NCBI GenBank assembly: GCA_029940695.1
Contig: JAPYUP010000001.1
Span: forward strand, 1-64,000
Length of the DNA: 64,000 nt
From: Candidatus Thalassarchaeaceae archaeon
GTDB taxonomy: Archaea > Thermoplasmatota > Poseidoniia > Poseidoniales > Thalassarchaeaceae
Reading direction: 5' to 3'
A model generated the notes under the pieces. It made no database searches. It had not been told where the DNA came from and saw only the letters and a program-made list of their open reading frames with translations. The position numbers were made by a program, and so were the translations under genes. The stretch's first letter is position 1. The number at the start of each line of letters is the position of its first letter. Positions 1 to 64,000 of this stretch are shown one piece after another.

Positions 1-33
1 TCGCCCCCGAGTCAATCAGTTTCTATGATTCGT

Positions 34-711
34 TCACCAGGGAAGGAGTTCTCCATCGAATTGGATAAAGCGCCCTGAATTGTCCAAGGTTTGAGACTCG
101 AGTACTTTCCGCATACCTCTGACGCTATCGGAAATTTCAACCGGTGCACTGTCTCCCCCCATGTCGGTTTTGACCCATCCAGGATGAAGAATGGCGAAGG
201 TGATTTGTCCATCTGCTGCCTCATTCTTCATCGCCACTGTGAACATGTTGAGTGCAGTTTTAGAGGCGCGATAAGCATAGGAACGGCCCATATGGCAATC
301 GTCAATAGAACCCATCAGGCTGCTGACCATGGCCACTTTGGTGAGAGTTCTGTGCGTCATCTTGTCGTACAGGGCTTGGACCATACGTACGGGGCCAAGC
401 GCGTTGATGTCGATTACCTTGAGGGCCCATTCATCGTCGATTTCTGTCAAGTCCCCCCATTGTCCATCCATTACGCCGGCGTTGTTGACCAAGAGGTCGA
501 TCTGCTCGGGGATGCTATCCGCAAAAGAGGCAATGGAATCTTTGGATTGAACATCGAGTTGGTGGACATGGAGTGATGAGTTAGCAAGCGCTTCAAGCGG
601 TCCTGGTTCACTGCGGTATCCTGCATGAACAGTCCACCCATCCCCAAGCAATTGGTTGACCCATTCGGCTCCAAGGCCTCGATTTGCTCCGGTGACAACG
701 GCGGTTGGCAT
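34..711 (-). CDS. short-chain dehydrogenase/reductase (SDR)
   Basis: TGANRGLG Rossmann motif, NNAG, S...YxxxK (SYAYRASK). Confidence 0.93.
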   Translation of the reverse strand: MPTAVVTGANRGLGAEWVNQLLGDGWTVHAGYRSEPGPLEALANSSLHVHQLDVQSKDSIASFADSIPEQIDLLVNNAGVMDGQWGDLTEIDDEWALKVIDINALGPVRMVQALYDKMTHRTLTKVAMVSSLMGSIDDCHMGRSYAYRASKTALNMFTVAMKNEAADGQITFAILHPGWVKTDMGGDSAPVEISDSVRGMRKVLESQTLDNSGRFIQFDGELLPW

Positions 712-884
712 GGTCAGGGGTCAGGAAAAGAGGAGATAGTCCTTGTTGACAGCACAGTCCCTAGCGTCTGTCCCACGCAACCCCTTCCAACCTACCGAAT
801 TGTATTATTCGATAGATTCTTTTCCAATAGTATTCTCGGGAAAATGTGGAACCATCCTATGGATGAATTCGAGGGGGGTGCCAG

Positions 885-1151
885 ATGCTAGACTCCGTAA
901 TCGAGCTAGCGCACAGAGAGTTGGTGGCCTACTTCGGGATGATTATGATACTCAGTGCCTTCTTACTTGAGACCAGAGACATCCTTCACAGCAAGGAGCG
1001 CCCCTACCTGATACTAATGGCCCTCGGCTCCGGGCTCCTTGCGGTCCGGGCGTACCTCATAGACGAGTGGGCCTTCTTCATACTGGAGGTAGCCTGGTTC
1101 GCTGCCGCTGCCCTCGGTCTGTGGTCGCTGGGAAACGCTCTAAGAAAATAA
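885..1151 (+). CDS. small membrane protein, 88 aa
   Basis: ORF with several hydrophobic segments; GGGGGGTGCCAG directly upstream of ATG. Confidence 0.6.
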   Translation: MLDSVIELAHRELVAYFGMIMILSAFLLETRDILHSKERPYLILMALGSGLLAVRAYLIDEWAFFILEVAWFAAAALGLWSLGNALRK

Positions 1152-1234
1152 GCTCAGGTAGGCATCGAATACCACTGGGGGTGCCAGTCTTGAACGAATG
1201 GTTCGACGACTGGAGGGGCTACGCCTTCATGATA

Positions 1235-1468
1235 CTACGAATTGGAAAAGGACCCTCTCCACAAGTCCGAGAATTTGGCGTCGGGGTTGGCCCGTGTTTG
1301 GGCGACGCAGCCGAATACAATGAAGAGGAGGCCCACGGAGAAGGGCACCAGCGCCGTCATCTGTCCGGCAGGCTCGTTAAGCAAAAGCCACCCCACCATT
1401 TCCAGGGCTATACCGATGAACGAGCAGAGTTTCAGGCCCCTGGACACCTTGCTCCCCTCATCGAGCAT
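1235..1468 (-). CDS. small two-TM membrane protein (MLDEGSKVSRGLKL...), about 77 aa
   Basis: Internal start in ORF 1235..1807; two hydrophobic segments; TTCAAG...CACCCCC motif upstream (1499-1517). Confidence 0.55.
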   Translation of the reverse strand: MLDEGSKVSRGLKLCSFIGIALEMVGWLLLNEPAGQMTALVPFSVGLLFIVFGCVAQTRANPDAKFSDLWRGSFSNS

Positions 1469-1548
1469 GAAGAGTCCAAAACGTGCGATGACCCTGACAG
1501 GGGGTGTCAACCTTGAAGCCCACCCTGACCGAGTGATCCGAAATGAGG

Positions 1549-1668
1549 TCAGAACGGCCACATGGCATCCAGCCATCCCGCCCAGTAGGCGCAGAGGAGG
1601 AGGACGATTCCCATTGCATGATACCACGTAGGGCCATCGGGCATGTCGGGTGGGACAATACCGTCCAT
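1549..1668 (-). CDS. tiny single-TM protein, 39 aa (MDGIVPPDMPDGPTWYHAMGIVLLLCAYWAGWLDAMWPF)
   Basis: Not in ORF track; translated by eye; C-terminus resembles the product of 24324..24467; TTCAAGGCTGGCACCCCC 28 nt upstream of ATG. Confidence 0.6.
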   Translation of the reverse strand: MDGIVPPDMPDGPTWYHAMGIVLLLCAYWAGWLDAMWPF

Positions 1669-1725
1669 GAAGTGGAAAGGGGGTGCCAGCCTTGAACCTA
1701 GATGCCATGCACCATGCTTGGATGG

Positions 1726-1800
1726 TGGGCCTGCCTGGATTTGAACCAGGGTCTATTGCTCCCAAAGCAACAAGCATAGACCAGACTAACCCACAGGCCC
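1726..1800 (-). tRNA. tRNA-Pro (anticodon TGG)
   Basis: Acceptor stem GGGCCTG/CAGGCCC, anticodon stem GTTGC/GCAAT with loop TTTGGGA, T arm CCTGG-TTCAAAT-CCAGG. Confidence 0.93.
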
Positions 1801-1826
1801 GTACCACCGGAGCGTTGGTCCAACAA

Positions 1827-2276
1827 TCAAGAACTTTGCTGGAGCCAGAACCACGTATTTACGCCCGATTTTTGCAGTACGCCTTCCATTTCGCCACGAC
1901 CAATAAGGTGCTCAGCTGTTGGCTCGCTGATTTCCATACCGCGTAGCGTACTGGCAAGAGATGCGATTGTCAGAGTGCCGTCGGAAGCCGTTGATGATTT
2001 CATCGCGCGCAACAATTCAGAGACGCTACCGTGAGATTTTCGCTTGGTCTGGTTACGATTAATTTTCATAGAACGTGTTCGACTACTCAATTGATTGGAT
2101 AACTCATCAGGAAGATTTGCCGACGATACAGCCTTGGCTAGCTCGCTCGCCTCTGCATACTTCCCGATTCTCCTTGCTGAGGGTAATCCGCATCTGGTGC
2201 AACTGGCCAAGCCCCTTGACTTTGAGCCGAAGGCATTTCCGCATGTGCATTTCAAGAGTAGCCACTCATCGACCAT
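1827..2276 (-). CDS. hypothetical protein with N-terminal zinc ribbon
   Basis: CTC...CTRC cysteine pairs in the first 30 residues; long ORF. Confidence 0.7.
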   Translation of the reverse strand: MVDEWLLLKCTCGNAFGSKSRGLASCTRCGLPSARRIGKYAEASELAKAVSSANLPDELSNQLSSRTRSMKINRNQTKRKSHGSVSELLRAMKSSTASDGTLTIASLASTLRGMEISEPTAEHLIGRGEMEGVLQKSGVNTWFWLQQSS

Positions 2277-2362
2277 ACATCACCTTAGTTTTCGTGGTTC
2301 ATGACTTTGACTGATGATAAGTAGGCGGAGGATTTGATGAGCAAGGCTTCCTCTGCGGTGCT

Positions 2363-2635
2363 GTGCGAGGCCGCAAGACAGTGGGATTGTCCATATCAGT
2401 CACCCTGATACTCCTGTCTCTGATTAGGTTCAGCATGGAGGGCACCCTCAGCACAGAGGTGTGGGCATGTCTTCTATTGGCCCCGTTGCCAATGGCAATC
2501 GGATTGGCCCCCAAGTCACAGGTAGAACAAATCGGAGGGGCGGTGGTAGAATCCTGGAGCGAAGACGACGTAGGGGGAGTGGCAAGCGAAGTCCCAGATC
2601 CCATAGAGGCGGGGTTCGACATTCCAGTGCTCTAA
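2363..2635 (+). CDS. small membrane protein, 90 aa
   Basis: ORF with two hydrophobic segments and acidic tail. Confidence 0.5.
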   Translation: MRGRKTVGLSISVTLILLSLIRFSMEGTLSTEVWACLLLAPLPMAIGLAPKSQVEQIGGAVVESWSEDDVGGVASEVPDPIEAGFDIPVL

Positions 2636-4591
2636 TTATGCTAGGCGAAGTGTCTCGAGGTTTGCAGGAGCATAAGTCTGGACTTTGAACTTCTCACGCA
2701 GTCCCATCCTGAATGCGTTGCAAGTCTGCGGGTCGCCATGGTGACAAATGATTTTGCGTGGTGTCGGGCTTAATGCAGAGACATAATCCATTAATTGATT
2801 CCTGTCGGAGTGCCCGCTGAAGCCATCGATAACTACCATGTTGCAACCGACATTAATCATGTATGTCTGACCTCCATCCATCAGAGGTACGTGAGAATGC
2901 CCCTCTTGCAGCCGCCTACCAAGGGTACCTGAGGCTTGATAGCCCACAAAACATAGTGTATTTCCGGGATCTGGGGCCCAGTGCTTCAGGTACTCTATGA
3001 TGGGGCCACCAGTCATCATACCACTGGTAGCAAGGACGATACAAGGGTTAGGGTCGAGCAATATAGACTCCCTGAGCTCTCTGGAGTCGACCTGCTTGAA
3101 CCAAGATGAGTTGAAGGGGTTCTCCTCGCCGCCCTTGAGCATTTTTTTCCTGAGATCGCGGTTCAAGAAGTCGGCATGACTAGAGTGAATCGCGGTGGCT
3201 TCAGTAATCATGCCATCTAGCCATACTGTCACGGGAGACACTCGTCCCGACTTGAAAAGCTCGTCTAAGGCGAGCATGACCTCTTGGGAACGACCAACTG
3301 CGAAGACGGGACAGAATATCTTGCCATTGCGATTCAGGGTGTCGATGACAAGGTCTTGGAGCTCTTGGCTCGCCTGTTGACGGGTGGGTTGAATGCTCTG
3401 TGGGCCGCCGTAAGTGGATTCTATCACGAGTGTGTCCACCTTGGGAAATCGAACGGTAGCTGCATCAAAGAGCCACGACTTCTCGTACTTGATATCTCCA
3501 GAGAACAATAGCCTATGCTCGGACTTGCCCTCACCGATTTGCATGTAGACGCTTGATGAGCCCAGTATGTGCCCCGCGTTCTCCAAAGTCATCTTGACAT
3601 CCGGGGCTATATCTGTCTTAATCCCCCAATTGAGGTCGACAACGTGCTTGATGCACTCTTGGATGTCTGCCTTCGAGTAGGGCGGCTCTCTGCCCTCAGC
3701 CCGTGAGACCTTAAGGTAGTCAATTTGCAGTAGTGTCATCAGGTCCCTAGTTGGTGGTGTGCAGTAAACGGGCCCCCTGTATCCATACCTGAACAACACA
3801 GGCAGCATTCCAATGTGATCCACGTGCGCGTGGGTGATTACCACGGCATCGAGATTGTCGAGAGGGAGGAGCTCGGGAGCAGCAAAAAACGGCTGCACCT
3901 CGTTCTGGTTGTTAGTGGGCTTGGCACCAACATCTACGAGAATCTTGGACTCGTTGGTGGTTACGAGGTGCATAGCCCTCCCAACTTCCCTGTAGGAGCC
4001 CAAAGCAGAGACCCGCACCCAAGGCTCGCCTGGGCGCTGAGGACGGTATATCCTAGTTCCGAACTTCCTGAACAACGACTTGCGCTCGTCGGCCATCTCC
4101 TTCCTGTAGCGACGAATGTCGTGTTGAGTTCGACTCTCACGCGCTGGAGCTCTGATAACCTTCACCAACCAACCGACCTCCTCACGAAGCGAAATAACGT
4201 TGCTTCCCTTCGGACCTACTGCGGAAGCTGGATCATCGCACTCTATGATGACCTCTGAGAGGGCTGGGTCTAGCCAAATATTCCTAATCTCTGCTTCAGG
4301 TGGCATAATTTGGTTGACTGCATCGTGCACCTCAACTTCTGAAGAAAGCATGTCAGGATGGGGGCGAACCACTATTCGTCTCTTAATCGACTTGGCTATT
4401 CGCACTGTGAGGCTGTCGCTGCGCCCTGCAAAGGCGTTTGGCTGATCGGTGATAATAGCAATCGAACCGGCTTCCAAGTCGACTTCGTAGTCGACACTCT
4501 TCGGTACCAGTCCTGCGACCTTCTTCTTGATCTCTGGCAGTGTCAAACGCAATCTAGCACTTCCTATTTTCATCCGCGGTAGGCATTCCAT
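2636..4591 (-). CDS. fttA: KH-domain beta-CASP ribonuclease, transcription termination factor FttA/aCPSF1
   Basis: N-terminal KH region, HAHVDHIG metallo-beta-lactamase motif, beta-CASP features (SGMMTGG, GFSGHSDR). Confidence 0.95.
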   Translation of the reverse strand: MECLPRMKIGSARLRLTLPEIKKKVAGLVPKSVDYEVDLEAGSIAIITDQPNAFAGRSDSLTVRIAKSIKRRIVVRPHPDMLSSEVEVHDAVNQIMPPEAEIRNIWLDPALSEVIIECDDPASAVGPKGSNVISLREEVGWLVKVIRAPARESRTQHDIRRYRKEMADERKSLFRKFGTRIYRPQRPGEPWVRVSALGSYREVGRAMHLVTTNESKILVDVGAKPTNNQNEVQPFFAAPELLPLDNLDAVVITHAHVDHIGMLPVLFRYGYRGPVYCTPPTRDLMTLLQIDYLKVSRAEGREPPYSKADIQECIKHVVDLNWGIKTDIAPDVKMTLENAGHILGSSSVYMQIGEGKSEHRLLFSGDIKYEKSWLFDAATVRFPKVDTLVIESTYGGPQSIQPTRQQASQELQDLVIDTLNRNGKIFCPVFAVGRSQEVMLALDELFKSGRVSPVTVWLDGMITEATAIHSSHADFLNRDLRKKMLKGGEENPFNSSWFKQVDSRELRESILLDPNPCIVLATSGMMTGGPIIEYLKHWAPDPGNTLCFVGYQASGTLGRRLQEGHSHVPLMDGGQTYMINVGCNMVVIDGFSGHSDRNQLMDYVSALSPTPRKIICHHGDPQTCNAFRMGLREKFKVQTYAPANLETLRLA

Positions 4592-4621
4592 AACAAGGAG
4601 ACACTAATGCCGGGAATTTGT

Positions 4622-5248
4622 TCAGAGGTTTGCGAGGAATTTTGTGACTTCCTCGTCGGAAAGCAGGTTGAAGCCAGTTTCCTGAGTGATGTATGCGAGG
4701 TCCATTCCGTTGCCGCTTGCAGCATCACGCTGTGCCGATGCTAGCAACGACTTGGCTGCAAGAGCGAGTGCTTCGTCCTGCGACATACCAGTCTTAAACT
4801 GGTCCTCAAGCACACCGTACATGAAAGGGCTACCTGATCCGGTGGCACAGTAAACATCAGGAATTGAGCCCCCTGCAGAGTCGATGCTGTAGATGCTTGG
4901 ACCTGAGTTGTCAACACCCATAATGAGGAGTTGCACATAATGGGGACGTCCGGAGAGGATGTTAGCAGTGAGGGTTGCTGCACCCTTGACAGTCATTGCC
5001 TGGTCGCGCTTGAGCTCGTAGAGTCGCAACTCCGCAGAGAGAATTCGGGACAGTGACTGCGCATGGCCAACTAAGCCCGCGGTAGTCAGAGCGACGTTCT
5101 TGGAGATTCGAAACAACTTCTGAACGGACTTGTTAGCAATGAAATGACCCATGGTAGCCCTGTGGTCGGCACCAACAACCACACCGCCGTTGAAGGTGAT
5201 GGCGACCGTACTGGTACCTGTCTTGATGGCGTCAATAGTAGCGTCCAT
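4622..5248 (-). CDS. psmB: archaeal proteasome beta subunit
   Basis: TGTSTVAITFNGGVVVGADHRATMG around the processing site; start chosen at MDATIDAIKTGT. Confidence 0.93.
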   Translation of the reverse strand: MDATIDAIKTGTSTVAITFNGGVVVGADHRATMGHFIANKSVQKLFRISKNVALTTAGLVGHAQSLSRILSAELRLYELKRDQAMTVKGAATLTANILSGRPHYVQLLIMGVDNSGPSIYSIDSAGGSIPDVYCATGSGSPFMYGVLEDQFKTGMSQDEALALAAKSLLASAQRDAASGNGMDLAYITQETGFNLLSDEEVTKFLANL

Positions 5249-5406
5249 GAGAATCACCGGCGAGGAGGCCGAACGATAATTTCTCGAAATCGCCCCCTTA
5301 TCAATGCGACGGGAGGGAGTCCTGTCTCTGCGATGAATAGTCAATGAGGTCAATCGTCCGACACACAGCAGAAGGTATCAAGGAAGGAGGGGAGCGCCCC
5401 TGAGTC

Positions 5407-5796
5407 ATGAACGCTAGTGAAGGAGGTCCGAAGTGGGTCGACATGCCCAGCATTTCCAAGATGTCTCTAGGCGGTATCGAAGCAGGGGAGGACTACCACG
5501 ACCTCGGGATGAAATACCCCGACGCACCCGTTCCGAGGGGAATTGGGGACGTTATTGTCCACAGAGCTATCCTTGACGATATCACCGGCGTGAGCACCCT
5601 GATAGACTGGATCTCCGAAGGCGCGCTAGTGGTCGTCGAGATGACGGATCTTCTTGAAAGGGACATGGAACTGCACTTGGCTGTGAACAAGATTCAGGAT
5701 TTTGTGGAACGAGACCTCAGTGGTCAAGTGGTCCGACTGGGTCAATCAAGGCTACTCTTGCTCCCTCCGGTGTTCGAAAGCGCTGGAATCGATTAA
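5407..5796 (+). CDS. sepF: cell division protein SepF
   Basis: SepF/DUF552-like fold sequence (VEMTDLLERDMELHLAVNKIQDFVERDLSGQVVRLGQSRLLLLPP). Confidence 0.85.
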   Translation: MNASEGGPKWVDMPSISKMSLGGIEAGEDYHDLGMKYPDAPVPRGIGDVIVHRAILDDITGVSTLIDWISEGALVVVEMTDLLERDMELHLAVNKIQDFVERDLSGQVVRLGQSRLLLLPPVFESAGID

Positions 5797-5800
5797 TCGA

Positions 5801-6391
5801 ATGAGTGATCGCATGGAGAGCCGGGTCGAACAGCCATGCCCCACGTGCCTTTCGCAAGACGGGTTGACGATGTTGACCCTAACCACAGAAATCCCATACT
5901 TCGGAGAGCACACTCAAATCACTCTAATCTGTGACTCATGCGGATGGAAGCATACTGACTTCATACCATCAGAGGGTCTGAAACCCGGTGCTTGGACCCT
6001 CCCTCTGGATTCGGAGGAAAACCTGTCTGCGCGGGTGGTTAGGTCCTCCTCTTGCACCGTCAGAATTTCCGGCTTGGACTTGGAAGTCACCCCAGGAAGC
6101 GCATCGAGCGGTTTCATCTCTAACGTTGAGGGCGTGATTAAACGATTCGAGGATGCCATCAGCATTGTACTGAAGGGCCCTGACAGTGAAATAGACGATG
6201 TTAGAGATATTGCGAACGATTTATTGGAGAAGTTGGAGAGGGTCAAGAACGGTGACTCGAGCGCTGAGATAGTACTTCTCGATCCTCGTGGGAGGAGCCA
6301 AATCCTCCATGCAAAAGCAGTTTCTCGAGACCTCACGGAAGATGAGGTCACCACACTTCAGGTCGGTTACGACCTGCCACACTTGGAGTAG
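5801..6391 (+). CDS. ZPR1-type zinc finger protein
   Basis: CPTC...CDSCGWKHTDF followed by ZPR1-like domain; start moved to MSDRMESR. Confidence 0.87.
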   Translation: MSDRMESRVEQPCPTCLSQDGLTMLTLTTEIPYFGEHTQITLICDSCGWKHTDFIPSEGLKPGAWTLPLDSEENLSARVVRSSSCTVRISGLDLEVTPGSASSGFISNVEGVIKRFEDAISIVLKGPDSEIDDVRDIANDLLEKLERVKNGDSSAEIVLLDPRGRSQILHAKAVSRDLTEDEVTTLQVGYDLPHLE

Positions 6392-6395
6392 TGCC

Positions 6396-7778
6396 CTATA
6401 TGGCGTCCGGAGCAAGGAACTCATCAAGTCGTCCAGCCCATTGATCTCGCTTCTCCTTCAAATCCAATAGCCACTCTGTAGCCATGTCGGTGCAGATCTG
6501 CTTAACGTCACCGGCAAGGAGCCTGCCACTCTCGTAATTATTCCGTATGTCGTCAAGGATGGAGTCGTCGGGCTCGAAGAAGAACTGAAGGTACTGGAAT
6601 GCGACATCCTTCGAGGAATCCCCACCTAGCCTTCGATGTTCCTCAACGGTAGGTTGGCCGCCGCTGTGAGCACGCATGACCTTCTTACTCATCTGTTCTA
6701 TCTCGTCGTCCATGAAGATGGTCGTTTCTGGTCTAGAGGAGGACATTTTGTCACCTGTCATGCCAACGGCAAAACGATGGTATGTTGAGCACGGTGGCAT
6801 GAGCCCCATCCCACCCATCTCACGTTCGAGAGCGAGTAGGACCATTCGAATAGATGACCGGTCGGAGAGCGTAGCTCCCGGAATCTCAATAGTACCGTGC
6901 TTAGGGTTGAGCAACAAGTCAGAGAATCCTAATTCCGTCAAAACAGCCTCAATCCTATCGAAGATGGTGGCTCTTACGCCAACATCCAGCTTGCCACCGG
7001 GAAGGATTCCCAGATTGGATGCATTGTCAGCCTGAACAGAAAGGGCAACGGTCATGCCACCGTCCTTGCGTGCATTAACATTGAACCAATTTGTCTTCTG
7101 AGTAATGCCCCTAGTGAGTCTGAGATGGGGGTCTTGGTCGATTCCAACAGGAACTACGATAGGACGCAACCCCCCAAACTCATCGAGCTGAGGATGGATA
7201 ATGTCACCAGCTTGTACCAGCGGTGCCTGAACGTGTGCTAGGTTGGTCTCTCCGTTGAATCCATAAATCGCCTCGAACTCAGAGAGGTTGGTTCTGCGAC
7301 CCATGGTGAATGCGAGTCTCTGGACCTCGGGTCGAGAACTCTGGAAATACACGTTAGTGGTGTCTGGATTCAGGCCCAGTGCCGCGTAGTTGTGGACGTA
7401 TTCGCTAATTGCCGTCTGGCGGCCCTCCGAAAGAGAGGTGCCCCTCGTGGCAAGGGCCTCGAGATCCGCTACGGTCACGGTGATGTCTGCGCCCTGCTCC
7501 TGAAACCAACGGACTTGGTCGATGACCATGCTGTGACCGAGATGCATTCGACCACTGGGCATCAGGCCTGTGAGCACACCAAAGGGGTCAGACCTCTGGA
7601 TGCATCCCACCACCACATCCAAGTCCCTATGTGCGAAAACGATACCGCGTCGATGCAGCATCCCAGGGTTGGGCAACGATGAGGGGTCTACGGTCTCCAG
7701 TCCGAACTGCTTGATTATGCGATCGTAGTCGGTGGATTGGTCCGATGACCATGGGTCTATGCGGTCACCATTGCCCAT
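6396..7778 (-). CDS. trpS: tryptophanyl-tRNA synthetase
   Basis: Class I signatures PSGRMHLGH and KMSSS. Confidence 0.93.
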   Translation of the reverse strand: MGNGDRIDPWSSDQSTDYDRIIKQFGLETVDPSSLPNPGMLHRRGIVFAHRDLDVVVGCIQRSDPFGVLTGLMPSGRMHLGHSMVIDQVRWFQEQGADITVTVADLEALATRGTSLSEGRQTAISEYVHNYAALGLNPDTTNVYFQSSRPEVQRLAFTMGRRTNLSEFEAIYGFNGETNLAHVQAPLVQAGDIIHPQLDEFGGLRPIVVPVGIDQDPHLRLTRGITQKTNWFNVNARKDGGMTVALSVQADNASNLGILPGGKLDVGVRATIFDRIEAVLTELGFSDLLLNPKHGTIEIPGATLSDRSSIRMVLLALEREMGGMGLMPPCSTYHRFAVGMTGDKMSSSRPETTIFMDDEIEQMSKKVMRAHSGGQPTVEEHRRLGGDSSKDVAFQYLQFFFEPDDSILDDIRNNYESGRLLAGDVKQICTDMATEWLLDLKEKRDQWAGRLDEFLAPDAI

Positions 7779-7823
7779 GTCATCGCGCCAGCAAGGCCCT
7801 CAATCAAGGCATCGCTCGAATCT

Positions 7824-8948
7824 ATGGGCAAAGCACCGGACCGTTATACCGAAGAGTCTGGGCATCGTCGCCCCGACGTGAGTGTGATTCATTGCCTAGG
7901 TGCGGGCCTTGTTGGTTCATACGTTGCGAGGAAGCTTGCAGATCGTGGCCACGATGTCCATGTACACGACTTCAACCCCCATTGGGGCATCGTCGATTAT
8001 CGCGGAATAACCATCCATCACGGAGATGCACTAGATCACTGCGAGCAGATGTACGAGTTCGGTGAGTTCGACATTGTGGTCAACATGCTACCTGGTGACA
8101 TAGGGCATGCGGCAATCGAGATCCTGAACGAATCCCCTTACAGAATCGTCGATCTCAGCTTCAGTAAGTTCACCCCTGACAGGAACCCCGACAAGGCAAT
8201 AGAATTCGGAGCAACTATTCTTTGGGACGTAGGCATCGCACCTGGGCTTTCCAACATGCTCCTTGCAGAGGCCTATCGAACGATGGGTCCATTGCTGAAG
8301 GCCGAAGTGCGAGTAGGTGGTAATCCAATTGTCCCCACAGGCGGTTGGAATTACATGGCGCCTTTCTCTCCCAATGACGTCATAGCCGAATACACTCGTC
8401 CTGCTAGGGTCATTCGAAACTCAGAACAAGTCATCCTACCCGCCCTATCCGAAAGGCACATTATCGATGTTCCAGAGAAAGGTGAGATGGAGGCATTTCT
8501 CACTGACGGGCTACGTAGCGTCCTCAATTCCATCCCAGTCGTTGAGATGTCCGAGTTTACCGTTCGCTGGCCTGGACATATACAACGCTTCATCGACGAG
8601 CGCGATGCCGGCACTCTGTTAGAGGAACAGTTGGTGTCCGAATGGGCATACAACCACAAGACGTCGGAATTCACCTGGATGGAAGTTCGAGCCGAGTCTC
8701 ATGACGGCACCACGATAACATGGCAGTTGCAAGACCACGGTGGTGTCGACGGGCACTCAATGGCAAGATGCACGGGGCTTGTCACTTTGTGCTGCATAGA
8801 CGAATGGTTAGACAATCCCGGCATGCTGCCTCCGGGGGTTCACGCTCCCGAGATGCTCTCGCCAAATGTACTCACTAGAATTCTCGCCACCATGACAAAT
8901 GAGCGCGTTGAGGTAGAGGGGCCGATTATCACGAACTCTCTGGGATAA
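7824..8948 (+). CDS. saccharopine dehydrogenase family protein
   Basis: GAGLVGSYVARKLADRGHDVHVHD Rossmann start; DVGIAPGLSNML typical of the family. Start may be GTG near 7878. Confidence 0.87.
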   Translation: MGKAPDRYTEESGHRRPDVSVIHCLGAGLVGSYVARKLADRGHDVHVHDFNPHWGIVDYRGITIHHGDALDHCEQMYEFGEFDIVVNMLPGDIGHAAIEILNESPYRIVDLSFSKFTPDRNPDKAIEFGATILWDVGIAPGLSNMLLAEAYRTMGPLLKAEVRVGGNPIVPTGGWNYMAPFSPNDVIAEYTRPARVIRNSEQVILPALSERHIIDVPEKGEMEAFLTDGLRSVLNSIPVVEMSEFTVRWPGHIQRFIDERDAGTLLEEQLVSEWAYNHKTSEFTWMEVRAESHDGTTITWQLQDHGGVDGHSMARCTGLVTLCCIDEWLDNPGMLPPGVHAPEMLSPNVLTRILATMTNERVEVEGPIITNSLG

Positions 8949-10077
8949 TCGGGGATTTTGTGTCCTTGTTCACCAAATACCGGACTGCAATCGGAACTGC
9001 TATCACAACGCTAATCGCCAAGACTGGAATATGCCACCCAACCTCCTCAGAACTGGGTCGTTCTACGAGCCACGTAAATCGCAATTCAGAATTCTGGAAG
9101 TCAGAAGACCAGTAGAACAGATTGGTGGTATGGTGCCCAACAACTGTAACGGAGTGATGCAGTCCGTTGAAAGTGGACAGCGGTGTTTCAATGAGTGCAC
9201 CAATCTCGTCTGACAACTCAATTGTGACTAACTGACCTGGTGAAAGAGTCAGAAGAATTCCTTCCGGGAGTGGTCTCCATCCGACTTGCAGGTGACGAAT
9301 ACCGGAGTCAAGATTAGGGAATGGGATGGATCCCTCCTTCACGCTAAGAGTCGATTCGCCAAACCCGAGCATAATCGAGCCTGGAACTGACCAACTCTCA
9401 GTGTCGTTCAAACTGGCGATGATGGTTGAGCCCTCCATCGAAACGTTGATTCTTTGGCCCGCCAGAAAGTGGTGATGCCACTCCCCCCATGTGGTGAACC
9501 AAACATCCTGTTGCTCTAGCCAGAAGATTAGGTCTTTGTCCTCCCTAACCTTTAGATCGTGAATTCTCGCCATCCATTGGATACTGAAGATACTGTTCTG
9601 TTCAGCGGACTCCAACAAAGCCCTGTCAGACAATGTCTTCTCGAGAGTACCCCCGTTGCTCTCGAAGAAAGCGAGCCCATCAGCACCACCAACAGAGCCA
9701 TCACCGACTATCTCGAAGCCAGCATCGATAAGCGCAGACGAAGTATTTGATTCCAAATCTATGCCGCTCAGACCGAACGAGATAGGAGTAGATCCCCATC
9801 GAGATGCCTCTGTTAGGTTAGTCAGATAGTAGCGACAAGCCTCTATGGTCCACGGTTCCTCGTCGATGCCAAGACTCTCGTAGCCATGGCAACCGAACTC
9901 ATCCCCAAGGGCTAGACGTTCGGGTCCGAACACATTGGAAAGCCAGTTGTCGGTTTCCCATTCGCCGACAGCCGGTGAGGAAAGCATAGGAAGCAGCAGC
10001 AACGCTACTAGAATGGCTCCTATGGGCTTCCTAGCCACGGCCCACCGTGTTAACGATGGCATTTCACTACTTGCCAT
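8929..10077 (-). CDS. secreted / C-terminally anchored hypothetical protein
   Basis: Signal-like N-terminus, C-terminal TM segment; start at MASSEMPSL. Confidence 0.6.
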   Translation of the reverse strand: MASSEMPSLTRWAVARKPIGAILVALLLLPMLSSPAVGEWETDNWLSNVFGPERLALGDEFGCHGYESLGIDEEPWTIEACRYYLTNLTEASRWGSTPISFGLSGIDLESNTSSALIDAGFEIVGDGSVGGADGLAFFESNGGTLEKTLSDRALLESAEQNSIFSIQWMARIHDLKVREDKDLIFWLEQQDVWFTTWGEWHHHFLAGQRINVSMEGSTIIASLNDTESWSVPGSIMLGFGESTLSVKEGSIPFPNLDSGIRHLQVGWRPLPEGILLTLSPGQLVTIELSDEIGALIETPLSTFNGLHHSVTVVGHHTTNLFYWSSDFQNSELRFTWLVERPSSEEVGWHIPVLAISVVIAVPIAVRYLVNKDTKSPIIPESS

Positions 10078-10118
10078 GAATCGACAAACTATCAAATGGG
10101 GCCCTACGAGCCACGTCC

Positions 10119-10895
10119 ATGGAGAAGCTGTCAGGGTCGTCATTGGAGACAATTTCCGGTAGCGTGGGGCTTGAGGGAACCGGGGAGTCTTTCAAGACTC
10201 CAATATTGTACAAGTTCTGCGAGGCCTTCGTTCCAGTCCTCCTCAGGAGCGTCACTAACGTCCACTTCAGGGGACTGGAGAATATACCCCGAGAAGGTGC
10301 CGCCATCTTCTCAGGTAATCACCTATCCAACCTCGATCCGTTCATCAAGATTATCGCTGCCCAGAGGCCCATACATTATCTCGCAAAGGAAGCCCACTTC
10401 CAGAGGCAGCCCCACCGCTTCGTGATGGTTAGTACTGGGCAGATTGAAACATTCAGGGAGACTGGGGCCAAGGATGCATTGGCTAGGGCCGTAGACGTAC
10501 TGGGTTCAGGTGGCTGCTTAGGGATCTTTCCAGAAGGCACTCGATCGAGGAAGTCTAATCCCCCATTCTTACAAGATGGCAAGACCGGAGTGGCTCGCCT
10601 TGCTGCTAGATTCCCAAATATCCCAGTCGTTCCCCTGACTATCATAGGATCGAGGAACTGCATGCCTCCTGGTTCCAAGTTACCGAGGCCGTGGAAGAGG
10701 GTCGAGGTAATCGTGGATGTCCCCATTACCTTTGCAGATTGGGCTGCTCATTCAGACGGAGGGGGATTGAGTGACGATAACGTTGCTTCTATAGCCGGGC
10801 TGTCGTATGAGGCGAGGGATGCTGCCATGAGAAAACTCTACCGTGGATTCACTGACCAGATAATCGGAACTATGAGGCAAAGGGGAGCCCCCTAG
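10119..10895 (+). CDS. 1-acyl-sn-glycerol-3-phosphate acyltransferase-like (PlsC family)
   Basis: NHLSNLDPF (variant of NHxxxxD) and FPEGTRSR motifs. Confidence 0.92.
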   Translation: MEKLSGSSLETISGSVGLEGTGESFKTPILYKFCEAFVPVLLRSVTNVHFRGLENIPREGAAIFSGNHLSNLDPFIKIIAAQRPIHYLAKEAHFQRQPHRFVMVSTGQIETFRETGAKDALARAVDVLGSGGCLGIFPEGTRSRKSNPPFLQDGKTGVARLAARFPNIPVVPLTIIGSRNCMPPGSKLPRPWKRVEVIVDVPITFADWAAHSDGGGLSDDNVASIAGLSYEARDAAMRKLYRGFTDQIIGTMRQRGAP

Positions 10896-10940
10896 GCATC
10901 GCATCGTTGATGAACTACCGACGCACAGGTCAGTAAGCGT

Positions 10941-11735
10941 ATGCAGCAGTATCTAGACTTCCTGCTTCGAATCCTCGATGAGGGCGAGGAGAAGGGCGAC
11001 CGCACTGGCACCGGAACCATCTCGGTGTTCGGTCACCAGATGCGCTTCGACCTATCTGATGGTCTGCCAGCCGTGACCACGAAGAGGGTGCACTGGCCCA
11101 GCGTCATCCACGAGCTGCTATGGTTCCTCTCGGGGGACACCAACGTTGGCTATCTCCAGGATAACAAGGTCAGAATATGGAATGAGTGGGCCGATGAGGA
11201 GGGTGACCTTGGGCCCGTTTATGGCAAACAGTGGCGCAAGTGGGAGGCCGATGACGGGAGGGTAATCGACCAGATCGAAGAAGCAATCAACCAAATTATC
11301 GGCAACCCCCACAGCCGTAGAATTATCGTGTCCGCATGGAACGTGGGCGAACTGGAGGAGATGGCGCTGATGCCGTGCCACGCCTTCTTCCAGTTCTACG
11401 TTAACGACGGGAAGCTATCATGCCAACTGTACCAGAGGAGCGCTGATGGCTTTCTAGGAGTGCCGTTCAACATCTCATCCTACAGCCTGCTGACTTGTAT
11501 GATGGCACAAGTCTGCGACCTCGACCCGGGTGAGTTCATCTGGACCGGGGGAGACTGTCATCTCTACCTCAACCACCTCGAACAAGCGAGGCTACAGGTA
11601 TCCCGGGTGCCTCTCGAGCTTCCCACACTCAGGCTCGACCCCTCTGTAAAATCCATTGACGACTTCAGATTCGAGCACATTGAAATTGGGAATTATATCC
11701 ATCACCCCCATATTTCCGCACCCATAGCAATCTGA
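10941..11735 (+). CDS. thyA: thymidylate synthase
   Basis: [34 protein letters not shown]. Confidence 0.97.
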
Positions 11736-11744
11736 AGTGATTCT

Positions 11745-12266
11745 ATGAGGATGGCAATGATAGTGGCGATGGATGAGGATGGACGCATAGGAAAAGGCAA
11801 CGGACTACCATGGAGGCTGGCCGCCGACATGGCTCGGTTCAAACGCTTGACCGAGGGAGACGGATTCAATGCGGTGATAATGGGGAGGAAGACATGGGAC
11901 TCTTTGCCCGACGGGTTTCGCCCTCTGCCAGAACGACTGAACATCGTGATGTCTCGCCACACTGACTGGGCCAATGAAGAGGCCGAGACTGCCCTCTACC
12001 CTGGGCGGGCTATCGAAATTGCGTATGCGGATGGTTGCGAGGAGTGCTGGGTCATTGGCGGGGCGCAGATCTACGGCATGTACCTAGACAGGGTGGATGA
12101 GATTCACGTAACCACCGTGCACACCACTGGCAGCGGCGAAGTCTCCTTCCCCAAATGGGACAAGAGCGGTTGGACCGAGGAGACTATCGAAAGCCTCGAT
12201 GCAGATGATGGCAACGAGCACTCGACTAGGTATTCGATTTGGACCAGGTCTGGATTCAAAGGATAG
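11745..12266 (+). CDS. folA: dihydrofolate reductase
   Basis: MIVAMDEDGRIGKGNGLPW, GRKTWDSLP, WVIGGAQIY. Confidence 0.97.
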   Translation: MRMAMIVAMDEDGRIGKGNGLPWRLAADMARFKRLTEGDGFNAVIMGRKTWDSLPDGFRPLPERLNIVMSRHTDWANEEAETALYPGRAIEIAYADGCEECWVIGGAQIYGMYLDRVDEIHVTTVHTTGSGEVSFPKWDKSGWTEETIESLDADDGNEHSTRYSIWTRSGFKG

Positions 12267-12278
12267 TCTTTGTTTCGA

Positions 12279-13940
12279 CTAAGGCGAAACGGTCTTGGAT
12301 GATACGGTCCTATTCTTATAATCAGAGTAGTTTCCAGGCCAAACAATTAGGTTTCCATCTCCTTGTAAATCCCAAATTGTGTCACACACTTTATCTAGGA
12401 AAAATCGGTCATGACTTACCGTGATAATGCCTCCATCAAACTCATTCAGAGCGGTCTCGAGAGCCTCCTTTGCATCTGTGTCCAAGTGGTTTGTGGGTTC
12501 ATCGAGCAAAAGCATATTATTTTCCTCAAGCAGGAGTCTGAGAAGAGCCACTCTGGCCCTTTCACCGCCACTAAGTTTGCTAAGTGGAGTTGAGACCATT
12601 TCCTTTGTGAATTGAAACTGCCCAAGAAGTGCCCGCACTTTTCCATATTCCATCCTAGGTTTCAATTCCTGAACCTCTTCGATTGGAGTGAGTTTAAAAT
12701 TTAAGAAGCGATGATCTTGGTGGAAGTACCCGATTTGCACCCCGGGACTAATTTCTAGTTTACCGGAGTCAAGATTTAAGTCGCCTGTAATGAGTCTTAG
12801 TAGGGTGGTCTTGCCTGCTCCATTTGGACCTATGACTCCTATTTTCTGACCCCTGCGGACGCTTACTTCTAGATTCTTAATTATTGGCCTTGAAAGAGAT
12901 TCAAAGGACAAACTTGCATCACGGAATTCCAATACTTCCAGACTACTCTTCTCTGCAGATTGGAGATTGAAATTTAGACTCTGGCGCTGCTTTGGTTTCA
13001 AAGATTTCAGCCATTTTAACTCCCGTTGGGAGCGTGAAATCATGAAATGTTTCTGAGATACCGATTTGTCGAACTTGTTCGCTCTCTTCATCGATTGCAT
13101 AGCCCCTTTAAGACGCTTGATTTCCTTCTGAGTTTTTACAATCCGATCATTCAATGTCCGTAAGAAGATTTCTTTCTGTTTTAGAAATGATGTATAGTTT
13201 CCTGGATAGGCACGAAGATGCGAATCCTGGATCTCGACGATGTTATTGCAGACTCTATCAAGGAAATACCTGTCATGGCTAACTATCATCAATGCACCAT
13301 CAAATCTGTTTAGGAACCTCTCAAGCCACTCTAAAGTATTGAAGTCAAGGTGATTCGTTGGTTCATCAAGGAAGAAAACTTCAATTTGACTTAGCCCGAC
13401 CAGTTGTCTGGCAAGAGCGACTTTTGCGCGCTCACCGCCAGAGAAAGAAATTAGTGGCACCTCCATCGAGTTTTGATCGAGATTCAGTGCCTTGAGAATC
13501 TCCTGGGCATGCCCGGCGACGTCGCTTCCCCCTGATCGAGCCATCAAACTTTGCAACTCTTGATATCTTTCCATGTCTGGCTGCCAGTCGCCCTCATAGA
13601 ACGATGGCTTCTCCATTTTTTCTTCGAGTTCAGAGATTTCTTCCTCTAGCTCTAGAAATTGTCGCCCTCTGCGACTAAGTTCCTGCCTCAGAGTCGCACC
13701 GTCGTCTATGTCTCTAATTTGTGTTAGGAAGGCTAGCCTCAATGCCGGGGCGAAGGAAATGTCTCCAAGATCCTGATCTTGGTTACTGATAGTTCTGAGA
13801 AGTGTAGTTTTTCCTGATCCATTGTGTCCTATTACACCAATACGATCACCTTCGTCAATGCGTAAATTTACCCCATCTAGAACTGTCAGTGGACCGAAGG
13901 CCCTGTGAACTTCTTCAAGACGAATCAACTCTCTGGCCAC
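12279..13940 (-). CDS. ABC-F family ATP-binding protein
   Basis: Two ABC ATPase domains (GHNGSGKTTL, GPNGAGKTTL, two LSGGERA-like signatures, LDEPTNHLD twice), no TM. Confidence 0.95.
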   Translation of the reverse strand: MARELIRLEEVHRAFGPLTVLDGVNLRIDEGDRIGVIGHNGSGKTTLLRTISNQDQDLGDISFAPALRLAFLTQIRDIDDGATLRQELSRRGRQFLELEEEISELEEKMEKPSFYEGDWQPDMERYQELQSLMARSGGSDVAGHAQEILKALNLDQNSMEVPLISFSGGERAKVALARQLVGLSQIEVFFLDEPTNHLDFNTLEWLERFLNRFDGALMIVSHDRYFLDRVCNNIVEIQDSHLRAYPGNYTSFLKQKEIFLRTLNDRIVKTQKEIKRLKGAMQSMKRANKFDKSVSQKHFMISRSQRELKWLKSLKPKQRQSLNFNLQSAEKSSLEVLEFRDASLSFESLSRPIIKNLEVSVRRGQKIGVIGPNGAGKTTLLRLITGDLNLDSGKLEISPGVQIGYFHQDHRFLNFKLTPIEEVQELKPRMEYGKVRALLGQFQFTKEMVSTPLSKLSGGERARVALLRLLLEENNMLLLDEPTNHLDTDAKEALETALNEFDGGIITVSHDRFFLDKVCDTIWDLQGDGNLIVWPGNYSDYKNRTVSSKTVSP

Positions 13941-14309
13941 ACCCCTCCGCGAGAGTCCCCCCTACAAGTAACCGATTGACTCGGGGGTGATTCATAGATA
14001 CCCATTGAGTCACATACGCATCATATGATTTGAGAAGTGCCCCTTTGAACGGCAACACTTCAGAGTGGTTTCAATCGATGAAGTCACCTCCTCTTCTCTA
14101 GCCCCTGAAAGGACCCACTGATAGTCTACAGATTGCCTGCACAACCACATGGACCTAAGGACAAACACATTGATTCGTTAGTTAATCTCTTGAATCATGT
14201 TTCGACAAGATTCCCATCTGACCTTTTGCGGGTTATTTCACCTATATTCACGCATTTTGACCCTATGATGATATGGTTTTGCAGGCTATGGGTTGTTAGG
14301 TGAGCAAAG

Positions 14310-15386
14310 ATGAACACTGACAGAACTACCGTAAGAGAACGAATACTAACACAGGCAATGGTCGCACTGGCTGTACTGGCATTATTTGCTGGTGCATCAG
14401 TTGGGGCGAGCTTAGAAGAATTCGCAGCACCCACCTACGCTGAAGATAACGCGTATTCAGGAGCTGTGGATGATTCTACAGACGATAGTGACTGGAAAGC
14501 CATGGATTCACACAAGGGTATGAAAAATGGTGCAAAGTCCTTGATTGGAAGTTTCATGAGTAAGGGAATGGATGACCGAATGGATGATCGTGAAGCACAT
14601 CTTGAAGAGAGGATTGCTATTGGTCAAGAAAGTGTTATCGCATACCAATACTGTATCGACAGCGCTGAATGTGACGTAGAGTCCACTGAGCTTCAAGACA
14701 TGATCGACAACATCAACTCTAGGCATGCAGAAATGCAGGAGAAACTCAATTCTGATGATAAGGAACTGTCAGAGGAATCCAAGGGGGAGATAGACAATAA
14801 CGATTGGGGCGAGTGGAATATTGACCAAAAGAGAGTTTTCTCCGATGATAGAGCAATGATGCTAGAAGCTGGTCGTGTCGCTATTTCATTCTGTATAAAC
14901 AGCGAAGACTGTACGGCAAATCATGAGGTACTTGCAGAAGTTCTCGAACACATCTCAGTTCGACACGCCAACCACCAAGATTGTTCTGAGGAGGAGCGAT
15001 GTGAGCGTGGTGACGATGATCGAAGAGGTCTGATGGAGAGATTACAAGATGCAATGCGCAGAGGACCTCGAGGTGGAGCAGATCATCAAAAATCTCACAT
15101 GGACATTGGTCCAGATGTCTGCAAGGAACGTGGTGGTGAGTGGAATCTTCGTGCCTATCCAGCAGAAGCAACCGACAGAGGCGAGGGAGTTTACTACTGT
15201 AACTTCTGGTTTGATGGCGACCGTGAAATCGACGACCGTGAAATGACGCAGGAGGACTGCGGGGCTCGAGGAGGCACCTGGACTCAGGATGATACAGGGG
15301 ACTCCTACTGCGACTTTGGGCAGGAGGATGACCGTGAGAACAGTGAGGAATCCGAAGACAACCGTGAAGAAGAAACGACTGACTGA
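14310..15386 (+). CDS. secreted acidic protein with internal duplications
   Basis: Signal-like N-terminus; repeated YCIDSAECD.../FCINSEDCT... and ERGGEW.../ARGGTW... units. Confidence 0.75.
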   Translation: MNTDRTTVRERILTQAMVALAVLALFAGASVGASLEEFAAPTYAEDNAYSGAVDDSTDDSDWKAMDSHKGMKNGAKSLIGSFMSKGMDDRMDDREAHLEERIAIGQESVIAYQYCIDSAECDVESTELQDMIDNINSRHAEMQEKLNSDDKELSEESKGEIDNNDWGEWNIDQKRVFSDDRAMMLEAGRVAISFCINSEDCTANHEVLAEVLEHISVRHANHQDCSEEERCERGDDDRRGLMERLQDAMRRGPRGGADHQKSHMDIGPDVCKERGGEWNLRAYPAEATDRGEGVYYCNFWFDGDREIDDREMTQEDCGARGGTWTQDDTGDSYCDFGQEDDRENSEESEDNREEETTD

Positions 15387-15482
15387 AATTTGGTTATTGA
15401 CAATCTGATTACACAAACGGTCCGGTGTGCTGATGCGCACCGGACCGCCCAAACTTCAAACCGAGAGCCTTAGGGTTCAAGC

Positions 15483-15965
15483 ATGGCCGATGGAACAAGT
15501 TCTGACCATTCGGCTAAGATGGACAGAATAGTGAAACTAACGCTTTCTCTTGGTAGCTTCATGCTCCTTCTGTTAATTTCACTCCCCTTCACAATGAGTT
15601 CAGGTTCCCTGAGTGGAACTGCTCCTTATCTTCTATACTCATTATTCTTAACAAGTGTTGGAATAGTCATCGGTATCTCTCTAACTTGGCTTAATGACCC
15701 AACCCGATTGACTGACAACGCCATTTCTGATTTACAGGCCACTAAGACTCAGATGCCTATGCTTTCTTCTGATGAAAAAGTGGTTGTCAATATCTTAGCC
15801 TCCAATGGAGGTTCTATGTGGCAGGCTGAGGTTGTGCGGGCTAGTGGATTCTCAAACTCAAAAGCGAGTAGATTGCTTTCACGAATGGAGCATTCTGGTA
15901 TAATTGGACGGTTGAGGGATGGAATGGGCAAGCGGATCGAGTTGATAGATTTAGGAGGAGAGTAA
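15483..15965 (+). CDS. membrane-anchored winged-helix transcriptional regulator
   Basis: Two N-terminal TM segments; HTH region MWQAEVVRASGFSNSKASRLLSRMEHSGIIGR. Confidence 0.8.
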   Translation: MADGTSSDHSAKMDRIVKLTLSLGSFMLLLLISLPFTMSSGSLSGTAPYLLYSLFLTSVGIVIGISLTWLNDPTRLTDNAISDLQATKTQMPMLSSDEKVVVNILASNGGSMWQAEVVRASGFSNSKASRLLSRMEHSGIIGRLRDGMGKRIELIDLGGE

Positions 15966-16400
15966 ATGGAGATGAGAGCAGAGAAGAGAATGATTGCACT
16001 GGTAACATTGGCTTTGATGATAGTCGTATTGTCAGCTAGGATGCTGTATCTGGTAGATGCTTCTTTGAGAGCGGGTGAAGGCTACGGTCTTACCGGGGAT
16101 GGAGCCATACAAACTGTACCCTTGCTGTTGTTGCTGGTGGTTTTGCTGTGGTTAGTAACGGGAATATTCAGAGACTCTCCTCTTAATCTCGAAGTCGCTG
16201 ACAAACAGACTATTGCTATCATGGCACTAATGTTCGTGATTGGTTTCTACATTGGACCGGGCATTACTATCCCAACTGAACTTTCCAATTCAAATATTGT
16301 TGGAATCCTCATGGTCATAGTTCCTATATTGCTAATTGGGGCGATGTTTTTCTCGATGAAAGATACTGAGCAGTCAATCGATATTGCCGAAGAAGAATGA
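15966..16400 (+). CDS. integral membrane protein (about 4 TM)
   Basis: Follows the preceding stop directly; hydrophobic segments. Confidence 0.75.
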   Translation: MEMRAEKRMIALVTLALMIVVLSARMLYLVDASLRAGEGYGLTGDGAIQTVPLLLLLVVLLWLVTGIFRDSPLNLEVADKQTIAIMALMFVIGFYIGPGITIPTELSNSNIVGILMVIVPILLIGAMFFSMKDTEQSIDIAEEE

Positions 16401-16513
16401 CTCGCTCTTTCCGGGGGCCCCTTTGACATGATTCGTTCCTGACCCTAGTATGGGTAACTCTCGCCGATAACACGACCGGCTTTTCTCTTGGTCAGTTCAT
16501 CCATGGAGTCACA

Positions 16514-16882
16514 TTATTCCACTGCATAACCCTTGAGAAGGTCTAACGGGACAATTTGGAGAGTCTCCTCGTGAGTAGCCGACAGTATCACATGACAAGC
16601 TACTCCTTTGTTGGCAGCGTCTTGCCATGTCTGTGCGCAAACGCACCACCTGTCCCCCGGTGAGAGGCCGGGGAATCTGTGCTCAGGCACCGGTGTGATC
16701 AGATCGTTCCCCTCGGAGCGAGCGAACTCTAGGAACTCCTGAGAGACCAAGCAACAAACGGTATGTAACCCCGGGTCGTTGCGGTCAGTGTTGCAGCATC
16801 CATCCCTATACCACCCCGTGAGGGGGTCGGAAGAACAAGTCTGCAACTCACCCCCAAGAACGTTGAATGATGGTAGCAACAA
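16514..16882 (-). CDS. DUF2237-family protein
   Basis: NVLGGELQTCSSDPLTGWYRDGCCNT...GDRWCVCAQTW. Confidence 0.88.
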   Translation of the reverse strand: MLLPSFNVLGGELQTCSSDPLTGWYRDGCCNTDRNDPGLHTVCCLVSQEFLEFARSEGNDLITPVPEHRFPGLSPGDRWCVCAQTWQDAANKGVACHVILSATHEETLQIVPLDLLKGYAVE

Positions 16883-17022
16883 TACTGACTCAAGTATTCA
16901 GTAGATTAACTCATGGATGAATCATTCGCATTTGTCATGAAGATTAGGGTGATATCAAACCCATTGAAACCCCTGGTCCTATGCCTACACAGCAGTTGAA
17001 GCACTAACCCCCATCGCACCTC

Positions 17023-17796
17023 ATGCCCAAACCCCGTTCTGCCGTCTGGTCGGGTATCGCTTGGGACGGAAAATCATCCCTGCTAGCAGCGGACATGCAC
17101 TTTGATAGAATTCATCGCCACGCCACAGTCCTAGGAATACAGACTCCTGACAACCTAGCCAAGAGTGTCTTCGAGGTCCTGACTGACCTCGAACTCCCTG
17201 GAGAGGCAAATGACAGCACAGATCAAGCGGCCTTCCTCGTCATAGTTGGTGTAAGATCAAACGGGGAGTTCTACGTTGAGCCAGTCGTCATCCGGACTTG
17301 GCCCGAAGTCCCTCTGTCAGCGATTTCTCTCGCCGCTCCCACGTGGGACGAGCCCGTCAGAGGCACCAAGCACGCAGAGTGGGGGCCGTACAGGGACGCG
17401 AGACTGACTGCTATCGAAAACGGTGCGGACATCGCTCTGCTGTTTGAAGAAGATATCCTAGTGGACGGAGATCGCTGTGCCCCGCTACTGCTCGACTACG
17501 ATGGCGTGGCCTACCACCCTCGGCACAGCGACGGCGCCCTAGACTCGGTAACCATTGAACAGATCCGGCCAGAACTCGAGGCAGTAGGTATCCCAGTGAG
17601 GCCGGTCAAACTAACTCTCGACATGATACTACGTGCGTCTGAGATGGTGGTGTGCGGGAGCGGAATGGGGGTTCGCGCAATCGGCAGCATCGATAGTCGA
17701 ACCATTGGCACACCTCGAGGCAGGCTGTTCCAAGCGGCCACGGAAGCATGGTTCTCTAGGCTCGAAGTTGGCTGGATTACTGCCGGGGACATCTAG
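17023..17796 (+). CDS. class IV (PLP) aminotransferase-like protein, possibly aminodeoxychorismate lyase-like
   Basis: FDRIHRHA, TKHAEWGPYRDARLTAIENGADIALLF (candidate catalytic Lys), RPVKLTLDMILRASEMVVCGSGMGVRAI. Confidence 0.75.
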   Translation: MPKPRSAVWSGIAWDGKSSLLAADMHFDRIHRHATVLGIQTPDNLAKSVFEVLTDLELPGEANDSTDQAAFLVIVGVRSNGEFYVEPVVIRTWPEVPLSAISLAAPTWDEPVRGTKHAEWGPYRDARLTAIENGADIALLFEEDILVDGDRCAPLLLDYDGVAYHPRHSDGALDSVTIEQIRPELEAVGIPVRPVKLTLDMILRASEMVVCGSGMGVRAIGSIDSRTIGTPRGRLFQAATEAWFSRLEVGWITAGDI

Positions 17797-18009
17797 GGTA
17801 CTCGTCAGAATCTACTTCGCTACCCTCTGATTCAGAAAGACACGCGCTAGATATGATGGTAATGGGGTCATGTTAGTAAAATATGGAAGAACGAATCAAT
17901 GTATTATAGGGAGTCGAATCAGTCCTAGAGATCGTGCTGTATAGCATTCTGATGGTTGATGGGGACAGCAGTGCGGCGTAAGATGGGTTGAGAATAGACT
18001 ACCGACCGG

Positions 18010-18270
18010 TCATTCGGTTTCCTGTATCGAAGTTCCATAGACTGTGAGAACGACCGACCAACGTTTTCCGTCGAACGCTGGCGTCAATCCTGGTTTATTG
18101 GTTTCAAAGGACGCAGAAGAGATTTCTCTCGTCTCTTTGAAGTGTCGAAGGTATTCCTGAATGTTCTCCCAAAGTTCCGGGAGCGATTCCGCATATACCC
18201 TCACATGCTGACCCGGAGCCTCCCATCCATCAGCTAGGCCCATATCTACAACCTCCCACTTTTCGCCCAT
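18010..18270 (-). CDS. small hypothetical protein, 86 aa
   Basis: ORF preceded by TTCAAGCCACGCACCCCC exactly 28 nt upstream of ATG. Confidence 0.55.
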   Translation of the reverse strand: MGEKWEVVDMGLADGWEAPGQHVRVYAESLPELWENIQEYLRHFKETREISSASFETNKPGLTPAFDGKRWSVVLTVYGTSIQETE

Positions 18271-18422
18271 GGTTTCCGAAGGGGGTGCGTGGCTTGAACA
18301 GTGTGTTTCTAGGACTCCCTATGAAATGTCAATAAGGTGGTAAATGAGTTGCCCTCGAGTCAATGATTACTGTGGATCGTATGCTGTTAACAAAGTAATC
18401 CTACTTGCTATGCTAAATAGGG

Positions 18423-19790
18423 ATGGCAGGCGCGACCCAAAAGAGGTATAGGTTGGTTCGATTTTCAGATTTAGGAATTGGTCTCCAATTGGTCGAAGCA
18501 TTGCGAATCGAGGGAATTATCGAGCCATTTGAAGTTCAGTGCGAAACAATTCCGGATGCGATTCTCGGCAGAGATGTATGCTGTAGGGCCCCGACTGGAT
18601 CAGGAAAAACCTTGGCATTCGGTTTGCCACTGATTGCAAGGACCGCTGAAGCCAAGCCAAAAAGGCCGACTTCCTTGGTTCTCACCCCAACGAGAGAATT
18701 GGCCGAGCAAATCAGAAATGTTCTGAAACCTCTTGCTAGGTCTGTGGATTTGGGCGTCTTGTCTATCTACGGAGGAACCCCATATAGGGGGCAATTGAGG
18801 TCACTGGCGCGCGGTGTCGACATCTTAGTCGCCTGCCCTGGCAGGCTACTCGATTTACTAGATAGGGGTGCACTTCGTCTCGATGATGTAGACATTGTCG
18901 TCCTTGATGAGGCCGATCGTATGGCAGACATGGGCTTCATGGAACCAGTCTGCTCGATACTCGATAAGTGTCGTCCGAAACGCCAGACAATATTATTCAG
19001 CGCAACTCTGGACGATGACGTTGCTGAGATTGTCAAATCATATCAGAGCGATCCCGTCAAAATCAATATTGGACCTGTGGAAGTAAGCATGGAAAGCATG
19101 CAACACCTATTCTGGAAAACCAACTCGCGTTCAAAGGCGGATCTTTCGTCCTACATTGCTGAGAAATGTGGTCGAAGCATAATATTCTGTAGAACTAGGG
19201 CCGGAGTGAACAGACTAGGGGATGAACTGAAGGTGATTGGCTCATCATACACCACCCTTCACGGGGGCATGAATCAGGGACAGAGAGCCAGGTCAATGCA
19301 AAAGTTCAGTGGTGGCCGTGCGAGAATCCTGATTGCAACCGATGTCGCTTCGCGTGGAATTGACGTAAACGACGTCGGGTGCGTGATAAATTTCGATCCG
19401 CCTGAAAATGGTAAGGCGTACAAGCATCGAAGTGGTAGAACCGCGCGAGCGGGCTCGACTGGAACTGTAGTCTCTTTGGTGCAGAGATCGCAACAGAAGC
19501 GGTACCGAAGTATTCAAAATGGAGCGGGAATTAAGTGTAAGTTTACCGATCCCAGGGTGGAAATATTGGAGGAAAGAAAATTTATTCTAACTCCCTCCAA
19601 TAGATCAGAAAGACGTAGCAATTCCAGAGGCTCACGAAATCACAACAAGAGGACAAGAGGAAATCGGAAAGGGGCGCAATCCAGTTCTACCCCCCATAAA
19701 TCTGGATCCCCACATGGCCGTCGAAAAGGGAAAGGGAAACACAAGTCCCGTTCTCGTAACAAACTAAGGAAAGCAGATTCTAGGGCTTAA
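18423..19790 (+). CDS. DEAD-box RNA helicase with basic C-terminal tail
   Basis: APTGSGKTLAF, DEAD, SAT, HRSGRTARAG. Confidence 0.97.
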   Translation: MAGATQKRYRLVRFSDLGIGLQLVEALRIEGIIEPFEVQCETIPDAILGRDVCCRAPTGSGKTLAFGLPLIARTAEAKPKRPTSLVLTPTRELAEQIRNVLKPLARSVDLGVLSIYGGTPYRGQLRSLARGVDILVACPGRLLDLLDRGALRLDDVDIVVLDEADRMADMGFMEPVCSILDKCRPKRQTILFSATLDDDVAEIVKSYQSDPVKINIGPVEVSMESMQHLFWKTNSRSKADLSSYIAEKCGRSIIFCRTRAGVNRLGDELKVIGSSYTTLHGGMNQGQRARSMQKFSGGRARILIATDVASRGIDVNDVGCVINFDPPENGKAYKHRSGRTARAGSTGTVVSLVQRSQQKRYRSIQNGAGIKCKFTDPRVEILEERKFILTPSNRSERRSNSRGSRNHNKRTRGNRKGAQSSSTPHKSGSPHGRRKGKGKHKSRSRNKLRKADSRA

Positions 19791-19897
19791 TCACTCAGGG
19801 GTTTCAATGGATTCCTTTTCCAATATCCACCCAATAATCTACGTACGAATAAGAATACTCCCGTCAAACTTGATGGGTACCTCCCTCTGCCAGATTC

Positions 19898-20794
19898 ATG
19901 GCCAACCAAAGGATTGAGGCAGTGGTACAAGGGCATTTGATTGATGTTCTATCAATCCTCCATCCTGAAGCAAAGAAAAACTCACTGCGGCGAATGATTG
20001 ATCATGGACGCGTGCGGATAGATGGTAACAAGGCGACTCGTGCTAAGGAAATTGTTTCCATCGGATCAATTGTAGAAACACTCTCTCGTTCTGAAGGAGA
20101 TAGTCCTGCCGGGGTAAAAATTGATGGAATTCCAGATCCAAAGATTCTATTCGATGATCACTCATTAATTGTCGTCAACAAACCCGCAGGTCTTCTTTCT
20201 GTGGCAACCCAGAGGGGTGAATTGGATACAATGTTTGACCGGACACTGAATTGGGTTTCAAGAAATCATTCAACTCGAGTACATCTTGTTCATCGTCTTG
20301 ATAGGGAAACATCTGGTTGTTTGCTTCTCGCTAAGTCTCCAGAAGTAAGAAATATGCTGCAAAAACAATTCAAAGATCGTACGGTTGAACGAATCTATCA
20401 TGCTGTCGTATTCGGAAAACCCCCTTCCGATTCAGGTGTCGTAACCTCTCGTATTCAGGAGACGAAAGATAAACGGATGCGTTTAGTAACGAAGGGATGG
20501 AGAGCTGGTAAGGAAGCGATTACTAACTGGAGAATAGAGCAGACTGCACCGATTCATAGTTTAATCAGAATAAAAATCGACACAGGGAGGAGATCTCAAA
20601 TTAGACTCCACATGAGTGAAATTGGTTGTCCGGTTGCTGGCGATACTCGGTATGGCCGAGGTAAGGCAAGTGTGAACAGATTGTGTTTACACGCTTCTTC
20701 ACTTGAATTTGAACATCCGAATGGAAACAGGATACGAGTTGATAGTGAGATTCCAACTAAGCTAAACTCAGAATTGAATCGCAGGTCGTTATGA
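19898..20794 (+). CDS. RluA-family pseudouridine synthase with S4 domain
   Basis: HRLDRETSGCLLLAKS motif, N-terminal S4-like region. Confidence 0.93.
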   Translation: MANQRIEAVVQGHLIDVLSILHPEAKKNSLRRMIDHGRVRIDGNKATRAKEIVSIGSIVETLSRSEGDSPAGVKIDGIPDPKILFDDHSLIVVNKPAGLLSVATQRGELDTMFDRTLNWVSRNHSTRVHLVHRLDRETSGCLLLAKSPEVRNMLQKQFKDRTVERIYHAVVFGKPPSDSGVVTSRIQETKDKRMRLVTKGWRAGKEAITNWRIEQTAPIHSLIRIKIDTGRRSQIRLHMSEIGCPVAGDTRYGRGKASVNRLCLHASSLEFEHPNGNRIRVDSEIPTKLNSELNRRSL

Positions 20795-20846
20795 GATCGT
20801 GAATAGGTGAATCAAAGATCATAAATGGGCAATGGAATCATGAGCA

Positions 20847-21890
20847 TTAACCAATGAATCCAGCCCTCACTAAAGGTGCCACGTCGTTGGCATAGAGTTC
20901 AATCGAATTCATCAGTTGCTCATGCGGCATTCCCCCATTGCTGTACTTCATGTCGAATCTGGAGAGCTTTAGTATCCTAGCATTTCGAATAATCTTCTCA
21001 GCTACTGTCTCCGGAGAGCCAACATAGAGTGAGCCTTCGGGTCCGATGGCGAACTCAAATTGGTCGTAAGTCACCGGGGGCCATCCCCGCTCTCTACCAA
21101 TCCTTGTGAACATCTCTCTGTAGTGGGGCCAGACCTCCGCCTGGGCCCGCTCATCCGTGTTGGACACATGACCTGGACTATGGCAGGATATTGGCTGTAT
21201 GGGGTGGCCAAACCGCTCTAGAGAATGCAAATAGAGATCAACATACTGGGTGAACCTCTCTGGTTGGCCCCCTATGATTGCGATGCATAGTGGGAAACCG
21301 TAGCGGGCCGCCCTGACGACCGATTCAGGACTTCCGCCCACGCCAATCCACGTCCTAAGTGACCCTCGCTGCGTAGTTGGGTAGGCCCTTTGACCCCTAA
21401 GTGGTGGCCTAATCGATCCTTTCCACTCGAGTGGTCCCTCGTGCTTGAGCAAAGACAAAATCTCAAGCTTCTCCCCGAACTGTATGTCATATTCCTCCAT
21501 CTTAATCCCGAATAGAGGAAAAGACTCTGTGAACGAACCCCTCCCAAGGATAACCTCGGCCCTTCCGTTAGAAAGAGCGTCAACTGTGGCAAACCTCTCG
21601 TAGACTCTAATCGGGTCATCTGAGTTCAGAACCGTGACAGCGGATCCCAACCTGATTCTATTCGTCCTGCTGGCGATTGCTGCTAGTACGACCTCGGGTG
21701 AGGAAATGGCGAAGTCCTCCCTGTGGTGTTCTCCGACCCCGAAGAAATCCAATCCTAAGCTATCAGCTAGTACGGCCTCCTCGACTACATTGCGCAAGAC
21801 TTCGTGTTGCTCAAGATGCTGTCCATTAGCCCCTCGAGTGACGTCCCCGAAGGTATCCAGACCCAGCAAGATACCGTTGTCAACCCCCAT
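20847..21890 (-). CDS. LLM-class flavin-dependent oxidoreductase
   Basis: DFFGVGEHH, LGSAVTVLNSDDPIRVYERFATVDALSNGRAE. Confidence 0.93.
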   Translation of the reverse strand: MGVDNGILLGLDTFGDVTRGANGQHLEQHEVLRNVVEEAVLADSLGLDFFGVGEHHREDFAISSPEVVLAAIASRTNRIRLGSAVTVLNSDDPIRVYERFATVDALSNGRAEVILGRGSFTESFPLFGIKMEEYDIQFGEKLEILSLLKHEGPLEWKGSIRPPLRGQRAYPTTQRGSLRTWIGVGGSPESVVRAARYGFPLCIAIIGGQPERFTQYVDLYLHSLERFGHPIQPISCHSPGHVSNTDERAQAEVWPHYREMFTRIGRERGWPPVTYDQFEFAIGPEGSLYVGSPETVAEKIIRNARILKLSRFDMKYSNGGMPHEQLMNSIELYANDVAPLVRAGFIG

Positions 21891-21895
21891 TGATT

Positions 21896-22096
21896 TCACC
21901 ACCTTAGTTTGGGGGCAATGAGGACGTCTGTCTCTGTCCAATCCTGGGACCTGAATTCATCCACAACGCCAAATCCGCCCCATATGGCAGAGAGAAAGAT
22001 GCCCAGAATGATGCCGACTGCGCCTATCCCGATGAACATCATCCGCTTCTCATCATCGTCGGGGATTGTTTCATCTTCAGATGGAGCATCTTCCAT
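21896..22096 (-). CDS. small single-TM protein, 66 aa
   Basis: ORF with TM segment, immediately upstream of the LLM oxidoreductase. Confidence 0.5.
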   Translation of the reverse strand: MEDAPSEDETIPDDDEKRMMFIGIGAVGIILGIFLSAIWGGFGVVDEFRSQDWTETDVLIAPKLRW

Positions 22097-22240
22097 GGCG
22101 CGGTGTTTTCACCTAAACTAATTGAGGCTATCTTGCCACATGGATTCAGAGGGGGGGCCATGCAACTAACGGGTGTTGGATGCGCCCCCCTTCCAAGGTA
22201 CCGATAATGACGCAGGCATCTTAGAGGGTGCCCCCTACTG

Positions 22241-22450
22241 ATGACTATGGTCAATTGGGAGCGTGCTATCCTCGAATTGATCGCTGGTATGATTTTTCTT
22301 ACAACAATGTACATTGTTGGTGTGGAATATTTTGGCTATTTTGGCTATCTAGCTTTCATTTCTATTTTCTGGATGTCAATACTAATTGTGTTAACCATTT
22401 GGCTTAGGGCAAATAGGAAAGCTATCTTCGTAATCGATGAAGAAGAGTGA
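22241..22450 (+). CDS. small two-TM membrane protein, 69 aa
   Basis: Two hydrophobic segments; GTGCCCCC upstream of ATG. Confidence 0.6.
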   Translation: MTMVNWERAILELIAGMIFLTTMYIVGVEYFGYFGYLAFISIFWMSILIVLTIWLRANRKAIFVIDEEE

Positions 22451-22488
22451 ACGGCATCATCTTCCCTAGGGATTGTGCTGCATAGCAG

Positions 22489-22821
22489 TTAATCGAGCTC
22501 GGGGCTGTCCCCCCCCTCCCACCATCCCTTCTCTATGATTTTGTGTCTCCTTGCAAGGTAAAACACGGTAAGAGCCGGCCAAAAGGCAATAATCAGGAAG
22601 ATAAAAAGTGCAGCGATTGGATCCCTACCTCTTATGGACCCCGAAGGAACGTAATCAAAAACCGACTGGATGGATGTAAGTTTCTGAAATACGTACCACC
22701 AGACTGTGTTCAGTGTCAACGCCAAGAGAAAAATCATCGTTCCAAGCCTATTGCGTTCGCCGAGTTCGGAGTCTTGCGTCGAGGTGGGGGAGACCTCTTC
22801 ATCTCCTTCAGCCAGAGCCAT
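22489..22821 (-). CDS. small two-TM membrane protein, 110 aa, with GWWEGGDSPELD tail
   Basis: Two TM segments; TTGAAA 29 nt upstream; tail shared with 23935..24264 product. Confidence 0.65.
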   Translation of the reverse strand: MALAEGDEEVSPTSTQDSELGERNRLGTMIFLLALTLNTVWWYVFQKLTSIQSVFDYVPSGSIRGRDPIAALFIFLIIAFWPALTVFYLARRHKIIEKGWWEGGDSPELD

Positions 22822-22961
22822 TACTCACCAATTGAGACCATTACTTTCAAGCATATTCCCTGCAATGACCCCTCTATGTCGTATGCATACACTAGGGTTG
22901 CGTGGTATATGCCACTGAGTACCTCGACGGTACCTCACACGATTTGCGATGCTTTCTTGAC

Positions 22962-23858
22962 ATGATTCACAACCGCGCTTTCATGAGAGTACAATTATTG
23001 ATCGCAATTCTACTGCTTTTTTCTACCTCTTTAGCCGGTTGCGCGGGAGAAAACACTGAGGACGAGGCCACAGGCGGTCTGGATAACGTGGAAGACGGTA
23101 CGTTGGAAGGTACTGACAATGAGGGGGACGAGACTGAGGAAAACACCAATTCGAACGATACGGGGCCTGACTATGACGGTGACGGAATTGAAGACGGGAT
23201 GGATTACGATGACGACGGCGACGGAGTCAACGATACTTACGATGCCTTTCCTCTTGACTCAAACGAGTCTGCAGACACGGACTCGGACGGGATCGGAGAC
23301 AATGCCGACGAGGATGACGACGACGACGGAGTCAACGACACGGAAGATGCGTTTCCTCTTGACCCCTCAGAGACAACAGACTTCGACGGCGATGGGGATG
23401 GCGACAACGGGGACGACGACGACGACTCTGACGGGATAGAGGACTCAATTGACGACTGCCCTCAGAGCTCGGACATCCTCGCAGTGATGAATGCGGATTA
23501 TTTCAGTCTAATGGCAGAGAACGGCATAGGATTGGTTACATTCATTGACGCAATAGACTCGTCAATGAACACTTCTGGGGAAACCGTACAAACCACCTTC
23601 CTGGACTGGGACGGCGACGGATGCTGGATGTTCGAGGATCATGACGATGATGGGGACGGATTGGAAGAAGGCCCAGTGAACGGAACCATCCCGCAGTGGT
23701 GGCTCTACACCCCTGGTGACAACTGCGTTATCGTGGCCAACCCGAATCAGATCGATACCGACGAAGATGGGAGGGGGGACGAGTGCGATGATGATGATGA
23801 CAACGATGGAATCGAAGACTCCGAGGACGCATACCCGCTCGACCCCGAAAATTCGTAA
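22962..23858 (+). CDS. lipoprotein with Asp-rich (thrombospondin type-3-like) calcium-binding repeats
   Basis: Lipobox LAGC; repeated DxDGDGxxDxxDxxPLD units. Confidence 0.9.
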   Translation: MIHNRAFMRVQLLIAILLLFSTSLAGCAGENTEDEATGGLDNVEDGTLEGTDNEGDETEENTNSNDTGPDYDGDGIEDGMDYDDDGDGVNDTYDAFPLDSNESADTDSDGIGDNADEDDDDDGVNDTEDAFPLDPSETTDFDGDGDGDNGDDDDDSDGIEDSIDDCPQSSDILAVMNADYFSLMAENGIGLVTFIDAIDSSMNTSGETVQTTFLDWDGDGCWMFEDHDDDGDGLEEGPVNGTIPQWWLYTPGDNCVIVANPNQIDTDEDGRGDECDDDDDNDGIEDSEDAYPLDPENS

Positions 23859-23934
23859 TCTAGGGTACCCTCTGAATCGTACCTCTGGTCGTCGTCGAAC
23901 AATTCGTTCAAGGCTGGCACCCCAACCCGTAATC

Positions 23935-24264
23935 ATGGAGCGTGGAGTTGTAGGTGGCCTTTGCGGGGTCAAAGGATGCAGAAGCCCCACCATGTACCAG
24001 AGTCCCGTCTGCTACAAGCACAAGGGGAAGTCTGGGGACTTCGCGTTCAGGTCTACAAAGGGCGATGCAGAGAAGGAAGAGGAGACGGGATGGTGGGAGG
24101 AGGGAGACAGCCCCGAAGAAGAGGCTCGACAGGTCGCCGACCTCGCCAAGGGCTATTCCAGCACGGAGGACGATGAGGATTGGGATTGGAGTGGGTGGTG
24201 GTGGAGAATTCCCTTGTTCCTTATCATCGTCTTCAGCTGGGAATACGTGAAATACGGACTCTGA
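23935..24264 (+). CDS. small C-terminally anchored protein with CxxxxC...CxxH N-terminus and GWWEEGDSPE motif
   Basis: Start chosen at MERGVVGGLCGVKGC; TTCAAGGCTGGCACCCC 28 nt upstream. Confidence 0.65.
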   Translation: MERGVVGGLCGVKGCRSPTMYQSPVCYKHKGKSGDFAFRSTKGDAEKEEETGWWEEGDSPEEEARQVADLAKGYSSTEDDEDWDWSGWWWRIPLFLIIVFSWEYVKYGL

Positions 24265-24323
24265 TTGAATCATGGTGGAGTCCCAGCGAGGCATTCAAGA
24301 ATGGTACCCCCTGTCGTAATGTG

Positions 24324-24467
24324 ATGATTGAGCCACCCCCCATGACGGGTGATGGTTGGGAGCCCGGTGCCGTAGAGGCAATGGTAATCGTTGGCATCCT
24401 TATCGCTTACTGGTTGGGTTGGCTGAATGTGATTTGGATGAATGCGTTGTCGTTGTGGCCGTTCTGA
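24324..24467 (+). CDS. tiny single-TM protein, 47 aa (...IVGILIAYWLGWLNVIWMNALSLWPF)
   Basis: Internal start in ORF 24180..24467; C-terminus resembles 1549..1668 product; TTCAAG 30 nt upstream (27 nt if GTG 24321 is used). Confidence 0.6.
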   Translation: MIEPPPMTGDGWEPGAVEAMVIVGILIAYWLGWLNVIWMNALSLWPF

Positions 24468-24532
24468 CTTCGACCACGAATGAACTCATGACCCAAGCAT
24501 CCAGTTCAAGGCTGGCACCCCCTTTCGGAGGC

Positions 24533-24787
24533 ATGGAATACAGCGTTATTCAAGTCGGCTCGATAAATGAACTCAAGGATGCGGTGAGGAAGATGATTGG
24601 TTCGGGTTGGGTGCCTCTAGGGGGAATGAATGTTTACTCCAGCGGTGACCATGGCTCCCCCGATTACTATCAGGCGATGGTAAGGAAATTGGACAATGTA
24701 GCATCTTCGAACGCCCAGATGACCGATCTCAAGACTGAGATCAACTACCTCAACGATGAGTTGACTGAGTGGTTGGAAGATCATTAG
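24533..24787 (+). CDS. small DUF1737-like protein
   Basis: YSVIQVGSINELKDAVRKMIGSGWVPLGGMNV; TTCAAGGCTGGCACCCCC 28 nt upstream. Confidence 0.7.
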   Translation: MEYSVIQVGSINELKDAVRKMIGSGWVPLGGMNVYSSGDHGSPDYYQAMVRKLDNVASSNAQMTDLKTEINYLNDELTEWLEDH

Positions 24788-25124
24788 GACCTCCGCGAGG
24801 TGCCCAAGGCTATCACTCCCTTATGTGATCCCTTCCAATTCATTAATCAACGAAATCCATGCTGACGTATTACCTAGGAGTTTGTTCCTCCAAGAACAAG
24901 GGGGTTGGGGGTTCCTAGGTCGGCATCTAAACTGCCGCGGTCCCATCGGCCGAAATCTCCCCCTTCCCCCACCTTCATCTTTGGACCTGCATAGCTTAGG
25001 TCCCCATATTTCCTCTCAGTGCAACAGAAGGCGTAGCCCCCAGCGAAATCATGCCGAAGTCGGCCGAGAGAGGGGTGGTGGGGCCCACCAACCGTTCAAG
25101 AATCACATCCCTTTGGCGAATCAT

Positions 25125-25247
25125 ATGGACATCAGACCAATCCTCAATGTGGGAAGACTCATCATCATCTTCCTGTTCATCCTGTTTGTCGTTTTCAGCA
25201 GGACTTCCATGCTCCGAGACAACCCCCTTAGCGGCATTTTGGGATGA
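25125..25247 (+). CDS. tiny single-TM protein, 40 aa
   Basis: MDIRPILNVGRLIIIFLFILFVVFSRTSMLRDNPLSGILG; TTCAAGAATCACATCCC 30 nt upstream. Confidence 0.5.
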   Translation: MDIRPILNVGRLIIIFLFILFVVFSRTSMLRDNPLSGILG

Positions 25248-25277
25248 GCGTTTGACGGCCCCCTCTCCATGCTAATC

Positions 25278-26045
25278 TCAGTTAATCCGTTGAATTGCCT
25301 CTATGTCGAAAATGGAGACTGCTCGATCCAGGGCAACTTCTTTGCTGAACCACCTCGCTTCCTCAATTTCATCTTCCTTAGGAATAATTTCCTCAGCACC
25401 GATGTCGGATTGACATTGATAGGTGAATGAGACCCAATTAATACCCTCGTTGTCGAAAATGGCAGTTTGTACGATGTTACCATCATCACCTGGGGTTGCC
25501 TCTCTAGTCTCGCCCTTGGGATCTGGAACTGAAATCACGATGCCTAGCTCCTCCAGCACCTCCCTCTCGGCTGCTTCACGGGGGTGCTCGTCATAGTCGA
25601 CGAAGCCCCCCGGGAGAGTCCAGCAACCTGTGAAGAAACCCCTGGAAACCTTCGTCATCAGGATTTCTCCTAGGGGGTTTGTGATGATCACCTTGCTTAC
25701 GACCCTGTGGAGGGTTCGGTAGACTGACTCCCTGGCAACTGGGTCGACTGCACTGTCGCTGATTACAGAATCCTTCCATGCCCAGTGCTCGGGCCAGCCA
25801 ATCTTTGGCGTTGCATGAACGACTCTGTGACTGAGTTTGCCCAGCCTGAACTCATTCACCCTCTTCTGGTTCCATTTGATTCCCATCGCTGTAGCTTCTT
25901 GCGGTGTTGGCAACCTGATGAGAAATTTTTCGCCTTTCCATGAAGTGCGTCCCTTCACAGGTATTACGGGTCCATCACCACTGGTGTCAACCAACAGTAG
26001 TTTACCGTCGTGTTCTAGGTGAATGTGCTCACTGACTCCGCCCAT
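25278..26045 (-). CDS. NUDIX hydrolase
   Basis: Nudix box GGFVDYDEHPREAAEREVLEELGI. Confidence 0.93.
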   Translation of the reverse strand: MGGVSEHIHLEHDGKLLLVDTSGDGPVIPVKGRTSWKGEKFLIRLPTPQEATAMGIKWNQKRVNEFRLGKLSHRVVHATPKIGWPEHWAWKDSVISDSAVDPVARESVYRTLHRVVSKVIITNPLGEILMTKVSRGFFTGCWTLPGGFVDYDEHPREAAEREVLEELGIVISVPDPKGETREATPGDDGNIVQTAIFDNEGINWVSFTYQCQSDIGAEEIIPKEDEIEEARWFSKEVALDRAVSIFDIEAIQRIN

Positions 26046-26084
26046 GTCGCCCCCAGAACCCCTGTCCGGATGAAACCAACGCAG

Positions 26085-27023
26085 TCAGTATCCAAGTATG
26101 GAGCTCAACTGCTCCTTGTAGAAAGATCCGGATTGCTGGAGGCTGGCAATCTCTGAATCCTCCAGATCCAGTTCGATGATTTCCTCGACTCCGTTTTTCC
26201 CAAGAATGATTGGAACTCCGATGTAGATGTCATCCATCCCGTACTCACCCGAGAGGAAAGCGCTGCAAGGCAGCACCCTTCGCCTGTCGTTCAAGATTGA
26301 TTCGACCATGATAGCGGCAGCGCTGCCCGGTGCATAGAAGGCGCTTCCCCTCTCAAGTAGCTTGACAATCTCCCCCCCACCACCAGCGGTCCTATCGCAG
26401 ATGGCCTTGATAGCCCCAGCATCCAAGAGTTGTGTGATTGGTATGCCGTTGACAGTGGTGTAGCGAGGTAGGGGGACCATTGTGTCCCCATGCCCACCAA
26501 GAACCATGGCTTGAACATCCTCGTTACTGCAACCGACTGCATCGGAGATGAAGTGAGTCATCCTCGCGCAGTCGAGAATTCCAGCTTGACCGATGACGCG
26601 TTGGTGGGGGAAGCCGGTAATTCGTTGCATGTGGTATGTCATTAGGTCGAGAGGATTGGTTACCATCACGATGACAGCGTCGGGAGAATGGTCACGAATT
26701 CCCTCCCCTACCTGCGAGATGATATCTGCATTCTTCTCTATCAGGTCCTCGCGAGTCATACCTGGCTGCCGTGGGAATCCCGAGGTTACGACGACGACAT
26801 CTGAGCCTTCGATATCGGCATAGTTGTTTGTCCCAGTGACGTGGCCGTCATAGTTCAGAATCCTGCCACCTTGGCTCATATCTAGTGCCTTGCCCTTTGC
26901 GACCCCTTCGAATATGTCCAGAAGGACTATTTCACCAACGTTCTTCTCTGCGAGGACGAATGCGCAAGTGGCTCCGACGTTTCCTGCACCGATAATAGCG
27001 ACCTTCCGCCCCCTCGCCGTCAT
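26085..27023 (-). CDS. mdh: malate dehydrogenase
   Basis: VAIIGAGNVGATCA, VTNPLDLMTY, VLGGHGDTMVPL; start moved to MTARGRKV. Confidence 0.93.
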   Translation of the reverse strand: MTARGRKVAIIGAGNVGATCAFVLAEKNVGEIVLLDIFEGVAKGKALDMSQGGRILNYDGHVTGTNNYADIEGSDVVVVTSGFPRQPGMTREDLIEKNADIISQVGEGIRDHSPDAVIVMVTNPLDLMTYHMQRITGFPHQRVIGQAGILDCARMTHFISDAVGCSNEDVQAMVLGGHGDTMVPLPRYTTVNGIPITQLLDAGAIKAICDRTAGGGGEIVKLLERGSAFYAPGSAAAIMVESILNDRRRVLPCSAFLSGEYGMDDIYIGVPIILGKNGVEEIIELDLEDSEIASLQQSGSFYKEQLSSILGY

Positions 27024-27115
27024 TGTTCGATTCCCCGATGACTTGGGTCTTAGAATTTGGGAAGCGTTGAATTCATCTGTGCCGCCACAAAGGTATTGTC
27101 CCAACGGACCGTACA

Positions 27116-27808
27116 ATGGATGTGGAAGAACGAAAGCGTGCTCTCCTAGCCATCGCTCTGGTTGGCTTCGCACCATCTCTCTCGATTGTATACAGTTTGT
27201 CAGTCAGCAGTGATGAATTTCTGACCCAGGCGTTTTTCATTGCTTGCAAGGCATGGATCCTGATAATTCCCACTGTGTGGTACTTGCGAGTCGAGGGGAA
27301 TGAACCGTCTCGTTCTTCGACTGATTGTGAGGGATTGCGTATGGGCGCTATTACCGGACTTGGAATGTCGGCGATAATTTTGGTCACCTGGTTCACACTA
27401 GGGGATTCAATTGACACTTCGGCGATGATTTCCGAACTAGAGCCGACAGGGCTGATGGATATACAGATGTATATAGCCGGAGTTCTGTACTGGATCTTTC
27501 TCAACAGCTTGCTCGAGGAGTACGTGTTCAGGTGGTTCATCACCACCAAGGGATACGAATTGCTCGGTAGCGAGGTGCAGGCAATTATCCTCTCGGCTGT
27601 GATGTTCACCCTGCACCACTCTTTGGCATTGCACTTGTTCGGATTCGAATGGTGGCAGACTGCATTGGCTAGTTTCGGTTTGCTCGCAGCAGCAGCAGTC
27701 TGGTCGTGGCTCTACATGCGTTATCGCTCGATTTGGGTTTGCTGGTTGTCACATGCTATGTGCGATGTAGTAGTGTTCGGTGTCGGCTACGTGCTCTTAT
27801 TTTCATGA
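27116..27808 (+). CDS. CPBP-family intramembrane protease
   Basis: LLEEYVFRW and downstream His motifs (LHHSLALH, LSHAMCDV) within TM segments. Confidence 0.88.
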   Translation: MDVEERKRALLAIALVGFAPSLSIVYSLSVSSDEFLTQAFFIACKAWILIIPTVWYLRVEGNEPSRSSTDCEGLRMGAITGLGMSAIILVTWFTLGDSIDTSAMISELEPTGLMDIQMYIAGVLYWIFLNSLLEEYVFRWFITTKGYELLGSEVQAIILSAVMFTLHHSLALHLFGFEWWQTALASFGLLAAAAVWSWLYMRYRSIWVCWLSHAMCDVVVFGVGYVLLFS

Positions 27809-27907
27809 TGTGTTCTACCCTTGAGCACCTATCGCCGACGGCTTCAATAAGCGTCTTCAATTCGAAGGCTCGTCTAACCATAATGGGCTATTTCGGAGAG
27901 GTTCTGG

Positions 27908-29071
27908 GTGCGCTTAGGAGTACTGAAGGAGCCTGATGCTGAGCGCAGAGTCTCCATCGTCCCTAATTCCGTCAAAAAGTTACTCAATCTCGGGTTCGAA
28001 GTCATTGTTGAACGTACAGCTGGTGCCCTAGCTCACCATGATGATTCGGAGTACGAGGAAGCAGGGGCTATGTTATCAGACCATTCATCAGCAATTTCTG
28101 CCGACATAGTGGTTTCCATTTCTATGCCGGATGTTACTTCCATGGACGACGGGCAGATGCTGGCTTGCATAGTGGACCCATTTCGTCATCCTAGAAGGGT
28201 CAAGGACGCCGTTGATGCAGGAATTACATTGTTCAGTATGGACATGATACCACGAAGACTGTCCCGTGCTCAGACGATGGATGTCAACTCAAGCCAAGAT
28301 AACCTAGCCGGATACAAGGCCGTGCTTCTTGGTGCGGCACACATGCCAAGGGGAATCCCTATGATGACCACCAGCGCAGGTACCGTCCGTCCTGCCAAGT
28401 TCGTCGTAATGGGCTCAGGCGTAGCGGGATTACAGGCCATTTCCACCGCCAAGAGACTTGGTGCCATCGTATATGCCTCTGACGTGCGTAAGTCAGCCGC
28501 CGAGCAGATCGAATCTGTAGGAGGCCGATTCATTGAGGTAGAGGGCATGGATGACTTCGAGGACGAGTCTGGATACGCCAAGCCCTTGACACCCGAGTTT
28601 ATTCAGAAGGTCAATGATACTGTTTGTGAGGTCGCGCGTGACGCTGACGTAATGATTACCACTGCTAGGATATTCGGCCGGCCAGCTCCTATCACTGTCC
28701 CTGCAAGCGCCGTTTCTACCTTCAAGCCCGGGTCAGTCATCGTCGACATGAACGCTGATGTTGGCGGTAATTGCGAATTGACCCGTCCGGGGGAGGTGAT
28801 GACAACCAACAACGGGGTCACCATCATCGGGATCACCAATTTACCTGGTGAGCTTTCTGCTACAGCGAGTATGTTGTACTCCAACAACATGACAAACTTC
28901 CTCACTACACTTGTGAGGGATGACTCACTAGTACTTGACCAGGGAGACGATGTATTAGTTGGCGCTCCTGAGGGTGATGAGTTGCACGTTCCCGGAATGG
29001 GTGGCGTGCTTCTGTGCAGTGGCGGCGAGATTCACCCAAAACAGTCTAGATTGGCAGAGGTGGTCAACTGA
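27908..29071 (+). CDS. pntAA: NAD(P) transhydrogenase subunit alpha (NAD-binding)
   Basis: LKEPDAERRVSIVP, VVMGSGVAGLQAISTAKRLGA. Confidence 0.95.
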   Translation: MRLGVLKEPDAERRVSIVPNSVKKLLNLGFEVIVERTAGALAHHDDSEYEEAGAMLSDHSSAISADIVVSISMPDVTSMDDGQMLACIVDPFRHPRRVKDAVDAGITLFSMDMIPRRLSRAQTMDVNSSQDNLAGYKAVLLGAAHMPRGIPMMTTSAGTVRPAKFVVMGSGVAGLQAISTAKRLGAIVYASDVRKSAAEQIESVGGRFIEVEGMDDFEDESGYAKPLTPEFIQKVNDTVCEVARDADVMITTARIFGRPAPITVPASAVSTFKPGSVIVDMNADVGGNCELTRPGEVMTTNNGVTIIGITNLPGELSATASMLYSNNMTNFLTTLVRDDSLVLDQGDDVLVGAPEGDELHVPGMGGVLLCSGGEIHPKQSRLAEVVN

Positions 29072-29388
29072 GTCTCACCGTCGCTGCTCTTGTTGGCAGC
29101 ATCACAGTCTTCATTCTGGCAATTTTCCTTGGCTTCGAGCTTATCAGCAAAGTTCCACCTACTCTCCATACACCTTTGATGTCCGGTGCTAACGCAATAT
29201 CTGGCATCACCATTGTAGGGGCGTTAATCCTCTCTAACACTGCATTCAACTCCGGTAATCCAGGACCTGCCGCCTGGTTGGCATTCATTGCCTTGGTAAT
29301 GGCCACTATCAATGTAGTTGGAGGCTTCATGGTCACCAACAAGATGCTGGAGATGATAGCGGGCAAAAGGCGTAAGGGTCGTGAGTGA
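29068..29388 (+). CDS. pntAB: NAD(P) transhydrogenase small membrane subunit
   Basis: FELISKVPPTLHTPLMSGANAISGITIVGAL; the first TM lies upstream of the tracked start at 29176, start taken as CTG 29068. Confidence 0.87.
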   Translation: MSLTVAALVGSITVFILAIFLGFELISKVPPTLHTPLMSGANAISGITIVGALILSNTAFNSGNPGPAAWLAFIALVMATINVVGGFMVTNKMLEMIAGKRRKGRE

Positions 29389-30816
29389 ATGATAAACACA
29401 GCCGTCTGGGATATAGGCTACCTATTCGCTGCAGCCCTTTTCATCTTCGGGATTAAGCAGTTGTCTAGCCCCAAGACTGCCCCTAGAGGAAACAGGCTAG
29501 GTGCGCTGGGGATGTTACTTGCAATACTGGTTACCCTGTCGAGAATGTACACAGAGGGGATAATCGGATGGGAACTGATTGTTGCAGGGTTGGCCATTGG
29601 GATACTAATTGGCGCTTTGATGGCCACAAAGGTCGAGATGACTGGAATGCCCGAGCTGGTTGCTCTGTTCAACGGCTTTGGTGGGGGAGCATCAGCCCTA
29701 GTCGCCCTTTCCGAGGTTCTGGATAGGATACAGGATGGTAACATCCCTGAACCCGGAGTTGAGTTATATGCAGTATGGTTGGCGATTGGACTTTCCGGAC
29801 TAGTTGGCTGGATGACTCTGACAGGTTCTCTTGTAGCTATGATGAAGCTCAAGGGTGGCTTCGAGATGCCATTCTCCAGAAAGTGGATTAGATTCCCCAC
29901 TTGGGGCCCACAATGGCTCAACGGCGTAAAGATTATTCTGTTGATTTCTTCTTTCGCCCTGATTTGGATGACGATCAATGAACCAGCCAACAAGGACTAC
30001 ATTTGGGGCATTGTGGCCATGTCCAGCCTTTTGGGAATTCTCTTTGTTATCCCAATTGGAGGTGCTGATATGCCAGTAGTCGTTAGTTTGCTGAACTCAC
30101 TTTCAGGAATTGCAGCAGCATTCACTGGGTTCGTGATTGGAAACAACGTGCTAATCATCGCTGGATCAATGGTCGGCGCTGCAGGACTCATTCTCACTTT
30201 CATCATGTGCAAGGCAATGAACAGAACATTACCAGACGTATTGTTCAAGTCGTTCGGTGGCACTGCAGACAAGGCTCAACTCTCGCGAACTAAGATTGGC
30301 AGCGATCCTATTGAGGTCGCTATGGTCTGTGACGGAATCACTAGGTGTGTCGTCATCCCGGGATACGGAATGGCTGTTAGCCAAGCACAACATGCAGTGA
30401 AGGAATTCGCTGATCTCATGGAGGCTCGGGGGGTCGAGGTGATTTATGGGATTCATCCCGTTGCAGGTCGAATGCCCGGGCACATGAATGTACTACTCGC
30501 AGAGGCCAGTGTTCCTTACGAGCAGCTAATTGAAATGGAAGATGTCAACAACGACATGCCTGACATGGACGTTGCTATAGTCATCGGAGCTAATGATACT
30601 GTCAACCCAGTAGCAAGAACTGGTGAGGGACCGCTTGGTGGAATGCCCATCATCAACGCTGACGTTGCCCGCATCGTAGTCTTCATCAAACGAAGCCTAT
30701 CGGTCGGATATGCAGGTGTTGACAACGATTTATTCTACGAAGACTCAACAATGATGCTCTTTGGAGACGGTAAGAAGATGATGAACGAGTTGAATGCTGC
30801 CATCAAGGACTTGTGA
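29389..30816 (+). CDS. pntB: NAD(P) transhydrogenase subunit beta
   Basis: Polytopic N-terminus, NADP domain with VVIPGYGMAVSQAQHAVKE. Confidence 0.96.
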   Translation: MINTAVWDIGYLFAAALFIFGIKQLSSPKTAPRGNRLGALGMLLAILVTLSRMYTEGIIGWELIVAGLAIGILIGALMATKVEMTGMPELVALFNGFGGGASALVALSEVLDRIQDGNIPEPGVELYAVWLAIGLSGLVGWMTLTGSLVAMMKLKGGFEMPFSRKWIRFPTWGPQWLNGVKIILLISSFALIWMTINEPANKDYIWGIVAMSSLLGILFVIPIGGADMPVVVSLLNSLSGIAAAFTGFVIGNNVLIIAGSMVGAAGLILTFIMCKAMNRTLPDVLFKSFGGTADKAQLSRTKIGSDPIEVAMVCDGITRCVVIPGYGMAVSQAQHAVKEFADLMEARGVEVIYGIHPVAGRMPGHMNVLLAEASVPYEQLIEMEDVNNDMPDMDVAIVIGANDTVNPVARTGEGPLGGMPIINADVARIVVFIKRSLSVGYAGVDNDLFYEDSTMMLFGDGKKMMNELNAAIKDL

Positions 30817-30874
30817 CGTGTACGCCCCCCAACCGTTATGAAACCCCTGCTGACGAGACAATACAGGCGATAGA

Positions 30875-31897
30875 GTGCGAGTAAGAGTTAGTCGACTGGC
30901 CGTTTGCGCACTCGTTGTGCTGGCTCTCTCGATTCCATCCGTTGCTATGAGTTCCGGTCCCCCCGCTATGAACTCCAATGACGAGCTTACCGTGAAGTAC
31001 GGATGTTCTTGTCACAACAACGGAGCGCCCTCAGAACGTGCCGTAGTAATGATTACTGGGGTACCTCTGATGTATGAGCCCTCCCATGTGTATGACTTCA
31101 CAGTCACAGTTGCTGATTCCCTAACTCTCTCAGGTGGCGAAGGCAACACTGGAGCCGGGTTCCTACTCTCTTCGGACGCCAAAGGTGTATTTGCATGGGA
31201 AGAAGATCAGGACATCAAAATGACCGATGATCGACCGGACGACGTATCGCACTCTGAGACAAGCAATGATGGTATTTGGCATCTGAGTTGGACTGCCCCC
31301 AACGAAGACGTCGGTCCAGTGCAGTTTTGGTTGGCTGGGAACTCCGTTGATGCTGGAGGAATTCCCGACGATGCGGACTACTGGAACCTCCTATCATTCT
31401 CGATTATTGCACCGGACACCGTCACTACCTCTGAGTCGTCTTCAACTCTGGAGACTAGGACAATTTCTGTTGGCACCTATGACGCCCTCTTCGTTATTGA
31501 GGAGTCAGAGAGCCATCTAGAGCAGGAACGCCAGAACGCTCTGGCAGCTAGGGTATTCTCTCAAGGGAACCTCTTCTACTGGACCACCCTAGTCGCCCTC
31601 TTGGTCGGTGCCGTCGTACAGCGTGAAATTCTGGAACGCCGATATGACGAAGGTCCTGAATTCCTAGCAAGCGAGCTAGCGTATCCTCAAGGGATTCGCA
31701 GGAGCCTCGTTGCCTCCCTCTCCTTCTACCTCGGTGTCAGTTGGTCTGCTTCAGGTCAATCCATGGAATTCCAAGGAGTGGACTTCTCTCAATTTGCCAT
31801 TGGGACGGTCTTTTTCATCAGCGCTTGGGCTGCTTACGGAGTCTATCGAACACTGATTGCTGCACGGAAAGAACCCAAGGTTCGGGACCTAATGTGA
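30875..31897 (+). CDS. secreted choice-of-anchor V-like protein, CSCH motif, C-terminal TM segments
   Basis: Signal peptide, KYGCSCHNNGAP, beta-rich ectodomain. Confidence 0.7.
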   Translation: MRVRVSRLAVCALVVLALSIPSVAMSSGPPAMNSNDELTVKYGCSCHNNGAPSERAVVMITGVPLMYEPSHVYDFTVTVADSLTLSGGEGNTGAGFLLSSDAKGVFAWEEDQDIKMTDDRPDDVSHSETSNDGIWHLSWTAPNEDVGPVQFWLAGNSVDAGGIPDDADYWNLLSFSIIAPDTVTTSESSSTLETRTISVGTYDALFVIEESESHLEQERQNALAARVFSQGNLFYWTTLVALLVGAVVQREILERRYDEGPEFLASELAYPQGIRRSLVASLSFYLGVSWSASGQSMEFQGVDFSQFAIGTVFFISAWAAYGVYRTLIAARKEPKVRDLM

Positions 31898-31898
31898 C

Positions 31899-33005
31899 AT
31901 GTCTCAATTTCACATTACTGAACATACATCTCAATATTCCGTGCATCTTGCAGATATGCACAGATTGTTACGAACCTCAATCATAGCATTGGGTATATCG
32001 TGCCTATTTTGGTCGTTCTTCGTTAGCCACATCATGTCAGCATGGCTCGATCTGCTACCACTTCATACCGGCCCTGAAAACGAAAATCTCTCGATCTATG
32101 GACCATTTGACTGGATTGAGGCTAGATGGTCACTGGTGCTGGTCCTCGCATTCACTTCGGCAATGCCGCTCACGTCAATTCTAATCCAGAGGTTCTCACA
32201 CTCTGGATTGCTACCGAGTGAACGCTCATGGCTGTTCTCCGTCTTACTAATCTCCTCAATTCTCGTCCCACTACTAATTATCGCTGTCTGGGCCTTCGTA
32301 ATTCCCAAACTTATTGGATTCGTCAAAATAGCAAGTTCGCTTGATGGGGTGGGCATAAGCTATGATGCGGCTTCCGTGTTTTCTCTCGCATTGGGTGCGT
32401 CTTGGATATTGATCGTGTGGTCGTTAACCGTGGTCTCAATAGGTCTAGCTAGGCTATATGGTTTGATTGAATTCGCTGAGACTAGACTCCGATATAGAAT
32501 ATTAATTATTTCAGGGGGCACATTAGTCATTACTTTACCAGTCGAATTCGACGGACTAAGGCTTCTAATCGCAATTTGCATTACATCTTCAGCCGACGCT
32601 ATTTCACGAACAATCCCCGTTGCTCCATTGGGGCGGCGGCGCTTCGATATCACAGATATGCAAGACACCGAAGGGACCCCGATTAGAATCGCATTGCTTG
32701 ATTGTGGATGCGAGGATTCGTGTCCGAGATTCCCTCAATATTTCGAGCCCCCTGGAGTTGCTATTCCAAGATGCGATGCCCTTTGCCTAAACAAGCCCGA
32801 GCAAGACGGAATTCTTGATCTAGCCCTCCATTCGGGAATTACCCGGTTGGTTGTATCGGGATGCGATGGTACCCCCATGCCTCTGGTTTTACGGACTTCG
32901 CTGCGCACCCGCGGATGTGAGGTCAGAGGACTCAATTGGTTGGATGAAAACTCGTCTAGGGACGAGTCGTGGCGAGTCAACTCCCTCAATGACGCGCTGC
33001 TATAG
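31899..33005 (+). CDS. polytopic membrane protein with C-terminal Cys-rich FlpD/MvhD-like domain
   Basis: About 6 TM segments, then IALLDCGCEDSC...CDALCL...ITRLVVSGCDGTP. Confidence 0.6.
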   Translation: MSQFHITEHTSQYSVHLADMHRLLRTSIIALGISCLFWSFFVSHIMSAWLDLLPLHTGPENENLSIYGPFDWIEARWSLVLVLAFTSAMPLTSILIQRFSHSGLLPSERSWLFSVLLISSILVPLLIIAVWAFVIPKLIGFVKIASSLDGVGISYDAASVFSLALGASWILIVWSLTVVSIGLARLYGLIEFAETRLRYRILIISGGTLVITLPVEFDGLRLLIAICITSSADAISRTIPVAPLGRRRFDITDMQDTEGTPIRIALLDCGCEDSCPRFPQYFEPPGVAIPRCDALCLNKPEQDGILDLALHSGITRLVVSGCDGTPMPLVLRTSLRTRGCEVRGLNWLDENSSRDESWRVNSLNDALL

Positions 33006-33031
33006 CAGATGGGCATTGATTTGAAATCCCT

Positions 33032-35047
33032 TTGTCTGGCCGTTGCGCCGTGGATAAAACTCGGGCCCCACTTGTTGTCGTCCTCTTGATGTTGGGCACT
33101 TGGGCACAAGTCAACTCACCATTGGTAGATGATGCATTTGACCGGGAGCAATCAAATTCAGCCGATGGATACGAACTAGTCGGCCTGCAATCCGATGAGC
33201 GTTGGCTTGTACTCAGAGTGGCCTTCCCTGACAAGTCATTACCTGGAAACATCCCTCTTTCATTGTTCGAAGGGGAAACTTCAGCTCACGCTTACATCCA
33301 ACAAATGAGCGGAAATCGTTCCTCCCTCAACATCACTTTGTTCGACCAGATTTGGCAGTCTCCCCACCCAGAGTCCGAATGGGGCAAGGACACATCCGAT
33401 GAAAGGGATGTTGGGGGTGACTATGGGGGAGCATCAGATTTAGCTGCAGCAGCGATTGTTGCACTTCTCTCTGGCATTGACCTCTCTGAATGGGACCTTG
33501 ATGGAGATGGCGTGATTGACAGGCTATTGATTCTCCACTCAGGAGAAGCACAGGAACTCGGGGGCCCCTCTTCTTCAATTTGGAGCCATTATTCCCCCTT
33601 CCAAGATCCCATCGACATAGGCGACTTCTCTTTCGAGCACTACACCATGGTGTCAATCAACGGGGGATTGGGCGTATTGATTCACGAAATGCTTCATCAG
33701 ATGGGTGCAGTTGATCTATATGATGTCCACAGTGAAACACCAACTCGAAACTGGCATGGGTTAGGTGATTGGGGCGTCATGGCTAGTGGAAACTGGATTG
33801 AAGATGGCAATCTTCCATCCCTACCCTCGTCTTCGACTCTGAATCTGATCGGCGGACTGACCGGGCCTTTCATACCCAATCAAGAGATAGAAACCGACTT
33901 ACTTGTGCCAGTAACATCATTCAATGAATCCAAGACTTACACCTTGAAGCCAATTCCTCAGGGAGGGGGCCCCCTGTCAATCAAAATTGCCCCCGGGGAA
34001 TTCGTTTGGGTGACGTTTAGAGCTAATTCTGGTTTCGACAGTGGACTACCTGGCCATGGTATTCTCGTAGAGCAGCAGGACACGAACTACGGTGACATTA
34101 GTGACAACCTTGTTAACACGGATCCGGCAAAGGCTTGGGTTAAGATTGTCGAGGCTGATGGCGATGACGCACTGCTCAGGGCTAGGAACTACGGAAGCCA
34201 GGGGGATGTGTTCACTGAAGGAGGGTCGTTCGGTTCGTCCGGCCATCAAATCAGGGACAATCGGGGAAGGCTAGTAAATTGGACAATCCAGATAACCAAT
34301 GTTTCTGCATATCAGGTACAAATCCAATACACCAAGGATGAGAACACAATTGCAAGCGTTGTTACTCCTAGATCACCAATAGTGTTGCTACCCGGTGAAG
34401 TAGCCACTGCTACCGTTAGCACTCCACAAACCTGCACCTTGATTACCAACCTAACGACTGCTGAATCCATCAACATAATCCAAGTGGTCAAAGAAGAACG
34501 CCAGTATCTTGAAGTTACAATTCTTGATATTGATGCAAATGGTGTTTTTCCGGGCGACAGCGGACGTATCTCTGGAACTATGGGGTGCGAGGGACATCCA
34601 CCCTATGACCTCTCATTGGAGTGGTATTCAATTCCCCACCGCCTATCGAATCAGACGCTAGAGGTGATTGTTCCTTGGGATGAGCCATCTACCATCGCTC
34701 TATATCCAAATTCGGAAGGAATTGGTCCTAGGACATATTCCGTATCCATCGATGGAGCGGCGAACAGAATATCCAACGTTGTAAAACAAGTAAGATTTGA
34801 ACCAGGTGACGCGATTGTATTGGAAATTAACCCTTCTGGATTGCTGGAGCCAGGAATGATTGCTAAGGGAGAGGTCGTGTTCATCGACTCGAACAAGCTC
34901 GAGCAGAGGATTCCCCTCATCCTCCATGCGGAACAGGAATTTCCACTATCGGGGCCTTTGCGATGGTTGGCTGCTCCATCAAATACAATATCCCTAATTT
35001 GCTTGCTATTGGCTGCTTCTGTGGTCACTGGAAAGAAGGACGAGTGA
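33032..35047 (+). CDS. secreted M6-family-like metallopeptidase
   Basis: IHEMLHQMGAVDLYD zinc motif, signal peptide, C-terminal TM. GTG 33050 is an alternative start. Confidence 0.88.
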   Translation: MSGRCAVDKTRAPLVVVLLMLGTWAQVNSPLVDDAFDREQSNSADGYELVGLQSDERWLVLRVAFPDKSLPGNIPLSLFEGETSAHAYIQQMSGNRSSLNITLFDQIWQSPHPESEWGKDTSDERDVGGDYGGASDLAAAAIVALLSGIDLSEWDLDGDGVIDRLLILHSGEAQELGGPSSSIWSHYSPFQDPIDIGDFSFEHYTMVSINGGLGVLIHEMLHQMGAVDLYDVHSETPTRNWHGLGDWGVMASGNWIEDGNLPSLPSSSTLNLIGGLTGPFIPNQEIETDLLVPVTSFNESKTYTLKPIPQGGGPLSIKIAPGEFVWVTFRANSGFDSGLPGHGILVEQQDTNYGDISDNLVNTDPAKAWVKIVEADGDDALLRARNYGSQGDVFTEGGSFGSSGHQIRDNRGRLVNWTIQITNVSAYQVQIQYTKDENTIASVVTPRSPIVLLPGEVATATVSTPQTCTLITNLTTAESINIIQVVKEERQYLEVTILDIDANGVFPGDSGRISGTMGCEGHPPYDLSLEWYSIPHRLSNQTLEVIVPWDEPSTIALYPNSEGIGPRTYSVSIDGAANRISNVVKQVRFEPGDAIVLEINPSGLLEPGMIAKGEVVFIDSNKLEQRIPLILHAEQEFPLSGPLRWLAAPSNTISLICLLLAASVVTGKKDE

Positions 35048-36070
35048 CTACTTGCGACTCGGGTTTGACCATCTTGAGTTGGGTGGAGGCCTAGCCACTT
35101 CCAAGTACCTCCATACCCCATCGACAGAAATGGGATGGAGCCAATGCTTGTTCACGCCCGATGCAAGTCTTGATGCTAGACAAGTACCCCCCCAATCTTG
35201 TGAAGCTTCCACAGGATTGACCACCAACCAAGGGGCATGCCCTTTCCCCAATTGACGTTCGTAGCACCTCCATCTAGTTCCATACTTGAATCCTGGACGC
35301 GAATGCAGCCCCCTCCGGTATAGATCCTGTAAAATGCTGGCGCCATCCGAGAGTTGAGGAAGCCCATCATCCACTGATGATAACACCAGTTCAATTTCGT
35401 ATGCCCCGAGCTGTCTACCAGCGTGCACTGGGATGCCAATGATGTCAGAAGGCCAATTATCGAAATCGGAAAAGTAAGCTCCCCCATTGACAAGAGAGAC
35501 TGATTGAAAGGCAGAAATGATGGACAGTTCTTCGTTGGTTGGGGGTGCTTGGTTTCCTTCCGGATTCGAGGGGTGCAGTCTGTACGTTACCACCGAGTGT
35601 TCGTCATCGACTACCAGAATCTCTGCCAACCTACCAGTTTCAGTTACAGAAGCGCACCAATGGTAGAGGTCAATGGCATCGAATTTGTCCGAAGCGTGGA
35701 ACCATCTGACCTCCGACATGGCAGAATCATTGTTTGGATGGGTGTTTGATGTCCAGCGAAGTCCCCAAGTACCCCTTGCATGATCATGTTCCAACAAGGT
35801 TAGGGATTCACGAAAAACAACCTTATTTCCAGGAACCCTAAGTGCCTCTAATACGGCGGCCTCGAAGAGGATCTCTGGCTTGGAAAATATGCACTCACTC
35901 AACCATCCAGAGTTAGGCCACTCCAAGTTTCTGTGGTCATGACAGAAGATTACCTCAGAGTCGCATAGTATCAGTCCTCCTTTCCCATCTGCTCGCCCAA
36001 TTGCAGACTTGTCCCATAATCTACCCCCTGACTGCCCGAGGTACTCCCACCCCCCATCTACAGGTTCCAT
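35048..36070 (-). CDS. endA: tRNA-intron endonuclease (splicing endonuclease)
   Basis: RRGLHSRPGFKYGTRWRCYE...GHAPWLVVNP...RLASGVNKHW, matching the Tyr/His/Lys catalytic region. Confidence 0.88.
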   Translation of the reverse strand: MEPVDGGWEYLGQSGGRLWDKSAIGRADGKGGLILCDSEVIFCHDHRNLEWPNSGWLSECIFSKPEILFEAAVLEALRVPGNKVVFRESLTLLEHDHARGTWGLRWTSNTHPNNDSAMSEVRWFHASDKFDAIDLYHWCASVTETGRLAEILVVDDEHSVVTYRLHPSNPEGNQAPPTNEELSIISAFQSVSLVNGGAYFSDFDNWPSDIIGIPVHAGRQLGAYEIELVLSSVDDGLPQLSDGASILQDLYRRGLHSRPGFKYGTRWRCYERQLGKGHAPWLVVNPVEASQDWGGTCLASRLASGVNKHWLHPISVDGVWRYLEVARPPPNSRWSNPSRK

Positions 36071-36150
36071 CTATCCTGTTGGCGTTGGCGATTTGATATA
36101 GACGGTATCCCCAAATCTCATCTGTTAATCCCCCATGCGTTAGTACATAC

Positions 36151-37206
36151 ATGTCGGACGGGGTAGCACAAAATCGCGTTGACTGCCTCAAGAGGCTGAG
36201 GCTTTTGCTCGACGATATCGATGGGTCCAAGGTCACTCTAATAGGAGATACAATGCTTGATCGATATCACCACGGATTTGCTAACAATCTCAATTCAACT
36301 GCCCCAGTCCCAGTGATGAAAGTAATCCGCACAGAAGAATCCCCTGGTGCATCCGCCCACATTGCGCTTGGACTAAACTCACTTGGAATGGATGTGAGAT
36401 TCCACTGTTGCATAGGTGATGATTCAGAAGGGTCAAACATATCAAAGATGCTTTCAGACGAAGGAATTTCAACAGAACAAATCGAAATAGTTCGAAGTAT
36501 GAAGACACTTACGAAGATTAGATTCTACGGAAGCAGGGAGAGTCTTCTTGAGAAGAGTCAGATACTGCTTCAAGTAGATCGGGGGCCCCTAAACCCCCCC
36601 TCTCCGGAAATTTCCGAGGCATTGGCCACATCAGCACTTGAGTCCTTGAAGAACAGTTGTGCCCTAGTAATTTCGGACTATGACAAAGGAGTCATCGATG
36701 AGGTAGGCTCCCATTTACTAATCAGAGAGGCACACAAAATTGGCATTCCAGTAATCGTCGATCCTAAACTTACCGGACTTGAGAAAAGCAGAAATGCCAC
36801 CGTAGTTCTCTTTGAAATACGTGGTCTGGAGTTACTTAGAAGGCGTTCAATGCTCACTGACTCCCGAGAAACTGCTGCGCATCTCATTGATAGTTACGGT
36901 TGGGATTCCCTTGTCGTGCTTGGTGGGGTCAATGGGTTGACATTGTACCAGTCTGATGGATCCGTGGTGTTTTTCCCATGCATGTCACCTGCCCCAGAAC
37001 AGCAGATTGGGCTTCACGATGCTGCTGCAACCGCACTTGCAGCCGCACTAGGACATGGCTACAGCATGACAGATGCCACCACTTTGGCTGCTGCTGCTTG
37101 TGAATGCGTATTGACAGCAGAGTCGAGTCATGAGTTTGTTGACAAAGATACCTTGGGCCTCTGGTTAGACGAACTCTCATGGCAAATGCAAATCTCAGAA
37201 AGATAG
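36151..37206 (+). CDS. PfkB-family sugar kinase, RfaE/HldE kinase-domain-like
   Basis: LIGDTMLDRYHHG, GASAHIALGLNSLG, SDYDKGVI; degenerate C-terminal anion hole. Confidence 0.83.
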   Translation: MSDGVAQNRVDCLKRLRLLLDDIDGSKVTLIGDTMLDRYHHGFANNLNSTAPVPVMKVIRTEESPGASAHIALGLNSLGMDVRFHCCIGDDSEGSNISKMLSDEGISTEQIEIVRSMKTLTKIRFYGSRESLLEKSQILLQVDRGPLNPPSPEISEALATSALESLKNSCALVISDYDKGVIDEVGSHLLIREAHKIGIPVIVDPKLTGLEKSRNATVVLFEIRGLELLRRRSMLTDSRETAAHLIDSYGWDSLVVLGGVNGLTLYQSDGSVVFFPCMSPAPEQQIGLHDAAATALAAALGHGYSMTDATTLAAAACECVLTAESSHEFVDKDTLGLWLDELSWQMQISER

Positions 37207-37255
37207 CAATCATCATTCCACGGGGTTCAATACTGTTCGCTCAGCGCGATTATTC

Positions 37256-38734
37256 GTGAAGAGTAGCATTTCTTTGCCCTCGTTACTAACTCTCCTAATC
37301 ATTCAGTCATCAATTTCAGTTGTCGCAACAAATCACTTTGATGACCCTATTATCATATCTATCGACCTAGATAATGGGATGATGACTGATCAAGATCTCA
37401 TCGTTACTGGATACATAGAGAACGAAGTGTCACCCACTTCTGTCTGGTGGTATCTTTCAAATTCAGATGAAACTCTGGCCTCGGGATTCCTCACAGGTGA
37501 ACTCATTGAGACGGATGTGCAATCTTCTCGGCCGCAATGGGGGTTCTCATTCATTATCGATGTTCACAACATCATGCCTTGCGCTTGCAACCTTCACATC
37601 CTCGCACAGGAGACCGTAGAGGATCCCATTGAAGCAATCCGGTCGCTTTTCCTTCACGGGAGTACTCAATTACTTCCACCCACCATATTCCTTGATTCTC
37701 CAAGGGAAGGATCCTGGGTAAGCAGATACTTCCTACTCCAAGGAAACTCCTTTAGCATTGGGGACTCAGAACCCATGCTTCAAGCCAAGATTACCCAGTC
37801 TGAAACTACCACCCAGTGCAGTGAGCAAGATTCTACGACAATCCTAGAATCAGTTGTAATCCCCGATAAAATTTCTTCAGTCGATTGGCTAGCTGGTTCA
37901 TTTTCTTCCAAAATTGACGTGTCTGACTTTGCAGATGGATGGTACGACATTTTTGTTTTTGCTTCGAATGATGAATCTTCCGATGATTCAGAGTTATGCA
38001 TTAGCTTGCGAATAGACAACACCCCGCCCAAATCTATTATCAACGGTTCAGATTTTGCTATAGAAGGCTCTAGTGAACTTCTCTTCGATGGTAGCGAAAC
38101 TGACGATGCTGTGTGGGGTAGAACTGGTATTAACTACATATGGACACTAAGACGTCCTTCTCACACCGGAAGCACCCCCATTGAAGTCAGTTCAGGTCTT
38201 GACGTTCGTACATACTCAGTTTCTACTGACTACTCTGGTGAGTTCGAATTGTCATTGACCACAATAGACCAAGCTGGAAATTCAGATACTACAATCAAAT
38301 CGTTTGTCATAGACAACCTCTCCCCAATAGTTCGTCTACAAATAGATGGCAAAGCAATATTTGACGGGGATTCCGTCAGCATCTCAAAATCGTCAACCAC
38401 CAGTTTCGATGCATCATATAGTAGCGATACGGTCAACGACCTCCAGTCGCTTAGGTGCGTTTGGAGAATCAACAACGTACCTTTCTACGAAGGTCTGCAT
38501 AGAGATATGACATGGCCCGAGGGAGTCGAAGATCAGTATGAGCTCATCATTGAGGTATCAGATGATGACAGTGAAACTGCAATCCTTACAATCACCGTGT
38601 CAGATGCTGAACAAAGAGAACAGTTTCCCAACTCCTTAATTGTCCTCTTCGGTTCGATGGGGTTTTTGCTTTATGCTGTAATTCGGCGCAGACAAACCTC
38701 TGAGGCAGAACACCGGATTCCTAAGTGGATTTGA
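37256..38734 (+). CDS. secreted cell-surface protein with PKD/Ig-like domains and C-terminal TM
   Basis: Signal peptide, beta-rich repeats, terminal TM; TTCAAT 30 nt upstream of GTG. Confidence 0.72.
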   Translation: MKSSISLPSLLTLLIIQSSISVVATNHFDDPIIISIDLDNGMMTDQDLIVTGYIENEVSPTSVWWYLSNSDETLASGFLTGELIETDVQSSRPQWGFSFIIDVHNIMPCACNLHILAQETVEDPIEAIRSLFLHGSTQLLPPTIFLDSPREGSWVSRYFLLQGNSFSIGDSEPMLQAKITQSETTTQCSEQDSTTILESVVIPDKISSVDWLAGSFSSKIDVSDFADGWYDIFVFASNDESSDDSELCISLRIDNTPPKSIINGSDFAIEGSSELLFDGSETDDAVWGRTGINYIWTLRRPSHTGSTPIEVSSGLDVRTYSVSTDYSGEFELSLTTIDQAGNSDTTIKSFVIDNLSPIVRLQIDGKAIFDGDSVSISKSSTTSFDASYSSDTVNDLQSLRCVWRINNVPFYEGLHRDMTWPEGVEDQYELIIEVSDDDSETAILTITVSDAEQREQFPNSLIVLFGSMGFLLYAVIRRRQTSEAEHRIPKWI

Positions 38735-38783
38735 TTACAGATATTTTACACAGCACTAATAACGAACCTTCGTAGGAAAGGAG

Positions 38784-40100
38784 ATGATGGCAACTTTACC
38801 CTTCACGTTCGATGAATACCATGGACGGCAGTCTCGATTTCTAGAACAGATTCCAACTGACAGCTTAGTGCTAATTCCCACCAACCCTGTTTCGTTCCGC
38901 TCGAATGATACTTCCTTTCCTTACCGTGCCAACTCGTATATGCTATATTTGTGTGGCTGGAGTGATCCGGAAGCAGTTCTAATGGCGCATTATAATGTAG
39001 ATTCGTGGGTCACGACTCTCTTCGTCCAACCTCGTGATACCAAGGCTGAAATCTGGACAGGTTGCAGGGTGGGCACTGAGGGTGCTGCATCTGAATGGCC
39101 AGTTCATGAGGCCTGCTCTATCATCGATCTAAAGGACATTGTTGGAACCCATCTCAGTGCCTGTAAGCAGGCATACTTGATTCAAGGCGTCAATTCAACT
39201 TTGGATGAATTGGTGAGCAGTGCAGTCGATACAGATTCTGCTGACCCCACATCGATACTGGATGAAATGCGGGTACGCAAGTCTGAAAGAGAGATACAAT
39301 TGATGCTGAAGTCGGCAGACATCGCCTCTGCTGCCCATGTTGCTGCTATCAGGAAGGGGTGCGCCGGCATAGGTGAGTGGCAGATACAGTCTGTCATAGA
39401 GGCCCATTTCACAGCAAGCAAGAGCTGTTGTAGCTACTCATCAATCGTAGGTGGTGGTGACAATGCTACTATCTTACATTACAATTCCAATGACAATGAG
39501 ATCTCCGATGGAGAACTGGTACTGGTGGATGCGGGGTGCGAGGTTTCCGGGTACGCTTCCGATATCACTCGAACTTGGCCGGTCAACGGGAAATTCAGCG
39601 ACCAGCAAAGAGAAATCTACGAACTCGTGCTGAAAGCACAGTTGGCTGCTATTGAGGTGTGCCAAGCTGGTTCAGTTTGGCTTTCAATGCACAGAGCCAC
39701 ATCATCTGTACTAGCCCAAGGGATGATTGATTTGGGGATATTAGATTGTAGTCTTGAGGAGGCCATTGGAGACGATATGGAGTTCAATGGCCCCTATAGA
39801 AATTTTTTCATGCACGGAACAGGACATTTCCTTGGTCTCGACGTTCACGATGTCGGTGGTGGTAGACAAGGCGATAAAGACGAGGGGAGAATATTGCAAC
39901 CAGGAATGGTTGTGACTGTTGAGCCAGGGCTATACTTCGGAAGTTGGAGGACTGATGTCGAGATACCAGACCGTTATGCAGGGATAGGCGTCCGTATCGA
40001 GGACAATGTGCTGATTACAGAGGAAGGTCCTATGGTGCTGACCTCGAGTTGTCCCAAGACAATTGATGATATTGAAGCACTAGTAGGGAGTAAGGGGTGA
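38784..40100 (+). CDS. Xaa-Pro aminopeptidase (M24 family)
   Basis: VDAGCEVSGYASDITRTWP, HGTGHFLGLDVHDVG, VTVEPGLYF. Confidence 0.95.
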   Translation: MMATLPFTFDEYHGRQSRFLEQIPTDSLVLIPTNPVSFRSNDTSFPYRANSYMLYLCGWSDPEAVLMAHYNVDSWVTTLFVQPRDTKAEIWTGCRVGTEGAASEWPVHEACSIIDLKDIVGTHLSACKQAYLIQGVNSTLDELVSSAVDTDSADPTSILDEMRVRKSEREIQLMLKSADIASAAHVAAIRKGCAGIGEWQIQSVIEAHFTASKSCCSYSSIVGGGDNATILHYNSNDNEISDGELVLVDAGCEVSGYASDITRTWPVNGKFSDQQREIYELVLKAQLAAIEVCQAGSVWLSMHRATSSVLAQGMIDLGILDCSLEEAIGDDMEFNGPYRNFFMHGTGHFLGLDVHDVGGGRQGDKDEGRILQPGMVVTVEPGLYFGSWRTDVEIPDRYAGIGVRIEDNVLITEEGPMVLTSSCPKTIDDIEALVGSKG

Positions 40101-40104
40101 TTTC

Positions 40105-41271
40105 TTGGACAAGTGCCACTCAGTCCTCGAAGGCCAATTGTCCGATAACCCTCCGATCTTGGGAATTGATGATGCTGCCATTCTCTACAAGCATGCGGAC
40201 CTCAATGATTTGATGTTTGTCGCGTTAAATAGGCGTCGTAGCCAGGTTCCCGGAAACGAAGTTACCTATCTCGTAGATAGGAATATCAACTACACCAACG
40301 TATGCACCATCAATTGCCAGTTCTGTTCGTTTTACAGGCCACCTGGGCATCAAGAATCTTATACTCAGAGCGTTGAACAGATTAGTCATAGAATAGACGA
40401 GCTTGAAACTCTTGGAGGTTCAAGGATTCTAATGCAAGGTGGAGTTAATCCAGAACTCTCATTGGATTGGTACGTCGACCTATTAGTAGAGTTACAACTT
40501 CGCCACCCCAGCATAGCCCTTGATTGCTTCTCCCCAATAGAAATTGAGGGAATTGCTGAGGTTTGTGGTAAGACCACGTTTGAGGTGCTACGTATACTAT
40601 CAGAGGCAGGATTGCACGGCCTCCCGGGTGGCGGGGCCGAGATTCTTGTCGATGACATTAGGTTCGCGGTCTCACCCAAAAAAGGCTCATCTGATAATTG
40701 GCTCAAAGTAATGGAAGAAGCTCAAACGCACAATCTGACCACATCTGCGACCAACGTCTTCGGTTTAGGGGAGAGCATTAGTCAACGAATCGAGCACATG
40801 AGTCGTGTCCGTGAGTTGCAGGAAAGATCACTCAATAATGGACTGTCTGGTTTCACGTCATTCGTCTCATGGCCTGTGATGTTAGAAAACAACAGTCTTG
40901 GAAACGGAAATGCTGGTCGCAACAAGATTGAGCTTGGTACTGGTGCTGTAGAGTATTTACGTCATGTTTCCATCTCACGAATATTTTTCCACAACATAGA
41001 TCACATTCAGGCTTCGTGGCCAACTATGGGAATGGATATTGCGCAAATTGCATTGCTAGCTGGAGCAGATGATGCAGGCTCGACAATGATGGAAGAAAAT
41101 GTCGTTTCATCTTCAGGCTCTACTAAGACGGATGCGACTGAATTGGAACTCCAACGAATGATCATCAGTGCTGGATTTGTACCTGTAAAGCGCGATTCTG
41201 AATATAACAAACTGGATGCTTGCCTTCAATTGGGCGACAAATTAGGTTCCATTACAAGTCGAACTCAGTAG
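40105..41271 (+). CDS. mqnC: radical SAM protein, MqnC-like (futalosine pathway)
   Basis: NINYTNVCTINCQFCSFYRPPGHQESY, LMQGGVNPELSLDWYVDLL, GSTMMEENVVSSSG. Confidence 0.83.
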   Translation: MDKCHSVLEGQLSDNPPILGIDDAAILYKHADLNDLMFVALNRRRSQVPGNEVTYLVDRNINYTNVCTINCQFCSFYRPPGHQESYTQSVEQISHRIDELETLGGSRILMQGGVNPELSLDWYVDLLVELQLRHPSIALDCFSPIEIEGIAEVCGKTTFEVLRILSEAGLHGLPGGGAEILVDDIRFAVSPKKGSSDNWLKVMEEAQTHNLTTSATNVFGLGESISQRIEHMSRVRELQERSLNNGLSGFTSFVSWPVMLENNSLGNGNAGRNKIELGTGAVEYLRHVSISRIFFHNIDHIQASWPTMGMDIAQIALLAGADDAGSTMMEENVVSSSGSTKTDATELELQRMIISAGFVPVKRDSEYNKLDACLQLGDKLGSITSRTQ

Positions 41272-42383
41272 TCGGAAATTTCGATTCGGCCGCTTCTGAC
41301 TGGTAACGACTTTGAGACTATTGGATTATCAGCACTTTCCATAGTTAATGGTTGAACCCACACGGTGTTTATGCCCAATCTATTTCTCGTTTTGATTGTA
41401 CCATCCGACTGATCGCCCACGGGCCATGCCCTGCATTCGAAAACTAATTCCCAATGCACAGCTATCAGGGGCGAGTAGATTGATCCGGGCCATTGGCTCT
41501 TCGGTAATTCCAAGGGCCAACCAGTAACTTGGCCGTTTTCATCTTGTTTTTGTGTTTGGAAATAATCTTGAGAGAATTCGGACCATTTCCCATATTCGGA
41601 TGCTCGTAGAGGCTCTAGCATCATTACTCTGCTGTTTGGAACCTGCATGGGGGTAGCCTCCCCAACCCCAGTACCTATCTCGTCACCTGTGTTGATTCGT
41701 TTTTCTGGTAGTTTGGTCGACATCCCGGGCGCTGGCTGCCCCCCCTCTTTCCTTTCAAGCGCTCGTATGAGGGTATCTCTCTCCGGTACTGCTATTCCAA
41801 CTTGGATTCTAGCTCTGCCTATACTAACGGATTCGGGCATATTTGGCAAGGTTGTTATTGTCACCCCACTCCTCGATATTTTGGTGCATACTTGCAAGTC
41901 AGTTAGGGGACTAGAAAGTAGTAATCTTTGCCTTTTTAAATCTCTCATGTTGGCAATCATTCTGAATATCAATGGAAGAAGAAATATTGGGAATGAGATG
42001 AATAGTAGTTTTGGATAATATAGCGGACCAAACTTAAATGATCCAGCAAATGACTTTGATACGATGCCTAGGGAGACTAATCCTGGTTCAATTGCGTGAA
42101 TAAACAGTGAAATAATCAGCAGAATGACAGTTGGTGCAATCAGTTTCCGAGAAATGCTGTGGAGAGGGTCTGGTATGACGTACCAGCCCCTTCGAGTCTT
42201 GTCTATGAAATTCGGTGGATGTTCATTGATTTGACATTCAATCACTGGTAAATGGCGGTAGTCATCTGAGAATTCTTTCCACTCTATGAACCAATCATCA
42301 TTAGCACCAATCTTGAATTTCGGGATTGGGCTATGGTTGGTTTCAACAACCACTTCCAACGCTGGTATCTGGCTCGGATCCAT
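41265..42383 (-). CDS. hypothetical membrane protein
   Basis: Two TM segments, long ORF; start moved to MDPSQIP. Confidence 0.65.
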   Translation of the reverse strand: MDPSQIPALEVVVETNHSPIPKFKIGANDDWFIEWKEFSDDYRHLPVIECQINEHPPNFIDKTRRGWYVIPDPLHSISRKLIAPTVILLIISLFIHAIEPGLVSLGIVSKSFAGSFKFGPLYYPKLLFISFPIFLLPLIFRMIANMRDLKRQRLLLSSPLTDLQVCTKISRSGVTITTLPNMPESVSIGRARIQVGIAVPERDTLIRALERKEGGQPAPGMSTKLPEKRINTGDEIGTGVGEATPMQVPNSRVMMLEPLRASEYGKWSEFSQDYFQTQKQDENGQVTGWPLELPKSQWPGSIYSPLIAVHWELVFECRAWPVGDQSDGTIKTRNRLGINTVWVQPLTMESADNPIVSKSLPVRSGRIEISDY

Positions 42384-42438
42384 CTGTGATGGTTCAAAGG
42401 GGGGATATCTGATTCTTTGAACTGAAAGCGACAATTGT

Positions 42439-43644
42439 CTAACCCCATAGAACTGCCATTGCTGCCCTACCAGCAAGTTTCCTAAACTCTGGAATTTCCC
42501 TGAGCATTTGAATCCCCAACGGAATTGGATTATCGATATCCCCTACTTCGTTAATCAAGTCAATTACTTCTGGTTTGGACCATATCTGGAAAATTTCATC
42601 CAATTCATGGTCCGTCGACTCTGTGAGAAATGCATTTCTAAGGGCCTTTTTCCTCCTCTGATTACTTCTCATATCATTTAATAATCTAGAGATAGCCAGC
42701 ATCCTCTTGACTGAGAGATTACCTTCGTTCAATGCAAGGCTGAGTTCAGGTACTAACAGGTCGACCTGTTTGATGCCTGGTCCTATCCCCCCGCCAGTAG
42801 TGGGCTTGCATAACCCCGCAGCATCCCCGAATAGGGCCACCCTTTCGATTAGTGGGCGCTTGACTAGGCCACTCGGTATGGGGCCGCAATATCGACCAAT
42901 CTCATTGCACTGAGCGAATCGGGCGGACCAAGGGTTACTACTCTGAAGCTTAGACAACAAGTCCTCGCATGAACGGCCATTGAGCAAGTCAGCTTTTGTC
43001 CAAGTCCCAATTCTTGTTGTTTCGCCTGACGGAATGGCCCAAGCAAAAAACCCAGGAGAGTATTCACTTCCAGTGTACATGTCCAACTTGCCGTCTTCAC
43101 CATGGTAACCAGTCACTTCCACTTGGAAGCCAATCATTTGCTCCTTCGGATTCCCCATTCGGAATTTCCTTCGCACCCAAGAATGCGCGCCATCAGCCCC
43201 ACAAAGTAACTTTGCATTGACCTGCAAATCACCATCTGGAGTTTCGACAATGAGGGAAACATGCTCTGCATGAACCTTCGCAGAAGTGGGTTTACTGGAT
43301 AAAAGAAACTTTGCTCCGTTATTGATAGCCTGCAAGACAATTGCTTCGTCGAATAGCTTCCTGCATACTGACCATGTGCGAATTCTACTAGGGTCGCCAA
43401 TTTCGACAGCAGTGCCTGAGGGACTATGGATTCTGGCGCCCCAAATCCCAGACAAGATAGTTTGCTCCAGACCAACAGCAGACATTGCTCCGGGATTGAC
43501 TAGTCCAGCACACTGAAAGGGACGGCCGACCTCTGAATGTTCCTCAATCAGCAAAACACTGTGGCCATGCTCGCAGAATCTCCGTGAGAGGTAACCTCCG
43601 ATGGGTCCTGCACCAACTACGACGACGTCGTACTGTGCAATCAT
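42439..43644 (-). CDS. geranylgeranyl reductase family flavoprotein
   Basis: VVGAGPIGGYLSRRF, GRPFQCAGLVNPGA, GDAAGLCKPTTGGGIGPG. Confidence 0.93.
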   Translation of the reverse strand: MIAQYDVVVVGAGPIGGYLSRRFCEHGHSVLLIEEHSEVGRPFQCAGLVNPGAMSAVGLEQTILSGIWGARIHSPSGTAVEIGDPSRIRTWSVCRKLFDEAIVLQAINNGAKFLLSSKPTSAKVHAEHVSLIVETPDGDLQVNAKLLCGADGAHSWVRRKFRMGNPKEQMIGFQVEVTGYHGEDGKLDMYTGSEYSPGFFAWAIPSGETTRIGTWTKADLLNGRSCEDLLSKLQSSNPWSARFAQCNEIGRYCGPIPSGLVKRPLIERVALFGDAAGLCKPTTGGGIGPGIKQVDLLVPELSLALNEGNLSVKRMLAISRLLNDMRSNQRRKKALRNAFLTESTDHELDEIFQIWSKPEVIDLINEVGDIDNPIPLGIQMLREIPEFRKLAGRAAMAVLWG

Positions 43645-43671
43645 GTGAATACACCTAAGACCGGAGTACTA

Positions 43672-45933
43672 CTATTTTCCCCTTCGTTTGGACTGGATTC
43701 GCTTCTTGAGAATGCCAATCAGACTACTGGCATCCATCTTTGCGATGGATTCGATGGATTCGCTACGGACTAGTTCGACTGCTTCTTCAACAGTCACGCC
43801 AAGATTTTCGGACATCGATCGAATGGTGCTGATTTGTCTCTCAGTCGCAGGTGAGGAATTATCTAGGATTATCAGTTTATCAATGACTTCGCTTGCAGTG
43901 CCATCCCGGCCACCAGTAAGAGAATCGATTTCAATAACCCCCTGCTCCTTAAGGAACACATCCAAATCGATCGCCAGTTTGTCGGCTAGTTTTATGATCA
44001 AGGCTACCTGCTTCTCACTGGCTGGAACTCCCCCTTGTATCTGATTACTGAGAGAATCGATGACCCTCCTAATATCATCTCCAGAAAGTGCCCCTATGTC
44101 GTCCACCCCAAGAATCTCGTGTTTTTCTTCCTCTGTCATCCGACTGATCATGCTATCGAGGTATTGCAATTGACGCAGTGTCGGTTTTTTCCTCCTGCGT
44201 TCAAGAGCGTTGTTATGCATCCCCCTAAACACATCAACAAAATCATTCCACGTAGCCGCAGCATCAGCATTTCCAAGCTCAATCTTGTCTAAGCTTTGTT
44301 CCATCGATGAAGTAAATTCGGATGTGAACAAGCCGTCCACAATGAGTGCATCTTGGTTGTAATGGGGAACAACATCGAGCCATAGTAGCCTCCCATTGGA
44401 AGTTGGTGAGAGAGAGCGGCCGTCCTTGTCCACGTAACCCCTGTCCACTAGTTTTGTCACCGTGGACACGTAGGTAGAGGGCCTACCTATGCCCGCACTC
44501 TTCATTTGTAGGATAATGGAACTCTCCGAGAACCTTCTGGGGGGCTTAGTCACATCAGTAGTTAGAGTTGGTTCCCCATCGAATTCCCATGCAGAGCCAA
44601 TTATGAATCCAGATTCTGGAGGCTTTGTTGCTACATTTGACATATACTTGGAAAAAGCTGCTTCCCATCCAGCGTGAGTTCTCCAACTTGAAGTCCCATA
44701 GAGTGGTAAATCCAAACCTTCGCATGACATGACAATCTGTCGTCTCTCCCTTACCGAATCAGACATTTGACTGGCAGCGAAACGTGCCCAAACTAACGAA
44801 TAGAGGGCACCTTCGTCCTTGTCGGAATCGATCGACTCCACATTTGGGTCGGTGGGACGTATTGCTTCGTGAGCATCCTGAACCTTGCTTTTGGAAGATT
44901 TCTTAGATTCGCCCACACCACTGCCGAGGTGATTTGTACCGAACTTCTTGGAAATCAAATCCCTAATACTCTCTCTCGCGTCAGCATTAGTCCTAGTAGA
45001 GTCCGTTCTAATGTAGGTAATGTGGCCAGCTTGATAAAGAGAGGAAGCTACACCACTGGTCTTGGAAATTGACCATCCTAAGTTAGAGTTTGCCGATTGC
45101 AGCATGGTATCGGTAGTAAACGGTGGTTTAGGTCGCCTCCTAATTATTCCATCCTCCACAGATTCTACAGTTAGTGAGTCCGATCCCCGGAGCGCGTCAT
45201 ATGCGGAATTAGCCAGTTTAGAATTTGATGTTCTATCGGGGCGGTGCTTCCCATCATCGCCCGTCCAAGATTCAGAATCAGTTTTCTCATGGAACTTCAC
45301 TTTCAGATTGACGCCATTTGAATCGACAGATACGGAGTGGTACTCCTTTGGAACATGGGCTTCCCTCTCCAGTTCCCTATCCACTACGAAACCAAGTGCC
45401 GGCGTCTGCACCCTCCCCATAGACCTAAGCTTCCACGATCTACAGAATTTCGAGCATCTATATCCGACTAGCCTATCCATGAATCGCCTAACCAAGGCCG
45501 CTTTTACAAGATCCATATCCAGACTACGAGAGTTCTTCAGTGCATCAGTTACAGCCTTCTTGGTGATTTCGTTGAACGAAACTCTGGTTACTGAGGCGAA
45601 TTCAGAAAAGATGATTTCCAACCGCCAGGCAATGAATTCGCCCTCGCGATCAGGATCGGTAGCGATGAATACCTCTTCCACTCCAGAAGCTGAGGCTTTG
45701 GCAATGATTTTCCCGATGATAGATTCAGCCCTATCGGTCCACATCCATGGGGGATTAGGGAGCTCACCTGGTTTGGAAGCCCAGAGTGCTTTGGAGCTAT
45801 CCTTCGTACCCCTTTTTGATGGTAAGTCTTGTACGTGGCCGTTGCATGCCTCGACAATCCAACCCTTGCCGAGGTATTTCTTGATAGTACGAGCCTTCGC
45901 CTTCGATTCTAGAATTACAAGTTTCATGTTCAC
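43672..45933 (-). CDS. topA: DNA topoisomerase I (type IA)
   Basis: LVILESKAKARTIKKYLG, TDPDREGE, ITYIRTDSTR. MKLVILE at 45927 is a likely start. Confidence 0.96.
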   Translation of the reverse strand: MNMKLVILESKAKARTIKKYLGKGWIVEACNGHVQDLPSKRGTKDSSKALWASKPGELPNPPWMWTDRAESIIGKIIAKASASGVEEVFIATDPDREGEFIAWRLEIIFSEFASVTRVSFNEITKKAVTDALKNSRSLDMDLVKAALVRRFMDRLVGYRCSKFCRSWKLRSMGRVQTPALGFVVDRELEREAHVPKEYHSVSVDSNGVNLKVKFHEKTDSESWTGDDGKHRPDRTSNSKLANSAYDALRGSDSLTVESVEDGIIRRRPKPPFTTDTMLQSANSNLGWSISKTSGVASSLYQAGHITYIRTDSTRTNADARESIRDLISKKFGTNHLGSGVGESKKSSKSKVQDAHEAIRPTDPNVESIDSDKDEGALYSLVWARFAASQMSDSVRERRQIVMSCEGLDLPLYGTSSWRTHAGWEAAFSKYMSNVATKPPESGFIIGSAWEFDGEPTLTTDVTKPPRRFSESSIILQMKSAGIGRPSTYVSTVTKLVDRGYVDKDGRSLSPTSNGRLLWLDVVPHYNQDALIVDGLFTSEFTSSMEQSLDKIELGNADAAATWNDFVDVFRGMHNNALERRRKKPTLRQLQYLDSMISRMTEEEKHEILGVDDIGALSGDDIRRVIDSLSNQIQGGVPASEKQVALIIKLADKLAIDLDVFLKEQGVIEIDSLTGGRDGTASEVIDKLIILDNSSPATERQISTIRSMSENLGVTVEEAVELVRSESIESIAKMDASSLIGILKKRIQSKRRGK

Positions 45934-46043
45934 ACCTTGCTATTGACCTCTAGGTTCCCGGTGCCGGTACGAACCATGTATAAACGTGAGCAGTCAATAC
46001 GAATTCCAACGCGCGTGAGCGCAGGCCTGCGCGTGAAGCCGAA

Positions 46044-46496
46044 CTAAGAGAGTAGTGATTCTCTATGAGCCTGCTCATCCCATTCTTTATCGAACGCAGG
46101 GCCAAGACATCCGTCACATCCCGGGTATCCTGCTTCGGCTAATTGTAGTAAATTTTCACAAAGCAATTCACTGAATCTCTTTGTCTCAACTGGAATCCAT
46201 ATTGCCTCCAAGGATGTTGGCTTATTGTTACCAACGATGGCAATCAATCTATCGTCCTTGTAGAAAGTCAAGTGTTGAGGTGTTCCTTCTGAATATTGGA
46301 GAGTTTCTACATTAATGACTAGAGATGGTGCAATTTCGTTAATCTCCAACATTCTAGAGTTGTCATGGTTCCAATAATTATCGGACTCCCATTTGGAGTG
46401 TGACTCACCTGAACAGGGGATAATTGTCACAGGAGACAGCTTTAGAATCAGCCTTGCCAATTCGGCAATGGCGGTTTCTCCAGTTGTTGCGGTCAT
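46044..46496 (-). CDS. hypothetical protein, 150 aa
   Basis: ORF; TTCAAT 28 nt upstream of ATG. Confidence 0.65.
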   Translation of the reverse strand: MTATTGETAIAELARLILKLSPVTIIPCSGESHSKWESDNYWNHDNSRMLEINEIAPSLVINVETLQYSEGTPQHLTFYKDDRLIAIVGNNKPTSLEAIWIPVETKRFSELLCENLLQLAEAGYPGCDGCLGPAFDKEWDEQAHRESLLS

Positions 46497-46548
46497 GCTA
46501 CTCTATTCTTGCGCAACGATTGAAGAATAAGTGCCTTTAGCCACAACG

Positions 46549-47652
46549 ATGGGGTTAGCATGGAGAATGCTTGCTAATCCAACATTAAAGATGATTGATT
46601 CGGAACGCGCGCACTCTCGCACCATCTCTTTGCTATCTAGATTAGGTGAGAGGCCAACCGGACAGTATTTCCTAAACCAGATATATCGTTCGCCCGAACT
46701 CCCAATAGAAGTCTTCGATATGCTATTTCATCATCCTTTGGGGCTAGCGGCCGGTTTTGACAAGGGTGCGGAAGCTCTGCTATCTTGGCCTGCACTTGGA
46801 TTCTCATGGAGCGAGTATGGGGGAGTAACTCGCTATCCCCAAGATGGTAATCCCAAGCCAAGGATGTTCAGAGCTAACAAAGACAGGGCATTGGTGAATA
46901 ACATGGGACTCAACAATCCGGGGGCCTCTGCTGTGAGGGACAGGTTAATTGCACGCAAAGCAGTTAATAGATGGCCGAAGTCACCGGTAGCAGCAAACAT
47001 TGGCCGTTCGCTAAAGGTGGATAATGAGCACGTTTCTAGTGACTATTCAGCAACTTTGGACATTCTCTGGGATTACGCCGATTTCTTTGTCTTGAACATA
47101 TCATCACCGAACACCCCTGGATTGAGGAATCTGCAAGAAGAAGATCTGCTCGAAGGCGTATTGCGCTCTTGTATTGATATTCGTGGAAGAAAGCACGAAT
47201 CGAAACCAATCCTCCTGAAACTCTCTCCTGATTCATCAGACGAAGATACTTTGGAAACTACACGCATAGCAATGGGTCTGGGCATCGATGGCTTCGTAGC
47301 AACCAATACCACCGTCAGTAGACCTGTACCTCTCACTACACAATCTAGGAAAGCACTTGCTCACGATGGTGGGCTGTCAGGTCGTCCCCTCCATGATAGG
47401 GCAATTGAACTCATCGAACTGGTTTACCAAGAGTCTAGTGGAGAGGTTCCAATAATCGGCGTGGGTGGAATAGAATCCACTGATACTGCATGGAATGCCA
47501 TCACCTCGGGTGCTTCGCTTCTACAATTGTATTCTTCTATGGTTTTCAATGGCCCCTCAATCGTCTCGAATATAGTCAAGGGTCTCGTCAGGAAGACCAA
47601 TGAATCTGGTTTCTCAGGAATTGGCGAAGCTGTCGGGTACAAACACATTTAG
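46549..47652 (+). CDS. pyrD: dihydroorotate dehydrogenase, class 2 (quinone-type)
   Basis: GLAAGFDKGAEALLSWPALGFSWSEYGGVT, NNMGLNNPGA, NISSPNTPGLRNLQ. Confidence 0.92.
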   Translation: MGLAWRMLANPTLKMIDSERAHSRTISLLSRLGERPTGQYFLNQIYRSPELPIEVFDMLFHHPLGLAAGFDKGAEALLSWPALGFSWSEYGGVTRYPQDGNPKPRMFRANKDRALVNNMGLNNPGASAVRDRLIARKAVNRWPKSPVAANIGRSLKVDNEHVSSDYSATLDILWDYADFFVLNISSPNTPGLRNLQEEDLLEGVLRSCIDIRGRKHESKPILLKLSPDSSDEDTLETTRIAMGLGIDGFVATNTTVSRPVPLTTQSRKALAHDGGLSGRPLHDRAIELIELVYQESSGEVPIIGVGGIESTDTAWNAITSGASLLQLYSSMVFNGPSIVSNIVKGLVRKTNESGFSGIGEAVGYKHI

Positions 47653-47681
47653 CACTATGCCACCGCACTGAGTTGAAGAAT

Positions 47682-48632
47682 ATGGCCGACCTCTCCGTAG
47701 GTGTACCTGGATTAGACATGCATAATCCGTTGATGTTGGCCTCCGGAGTGCAAGGGGGCAGTGCTGGGGCGCTGCACAGAGTTGCCGCTAGTGATGCAGG
47801 AGGATTGGTGACAAAATCCATTGGCCCTGTTCCAAGGGAGATGTATCCAGGGCCGGTATGTGTCGAAGCAATGGACTCCGTTATACTCAATGCGATGGGG
47901 CTTCCCAACCCCGGAGCTGATGCTTTTGCTGAGATCATATCGAATGAGCAATTTTCTAAGCCTGTGTTGGTGTCAATCTTTGGGGGTGACACGGAAAATT
48001 TTGTTGAAGTAGCTCAAAAAATGTCCGAGTCGGGTGCCGAAGCACTAGAACTGAACCTATCCTGCCCCCATTCCAAACCAGGTAGTCGGGAATTGATTAT
48101 TGGACAACAGCCAGAATTGATTCGTGAGGTTGTTACAGCAGTCAGGGATGCTGTGGATATTCCCCTGTATGCGAAGTTAACGCCAAACACTAGTAATATT
48201 ACAATTGAAGCGAAAGCAGCACTCGAAGCAGGAGCAGATGGTCTATCTCTGATTAACACTGTTTCGGCAATAGAAGTCGACCCCTTCGCAGGGAGGCCGA
48301 TTATAGGAAATCTTCTGTGTGGAATGTCAGGCCCGGCAATCAGGCCAATCGCACAGAGAAAGGTGGCTGAAATCTCCTTGGCGATGCTACGAGGTGAGCT
48401 TCCCGCTGCACCCATCATAGGAATGGGGGGGATCTGTTCTGGGCTGGATGTTGTCAGATTCGTGATGCTTGGAGCATCGGCAGTTCAGATTGGTAGTGCC
48501 TTGATTTGGGGGGACGTGGATAAATTCAAAGAAATCTCTTTTGAGTTATCTGAATTCATGGATCAAAACGGCTATCAAAATATCTCATCGATGCAGGGGA
48601 TCGCGCTGGATTCATTGGAGGGGTTGTCGTGA
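47682..48632 (+). CDS. pyrD: dihydroorotate dehydrogenase, class 1B catalytic subunit
   Basis: LNLSCPHSKPG, KLTPNTSNI, GMGGICSGLDVVRFVMLGASAVQIG. Confidence 0.93.
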   Translation: MADLSVGVPGLDMHNPLMLASGVQGGSAGALHRVAASDAGGLVTKSIGPVPREMYPGPVCVEAMDSVILNAMGLPNPGADAFAEIISNEQFSKPVLVSIFGGDTENFVEVAQKMSESGAEALELNLSCPHSKPGSRELIIGQQPELIREVVTAVRDAVDIPLYAKLTPNTSNITIEAKAALEAGADGLSLINTVSAIEVDPFAGRPIIGNLLCGMSGPAIRPIAQRKVAEISLAMLRGELPAAPIIGMGGICSGLDVVRFVMLGASAVQIGSALIWGDVDKFKEISFELSEFMDQNGYQNISSMQGIALDSLEGLS

Positions 48633-49612
48633 GTTTGAGAGCCTCTCCCCACAATCGACCACAGCTTGACATGCCTAGGCTTTCAGATGCCTGTACACTC
48701 AGGCTGGCTCACTCATTTGAGGCCAGGAATTTGATTTCTGTCCCTACCCCCCTCCCTCTAGTCGAAGTACAACACGAAGCCGAAGGAATAGTCACTCTTT
48801 GGGTGCAGGTGCCTCATTCTTTGGCATCACAATATCGACCAGGTCAATACTTCATGTGCTGGAATCCTTATGATTCAACTGGTGGCATGAGTCGTTCTCA
48901 CCACCACTCTGAGAAACCATATAGCGTAGGAGACGTGAGAATCGGCCACTCTCATGATAACGAATGGAGTGGAACTGATACAGTGTGTCAGAGCCGTGCA
49001 TTTCTTGGATTCACCGTAAAGGACCTGGGGAGACAGAGTGGTGAATTGACAAGAATGAGGGCTGGAGACTGGTTAGCCATTAGGGGCCCATTCGGGACAG
49101 CTTTCCCTGACATGAATGCTGGAGTCCGGTTGATTCTGGTATCCGGTGGGATTGGCTCTACTCCCATGCACATGGTAGCCCGAGAAGCGAGGCACAAGCT
49201 AGGGGATGGGATTCGGATTGAAGCGATCATGGGATTTCGAAATATTGCGGAATCTCATTACATTCCACGAATGGAATCAGTCTGTGACTACCTTCGCATT
49301 ACAACAGACGACGGTTCTCTTGGAACGGCAGGGTTTCCAACGGGTCTTCTTCCTGAATTACTCGACAATACTCACGATGGTCAAACAATACTTCTCACCT
49401 GTGGACCAGAGCCTATGATGGCACCAGTTCTACAGATTGCCGTGGATTCAAAAATCGAATGTTATGCAGCTATGGAGAGATATCTACCCTGTTCAGTAGC
49501 CGTCTGCGGTCTGTGCATGGTCGGAGATCGCCTCACTTGCATAGACGGCCCGGTTATGGAAGGCGACTGGTTGTTACAGCAGGATGATTTCGGCTCAGCA
49601 CATAATCCCTGA
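48629..49612 (+). CDS. pyrK: dihydroorotate dehydrogenase electron transfer subunit
   Basis: RPGQYFMCW, RGPFGTAF, GGIGSTPM, C-terminal Cys cluster CSVAVCGLCMVGDRLTC. Confidence 0.92.
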   Translation: MSLRASPHNRPQLDMPRLSDACTLRLAHSFEARNLISVPTPLPLVEVQHEAEGIVTLWVQVPHSLASQYRPGQYFMCWNPYDSTGGMSRSHHHSEKPYSVGDVRIGHSHDNEWSGTDTVCQSRAFLGFTVKDLGRQSGELTRMRAGDWLAIRGPFGTAFPDMNAGVRLILVSGGIGSTPMHMVAREARHKLGDGIRIEAIMGFRNIAESHYIPRMESVCDYLRITTDDGSLGTAGFPTGLLPELLDNTHDGQTILLTCGPEPMMAPVLQIAVDSKIECYAAMERYLPCSVAVCGLCMVGDRLTCIDGPVMEGDWLLQQDDFGSAHNP

Positions 49613-49661
49613 GTATTGCCCCAGTAGTCATCCTTAACGAGAGGAGTCAGTAGGGACTAAC

Positions 49662-50045
49662 ATGTCACTCAGTCGTTCCAGCCGACTTCTGGTAGTCGGA
49701 TTGCTATGTGTTGCTGTTTTGGGCATGGCGATGATTAGCATTGAGCCAGAAGTACAATACTCCGTGGATGAGGTGCTATCATCGCCCTTGGACTTTGAGG
49801 ACAGAATAGTATTCCTCAGAGGCAAGGTCACAATTGATAGCCTAGATTCGCAGACAAAGACCTTCGATCTTGGTGGCGTTTCAACCTCACTGGTGGTAGA
49901 TTTCACCGGTGTAGCCATTCCTGATGGGTTCCACGAGGGACTTACCATAGCTGTTCGCGGCACTTTAATGAACTCTGATGAGGGTTGGATACTAAACGCA
50001 CATGAAATACAAACTGGTTGCCCGTCAAAATATCAGGCTGCATAG
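49662..50045 (+). CDS. ccmE: CcmE-like cytochrome c maturation heme chaperone (CxxxY type)
   Basis: N-terminal TM, OB-fold-like LRGKV...LVVDFTGVAIPDGFHEGLTIAVRGTL, terminal TGCPSKY. Confidence 0.82.
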   Translation: MSLSRSSRLLVVGLLCVAVLGMAMISIEPEVQYSVDEVLSSPLDFEDRIVFLRGKVTIDSLDSQTKTFDLGGVSTSLVVDFTGVAIPDGFHEGLTIAVRGTLMNSDEGWILNAHEIQTGCPSKYQAA

Positions 50046-50085
50046 CAAAGGGATTATTCATAGGTAACCTCTTCACTGGTCCATT

Positions 50086-50398
50086 GGGCTAGGGGGAGAG
50101 TTGACGTGCTCTGTATTTCACAAATCGTCAATAATGGTGACCCGAAGTCCGAGGGCGGCGCAGACGAGCCATTGGAACCTCACCGGTTGACGTCGATATC
50201 TCGCCCCCAAGAGATCCAGGTTGGTGAAACCCGATTCCGTAGGGAATCGGTGAAGGCCTTACGCCCGGGAACCAGGTCAGGCGCGGAAGCGAGCAACCCG
50301 ACCGGGGATGCTGGATGCCTTGGGAATGCGGGATTGAGGAGATTGGTGTACAAGTCCCTTTGGTGACGAGCGTCCACCGAGGACACGCCCACCTACCT
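50086..50398 (+). ncRNA. archaeal SRP RNA (7S)
   Basis: Helix 8 sequence CCAGGTCAGGCGCGGAAGCGAGCAACCC; upstream TGACCCGAAGTCCGAGGGCGG resembles archaeal SRP; complementary ends GGCTAGGGGG / CGCCCACCTACC. Ends approximate. Confidence 0.9.
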
Positions 50399-50875
50399 TT
50401 CGGGTATTCCTGAGAGGCCACCCATATGGCACACGGTCTCGAAATTCTCCTTGGAAACGGGTTGCACACTTAGTCTCATGAATCTCTGGAGCAGGGGCAT
50501 TCCTTCCAACTCTGAATTGGCACGCAAATCCGGAAGTGGGACGGGGTCAGGCATACTCTGGACGGGTTCGATGTCGACCATGAACCATCGGGGATTCTCG
50601 AAAGTTGCCTTAGTATCGAAATAGTTTGATGTTGGATCTTGTGCAGTGTAGTCAGCATACCCCTCCTTGCATATCCTACCCACGCCCACGACATGGGGGG
50701 GCTTGCAATTTGAATGGTAGAACAGTACCAAGTCATCGAGTTTCATATCGTCCCTCATGAAATTCCTAGCTTGGTAGTTCCTCACCCCATCCCAATGAGT
50801 AGATCCATCGTCTACTAACTGGCTCCAGGGATATACATGTGGTTCGCTCTTCATCAGCCAATAATTATCTGACAT
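50393..50875 (-). CDS. EVE-domain protein
   Basis: YWLMKSEPHVYPW, WDGVRNYQARNFMRDDMK, YHSNCKPPHVVGVG; start moved to MSDNYW. Confidence 0.93.
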   Translation of the reverse strand: MSDNYWLMKSEPHVYPWSQLVDDGSTHWDGVRNYQARNFMRDDMKLDDLVLFYHSNCKPPHVVGVGRICKEGYADYTAQDPTSNYFDTKATFENPRWFMVDIEPVQSMPDPVPLPDLRANSELEGMPLLQRFMRLSVQPVSKENFETVCHMGGLSGIPER

Positions 50876-50912
50876 GAGTCGCGCTTGGGATACAATCAAT
50901 CAAGGTGTCGTG

Positions 50913-53903
50913 TCACCAGGTATCCTTTGAGCGCCCGTATGCCAGAGCCGCATCAATGCTGTCTGCGTCTTCCCTAGCAATGGACCTTCTGAGTCCAGCA
51001 GCCTTAACCATGGTCTCTACACCACCCGTCAGACCGAAGTTGGAATTGACCATGAACGAAAATATTGCGGGTAGCAAAAGCAATGACGAGAGTGCCGCAA
51101 TGACGAGAAGGACGATGATGACAGTGACGAAAGGAGTGATGGCCTCGATAGGAATACCATAGGCACAAGTGAGTCCCGCAGCAGTAACGGTTGTGGCCTC
51201 GAACAGACTCATTCCCGTACTGGCACATGATGTGCGTATGGCCTCGATCGAGCCACCGAGCTCTTTCACTCGATTGGCGATGTGGATGGAAAAATCGATG
51301 CCGACACCGACAAGAATGGAACCAATCATCACAGTGACCAATGAGAGTGAGACTCCTCCAGAGTCCATGACGAGCCATTGCATAGCCACTGTAAATCCAA
51401 CGGGGATTGTAGTAAGTAATGCATAGCGTACGTCCCTGAAAACCAAAGCTAACGTGAGTATGGTGAAGCCGAGAGCAAAGGCAAGGGACGTCCACTGAGA
51501 GTCAACTATCAGGTTGTTGACCTCAATGGTTACTGAAGCCACACCGATTAACGAGTCACCGAGGACATCAATCGGATTCGCAGAGTCGCCTGCTGCCTTG
51601 GCCCATGCATTGATCTGATTAGCAGTCTTCTTTGTGGACTGAACATCCATGAACGGCATGTCGATGTAGATGAGTGTTCGTTGGTAGTCGGAAGAAATGA
51701 ACAGCTCCCTCATTTCAACGGTCATGCTATTGTAGAACACGTACAGAAGAAAGTTCTGAATTTGTCTGCCACCGTCATCCTCTTGGGCATCTAGGGTGTC
51801 TAAGACAGTCCAGAAGGAAACATTGCCAGACTGTTCACGATTGAAGATCAGGTCAGCGAGCTCTTTGATTGGTTCGGGCAATGGTTGGTCCTCTATGATG
51901 TCAGAAATGGGTGTCCCTGAAACATTGACGCCGACGGCAATTGCCTTCATGAGGAAAACTATGGAGACAGCGGTTGCATTTTCGACGTTGTTGCAATTGC
52001 CCTCAAGAGTTTCAATGCCCTCAAGATTAGCATAGGGATGGTCTGCTGTAATACCTCCTAAGTTGATTTCAGGATTAGCTCTTATGTCGGCTTCGACAAG
52101 TAGGAATCCGGGTTGCCCAGCTTCGAATTCATCGGAGTATACTTCCATCTTCACTACTGCATCAACTGGCTCACCATCAGCACCTTCTTTCGGGGCCATT
52201 TTCAGCAGGTCGATGTTCTCTTCGACGTTGTTTCTATTGTAACCAGCAGAGAGAAGCATGAAGGCCAAGAATATGACTATGGTGAGTTTAGACCATTTGA
52301 TTGGCATGTTGACGGCAGCCACGAATACCCTCGGAGGAGGATGGGATGGTTTTTTCAAATCAAGGAGGATTGTCAAGTTGGGTACCATTACCATTGTCAT
52401 TATGTACACGACGAAGATTCCGCCAGCAAGAGCCCAACCAACAGTTTGGATTGGTTTCATGGGTGCAAATGTCAGGGAGATGAATCCAATGATTGTAGTC
52501 ATTGCAGACAATAATACGGCTTTGCCAGTTGAATTGAGCGCGGTGGACATTTTCTCCTGCGGAGTTCCCTTTGATTCGGCATAACGATTAGTGATATGCA
52601 ATCCATATGAAACACCCAAGGCGAGTATGATGGGGCCAACGAGAATCACGGTCATGGTCACCTCGTAGTTAGTCAGACCAATGATTCCAAGAGTCACCCA
52701 AACAGCACAAAGTGTTGGCAATCCAGAGATGATGACGACCTTGATTCCTTGAACCCACCTAATCCTCCCAGTCTGCAAAAGATCACAATGGAAGATGAAT
52801 AGTCCGAGTGCCACTGCAGCAACACCACGGGGAAAAACTTTCCAGAACAGCTTGAATGACTCCTCGGTGACTGCATTGGTTAACGGTGCGGGACCAGTCA
52901 ATGTCATGGTGAGATTGAGGTCGTTCCAATCTTCATCTTCTGCGATGCGATCTATCCGGTCCTGGGTGTCATGTACAATGTCGCCAATTGTCAAGTTGCC
53001 ACTGATGTCATCAGAGATGCCGATGATGATTACGCCCCGATTCCAGAAAAACGCGCGTTCGGCCTCCTTAATCCCGTCACCATCACGGTCACGACCTACA
53101 TCACGAACAAGCTTGTCAAGAGCGTTCTGGGGCATTTCCTGGAGGATTTGGTCCACACGCTCTTGTTCATCAGGAATCGCGTAATTGCCAATGATATCGC
53201 TTTGAGCATCAATGGACTCATTGATCTCATCAGAATCTATATCGAAGGAATCGGCTAACCCGGATACGAAGGCCTTGATGACCCTGCCCCCACTCGAGTT
53301 GACCTCCTTGATTACAGTGGAGATTGACAGGACGTAGATGACGTTGTCCTCGACACCCTCGTCGTTCATCGCCCAGTTGAGGTCCCTCTCGACCATGTCA
53401 ATCTGATCAAGAATGCTGACTTTCGTGACGTTGAAGTTCTCTGACTCGACGTAGATGACCATCACATTAGTTGTCCAGTCTTTCTCAACTTCGGCTATTA
53501 GGGCCTTGACGCTCTCAGGGTTATCGTCAGTAGGTAAGTAGACCTCCAAATCTCCATTAACATTCAACGCAGGTTCTTCGGTGCACCAATCGAAGTCGTA
53601 ACCATCCCTACAGTCGTTTACCCCTGAATGGGGTAACATCAGAATCGTGAAGCCCAAAGAGAGGATGACTGCGATGACTGGGGCCATAGTGAGGATTGAG
53701 GTGGCATTAGCGTCTCTCAACTTCCTCCTCATGATGTTAGGGATGCGCCCAACAGCCCTCTCTACACCAGCACCGTCCAACTCACTGATTCGTTTTCCGA
53801 CTTCGTTGATTCGACCAAGTCCACTTGAAATCGGAGATTCAGAGACAGTGCTCTGATCCTCGCCAATATCGAGTACTTCGTCTTCCATGGTCCCGCTTGT
53901 CAT
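50913..53903 (-). CDS. RND-superfamily (MMPL-type) transporter
   Basis: 996 aa with two TM bundles, duplicated SSD-like regions (GVSYGLHITNR, GVGIDFSIHIANR). Confidence 0.93.
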   Translation of the reverse strand: MTSGTMEDEVLDIGEDQSTVSESPISSGLGRINEVGKRISELDGAGVERAVGRIPNIMRRKLRDANATSILTMAPVIAVILSLGFTILMLPHSGVNDCRDGYDFDWCTEEPALNVNGDLEVYLPTDDNPESVKALIAEVEKDWTTNVMVIYVESENFNVTKVSILDQIDMVERDLNWAMNDEGVEDNVIYVLSISTVIKEVNSSGGRVIKAFVSGLADSFDIDSDEINESIDAQSDIIGNYAIPDEQERVDQILQEMPQNALDKLVRDVGRDRDGDGIKEAERAFFWNRGVIIIGISDDISGNLTIGDIVHDTQDRIDRIAEDEDWNDLNLTMTLTGPAPLTNAVTEESFKLFWKVFPRGVAAVALGLFIFHCDLLQTGRIRWVQGIKVVIISGLPTLCAVWVTLGIIGLTNYEVTMTVILVGPIILALGVSYGLHITNRYAESKGTPQEKMSTALNSTGKAVLLSAMTTIIGFISLTFAPMKPIQTVGWALAGGIFVVYIMTMVMVPNLTILLDLKKPSHPPPRVFVAAVNMPIKWSKLTIVIFLAFMLLSAGYNRNNVEENIDLLKMAPKEGADGEPVDAVVKMEVYSDEFEAGQPGFLLVEADIRANPEINLGGITADHPYANLEGIETLEGNCNNVENATAVSIVFLMKAIAVGVNVSGTPISDIIEDQPLPEPIKELADLIFNREQSGNVSFWTVLDTLDAQEDDGGRQIQNFLLYVFYNSMTVEMRELFISSDYQRTLIYIDMPFMDVQSTKKTANQINAWAKAAGDSANPIDVLGDSLIGVASVTIEVNNLIVDSQWTSLAFALGFTILTLALVFRDVRYALLTTIPVGFTVAMQWLVMDSGGVSLSLVTVMIGSILVGVGIDFSIHIANRVKELGGSIEAIRTSCASTGMSLFEATTVTAAGLTCAYGIPIEAITPFVTVIIVLLVIAALSSLLLLPAIFSFMVNSNFGLTGGVETMVKAAGLRRSIAREDADSIDAALAYGRSKDTW

Positions 53904-54030
53904 GATGTGCCTCTAGACATCCCTTCAACCCCACGCCGATGTATTTCGCGGTATGGCGTATTTTCGGATATTTCTTTGGTAACGGTCAAGAATGGTGGTC
54001 AATGGCATTGACAGCGTAGGAGCCGAATAG

Positions 54031-56511
54031 ATGGGAGAACCGAAGATCGTCGACAAAAGGTGGACAGTGGATCTCGAAAAAACGATTCAGCAAGAACACT
54101 ATGATTCCGGCTACGAGAAACGATATTCATTCGACCCAACTAGCGAAAGGGAACTATTCATCATTGATACCCCTCCACCGTACCCAAGTGGAACTTGGCA
54201 TATTGGGGCCGTTGCCCAGTACAGTATGATCGATGTGATAGCTCGTAGTCAGAGGCTTCTGGGCAAAGAGGTGCGCTTCCCCTGGGGAGTCGATAGAAAT
54301 GGCATCAACATCGAATTTACCGTCGAAAAGAAGACCGGGCGTAAGATGAGGAGTTTTGACCGTGGTGAGTTCTTGGACCGTTGCGCCGAGATCATCGAGG
54401 ATTACACCCAAGCCATGAGGCAAACAGCCAAGAGAGTAGGACTTTCCTGCGATTACGACAACGAGTACCTGACTGACTCCCCTGACTACCGGGCTGTGAC
54501 CCAATCGATATTCGTTAATCTATTCAGGCGCGGGGCTATTGTAGAGGATCTCAGGCCCAACCTTTACGACCCTGTGGAAGGCACTACCATTGCAGAAGCA
54601 GAGGTTCAGCGAACATCTCGCAAAACGCTGCTATGTGATGTCTCTTGGACCACTGCTGATGGTGAGAAAATCATCATCACAACGACCCGTCCTGAATTGA
54701 TTTGCGCATGTGGCGTAGTCGTAGTACATCCAGACGACGAGCGCTACACCCACCTCGTTGGCAAGCGTATCAAACTACCCCTGCCAGTGAGCGGTCGTGA
54801 AGACTCGGTCGAGATTCTCACCCATCCATCTGTTAAGATGGGTTTTGGTAGTGGTGTTCTGATGATTTGCTCCTTCGGGGACCAGAATGATGTAGCGGTG
54901 TTCCGGGAATTAGGCCTCCGCCCCTACGTAGCTATCGACCTAGATGGGAAAATGACATCCATCGCCGGTCCGCTAGTAGGGTTGCCCGTACCCGAGGCGC
55001 GCAAGGTCTCTATCGATATGCTTCGAGAGTCTGGTAGCCTCATATCCACCAAAGAACGAATGCAGGAAGTTCCAATCAGCGAAAGAGGGGGCAATCCCAT
55101 CGAGATCATTCTGCTAAAGGAATGGTACGTTAGACAAACTCATATTCTAGACAGGCTGCGAGAGCTTTCGGACCAATGTGTATTCATACCTAATCGTAAC
55201 AGGCAGTACCTCCACGATTGGATGGAAGGAATTTCCATAGACTGGCCAATCAGTCGGCGAAGATGGTACCATACAGAGGTGCCAATATGGTATTCTGAAG
55301 ATGGCACAAAGATAGTTGTCCCCCCACAAGGTATCTATGTCCAACCTTGGAGGGAATTGCCCCCTGATGAATCAGAGGTGCTTGATCGCGAATCCAAGGA
55401 ATCCCTGGGTAGTTACAGTGAGATGGAGGACTTGCTTGGTGTTTTGGTCGGTGAGGAAAAGGTGTTCGATACATGGATGGACTCTTCTAACTCCAACCTG
55501 TTTGTCTCTGGATATATCAGCGACCCTGAACTCTTCGAAAGGGCCTTCCCAACATCAATCAGGCCACAGGGAAAGGATATTGTGCGCACTTGGTTATACT
55601 ACACGTTACTGAAAAGTGCACTCTTACTCGACAAACCCGGCTTTCAGTACATCTGGGTCGATGGCTTGGGCATGGACCCATGGGGTCGAAAGATGTCGAA
55701 ATCCCTAGGTAACGGCATAGACGCAGACTCAGTTCTCGAATGCGGTTCCGGTGGAAGGACCGGTTCGTGGAAGATTAAGGGTCCCGATGGGAAGCAAGTA
55801 CAATTGCGAGCAAACAAAATCGGGAGCGAATGCTTCCGATTATGGAAGGCCTGTGAGGCACAGGTTGGTGACGACTTCCACATCAACCCAGAAGAGATTG
55901 AGACGAAGTACTACGGTATCCTCACCAAGCTATTCAACGTCGCTAGGTTCGCTAGCCAGTTCGATGTTTCCGATGATTTAGAAAGGCCACCAGACAATTT
56001 GGCCCTCGAGGATCGTTGGATTTTATCAGAGTTCGATCACGTGATGGCACAAGTCGAAGATGCATGGACTCGAATTGACATATACAGTGCGGCGCAGGCA
56101 ATCAAGGGATTCGGCACCGGAATATTCCCCAGCCACTGGTTGGAGATGACGAAGTCAAGGCTGTACGATGGTGATGAAGCAGCTACTTGGACACTGCACA
56201 GAGTGATTCATGATCTTCTATGCGCATTCACCCCAATCTGCCCATTCTTCACCCACTACCTATCTACCACCTTGTATGGCAAAAGCTCCGTCGATGCCCG
56301 CGCCTTCCCGCGACTTCCCACAGTAGTCATGGGTGAGGAAGCAGAGTCCCTGAGGGCTCTGACCCCTGTAATCACGGAGTTTAATTCCATGGTATGGAAG
56401 TTGAAGAAGGACTCTGGATTGTCCCTGAATTCTCCAGTTTCAGATGTATCAATCCCCCTAGAACTGTCAATTATGGAAAATACACTTGTTCAAATGCACA
56501 GCATCGAATGA
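54031..56511 (+). CDS. valS: valyl-tRNA synthetase (archaeal type)
   Basis: PPPYPSGTWHIGA, GRKMSKSLGN class I motifs; overall archaeal ValRS architecture. Confidence 0.92.
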   Translation: MGEPKIVDKRWTVDLEKTIQQEHYDSGYEKRYSFDPTSERELFIIDTPPPYPSGTWHIGAVAQYSMIDVIARSQRLLGKEVRFPWGVDRNGINIEFTVEKKTGRKMRSFDRGEFLDRCAEIIEDYTQAMRQTAKRVGLSCDYDNEYLTDSPDYRAVTQSIFVNLFRRGAIVEDLRPNLYDPVEGTTIAEAEVQRTSRKTLLCDVSWTTADGEKIIITTTRPELICACGVVVVHPDDERYTHLVGKRIKLPLPVSGREDSVEILTHPSVKMGFGSGVLMICSFGDQNDVAVFRELGLRPYVAIDLDGKMTSIAGPLVGLPVPEARKVSIDMLRESGSLISTKERMQEVPISERGGNPIEIILLKEWYVRQTHILDRLRELSDQCVFIPNRNRQYLHDWMEGISIDWPISRRRWYHTEVPIWYSEDGTKIVVPPQGIYVQPWRELPPDESEVLDRESKESLGSYSEMEDLLGVLVGEEKVFDTWMDSSNSNLFVSGYISDPELFERAFPTSIRPQGKDIVRTWLYYTLLKSALLLDKPGFQYIWVDGLGMDPWGRKMSKSLGNGIDADSVLECGSGGRTGSWKIKGPDGKQVQLRANKIGSECFRLWKACEAQVGDDFHINPEEIETKYYGILTKLFNVARFASQFDVSDDLERPPDNLALEDRWILSEFDHVMAQVEDAWTRIDIYSAAQAIKGFGTGIFPSHWLEMTKSRLYDGDEAATWTLHRVIHDLLCAFTPICPFFTHYLSTTLYGKSSVDARAFPRLPTVVMGEEAESLRALTPVITEFNSMVWKLKKDSGLSLNSPVSDVSIPLELSIMENTLVQMHSIE

Positions 56512-56542
56512 CTCGGTGACAACGCCTTGTCTCATAGGCACA

Positions 56543-57520
56543 TCAGTTGATAGTTGAAGATGGCCTTATTCCGTTGAAATAGTCAATGAGGAGTCCCGCC
56601 ATCTCCTCTCCGACACGATCTTGGGCTTCCAAGGTCGCAGAGCCGATGTGCGGTGAGCCGTGGAAGTCAGCATGATTCAAAAGAGGATTTTCCCCAGGGG
56701 GCTCGACTTCGAATACGTCCAATGCCACTGAGGACAGCTGTCCCGATTCGAGGGCAGATAAGACAGCTGCCTCATCGACTATACCCCCCCTAGAACAGTT
56801 AACAATATGATTTCCGCATGGAGTACCATCGGCACCGACGCCGCTCATCAATGCTAAACGATCAGAGTTGACTAGGTGTTGGGTCTCTTCCGAAAGATTA
56901 CAATGAATGGATATGTGAGTGCAGAGCCTGAATAATTCATCCACTTCGTCATGAAAGATACAATGTGAGGACTCGGTCACATCGCTGGAGATGTACGGGT
57001 CGAATGCATGAAGATTCATGCCTAAGGTGCTGGCGACTTCACCAACACCCCTAGCAATCCTGCCGAAACCAATCATGCCCAGACTTTTGCCCCCTAATTC
57101 TGATCCCCTGAGTGACTTCTTGGCCCATTCTCCCGATCTTAGGGTCCTGTCTGCTTTAGGAATATGACGCGTAGACGCAATTAGATGGCCAATAGTCAAC
57201 TCCACTACGCTTCTAGTAGAAGCACCAGGAGTGTTGCAAACTACCACTCCACAATTGGATGCCGCTGCGAGGTCGATATTATCCACACCCACCCCGGCAC
57301 GGCCGATGAAACCAATTCCGCCGGCCTCGTTCCTTGACGCGTGAATGGAATCACTGGTCATCTTAGTGGAACTTCGGACTACTACAGCATCGAAATTGGA
57401 CAGTACACCAGACAACAACTCCTCTGGAGAGAAGTGCTGTAACACCACCTCGTGTCCGGCATCCTGCAGGCGTTCAACGGCCGCTAAGGACATACCATCG
57501 GTCGCGGCTACACGGCCCAT
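56543..57520 (-). CDS. D-3-phosphoglycerate dehydrogenase-like 2-hydroxyacid dehydrogenase
   Basis: GFIGRAGVGVDNIDL, GMIGFGRIARGVGEVA, NCSRGGIVDEAAV. Confidence 0.92.
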   Translation of the reverse strand: MGRVAATDGMSLAAVERLQDAGHEVVLQHFSPEELLSGVLSNFDAVVVRSSTKMTSDSIHASRNEAGGIGFIGRAGVGVDNIDLAAASNCGVVVCNTPGASTRSVVELTIGHLIASTRHIPKADRTLRSGEWAKKSLRGSELGGKSLGMIGFGRIARGVGEVASTLGMNLHAFDPYISSDVTESSHCIFHDEVDELFRLCTHISIHCNLSEETQHLVNSDRLALMSGVGADGTPCGNHIVNCSRGGIVDEAAVLSALESGQLSSVALDVFEVEPPGENPLLNHADFHGSPHIGSATLEAQDRVGEEMAGLLIDYFNGIRPSSTIN

Positions 57521-57609
57521 GCACTGTGTACACGAGTGAGTTTGATGAATATTGTGAAACATGCCGTCTCAGTAGGATTAAATCGTAAGCCCCTTACTGA
57601 CGCCTAGGA

Positions 57610-58209
57610 ATGGATATGGCATTCGAACTACCGGAACTTGGATACGCGTACGATGGCCTAGAGCCTCACTTGGATTCATTGACAATGGAAATTCACCACA
57701 CCAAGCATCATGCTGGGTATACTGCAAATCTGAATGCCGCTATCGATGGTACAGAGATGGCTGACAAATCCATTGAGGAGATACTCATTGAACATAACGA
57801 AGTACCCGCGGTAAGGAACAACGGTGGCGGATATTGGAACCACTCTATGTTTTGGAACATTATGTCACCCAATGGCGGTGGGGAACCAGAAGGCGAAATT
57901 GCAAGTGCTATAGATGACTCATTCGGATCCTTCGATGCCATGAAAGAGGAATTCACCAAAGCTGCGATGACTAGGTTTGGCAGTGGTTGGACTTGGCTGT
58001 GTTCATCTGCCGGATCTCTGAGCATCTGCTCCACTCCCAACCAAGACAATCCACTCATGACTGGCGCGGGAATACCAATTATGGGACTGGATGTCTGGGA
58101 ACATTCCTACTACAAGAAATTCGGACCAGGGAGGGGGGATTACATTTCTGCATGGTGGAACGTAGTGGATTGGGGCGCTGTCAACGGTTACTTCTCCGAA
58201 GCCCAATGA
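57610..58209 (+). CDS. superoxide dismutase (Fe/Mn)
   Basis: [39 protein letters not shown]. Confidence 0.96.
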
Positions 58210-58270
58210 TCCCCCCCCAAAGGTTGCCCCTAACCGCTTCATTCTTGGGTCTCATCGGTGGGGGCGGAGC

Positions 58271-59344
58271 GTGGTTGAGTCACTGGAGGCATTGCTCACT
58301 TCGCTGTTGATACTACTCTCCCCATTATTCCTGGCTCTGCCCGTTTCTTTTGCATGGAGGTGGTGGGTTGGCATCGAGCCTGAGCAGGAGCACTACAGAG
58401 AGAAAGTCAGAAGGGTCCTAGACTCCGGCATCCCTCTCACTCGTTACCGTTCTGAGCTAGATGCCGAGGCTAGGAAAGTCCACCTCATCTCAGATAGGCA
58501 AGCCCGGATCGAGTCAGACTTGCTCCATCCTCTCCGGCTCCAGCATTTCCTCTTGTTTCCGAGCTTGATCCTATGGCCTCTTGTTGGCCTGTTTGGTGCA
58601 CTCATCACCTTGCCCATGATGCCGGTACTCAGGTTGATTGAATGGGTCCTGATTGACAAGCGAGTCCTGTCCCTAATTGCGCGGATTATTCAGCGATACA
58701 CTCGTTGGGAGGTAATTGGAATACCCCGACTTGGAGATGGCGCCAAAGAGCTCGATAAGGTTCTAGCTTCGATTTATCGTATGCCAATCACTGTGTTCCT
58801 AGGATTATTCACATACCTGATAATCTCCTACTTACCGATGAAATCGTCCAATGTTCTGCTTGTCAGTGCCGCCGTGTACATCGTCCTAGTCTCGGCAATC
58901 TCAGTCATCAGAGCTGCAACAGAGAGTTCCTTGACCTTTGCAGACCCCACCCATCGACGACTTATCCCCATGGACACATTCGTCGAGGACGCGCTTGGGC
59001 CGTGGGTCGGTGTAGGACTCATATTTTTACTGTCAAGGCAACTCATGTATGGCTCTTCCATTCGAACGGGAGAGCTGTTTCATGACCCCATTGCCTTCTC
59101 AATCAGTGTCCTATTAGTACTCTACACGGCTACCATCATCGGAATCACAGTTGAGATCATATTCTTCAGAACTAGGGGCATTGGGGTAAGGGAAGCGTTT
59201 CAATCTCAAATGGTTGCTGAATTCAACCCAATGGTCTACCTATTCACCCGCAGTCGGGGGTCATTGAGAATATCTCCAGTAATGCCTTTATCGGAGTGGA
59301 GCGAGGGCAGCGAGAATTTCGAATTCTCACTTAATTTTGAATGA
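58271..59344 (+). CDS. hypothetical polytopic membrane protein
   Basis: Several TM segments; long ORF. Confidence 0.75.
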   Translation: MVESLEALLTSLLILLSPLFLALPVSFAWRWWVGIEPEQEHYREKVRRVLDSGIPLTRYRSELDAEARKVHLISDRQARIESDLLHPLRLQHFLLFPSLILWPLVGLFGALITLPMMPVLRLIEWVLIDKRVLSLIARIIQRYTRWEVIGIPRLGDGAKELDKVLASIYRMPITVFLGLFTYLIISYLPMKSSNVLLVSAAVYIVLVSAISVIRAATESSLTFADPTHRRLIPMDTFVEDALGPWVGVGLIFLLSRQLMYGSSIRTGELFHDPIAFSISVLLVLYTATIIGITVEIIFFRTRGIGVREAFQSQMVAEFNPMVYLFTRSRGSLRISPVMPLSEWSEGSENFEFSLNFE

Positions 59345-60245
59345 GTGGTTCCAACCCAACGACTCTGTCTGGGGCGATTGTGAGCTCATCAAGCTCACAC
59401 GCGGCCGAAGGCACAAGTGCGTAAGCGATATTGGCGTCATTGTTTGAGCTTGTTGAGGTCACGTACAATGTTCCAATCCCTTCCACCTTGTTCCTACCAG
59501 ACACGAATTTTTTGGCAGATACGAGCCTCACCAAGCGTCTTGCCACCTTCCCACGACTATCCAATCTGGCATGGACCTCCTGCCCGGGATAGCATCCCTT
59601 GTCTAACTTCACAAGTTCATCCAAACCCACTTCGAAGGGCAAGTTCCCAATGAGATCTTCAATCTCGGTAATCCCAATGAGCATCCTCATGGCATCCCAC
59701 TTGTCCGTGGTAATCTCATGGCAACCATTATCTTGCAGAATATCCAAGAACCTAGGTAGTTCTGATTTCGGCAGAGCTACATCAACTGTTTCCACGCTAT
59801 TGGTCATAGATGAAGAAATGAGTGAATTGCCAAATTCTAGCCAGCACGAAGAACTCAATTCCAAGCAGTCGATTCCAAGGCCAACGAGTACTCGATGGAT
59901 ATTCTGACCGATTATGGATAGATGTGATATTGCGTTGTCTCCGTCGAGCAAGGAGACATCCTCGTCCCATCCGATGCCCCGTAACAATGCCTCTCTCGTG
60001 CCAGTCCCGCTATTTTCGCTGCCCAGCGCAATAATCTGAGTGTCGAGAACACAAATGGTAATCCTGTCCTGTATCCTTCCGTTGGCATCGCAGAGGAGCG
60101 CATCGCATCGATCAAAGTTCTCTAAATCAACTAGACTGGCGGTAAGGCAACGGTCGAGATTTGTTAGGGCATCCTTGCCCCCTAGTACAGTAACGCTGGA
60201 TTTCCTCACGAAGACTTCTGCATTTGGATGCAAGAATTCGGACAA
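59331..60245 (-). CDS. YgfZ/GcvT-like folate-binding protein
   Basis: KGCYPGQEVHARLDSRGKVARRLVRL. Confidence 0.9.
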   Translation of the reverse strand: MSEFLHPNAEVFVRKSSVTVLGGKDALTNLDRCLTASLVDLENFDRCDALLCDANGRIQDRITICVLDTQIIALGSENSGTGTREALLRGIGWDEDVSLLDGDNAISHLSIIGQNIHRVLVGLGIDCLELSSSCWLEFGNSLISSSMTNSVETVDVALPKSELPRFLDILQDNGCHEITTDKWDAMRMLIGITEIEDLIGNLPFEVGLDELVKLDKGCYPGQEVHARLDSRGKVARRLVRLVSAKKFVSGRNKVEGIGTLYVTSTSSNNDANIAYALVPSAACELDELTIAPDRVVGLEPLIQN

Positions 60246-60254
60246 GCCACTACC

Positions 60255-60641
60255 TCAACCGAAAGATTGCCCACAACCACAGGTCCTGTCTGCATTGGGG
60301 TTCAGTATTTGGAATCCGCCACCCATAAGGGTGTCTTTGTAGTCGATTGTGATGCCTGCGAGCAAGGCACTGTCCTTATTGTGAACCAAGATGCAAACAC
60401 CATCGACATCTACACGTTGAAACTCATCACCACCGGGATCCTCTATAATTTTCATGTCATACAGAAAGCCCGAACATCCACCCGATTGTGCACTGATTGC
60501 GAGAACGTGCGAGGCTTCGTCGCCATCCATCGTACCTTTAACTGCGTCCTTAGCAGCGTCAGTAATATCGATGTTCACGCTGACAATCTCGGAATGAGTA
60601 ACCACGGGGAGGGAAAATCCCTCACCACTAAGAATGCCCAT
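60255..60641 (-). CDS. iron-sulfur cluster assembly protein, IscA/HesB family
   Basis: GGCSGFLYDM and CGCGQSF cysteine positions. Confidence 0.93.
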   Translation of the reverse strand: MGILSGEGFSLPVVTHSEIVSVNIDITDAAKDAVKGTMDGDEASHVLAISAQSGGCSGFLYDMKIIEDPGGDEFQRVDVDGVCILVHNKDSALLAGITIDYKDTLMGGGFQILNPNADRTCGCGQSFG

Positions 60642-60725
60642 GGCATTCTGTAAGTAGGCTGCTATATCAACGGTTGCTGTCTTCTTCCATCATGCATATC
60701 AATCGGATGCCAGACCAGCGTAAGG

Positions 60726-61529
60726 ATGAGGGGCATACAACAGCGAGACAGCGCACGATTCGTCGATTCGCATTCCCATAGAGGTCCAGACGAAGTGGTG
60801 GTGGAGAACAGCCTGTCAATTACCGTCACCAAACAAGGATTGGATAATGTCCCCCTAGGAGTCACAATGAGGACTCCGGGAAGTGACCGTGAGCTCGTTT
60901 TTGGGTTCCTCTACTCGGAGGGAATAATCGATTCTGCACAAGACATCGAAGACATTGAGCTTAATCGGGATGCTACGAACGTCAGATTGGCGGATTCATC
61001 TAATTTTCAGCCTTCAGAACACGTCAGGAACAGCACAGTGTCATCTTCGTGCGGTGTTTGTGGCAGGAGCTCCATTTCTGGCCTTCTTCACATGCACGGT
61101 CCCCCATTAAACGAGGAAATTCGTGTTAATCAGGATGCAGTGAGGAAATCTCTCGATGCTATGAGCTGCAAACAAGGAATTTTTCACTCCACCGGTGGGT
61201 CGCATGCATGTGCGAGGTTCGACTCGTCTGGACAACTGATCAACATTTGCGAAGACGTGGGACGGCACAACGCCATGGATAAACTGGTGGGTTCCGCCAT
61301 CATCAAAGGGAACATCCCGATAGCGGATGAGTTCGTCGTAGTGTCAGGTAGAGCTTCTTTCGAACTGGTACAGAAGTCACTGCGCGCAGGCTTCCCGATG
61401 ATGGTATCCATAGGCGCCCCTAGCACTTTAGCCATTGACATGGCAAACGAATACGGCATGACGCTGGCCTGCTTCGCTAAGAAAGACTCGATTACTGTGT
61501 ACAGTGGTTTGAGGAGGTTCAGCCCTTAG
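60726..61529 (+). CDS. fdhD: formate dehydrogenase accessory sulfurtransferase FdhD
   Basis: CGVCGRSS, FHSTGGSHACARFD, EDVGRHNAMDKLVG. Confidence 0.95.
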   Translation: MRGIQQRDSARFVDSHSHRGPDEVVVENSLSITVTKQGLDNVPLGVTMRTPGSDRELVFGFLYSEGIIDSAQDIEDIELNRDATNVRLADSSNFQPSEHVRNSTVSSSCGVCGRSSISGLLHMHGPPLNEEIRVNQDAVRKSLDAMSCKQGIFHSTGGSHACARFDSSGQLINICEDVGRHNAMDKLVGSAIIKGNIPIADEFVVVSGRASFELVQKSLRAGFPMMVSIGAPSTLAIDMANEYGMTLACFAKKDSITVYSGLRRFSP

Positions 61530-62473
61530 AGGCTGTTTCCATCAGTCAAACTGTACTTGCGTTCCTTCAAGTCGTTATTGTACTGGCGACCCAATACAAA
61601 CCCATTCTCAGCAACCCATTCGTTGAATGAAATAACACCCAACGGATCCTCATCCGAGGCCACCAGTCCACGCATCAACCCACGTATCTCTGCTCGTGTA
61701 ATCACCATATCTTTCAGGAACAATCCCAATATTCGGCCTGTCATCCATCCAATTATCGGGGGCAGAGGGACAATCAATCGTCGTAATCCCATGCTTCGAG
61801 CAATCAACTTGATGAAGTCCTTGTAGAGGAATGTATCCGGACCTGTTGCATCTCTGGTGATGTCCTCTTTGCATAATCCCAATTCTATGGCTATTCGGGC
61901 CACATCGCTTACGTGCACCGGTTGTATGGGGTAGTTCCCCCATCCAAATATTCCGAAAACAGGAATGTAACGTAGCATCCAGGCGATATTGTTAACCAAG
62001 ATGTTTCTATCACCTCCGAACAATACAGTTGGACGAATGATTGCATACGATATGCCACAGTCTCTGAGACTCTTCTCGCTGACTACTTTTCCTCGAAAGT
62101 AAGACCATCTCGGCGCTTGATCTGGGTGAGCCACGCTAAAATGGACTACTCGCCGTACTCCTGCCTCAATGGCTGCTTCGAACATAATGTTGCAATTCTC
62201 AGTGGCAATTTCGTGGTCGAAACTCTTGCTGTGATGGTTGTAGCGAACCCAGTATGTATTGTACAGCACATCGGCACCACGCAGTGACTCAACCAATGCT
62301 TCGCGGTTTTCGAAATTGAGTGGATGAACTTCGACTTGGCCATCAAAGGGGTCGTCGCGGCCAATTGCATTGGTCAACGTCCGAACCCTCTCCCCATTTT
62401 CCAGAAGTAGATGTGCAATCCACCTGCCAGTGTAGCCGAATGCGCCAGTCACGACATGCAGGCGTCCGTTCAT
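61526..62473 (-). CDS. NAD(P)-binding epimerase/NDUFA9-like protein
   Basis: VVTGAFGYTGRWIAHLLLENGERVRTL; start moved to MNGRLHVV. Confidence 0.88.
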   Translation of the reverse strand: MNGRLHVVTGAFGYTGRWIAHLLLENGERVRTLTNAIGRDDPFDGQVEVHPLNFENREALVESLRGADVLYNTYWVRYNHHSKSFDHEIATENCNIMFEAAIEAGVRRVVHFSVAHPDQAPRWSYFRGKVVSEKSLRDCGISYAIIRPTVLFGGDRNILVNNIAWMLRYIPVFGIFGWGNYPIQPVHVSDVARIAIELGLCKEDITRDATGPDTFLYKDFIKLIARSMGLRRLIVPLPPIIGWMTGRILGLFLKDMVITRAEIRGLMRGLVASDEDPLGVISFNEWVAENGFVLGRQYNNDLKERKYSLTDGNSL

Positions 62474-62579
62474 GTAGTCGCCAGTTCGCTTTAGAAATAA
62501 AGCGCGTTGCAATGGACTATCCGTCTGCACATCACATTCCCATCACATATCTGATGTACTCTTGCCCAAACCGATCCTC

Positions 62580-64000
62580 ATGGGAAGGGGCGTGACCGCG
62601 ACTACTCCATTGGAGAGGAATTCCCCAAAGAGGTCCGCCCCCAAATCTGTTGCTGCGGGAATCCCGGCCGTTATCTCAACCGCTAAACACGGTATCAGGA
62701 ACATGGGTGTAATCAGCAGTATTTTCAAGCTGGGCAAATTGAACAAGTTCGATGGATTTGACTGCCCTGGTTGCGCATGGCCAGATCCAGATGGTCACAG
62801 GACGTTCGCCGAGTTTTGCGAAAACGGAGCGAAAGCGGTATCTGACGAAGCTACTCGCAAGCGCGCGGACCCCGAGTTCTGGTCCCGTTGGACAGTTAGC
62901 GAACTATCTGAGAAGTCGGATCACTGGATGAACGGCCAAGGAAGATTGACGCATCCAATGATTCTGCGACCGGACAACCAGCGCTACGTGCCCATCGATT
63001 GGGACGACGCATTCGAGTTGATTGCACAGGAGTTATCATCACTAACCGATCCCAATCAGGCAATATTCTACACATCGGGCAGGACTAGTAACGAGGCTGC
63101 CTTCCTATGGCAGCTACTAGCCAGAAGATTCGGTACCAACAACCTGCCCGACTGCTCGAACATGTGTCACGAATCGTCGGGGGTCGCTCTAAGCGAATCC
63201 ATTGGCATCGGAAAGGGGACAGTAAAGCTCGATGACTTTACGTCGTCTGACCTAATTCTAGTGGTAGGCCAGAACCCAGGCACCAATCACCCTAGGATGC
63301 TGACGTCACTGAGGGATGCGAAGAAGGCTGGAGCCTCGATAATCAGTATCAATCCGATAAAGGAAGCTGGAATGGGTCGATTCAAACACCCACAGAACCC
63401 ATTGGATCTACTCGGTAGGGGGACTAGAATCGCCGACGAGCATATCTCTGTGAATATCAATGGGGATTTCGCGCTATTCAGGGGATTCGCCAAGGTCATC
63501 CTCGATTCTCAGCAAGATCTCCCTGCCTTCGTCTCTGAGCACACACACGGTTTCGATGACTATCGAGATGCAGTGATGGGCACCTCATGGAACGAGGTGG
63601 TCCATACCTCGGGAGTAGATCGCGAAATTATTGAGCGAATCGGTGAGGTTATCGCTCGATCTGAATGCATGATATCATGCTGGGCGATGGGTCTGACTCA
63701 GCATAGGAACGCTGTTGCCACCATACAGGAAATCGCTAACGTCAGCCTTCTCGGCGGGCACATCGGTAGGTCCGGTGCCGGTCTTTGCCCCGTCCGGGGG
63801 CACTCTAATGTTCAGGGGGACCGTACAGTAGGAATCAATCACAAACCGACTATGTCTTTCCTCGATAGCCTATCTAAGGTGACTGGAATTGAATCTCCAA
63901 TAATCGAGGGTGTTGATGTTGTAGAGGCAGTACACAGGATGAGGGATGGCGACTCTACTGTCTTCCTATCAATGGGTGGAAACTTTCTCTCCGCGATGTC
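62580..64000 (+). CDS. formate-dehydrogenase-alpha-like (YdeP-type) molybdopterin oxidoreductase, 3' end beyond window
   Basis: Translated by eye: GFDCPGCAWPDPDGHRTFAEFCENGAKA, SNMCHESSGVALSESIGIGKGTV, GGHIGRSGAGLCPVRGHSNVQGDRTVGI; open to window end. Confidence 0.9.
   Translation, partial: MGRGVTATTPLERNSPKRSAPKSVAAGIPAVISTAKHGIRNMGVISSIFKLGKLNKFDGFDCPGCAWPDPDGHRTFAEFCENGAKAVSDEATRKRADPEFWSRWTVSELSEKSDHWMNGQGRLTHPMILRPDNQRYVPIDWDDAFELIAQELSSLTDPNQAIFYTSGRTSNEAAFLWQLLARRFGTNNLPDCSNMCHESSGVALSESIGIGKGTVKLDDFTSSDLILVVGQNPGTNHPRMLTSLRDAKKAGASIISINPIKEAGMGRFKHPQNPLDLLGRGTRIADEHISVNINGDFALFRGFAKVILDSQQDLPAFVSEHTHGFDDYRDAVMGTSWNEVVHTSGVDREIIERIGEVIARSECMISCWAMGLTQHRNAVATIQEIANVSLLGGHIGRSGAGLCPVRGHSNVQGDRTVGINHKPTMSFLDSLSKVTGIESPIIEGVDVVEAVHRMRDGDSTVFLSMGGNFLSAM

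Follow-up and report, generated by a model that had tools for sequence, protein, structure and literature searches.

The 39-aa open reading frame at positions 1549–1668 of the window, the whole 64,000-nucleotide stretch of the Thalassarchaeaceae contig that was analysed, is, judging by its sequence, a protein gene and a member of a micro-protein family. The larger and more interesting result than this family itself is the upstream element that it shares with about 20 micro-ORFs, mostly unrelated to one another, in the Thalassarchaeaceae (Marine Group II archaea), all with the element 10 nt upstream of the start codon, together with the array that such units form at a tRNA-Pro gene. Taken as a whole, the data are probably explained by a genuine micro-gene within a lineage-specific array, each unit of which carries its own promoter-like element. 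The features concerned are located in the window as follows.

873–884, minus strand: half element CTGGCACCCCCC, directly abutting the gene start at 885, which has the opposite orientation
885–1151, plus strand: membrane protein of 88 aa, whose homologue in relatives comes straight after a MDVRPILN micro-gene
1177–1194, minus strand: gene-less element copy, followed by ATG CCT ACC TGA; probable inversion breakpoint
1235–1468, minus strand: 77-aa membrane ORF of unit 2, counted from its first ATG; 84-aa frame if the ATC at canonical spacing is used
1500–1517, minus strand: element copy of unit 2, TTCAAGGTTGACACCCCC, with ATC at +10 (1487–1489) instead of ATG
1549–1668, minus strand: gene of the 39-aa micro-protein, unit 1 of the array, MDGIVPP...AYWAGWLDAMWPF; ATG start, stop codon at 1549–1551
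1679–1696, minus strand: promoter-like element, perfect consensus TTCAAGGCTGGCACCCCC, 10 nt ahead of the ATG of the 39-aa ORF
1723–1800, minus strand: tRNA-Pro(TGG), the gene at which the array is anchored within the genus
2636–4591, minus strand: FttA/KH-CPSF, left-hand anchor, with a zinc-ribbon gene at 1827–2276
18010–18298, minus strand: isolated unit, consisting of a degenerate element (18281–18298) and an 86-aa soluble ORF (18010–18270)
23907–23924, plus strand: element of the 109-aa unit, with an extended upstream block in common with the copy at 1177, in opposite orientation
23935–24264, plus strand: 109-aa ORF MERGVVGGLCG...FSWEYVKYGL
24294–24311, plus strand: element of the 47-aa unit
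24324–24467, plus strand: 47-aa paralogue, MIEPPPMTGDGWEPG...LSLWPF
24505–24522, plus strand: element, perfect consensus, 10 nt ahead of the ATG of the 84-aa ORF
24533–24787, plus strand: 84-aa ORF MEYSVIQVG..., with weak, sub-threshold DUF1737 similarity; similar element-headed ORFs in G018 and G021
25095–25112, plus strand: degenerate element TTCAAGAATCACATCCCT
25125–25247, plus strand: 40-aa membrane micro-protein MDIRPILNVGR..., with element-headed homologues in G018, G006, G022 and G040
25278–26045, minus strand: NUDIX protein, named by reading the sequence, which anchors the ancestral array on its right-hand side
26085–27176, minus strand: probable malate dehydrogenase, named by reading the sequence; it follows the NUDIX gene in relatives too

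A preliminary description of this DNA had read the 39-aa frame as a real membrane micro-protein paralogous to the 47-aa product, which may alternatively start at the GTG at 24321 and gain one residue. The paralogy is borne out by a profile HMM built from the relatives' homologues only, which picks out both window peptides as its top two matches in the six-frame translation of the window (E-values of 5e-14 and 6e-14; 0.31 for the third best), and the WPF-stop end and the upstream block described for the pair are indeed present at both loci. The family is defined here as MDIIPP...AYWxGWLxxLWPF, and its homology in relatives is beyond chance; the homologue search that had been proposed recovered it in the genus (G012, G004, G011 and G023) and, via the profile, in two sister genera (G068 and G087), where the homologue in G087 stands without the upstream element. 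In G000, G004, G011 and G012 the gene lies 3′ of tRNA-Pro(TGG), and the named records with homologues belong to Candidatus Thalassarchaeum and Thalassarchaeaceae, Marine Group IIb. Further matches obtained with the 39-mer query alone lie mostly inside long frames and were rejected as largely due to chance. In two relatives (L048 in G011 and L047 in G004) the GTG of a 135–149 aa ORF overlaps the WPF-stop of the micro-gene, directly after the 46-aa ORF, which suggests translational coupling there.

The substitutions among the homologues are of the coding type, and with the homologues themselves they uphold the reading of the frame as a genuine gene. Between G004 and G011, where the proposed codon-substitution test gave p = 1e-5, changes affect 12 of 31 synonymous but only 5 of 101 nonsynonymous sites (dN/dS 0.10). 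Across the best-sampled trio of G004, G011 and G023 the ratio is 0.10–0.19, with p from 9e-4 to 3e-6, and the changes concentrate at third codon positions (for example 3, 1 and 16 at the three positions); the lowest value, 3e-6, is reached for G011/G023, and the G004/G068 comparison likewise gives 3e-6. Purifying selection is not significant in the window's own branch (G000 versus G012, dN/dS 0.48, p = 0.13), nor is it between the two window paralogues (p = 0.16).

The element takes the form cGAACCAACCG-TTCAAGGCTGGCACCCCCT-N9-ATG, with the full consensus cGAACCAACCG TTCAAG gcTGGCACCCCCT nnCnGAnTC ATG. With up to three mismatches allowed, the block TTCAAGGCTGGCACCCCC is present in seven copies in the window, where shuffles predict 0.07, and nearly all of the best copies that the 1.42-Mb genome contains lie within the window. 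In 28 distinct instances from the genus and the family the start codon stands exactly 10 nt past the 18-nt core, a set from which copies with other spacing had been put aside, so that the fair test of spacing is a control based on TTCAAG sites. For this control 137 distinct sites were taken from the window and from the loci of twelve relatives, chosen for holding the core and not for their spacing, and a start codon is found at +28 in 22 of the 27 sites with the CACCCCC box compared with 7 of the 110 without it (p = 6e-15). Unit 2 may have lost its start, or the ATC at its start position (1487–1489) may act as a rare start codon.

Searched with a covariance model that uses sequence alone, 17 of 28 genus genomes have the element at E ≤ 0.01, and it is also present in a few genomes of the family's other genera, with ORF-linked copies in the sister genera g11, g12 and g17; in sister genera the box has the variant CACCTCC, still ahead of micro-ORFs. 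Poseidoniaceae, the order's other family, have weak partial matches only, none with a correctly spaced ORF, and an earlier description of such an element in the Thalassarchaeaceae/Marine Group II lineage, or of the array at tRNA-Pro, was not found in the literature searched. A possible second element subclass around TACGTTCAAGCC.TGCACCYCCAT is seen upstream of other small ORFs (L059, L055 and L115).

The upstream block is thus present at both loci as first described, but it is not private to the pair, since it heads some 20 families. These include MDIIPP..WPF, MGKLEFLGIPNW, MTDLEQWGRWEV, MDIRPILN, MLLPGIHWQW, MKYKIV/MEYSV, MDYIVLRARGPN (DUF1737), MSEKGWWEEQ and MERGV, among others. The element ORFs have a median length of 47 aa, versus 314 aa for the ordinary ORFs of the window. 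Several of the families are under purifying selection of their own, which argues that the element marks real genes: the MDIRP family has changes at 24 of 29 synonymous and 7 of 91 nonsynonymous sites, and p is 3e-5 for the LLPGIH family and 2e-3 for the MDYIV family. Above the cut-offs of Pfam and NCBIfam the only match is that of one unit to DUF1737 (PF08410, cut-off 24 bits), where MDYIV scores 24.8 bits and MEYSV a sub-threshold 11.9 bits; NCBIfam holds no family for the micro-proteins. A weak purH match (14.9 bits, G000:C3) was taken as chance. The only enzyme-like candidate member is a 129-aa ORF with a weaker element copy (L114, G020:C18), OsmC-like by eye.

The position of the element suggests how it may work. 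In 138 ordinary genes the upstream profile is weak, with T at −28/−27 and A at −26/−25 and at −36/−32/−31, a pattern that fits BRE/TATA promoters giving leaderless mRNAs; simple EM motif discovery found no positioned motif in ordinary promoters, and the positional profile alone was used. The element occupies the place of this weak TATA/BRE signal of the lineage and can therefore be read as a leaderless promoter dedicated to these units and equipped with a regulatory box in addition; this box, at −20 to −10, is strongly conserved in the element and missing from the ordinary genes. With exactly 28 nt from the first T to the start codon, the mRNA is probably leaderless. The BRE-like stretch cGAACCAACCG would then lie at −39 to −29, TTCAAG at −28 to −23 would take the archaeal TATA-box position, and the extra box TGGCACCCCCT at −20 to −10 would probably be recognised by a dedicated regulator or by a variant initiation factor. 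From this arrangement we infer a dedicated promoter, leaderless mRNAs and co-regulated units, whose micro-proteins, mostly single-span membrane peptides, would be produced together under one condition.

A membrane location is likely for the 39-mer, which has an acidic and Pro-rich N-terminus, no K or R, a hydrophobic stretch and a Trp-rich WPF end. Transmembrane segments were called at a hydropathy cut-off of 1.6 over one hydrophobic segment of about 19 residues; the maximum is 1.58 for the 39-mer, just under the cut-off, and 2.11 for the 47-mer paralogue. The peptide might insert as one helix and then bind or tune a larger membrane complex, and such a single-span protein with a larger partner is a tentative proposal, somewhat short of an even chance. 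A transmembrane stretch is present in 19 of the 27 non-redundant element ORFs and absent from the other 8, so that a "membrane regulon" is a statement about the majority.

The genomic setting supplies the anchor for the array. Relatives have the conserved order FttA, zinc-ribbon protein, tRNA-Pro(TGG), the units, NUDIX and malate dehydrogenase. A survey that started from tRNA-Pro, which avoids choosing loci by the element, found at least one unit between tRNA-Pro and NUDIX in 10 of the 21 genus genomes that have enough downstream sequence; the other genomes of the 21 have no convincing element copy in the tRNA-Pro interval. The left end of the window carries FttA, the zinc-ribbon gene, tRNA-Pro and units 1–2; NUDIX, malate dehydrogenase and the units of 109, 47, 84 and 40 aa lie in the opposite orientation at 23.9–27.2 kb. 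Inverting about 1.2–23.9 kb brings back the gene order of the relatives, and the two window loci therefore look like a single array that was divided by an inversion of some 22.7 kb (window 1177–23924) relative to all relatives examined. Two loci about 23 kb apart had been described, and the positions are right, but they apparently represent one array that the inversion has separated. The ends of the inversion would be the gene-less copy at 1177 (minus strand) and the copy at 23907 (plus strand), which have the extended block CGTCGAACMATTCGTTCAAGRCTGGCACCCC in common; as all the genomes are apparently MAGs, the inversion could be an assembly join, although the two ends have no repeat in common that is longer than about 30–40 nt. 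In G023 (L050, contig C22, about 102947–102989) the 3′ half of a tRNA-Pro lies beside the array near the contig end, as either a tRNA fragment or an assembly chimera.

Several other explanations were weighed against the promoter-headed micro-gene. That two unrelated, spurious ORFs both happen to end in WPF gains something from the weak pairwise match of the single peptides (E = 0.046), but the relatives' profile, the coding-type substitutions, the common element and the synteny all counter it, and a chance origin is counted as refuted, being next to impossible. It could also be that the element is read in RNA, as a 5′ UTR hairpin or a ribosome-binding signal that sets the translation of the micro-ORF, as the short and fixed distance to the start codon and the imperfect dyad CCAaCC-N6-GGcTGG in the consensus would allow. 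The dyad is, however, not beyond chance and shows no covariation, with 68.8% of cells paired versus 69.6% in shuffles and a double change in one pair, which together make an RNA structure unlikely; a Shine-Dalgarno-like GGAGG is absent as well, and the element falls on the TATA/BRE position, so a role in RNA is very unlikely.

The mobility of the units suggests that the element might be a cassette boundary rather than, or besides, a promoter, with element and ORF moving as a unit and array ends recombining at the element. Unit order and content do vary among genomes (MEYSV then MDIRP in G000, MDIRS then MKYKIV in G018), the inversion ends sit at two inverted element copies, of which one is gene-less, and the gene at 885 has a half element right against its start. 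Recombination would not, however, need a base-exact spacing to the start codon, in most arrays the last ORF is not followed by another element, some units stand alone (18281; G000:C37), and unsystematic reading of the immediate flanks brought no integrase to notice, which leaves a boundary role on the unlikely side; a micro-gene platform in which the element is both a specialised promoter and an exchange point for mostly membrane-spanning small genes beside tRNA-Pro, through gain, loss, reordering and inversion, is itself unlikely. Tandem single-span peptides of 30–50 aa, strain-variable in content and located in a tRNA hotspot, would also suit addictive or toxic membrane peptides, such as type I toxin-like or anti-virus effectors, and the MLLPGIH family has a weak holin-like Pfam match (15.4 bits, where the cut-off is 22.6). 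The purifying selection seen between species and between genera speaks against toxins, as does the presence of the element ahead of soluble DUF1737-like and OsmC-like proteins, and the membrane micro-proteins tested have no match above cut-off in Pfam or PHROGs; a toxin array is thus quite unlikely. The PHROGs result, together with 2.9 million viral contigs that hold neither a relative of the micro-protein nor an exact copy of the extended element, also led to the rejection of a viral origin. The dedicated promoter of a micro-gene array thus remains the preferred reading, and in it the interval from tRNA-Pro(TGG) to the NUDIX gene is where units come, go and change their order.

Marine Group II archaea are described as the most abundant planktonic archaea of the surface ocean and as having no cultured representatives (PMC6461757), and for lack of cultures little is known of their regulation. 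The array is a first candidate micro-protein regulon for a lineage without laboratory cultures, and the base-precise element ahead of its micro-ORF families offers a promoter class that can be tested. It may also serve as a practical finder of real micro-genes whose shortness defeats ordinary homology searches, and gene turnover at the tRNA-Pro hotspot should be traceable in metagenomes.

The candidate regulon resembles several known systems and differs from each. Small membrane proteins linked to stress, for example YohP, are described for E. coli (PMC7549839), and translated small ORFs for Methanosarcina mazei (PMC11456600). The single-span small membrane proteins of bacteria and archaea are alike in having 30–50 aa and one hydrophobic segment and in being easily missed by annotation, whereas the present set has many members, for the most part unrelated, that are headed by a single precise element and lined up at a single tRNA gene. 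In Haloferax volcanii leaderless promoters with BRE and TATA have been mapped, and 72% of the protein-coding transcripts are leaderless (PMC4983044); archaeal leaderless promoters likewise have a box at −28, a BRE-like stretch before it and a C just ahead of the ATG, but here TTCAAG replaces the A/T box and the extra box at −20 to −10 is added. As in the tRNA-gene hotspots of genomic islands, the stretch immediately 3′ of a tRNA gene varies in gene content while the flanks are conserved, though in this case the content consists of micro-genes with one common element, and unsystematic inspection of the genus tRNA-Pro sites showed no integrase, att duplication or large island. Finally, the modular small-gene units and their variable order are reminiscent of integron gene cassettes, in contrast to which the element stands on the 5′ side of every ORF, with constant spacing to the start codon, and is not a 3′ attC site.
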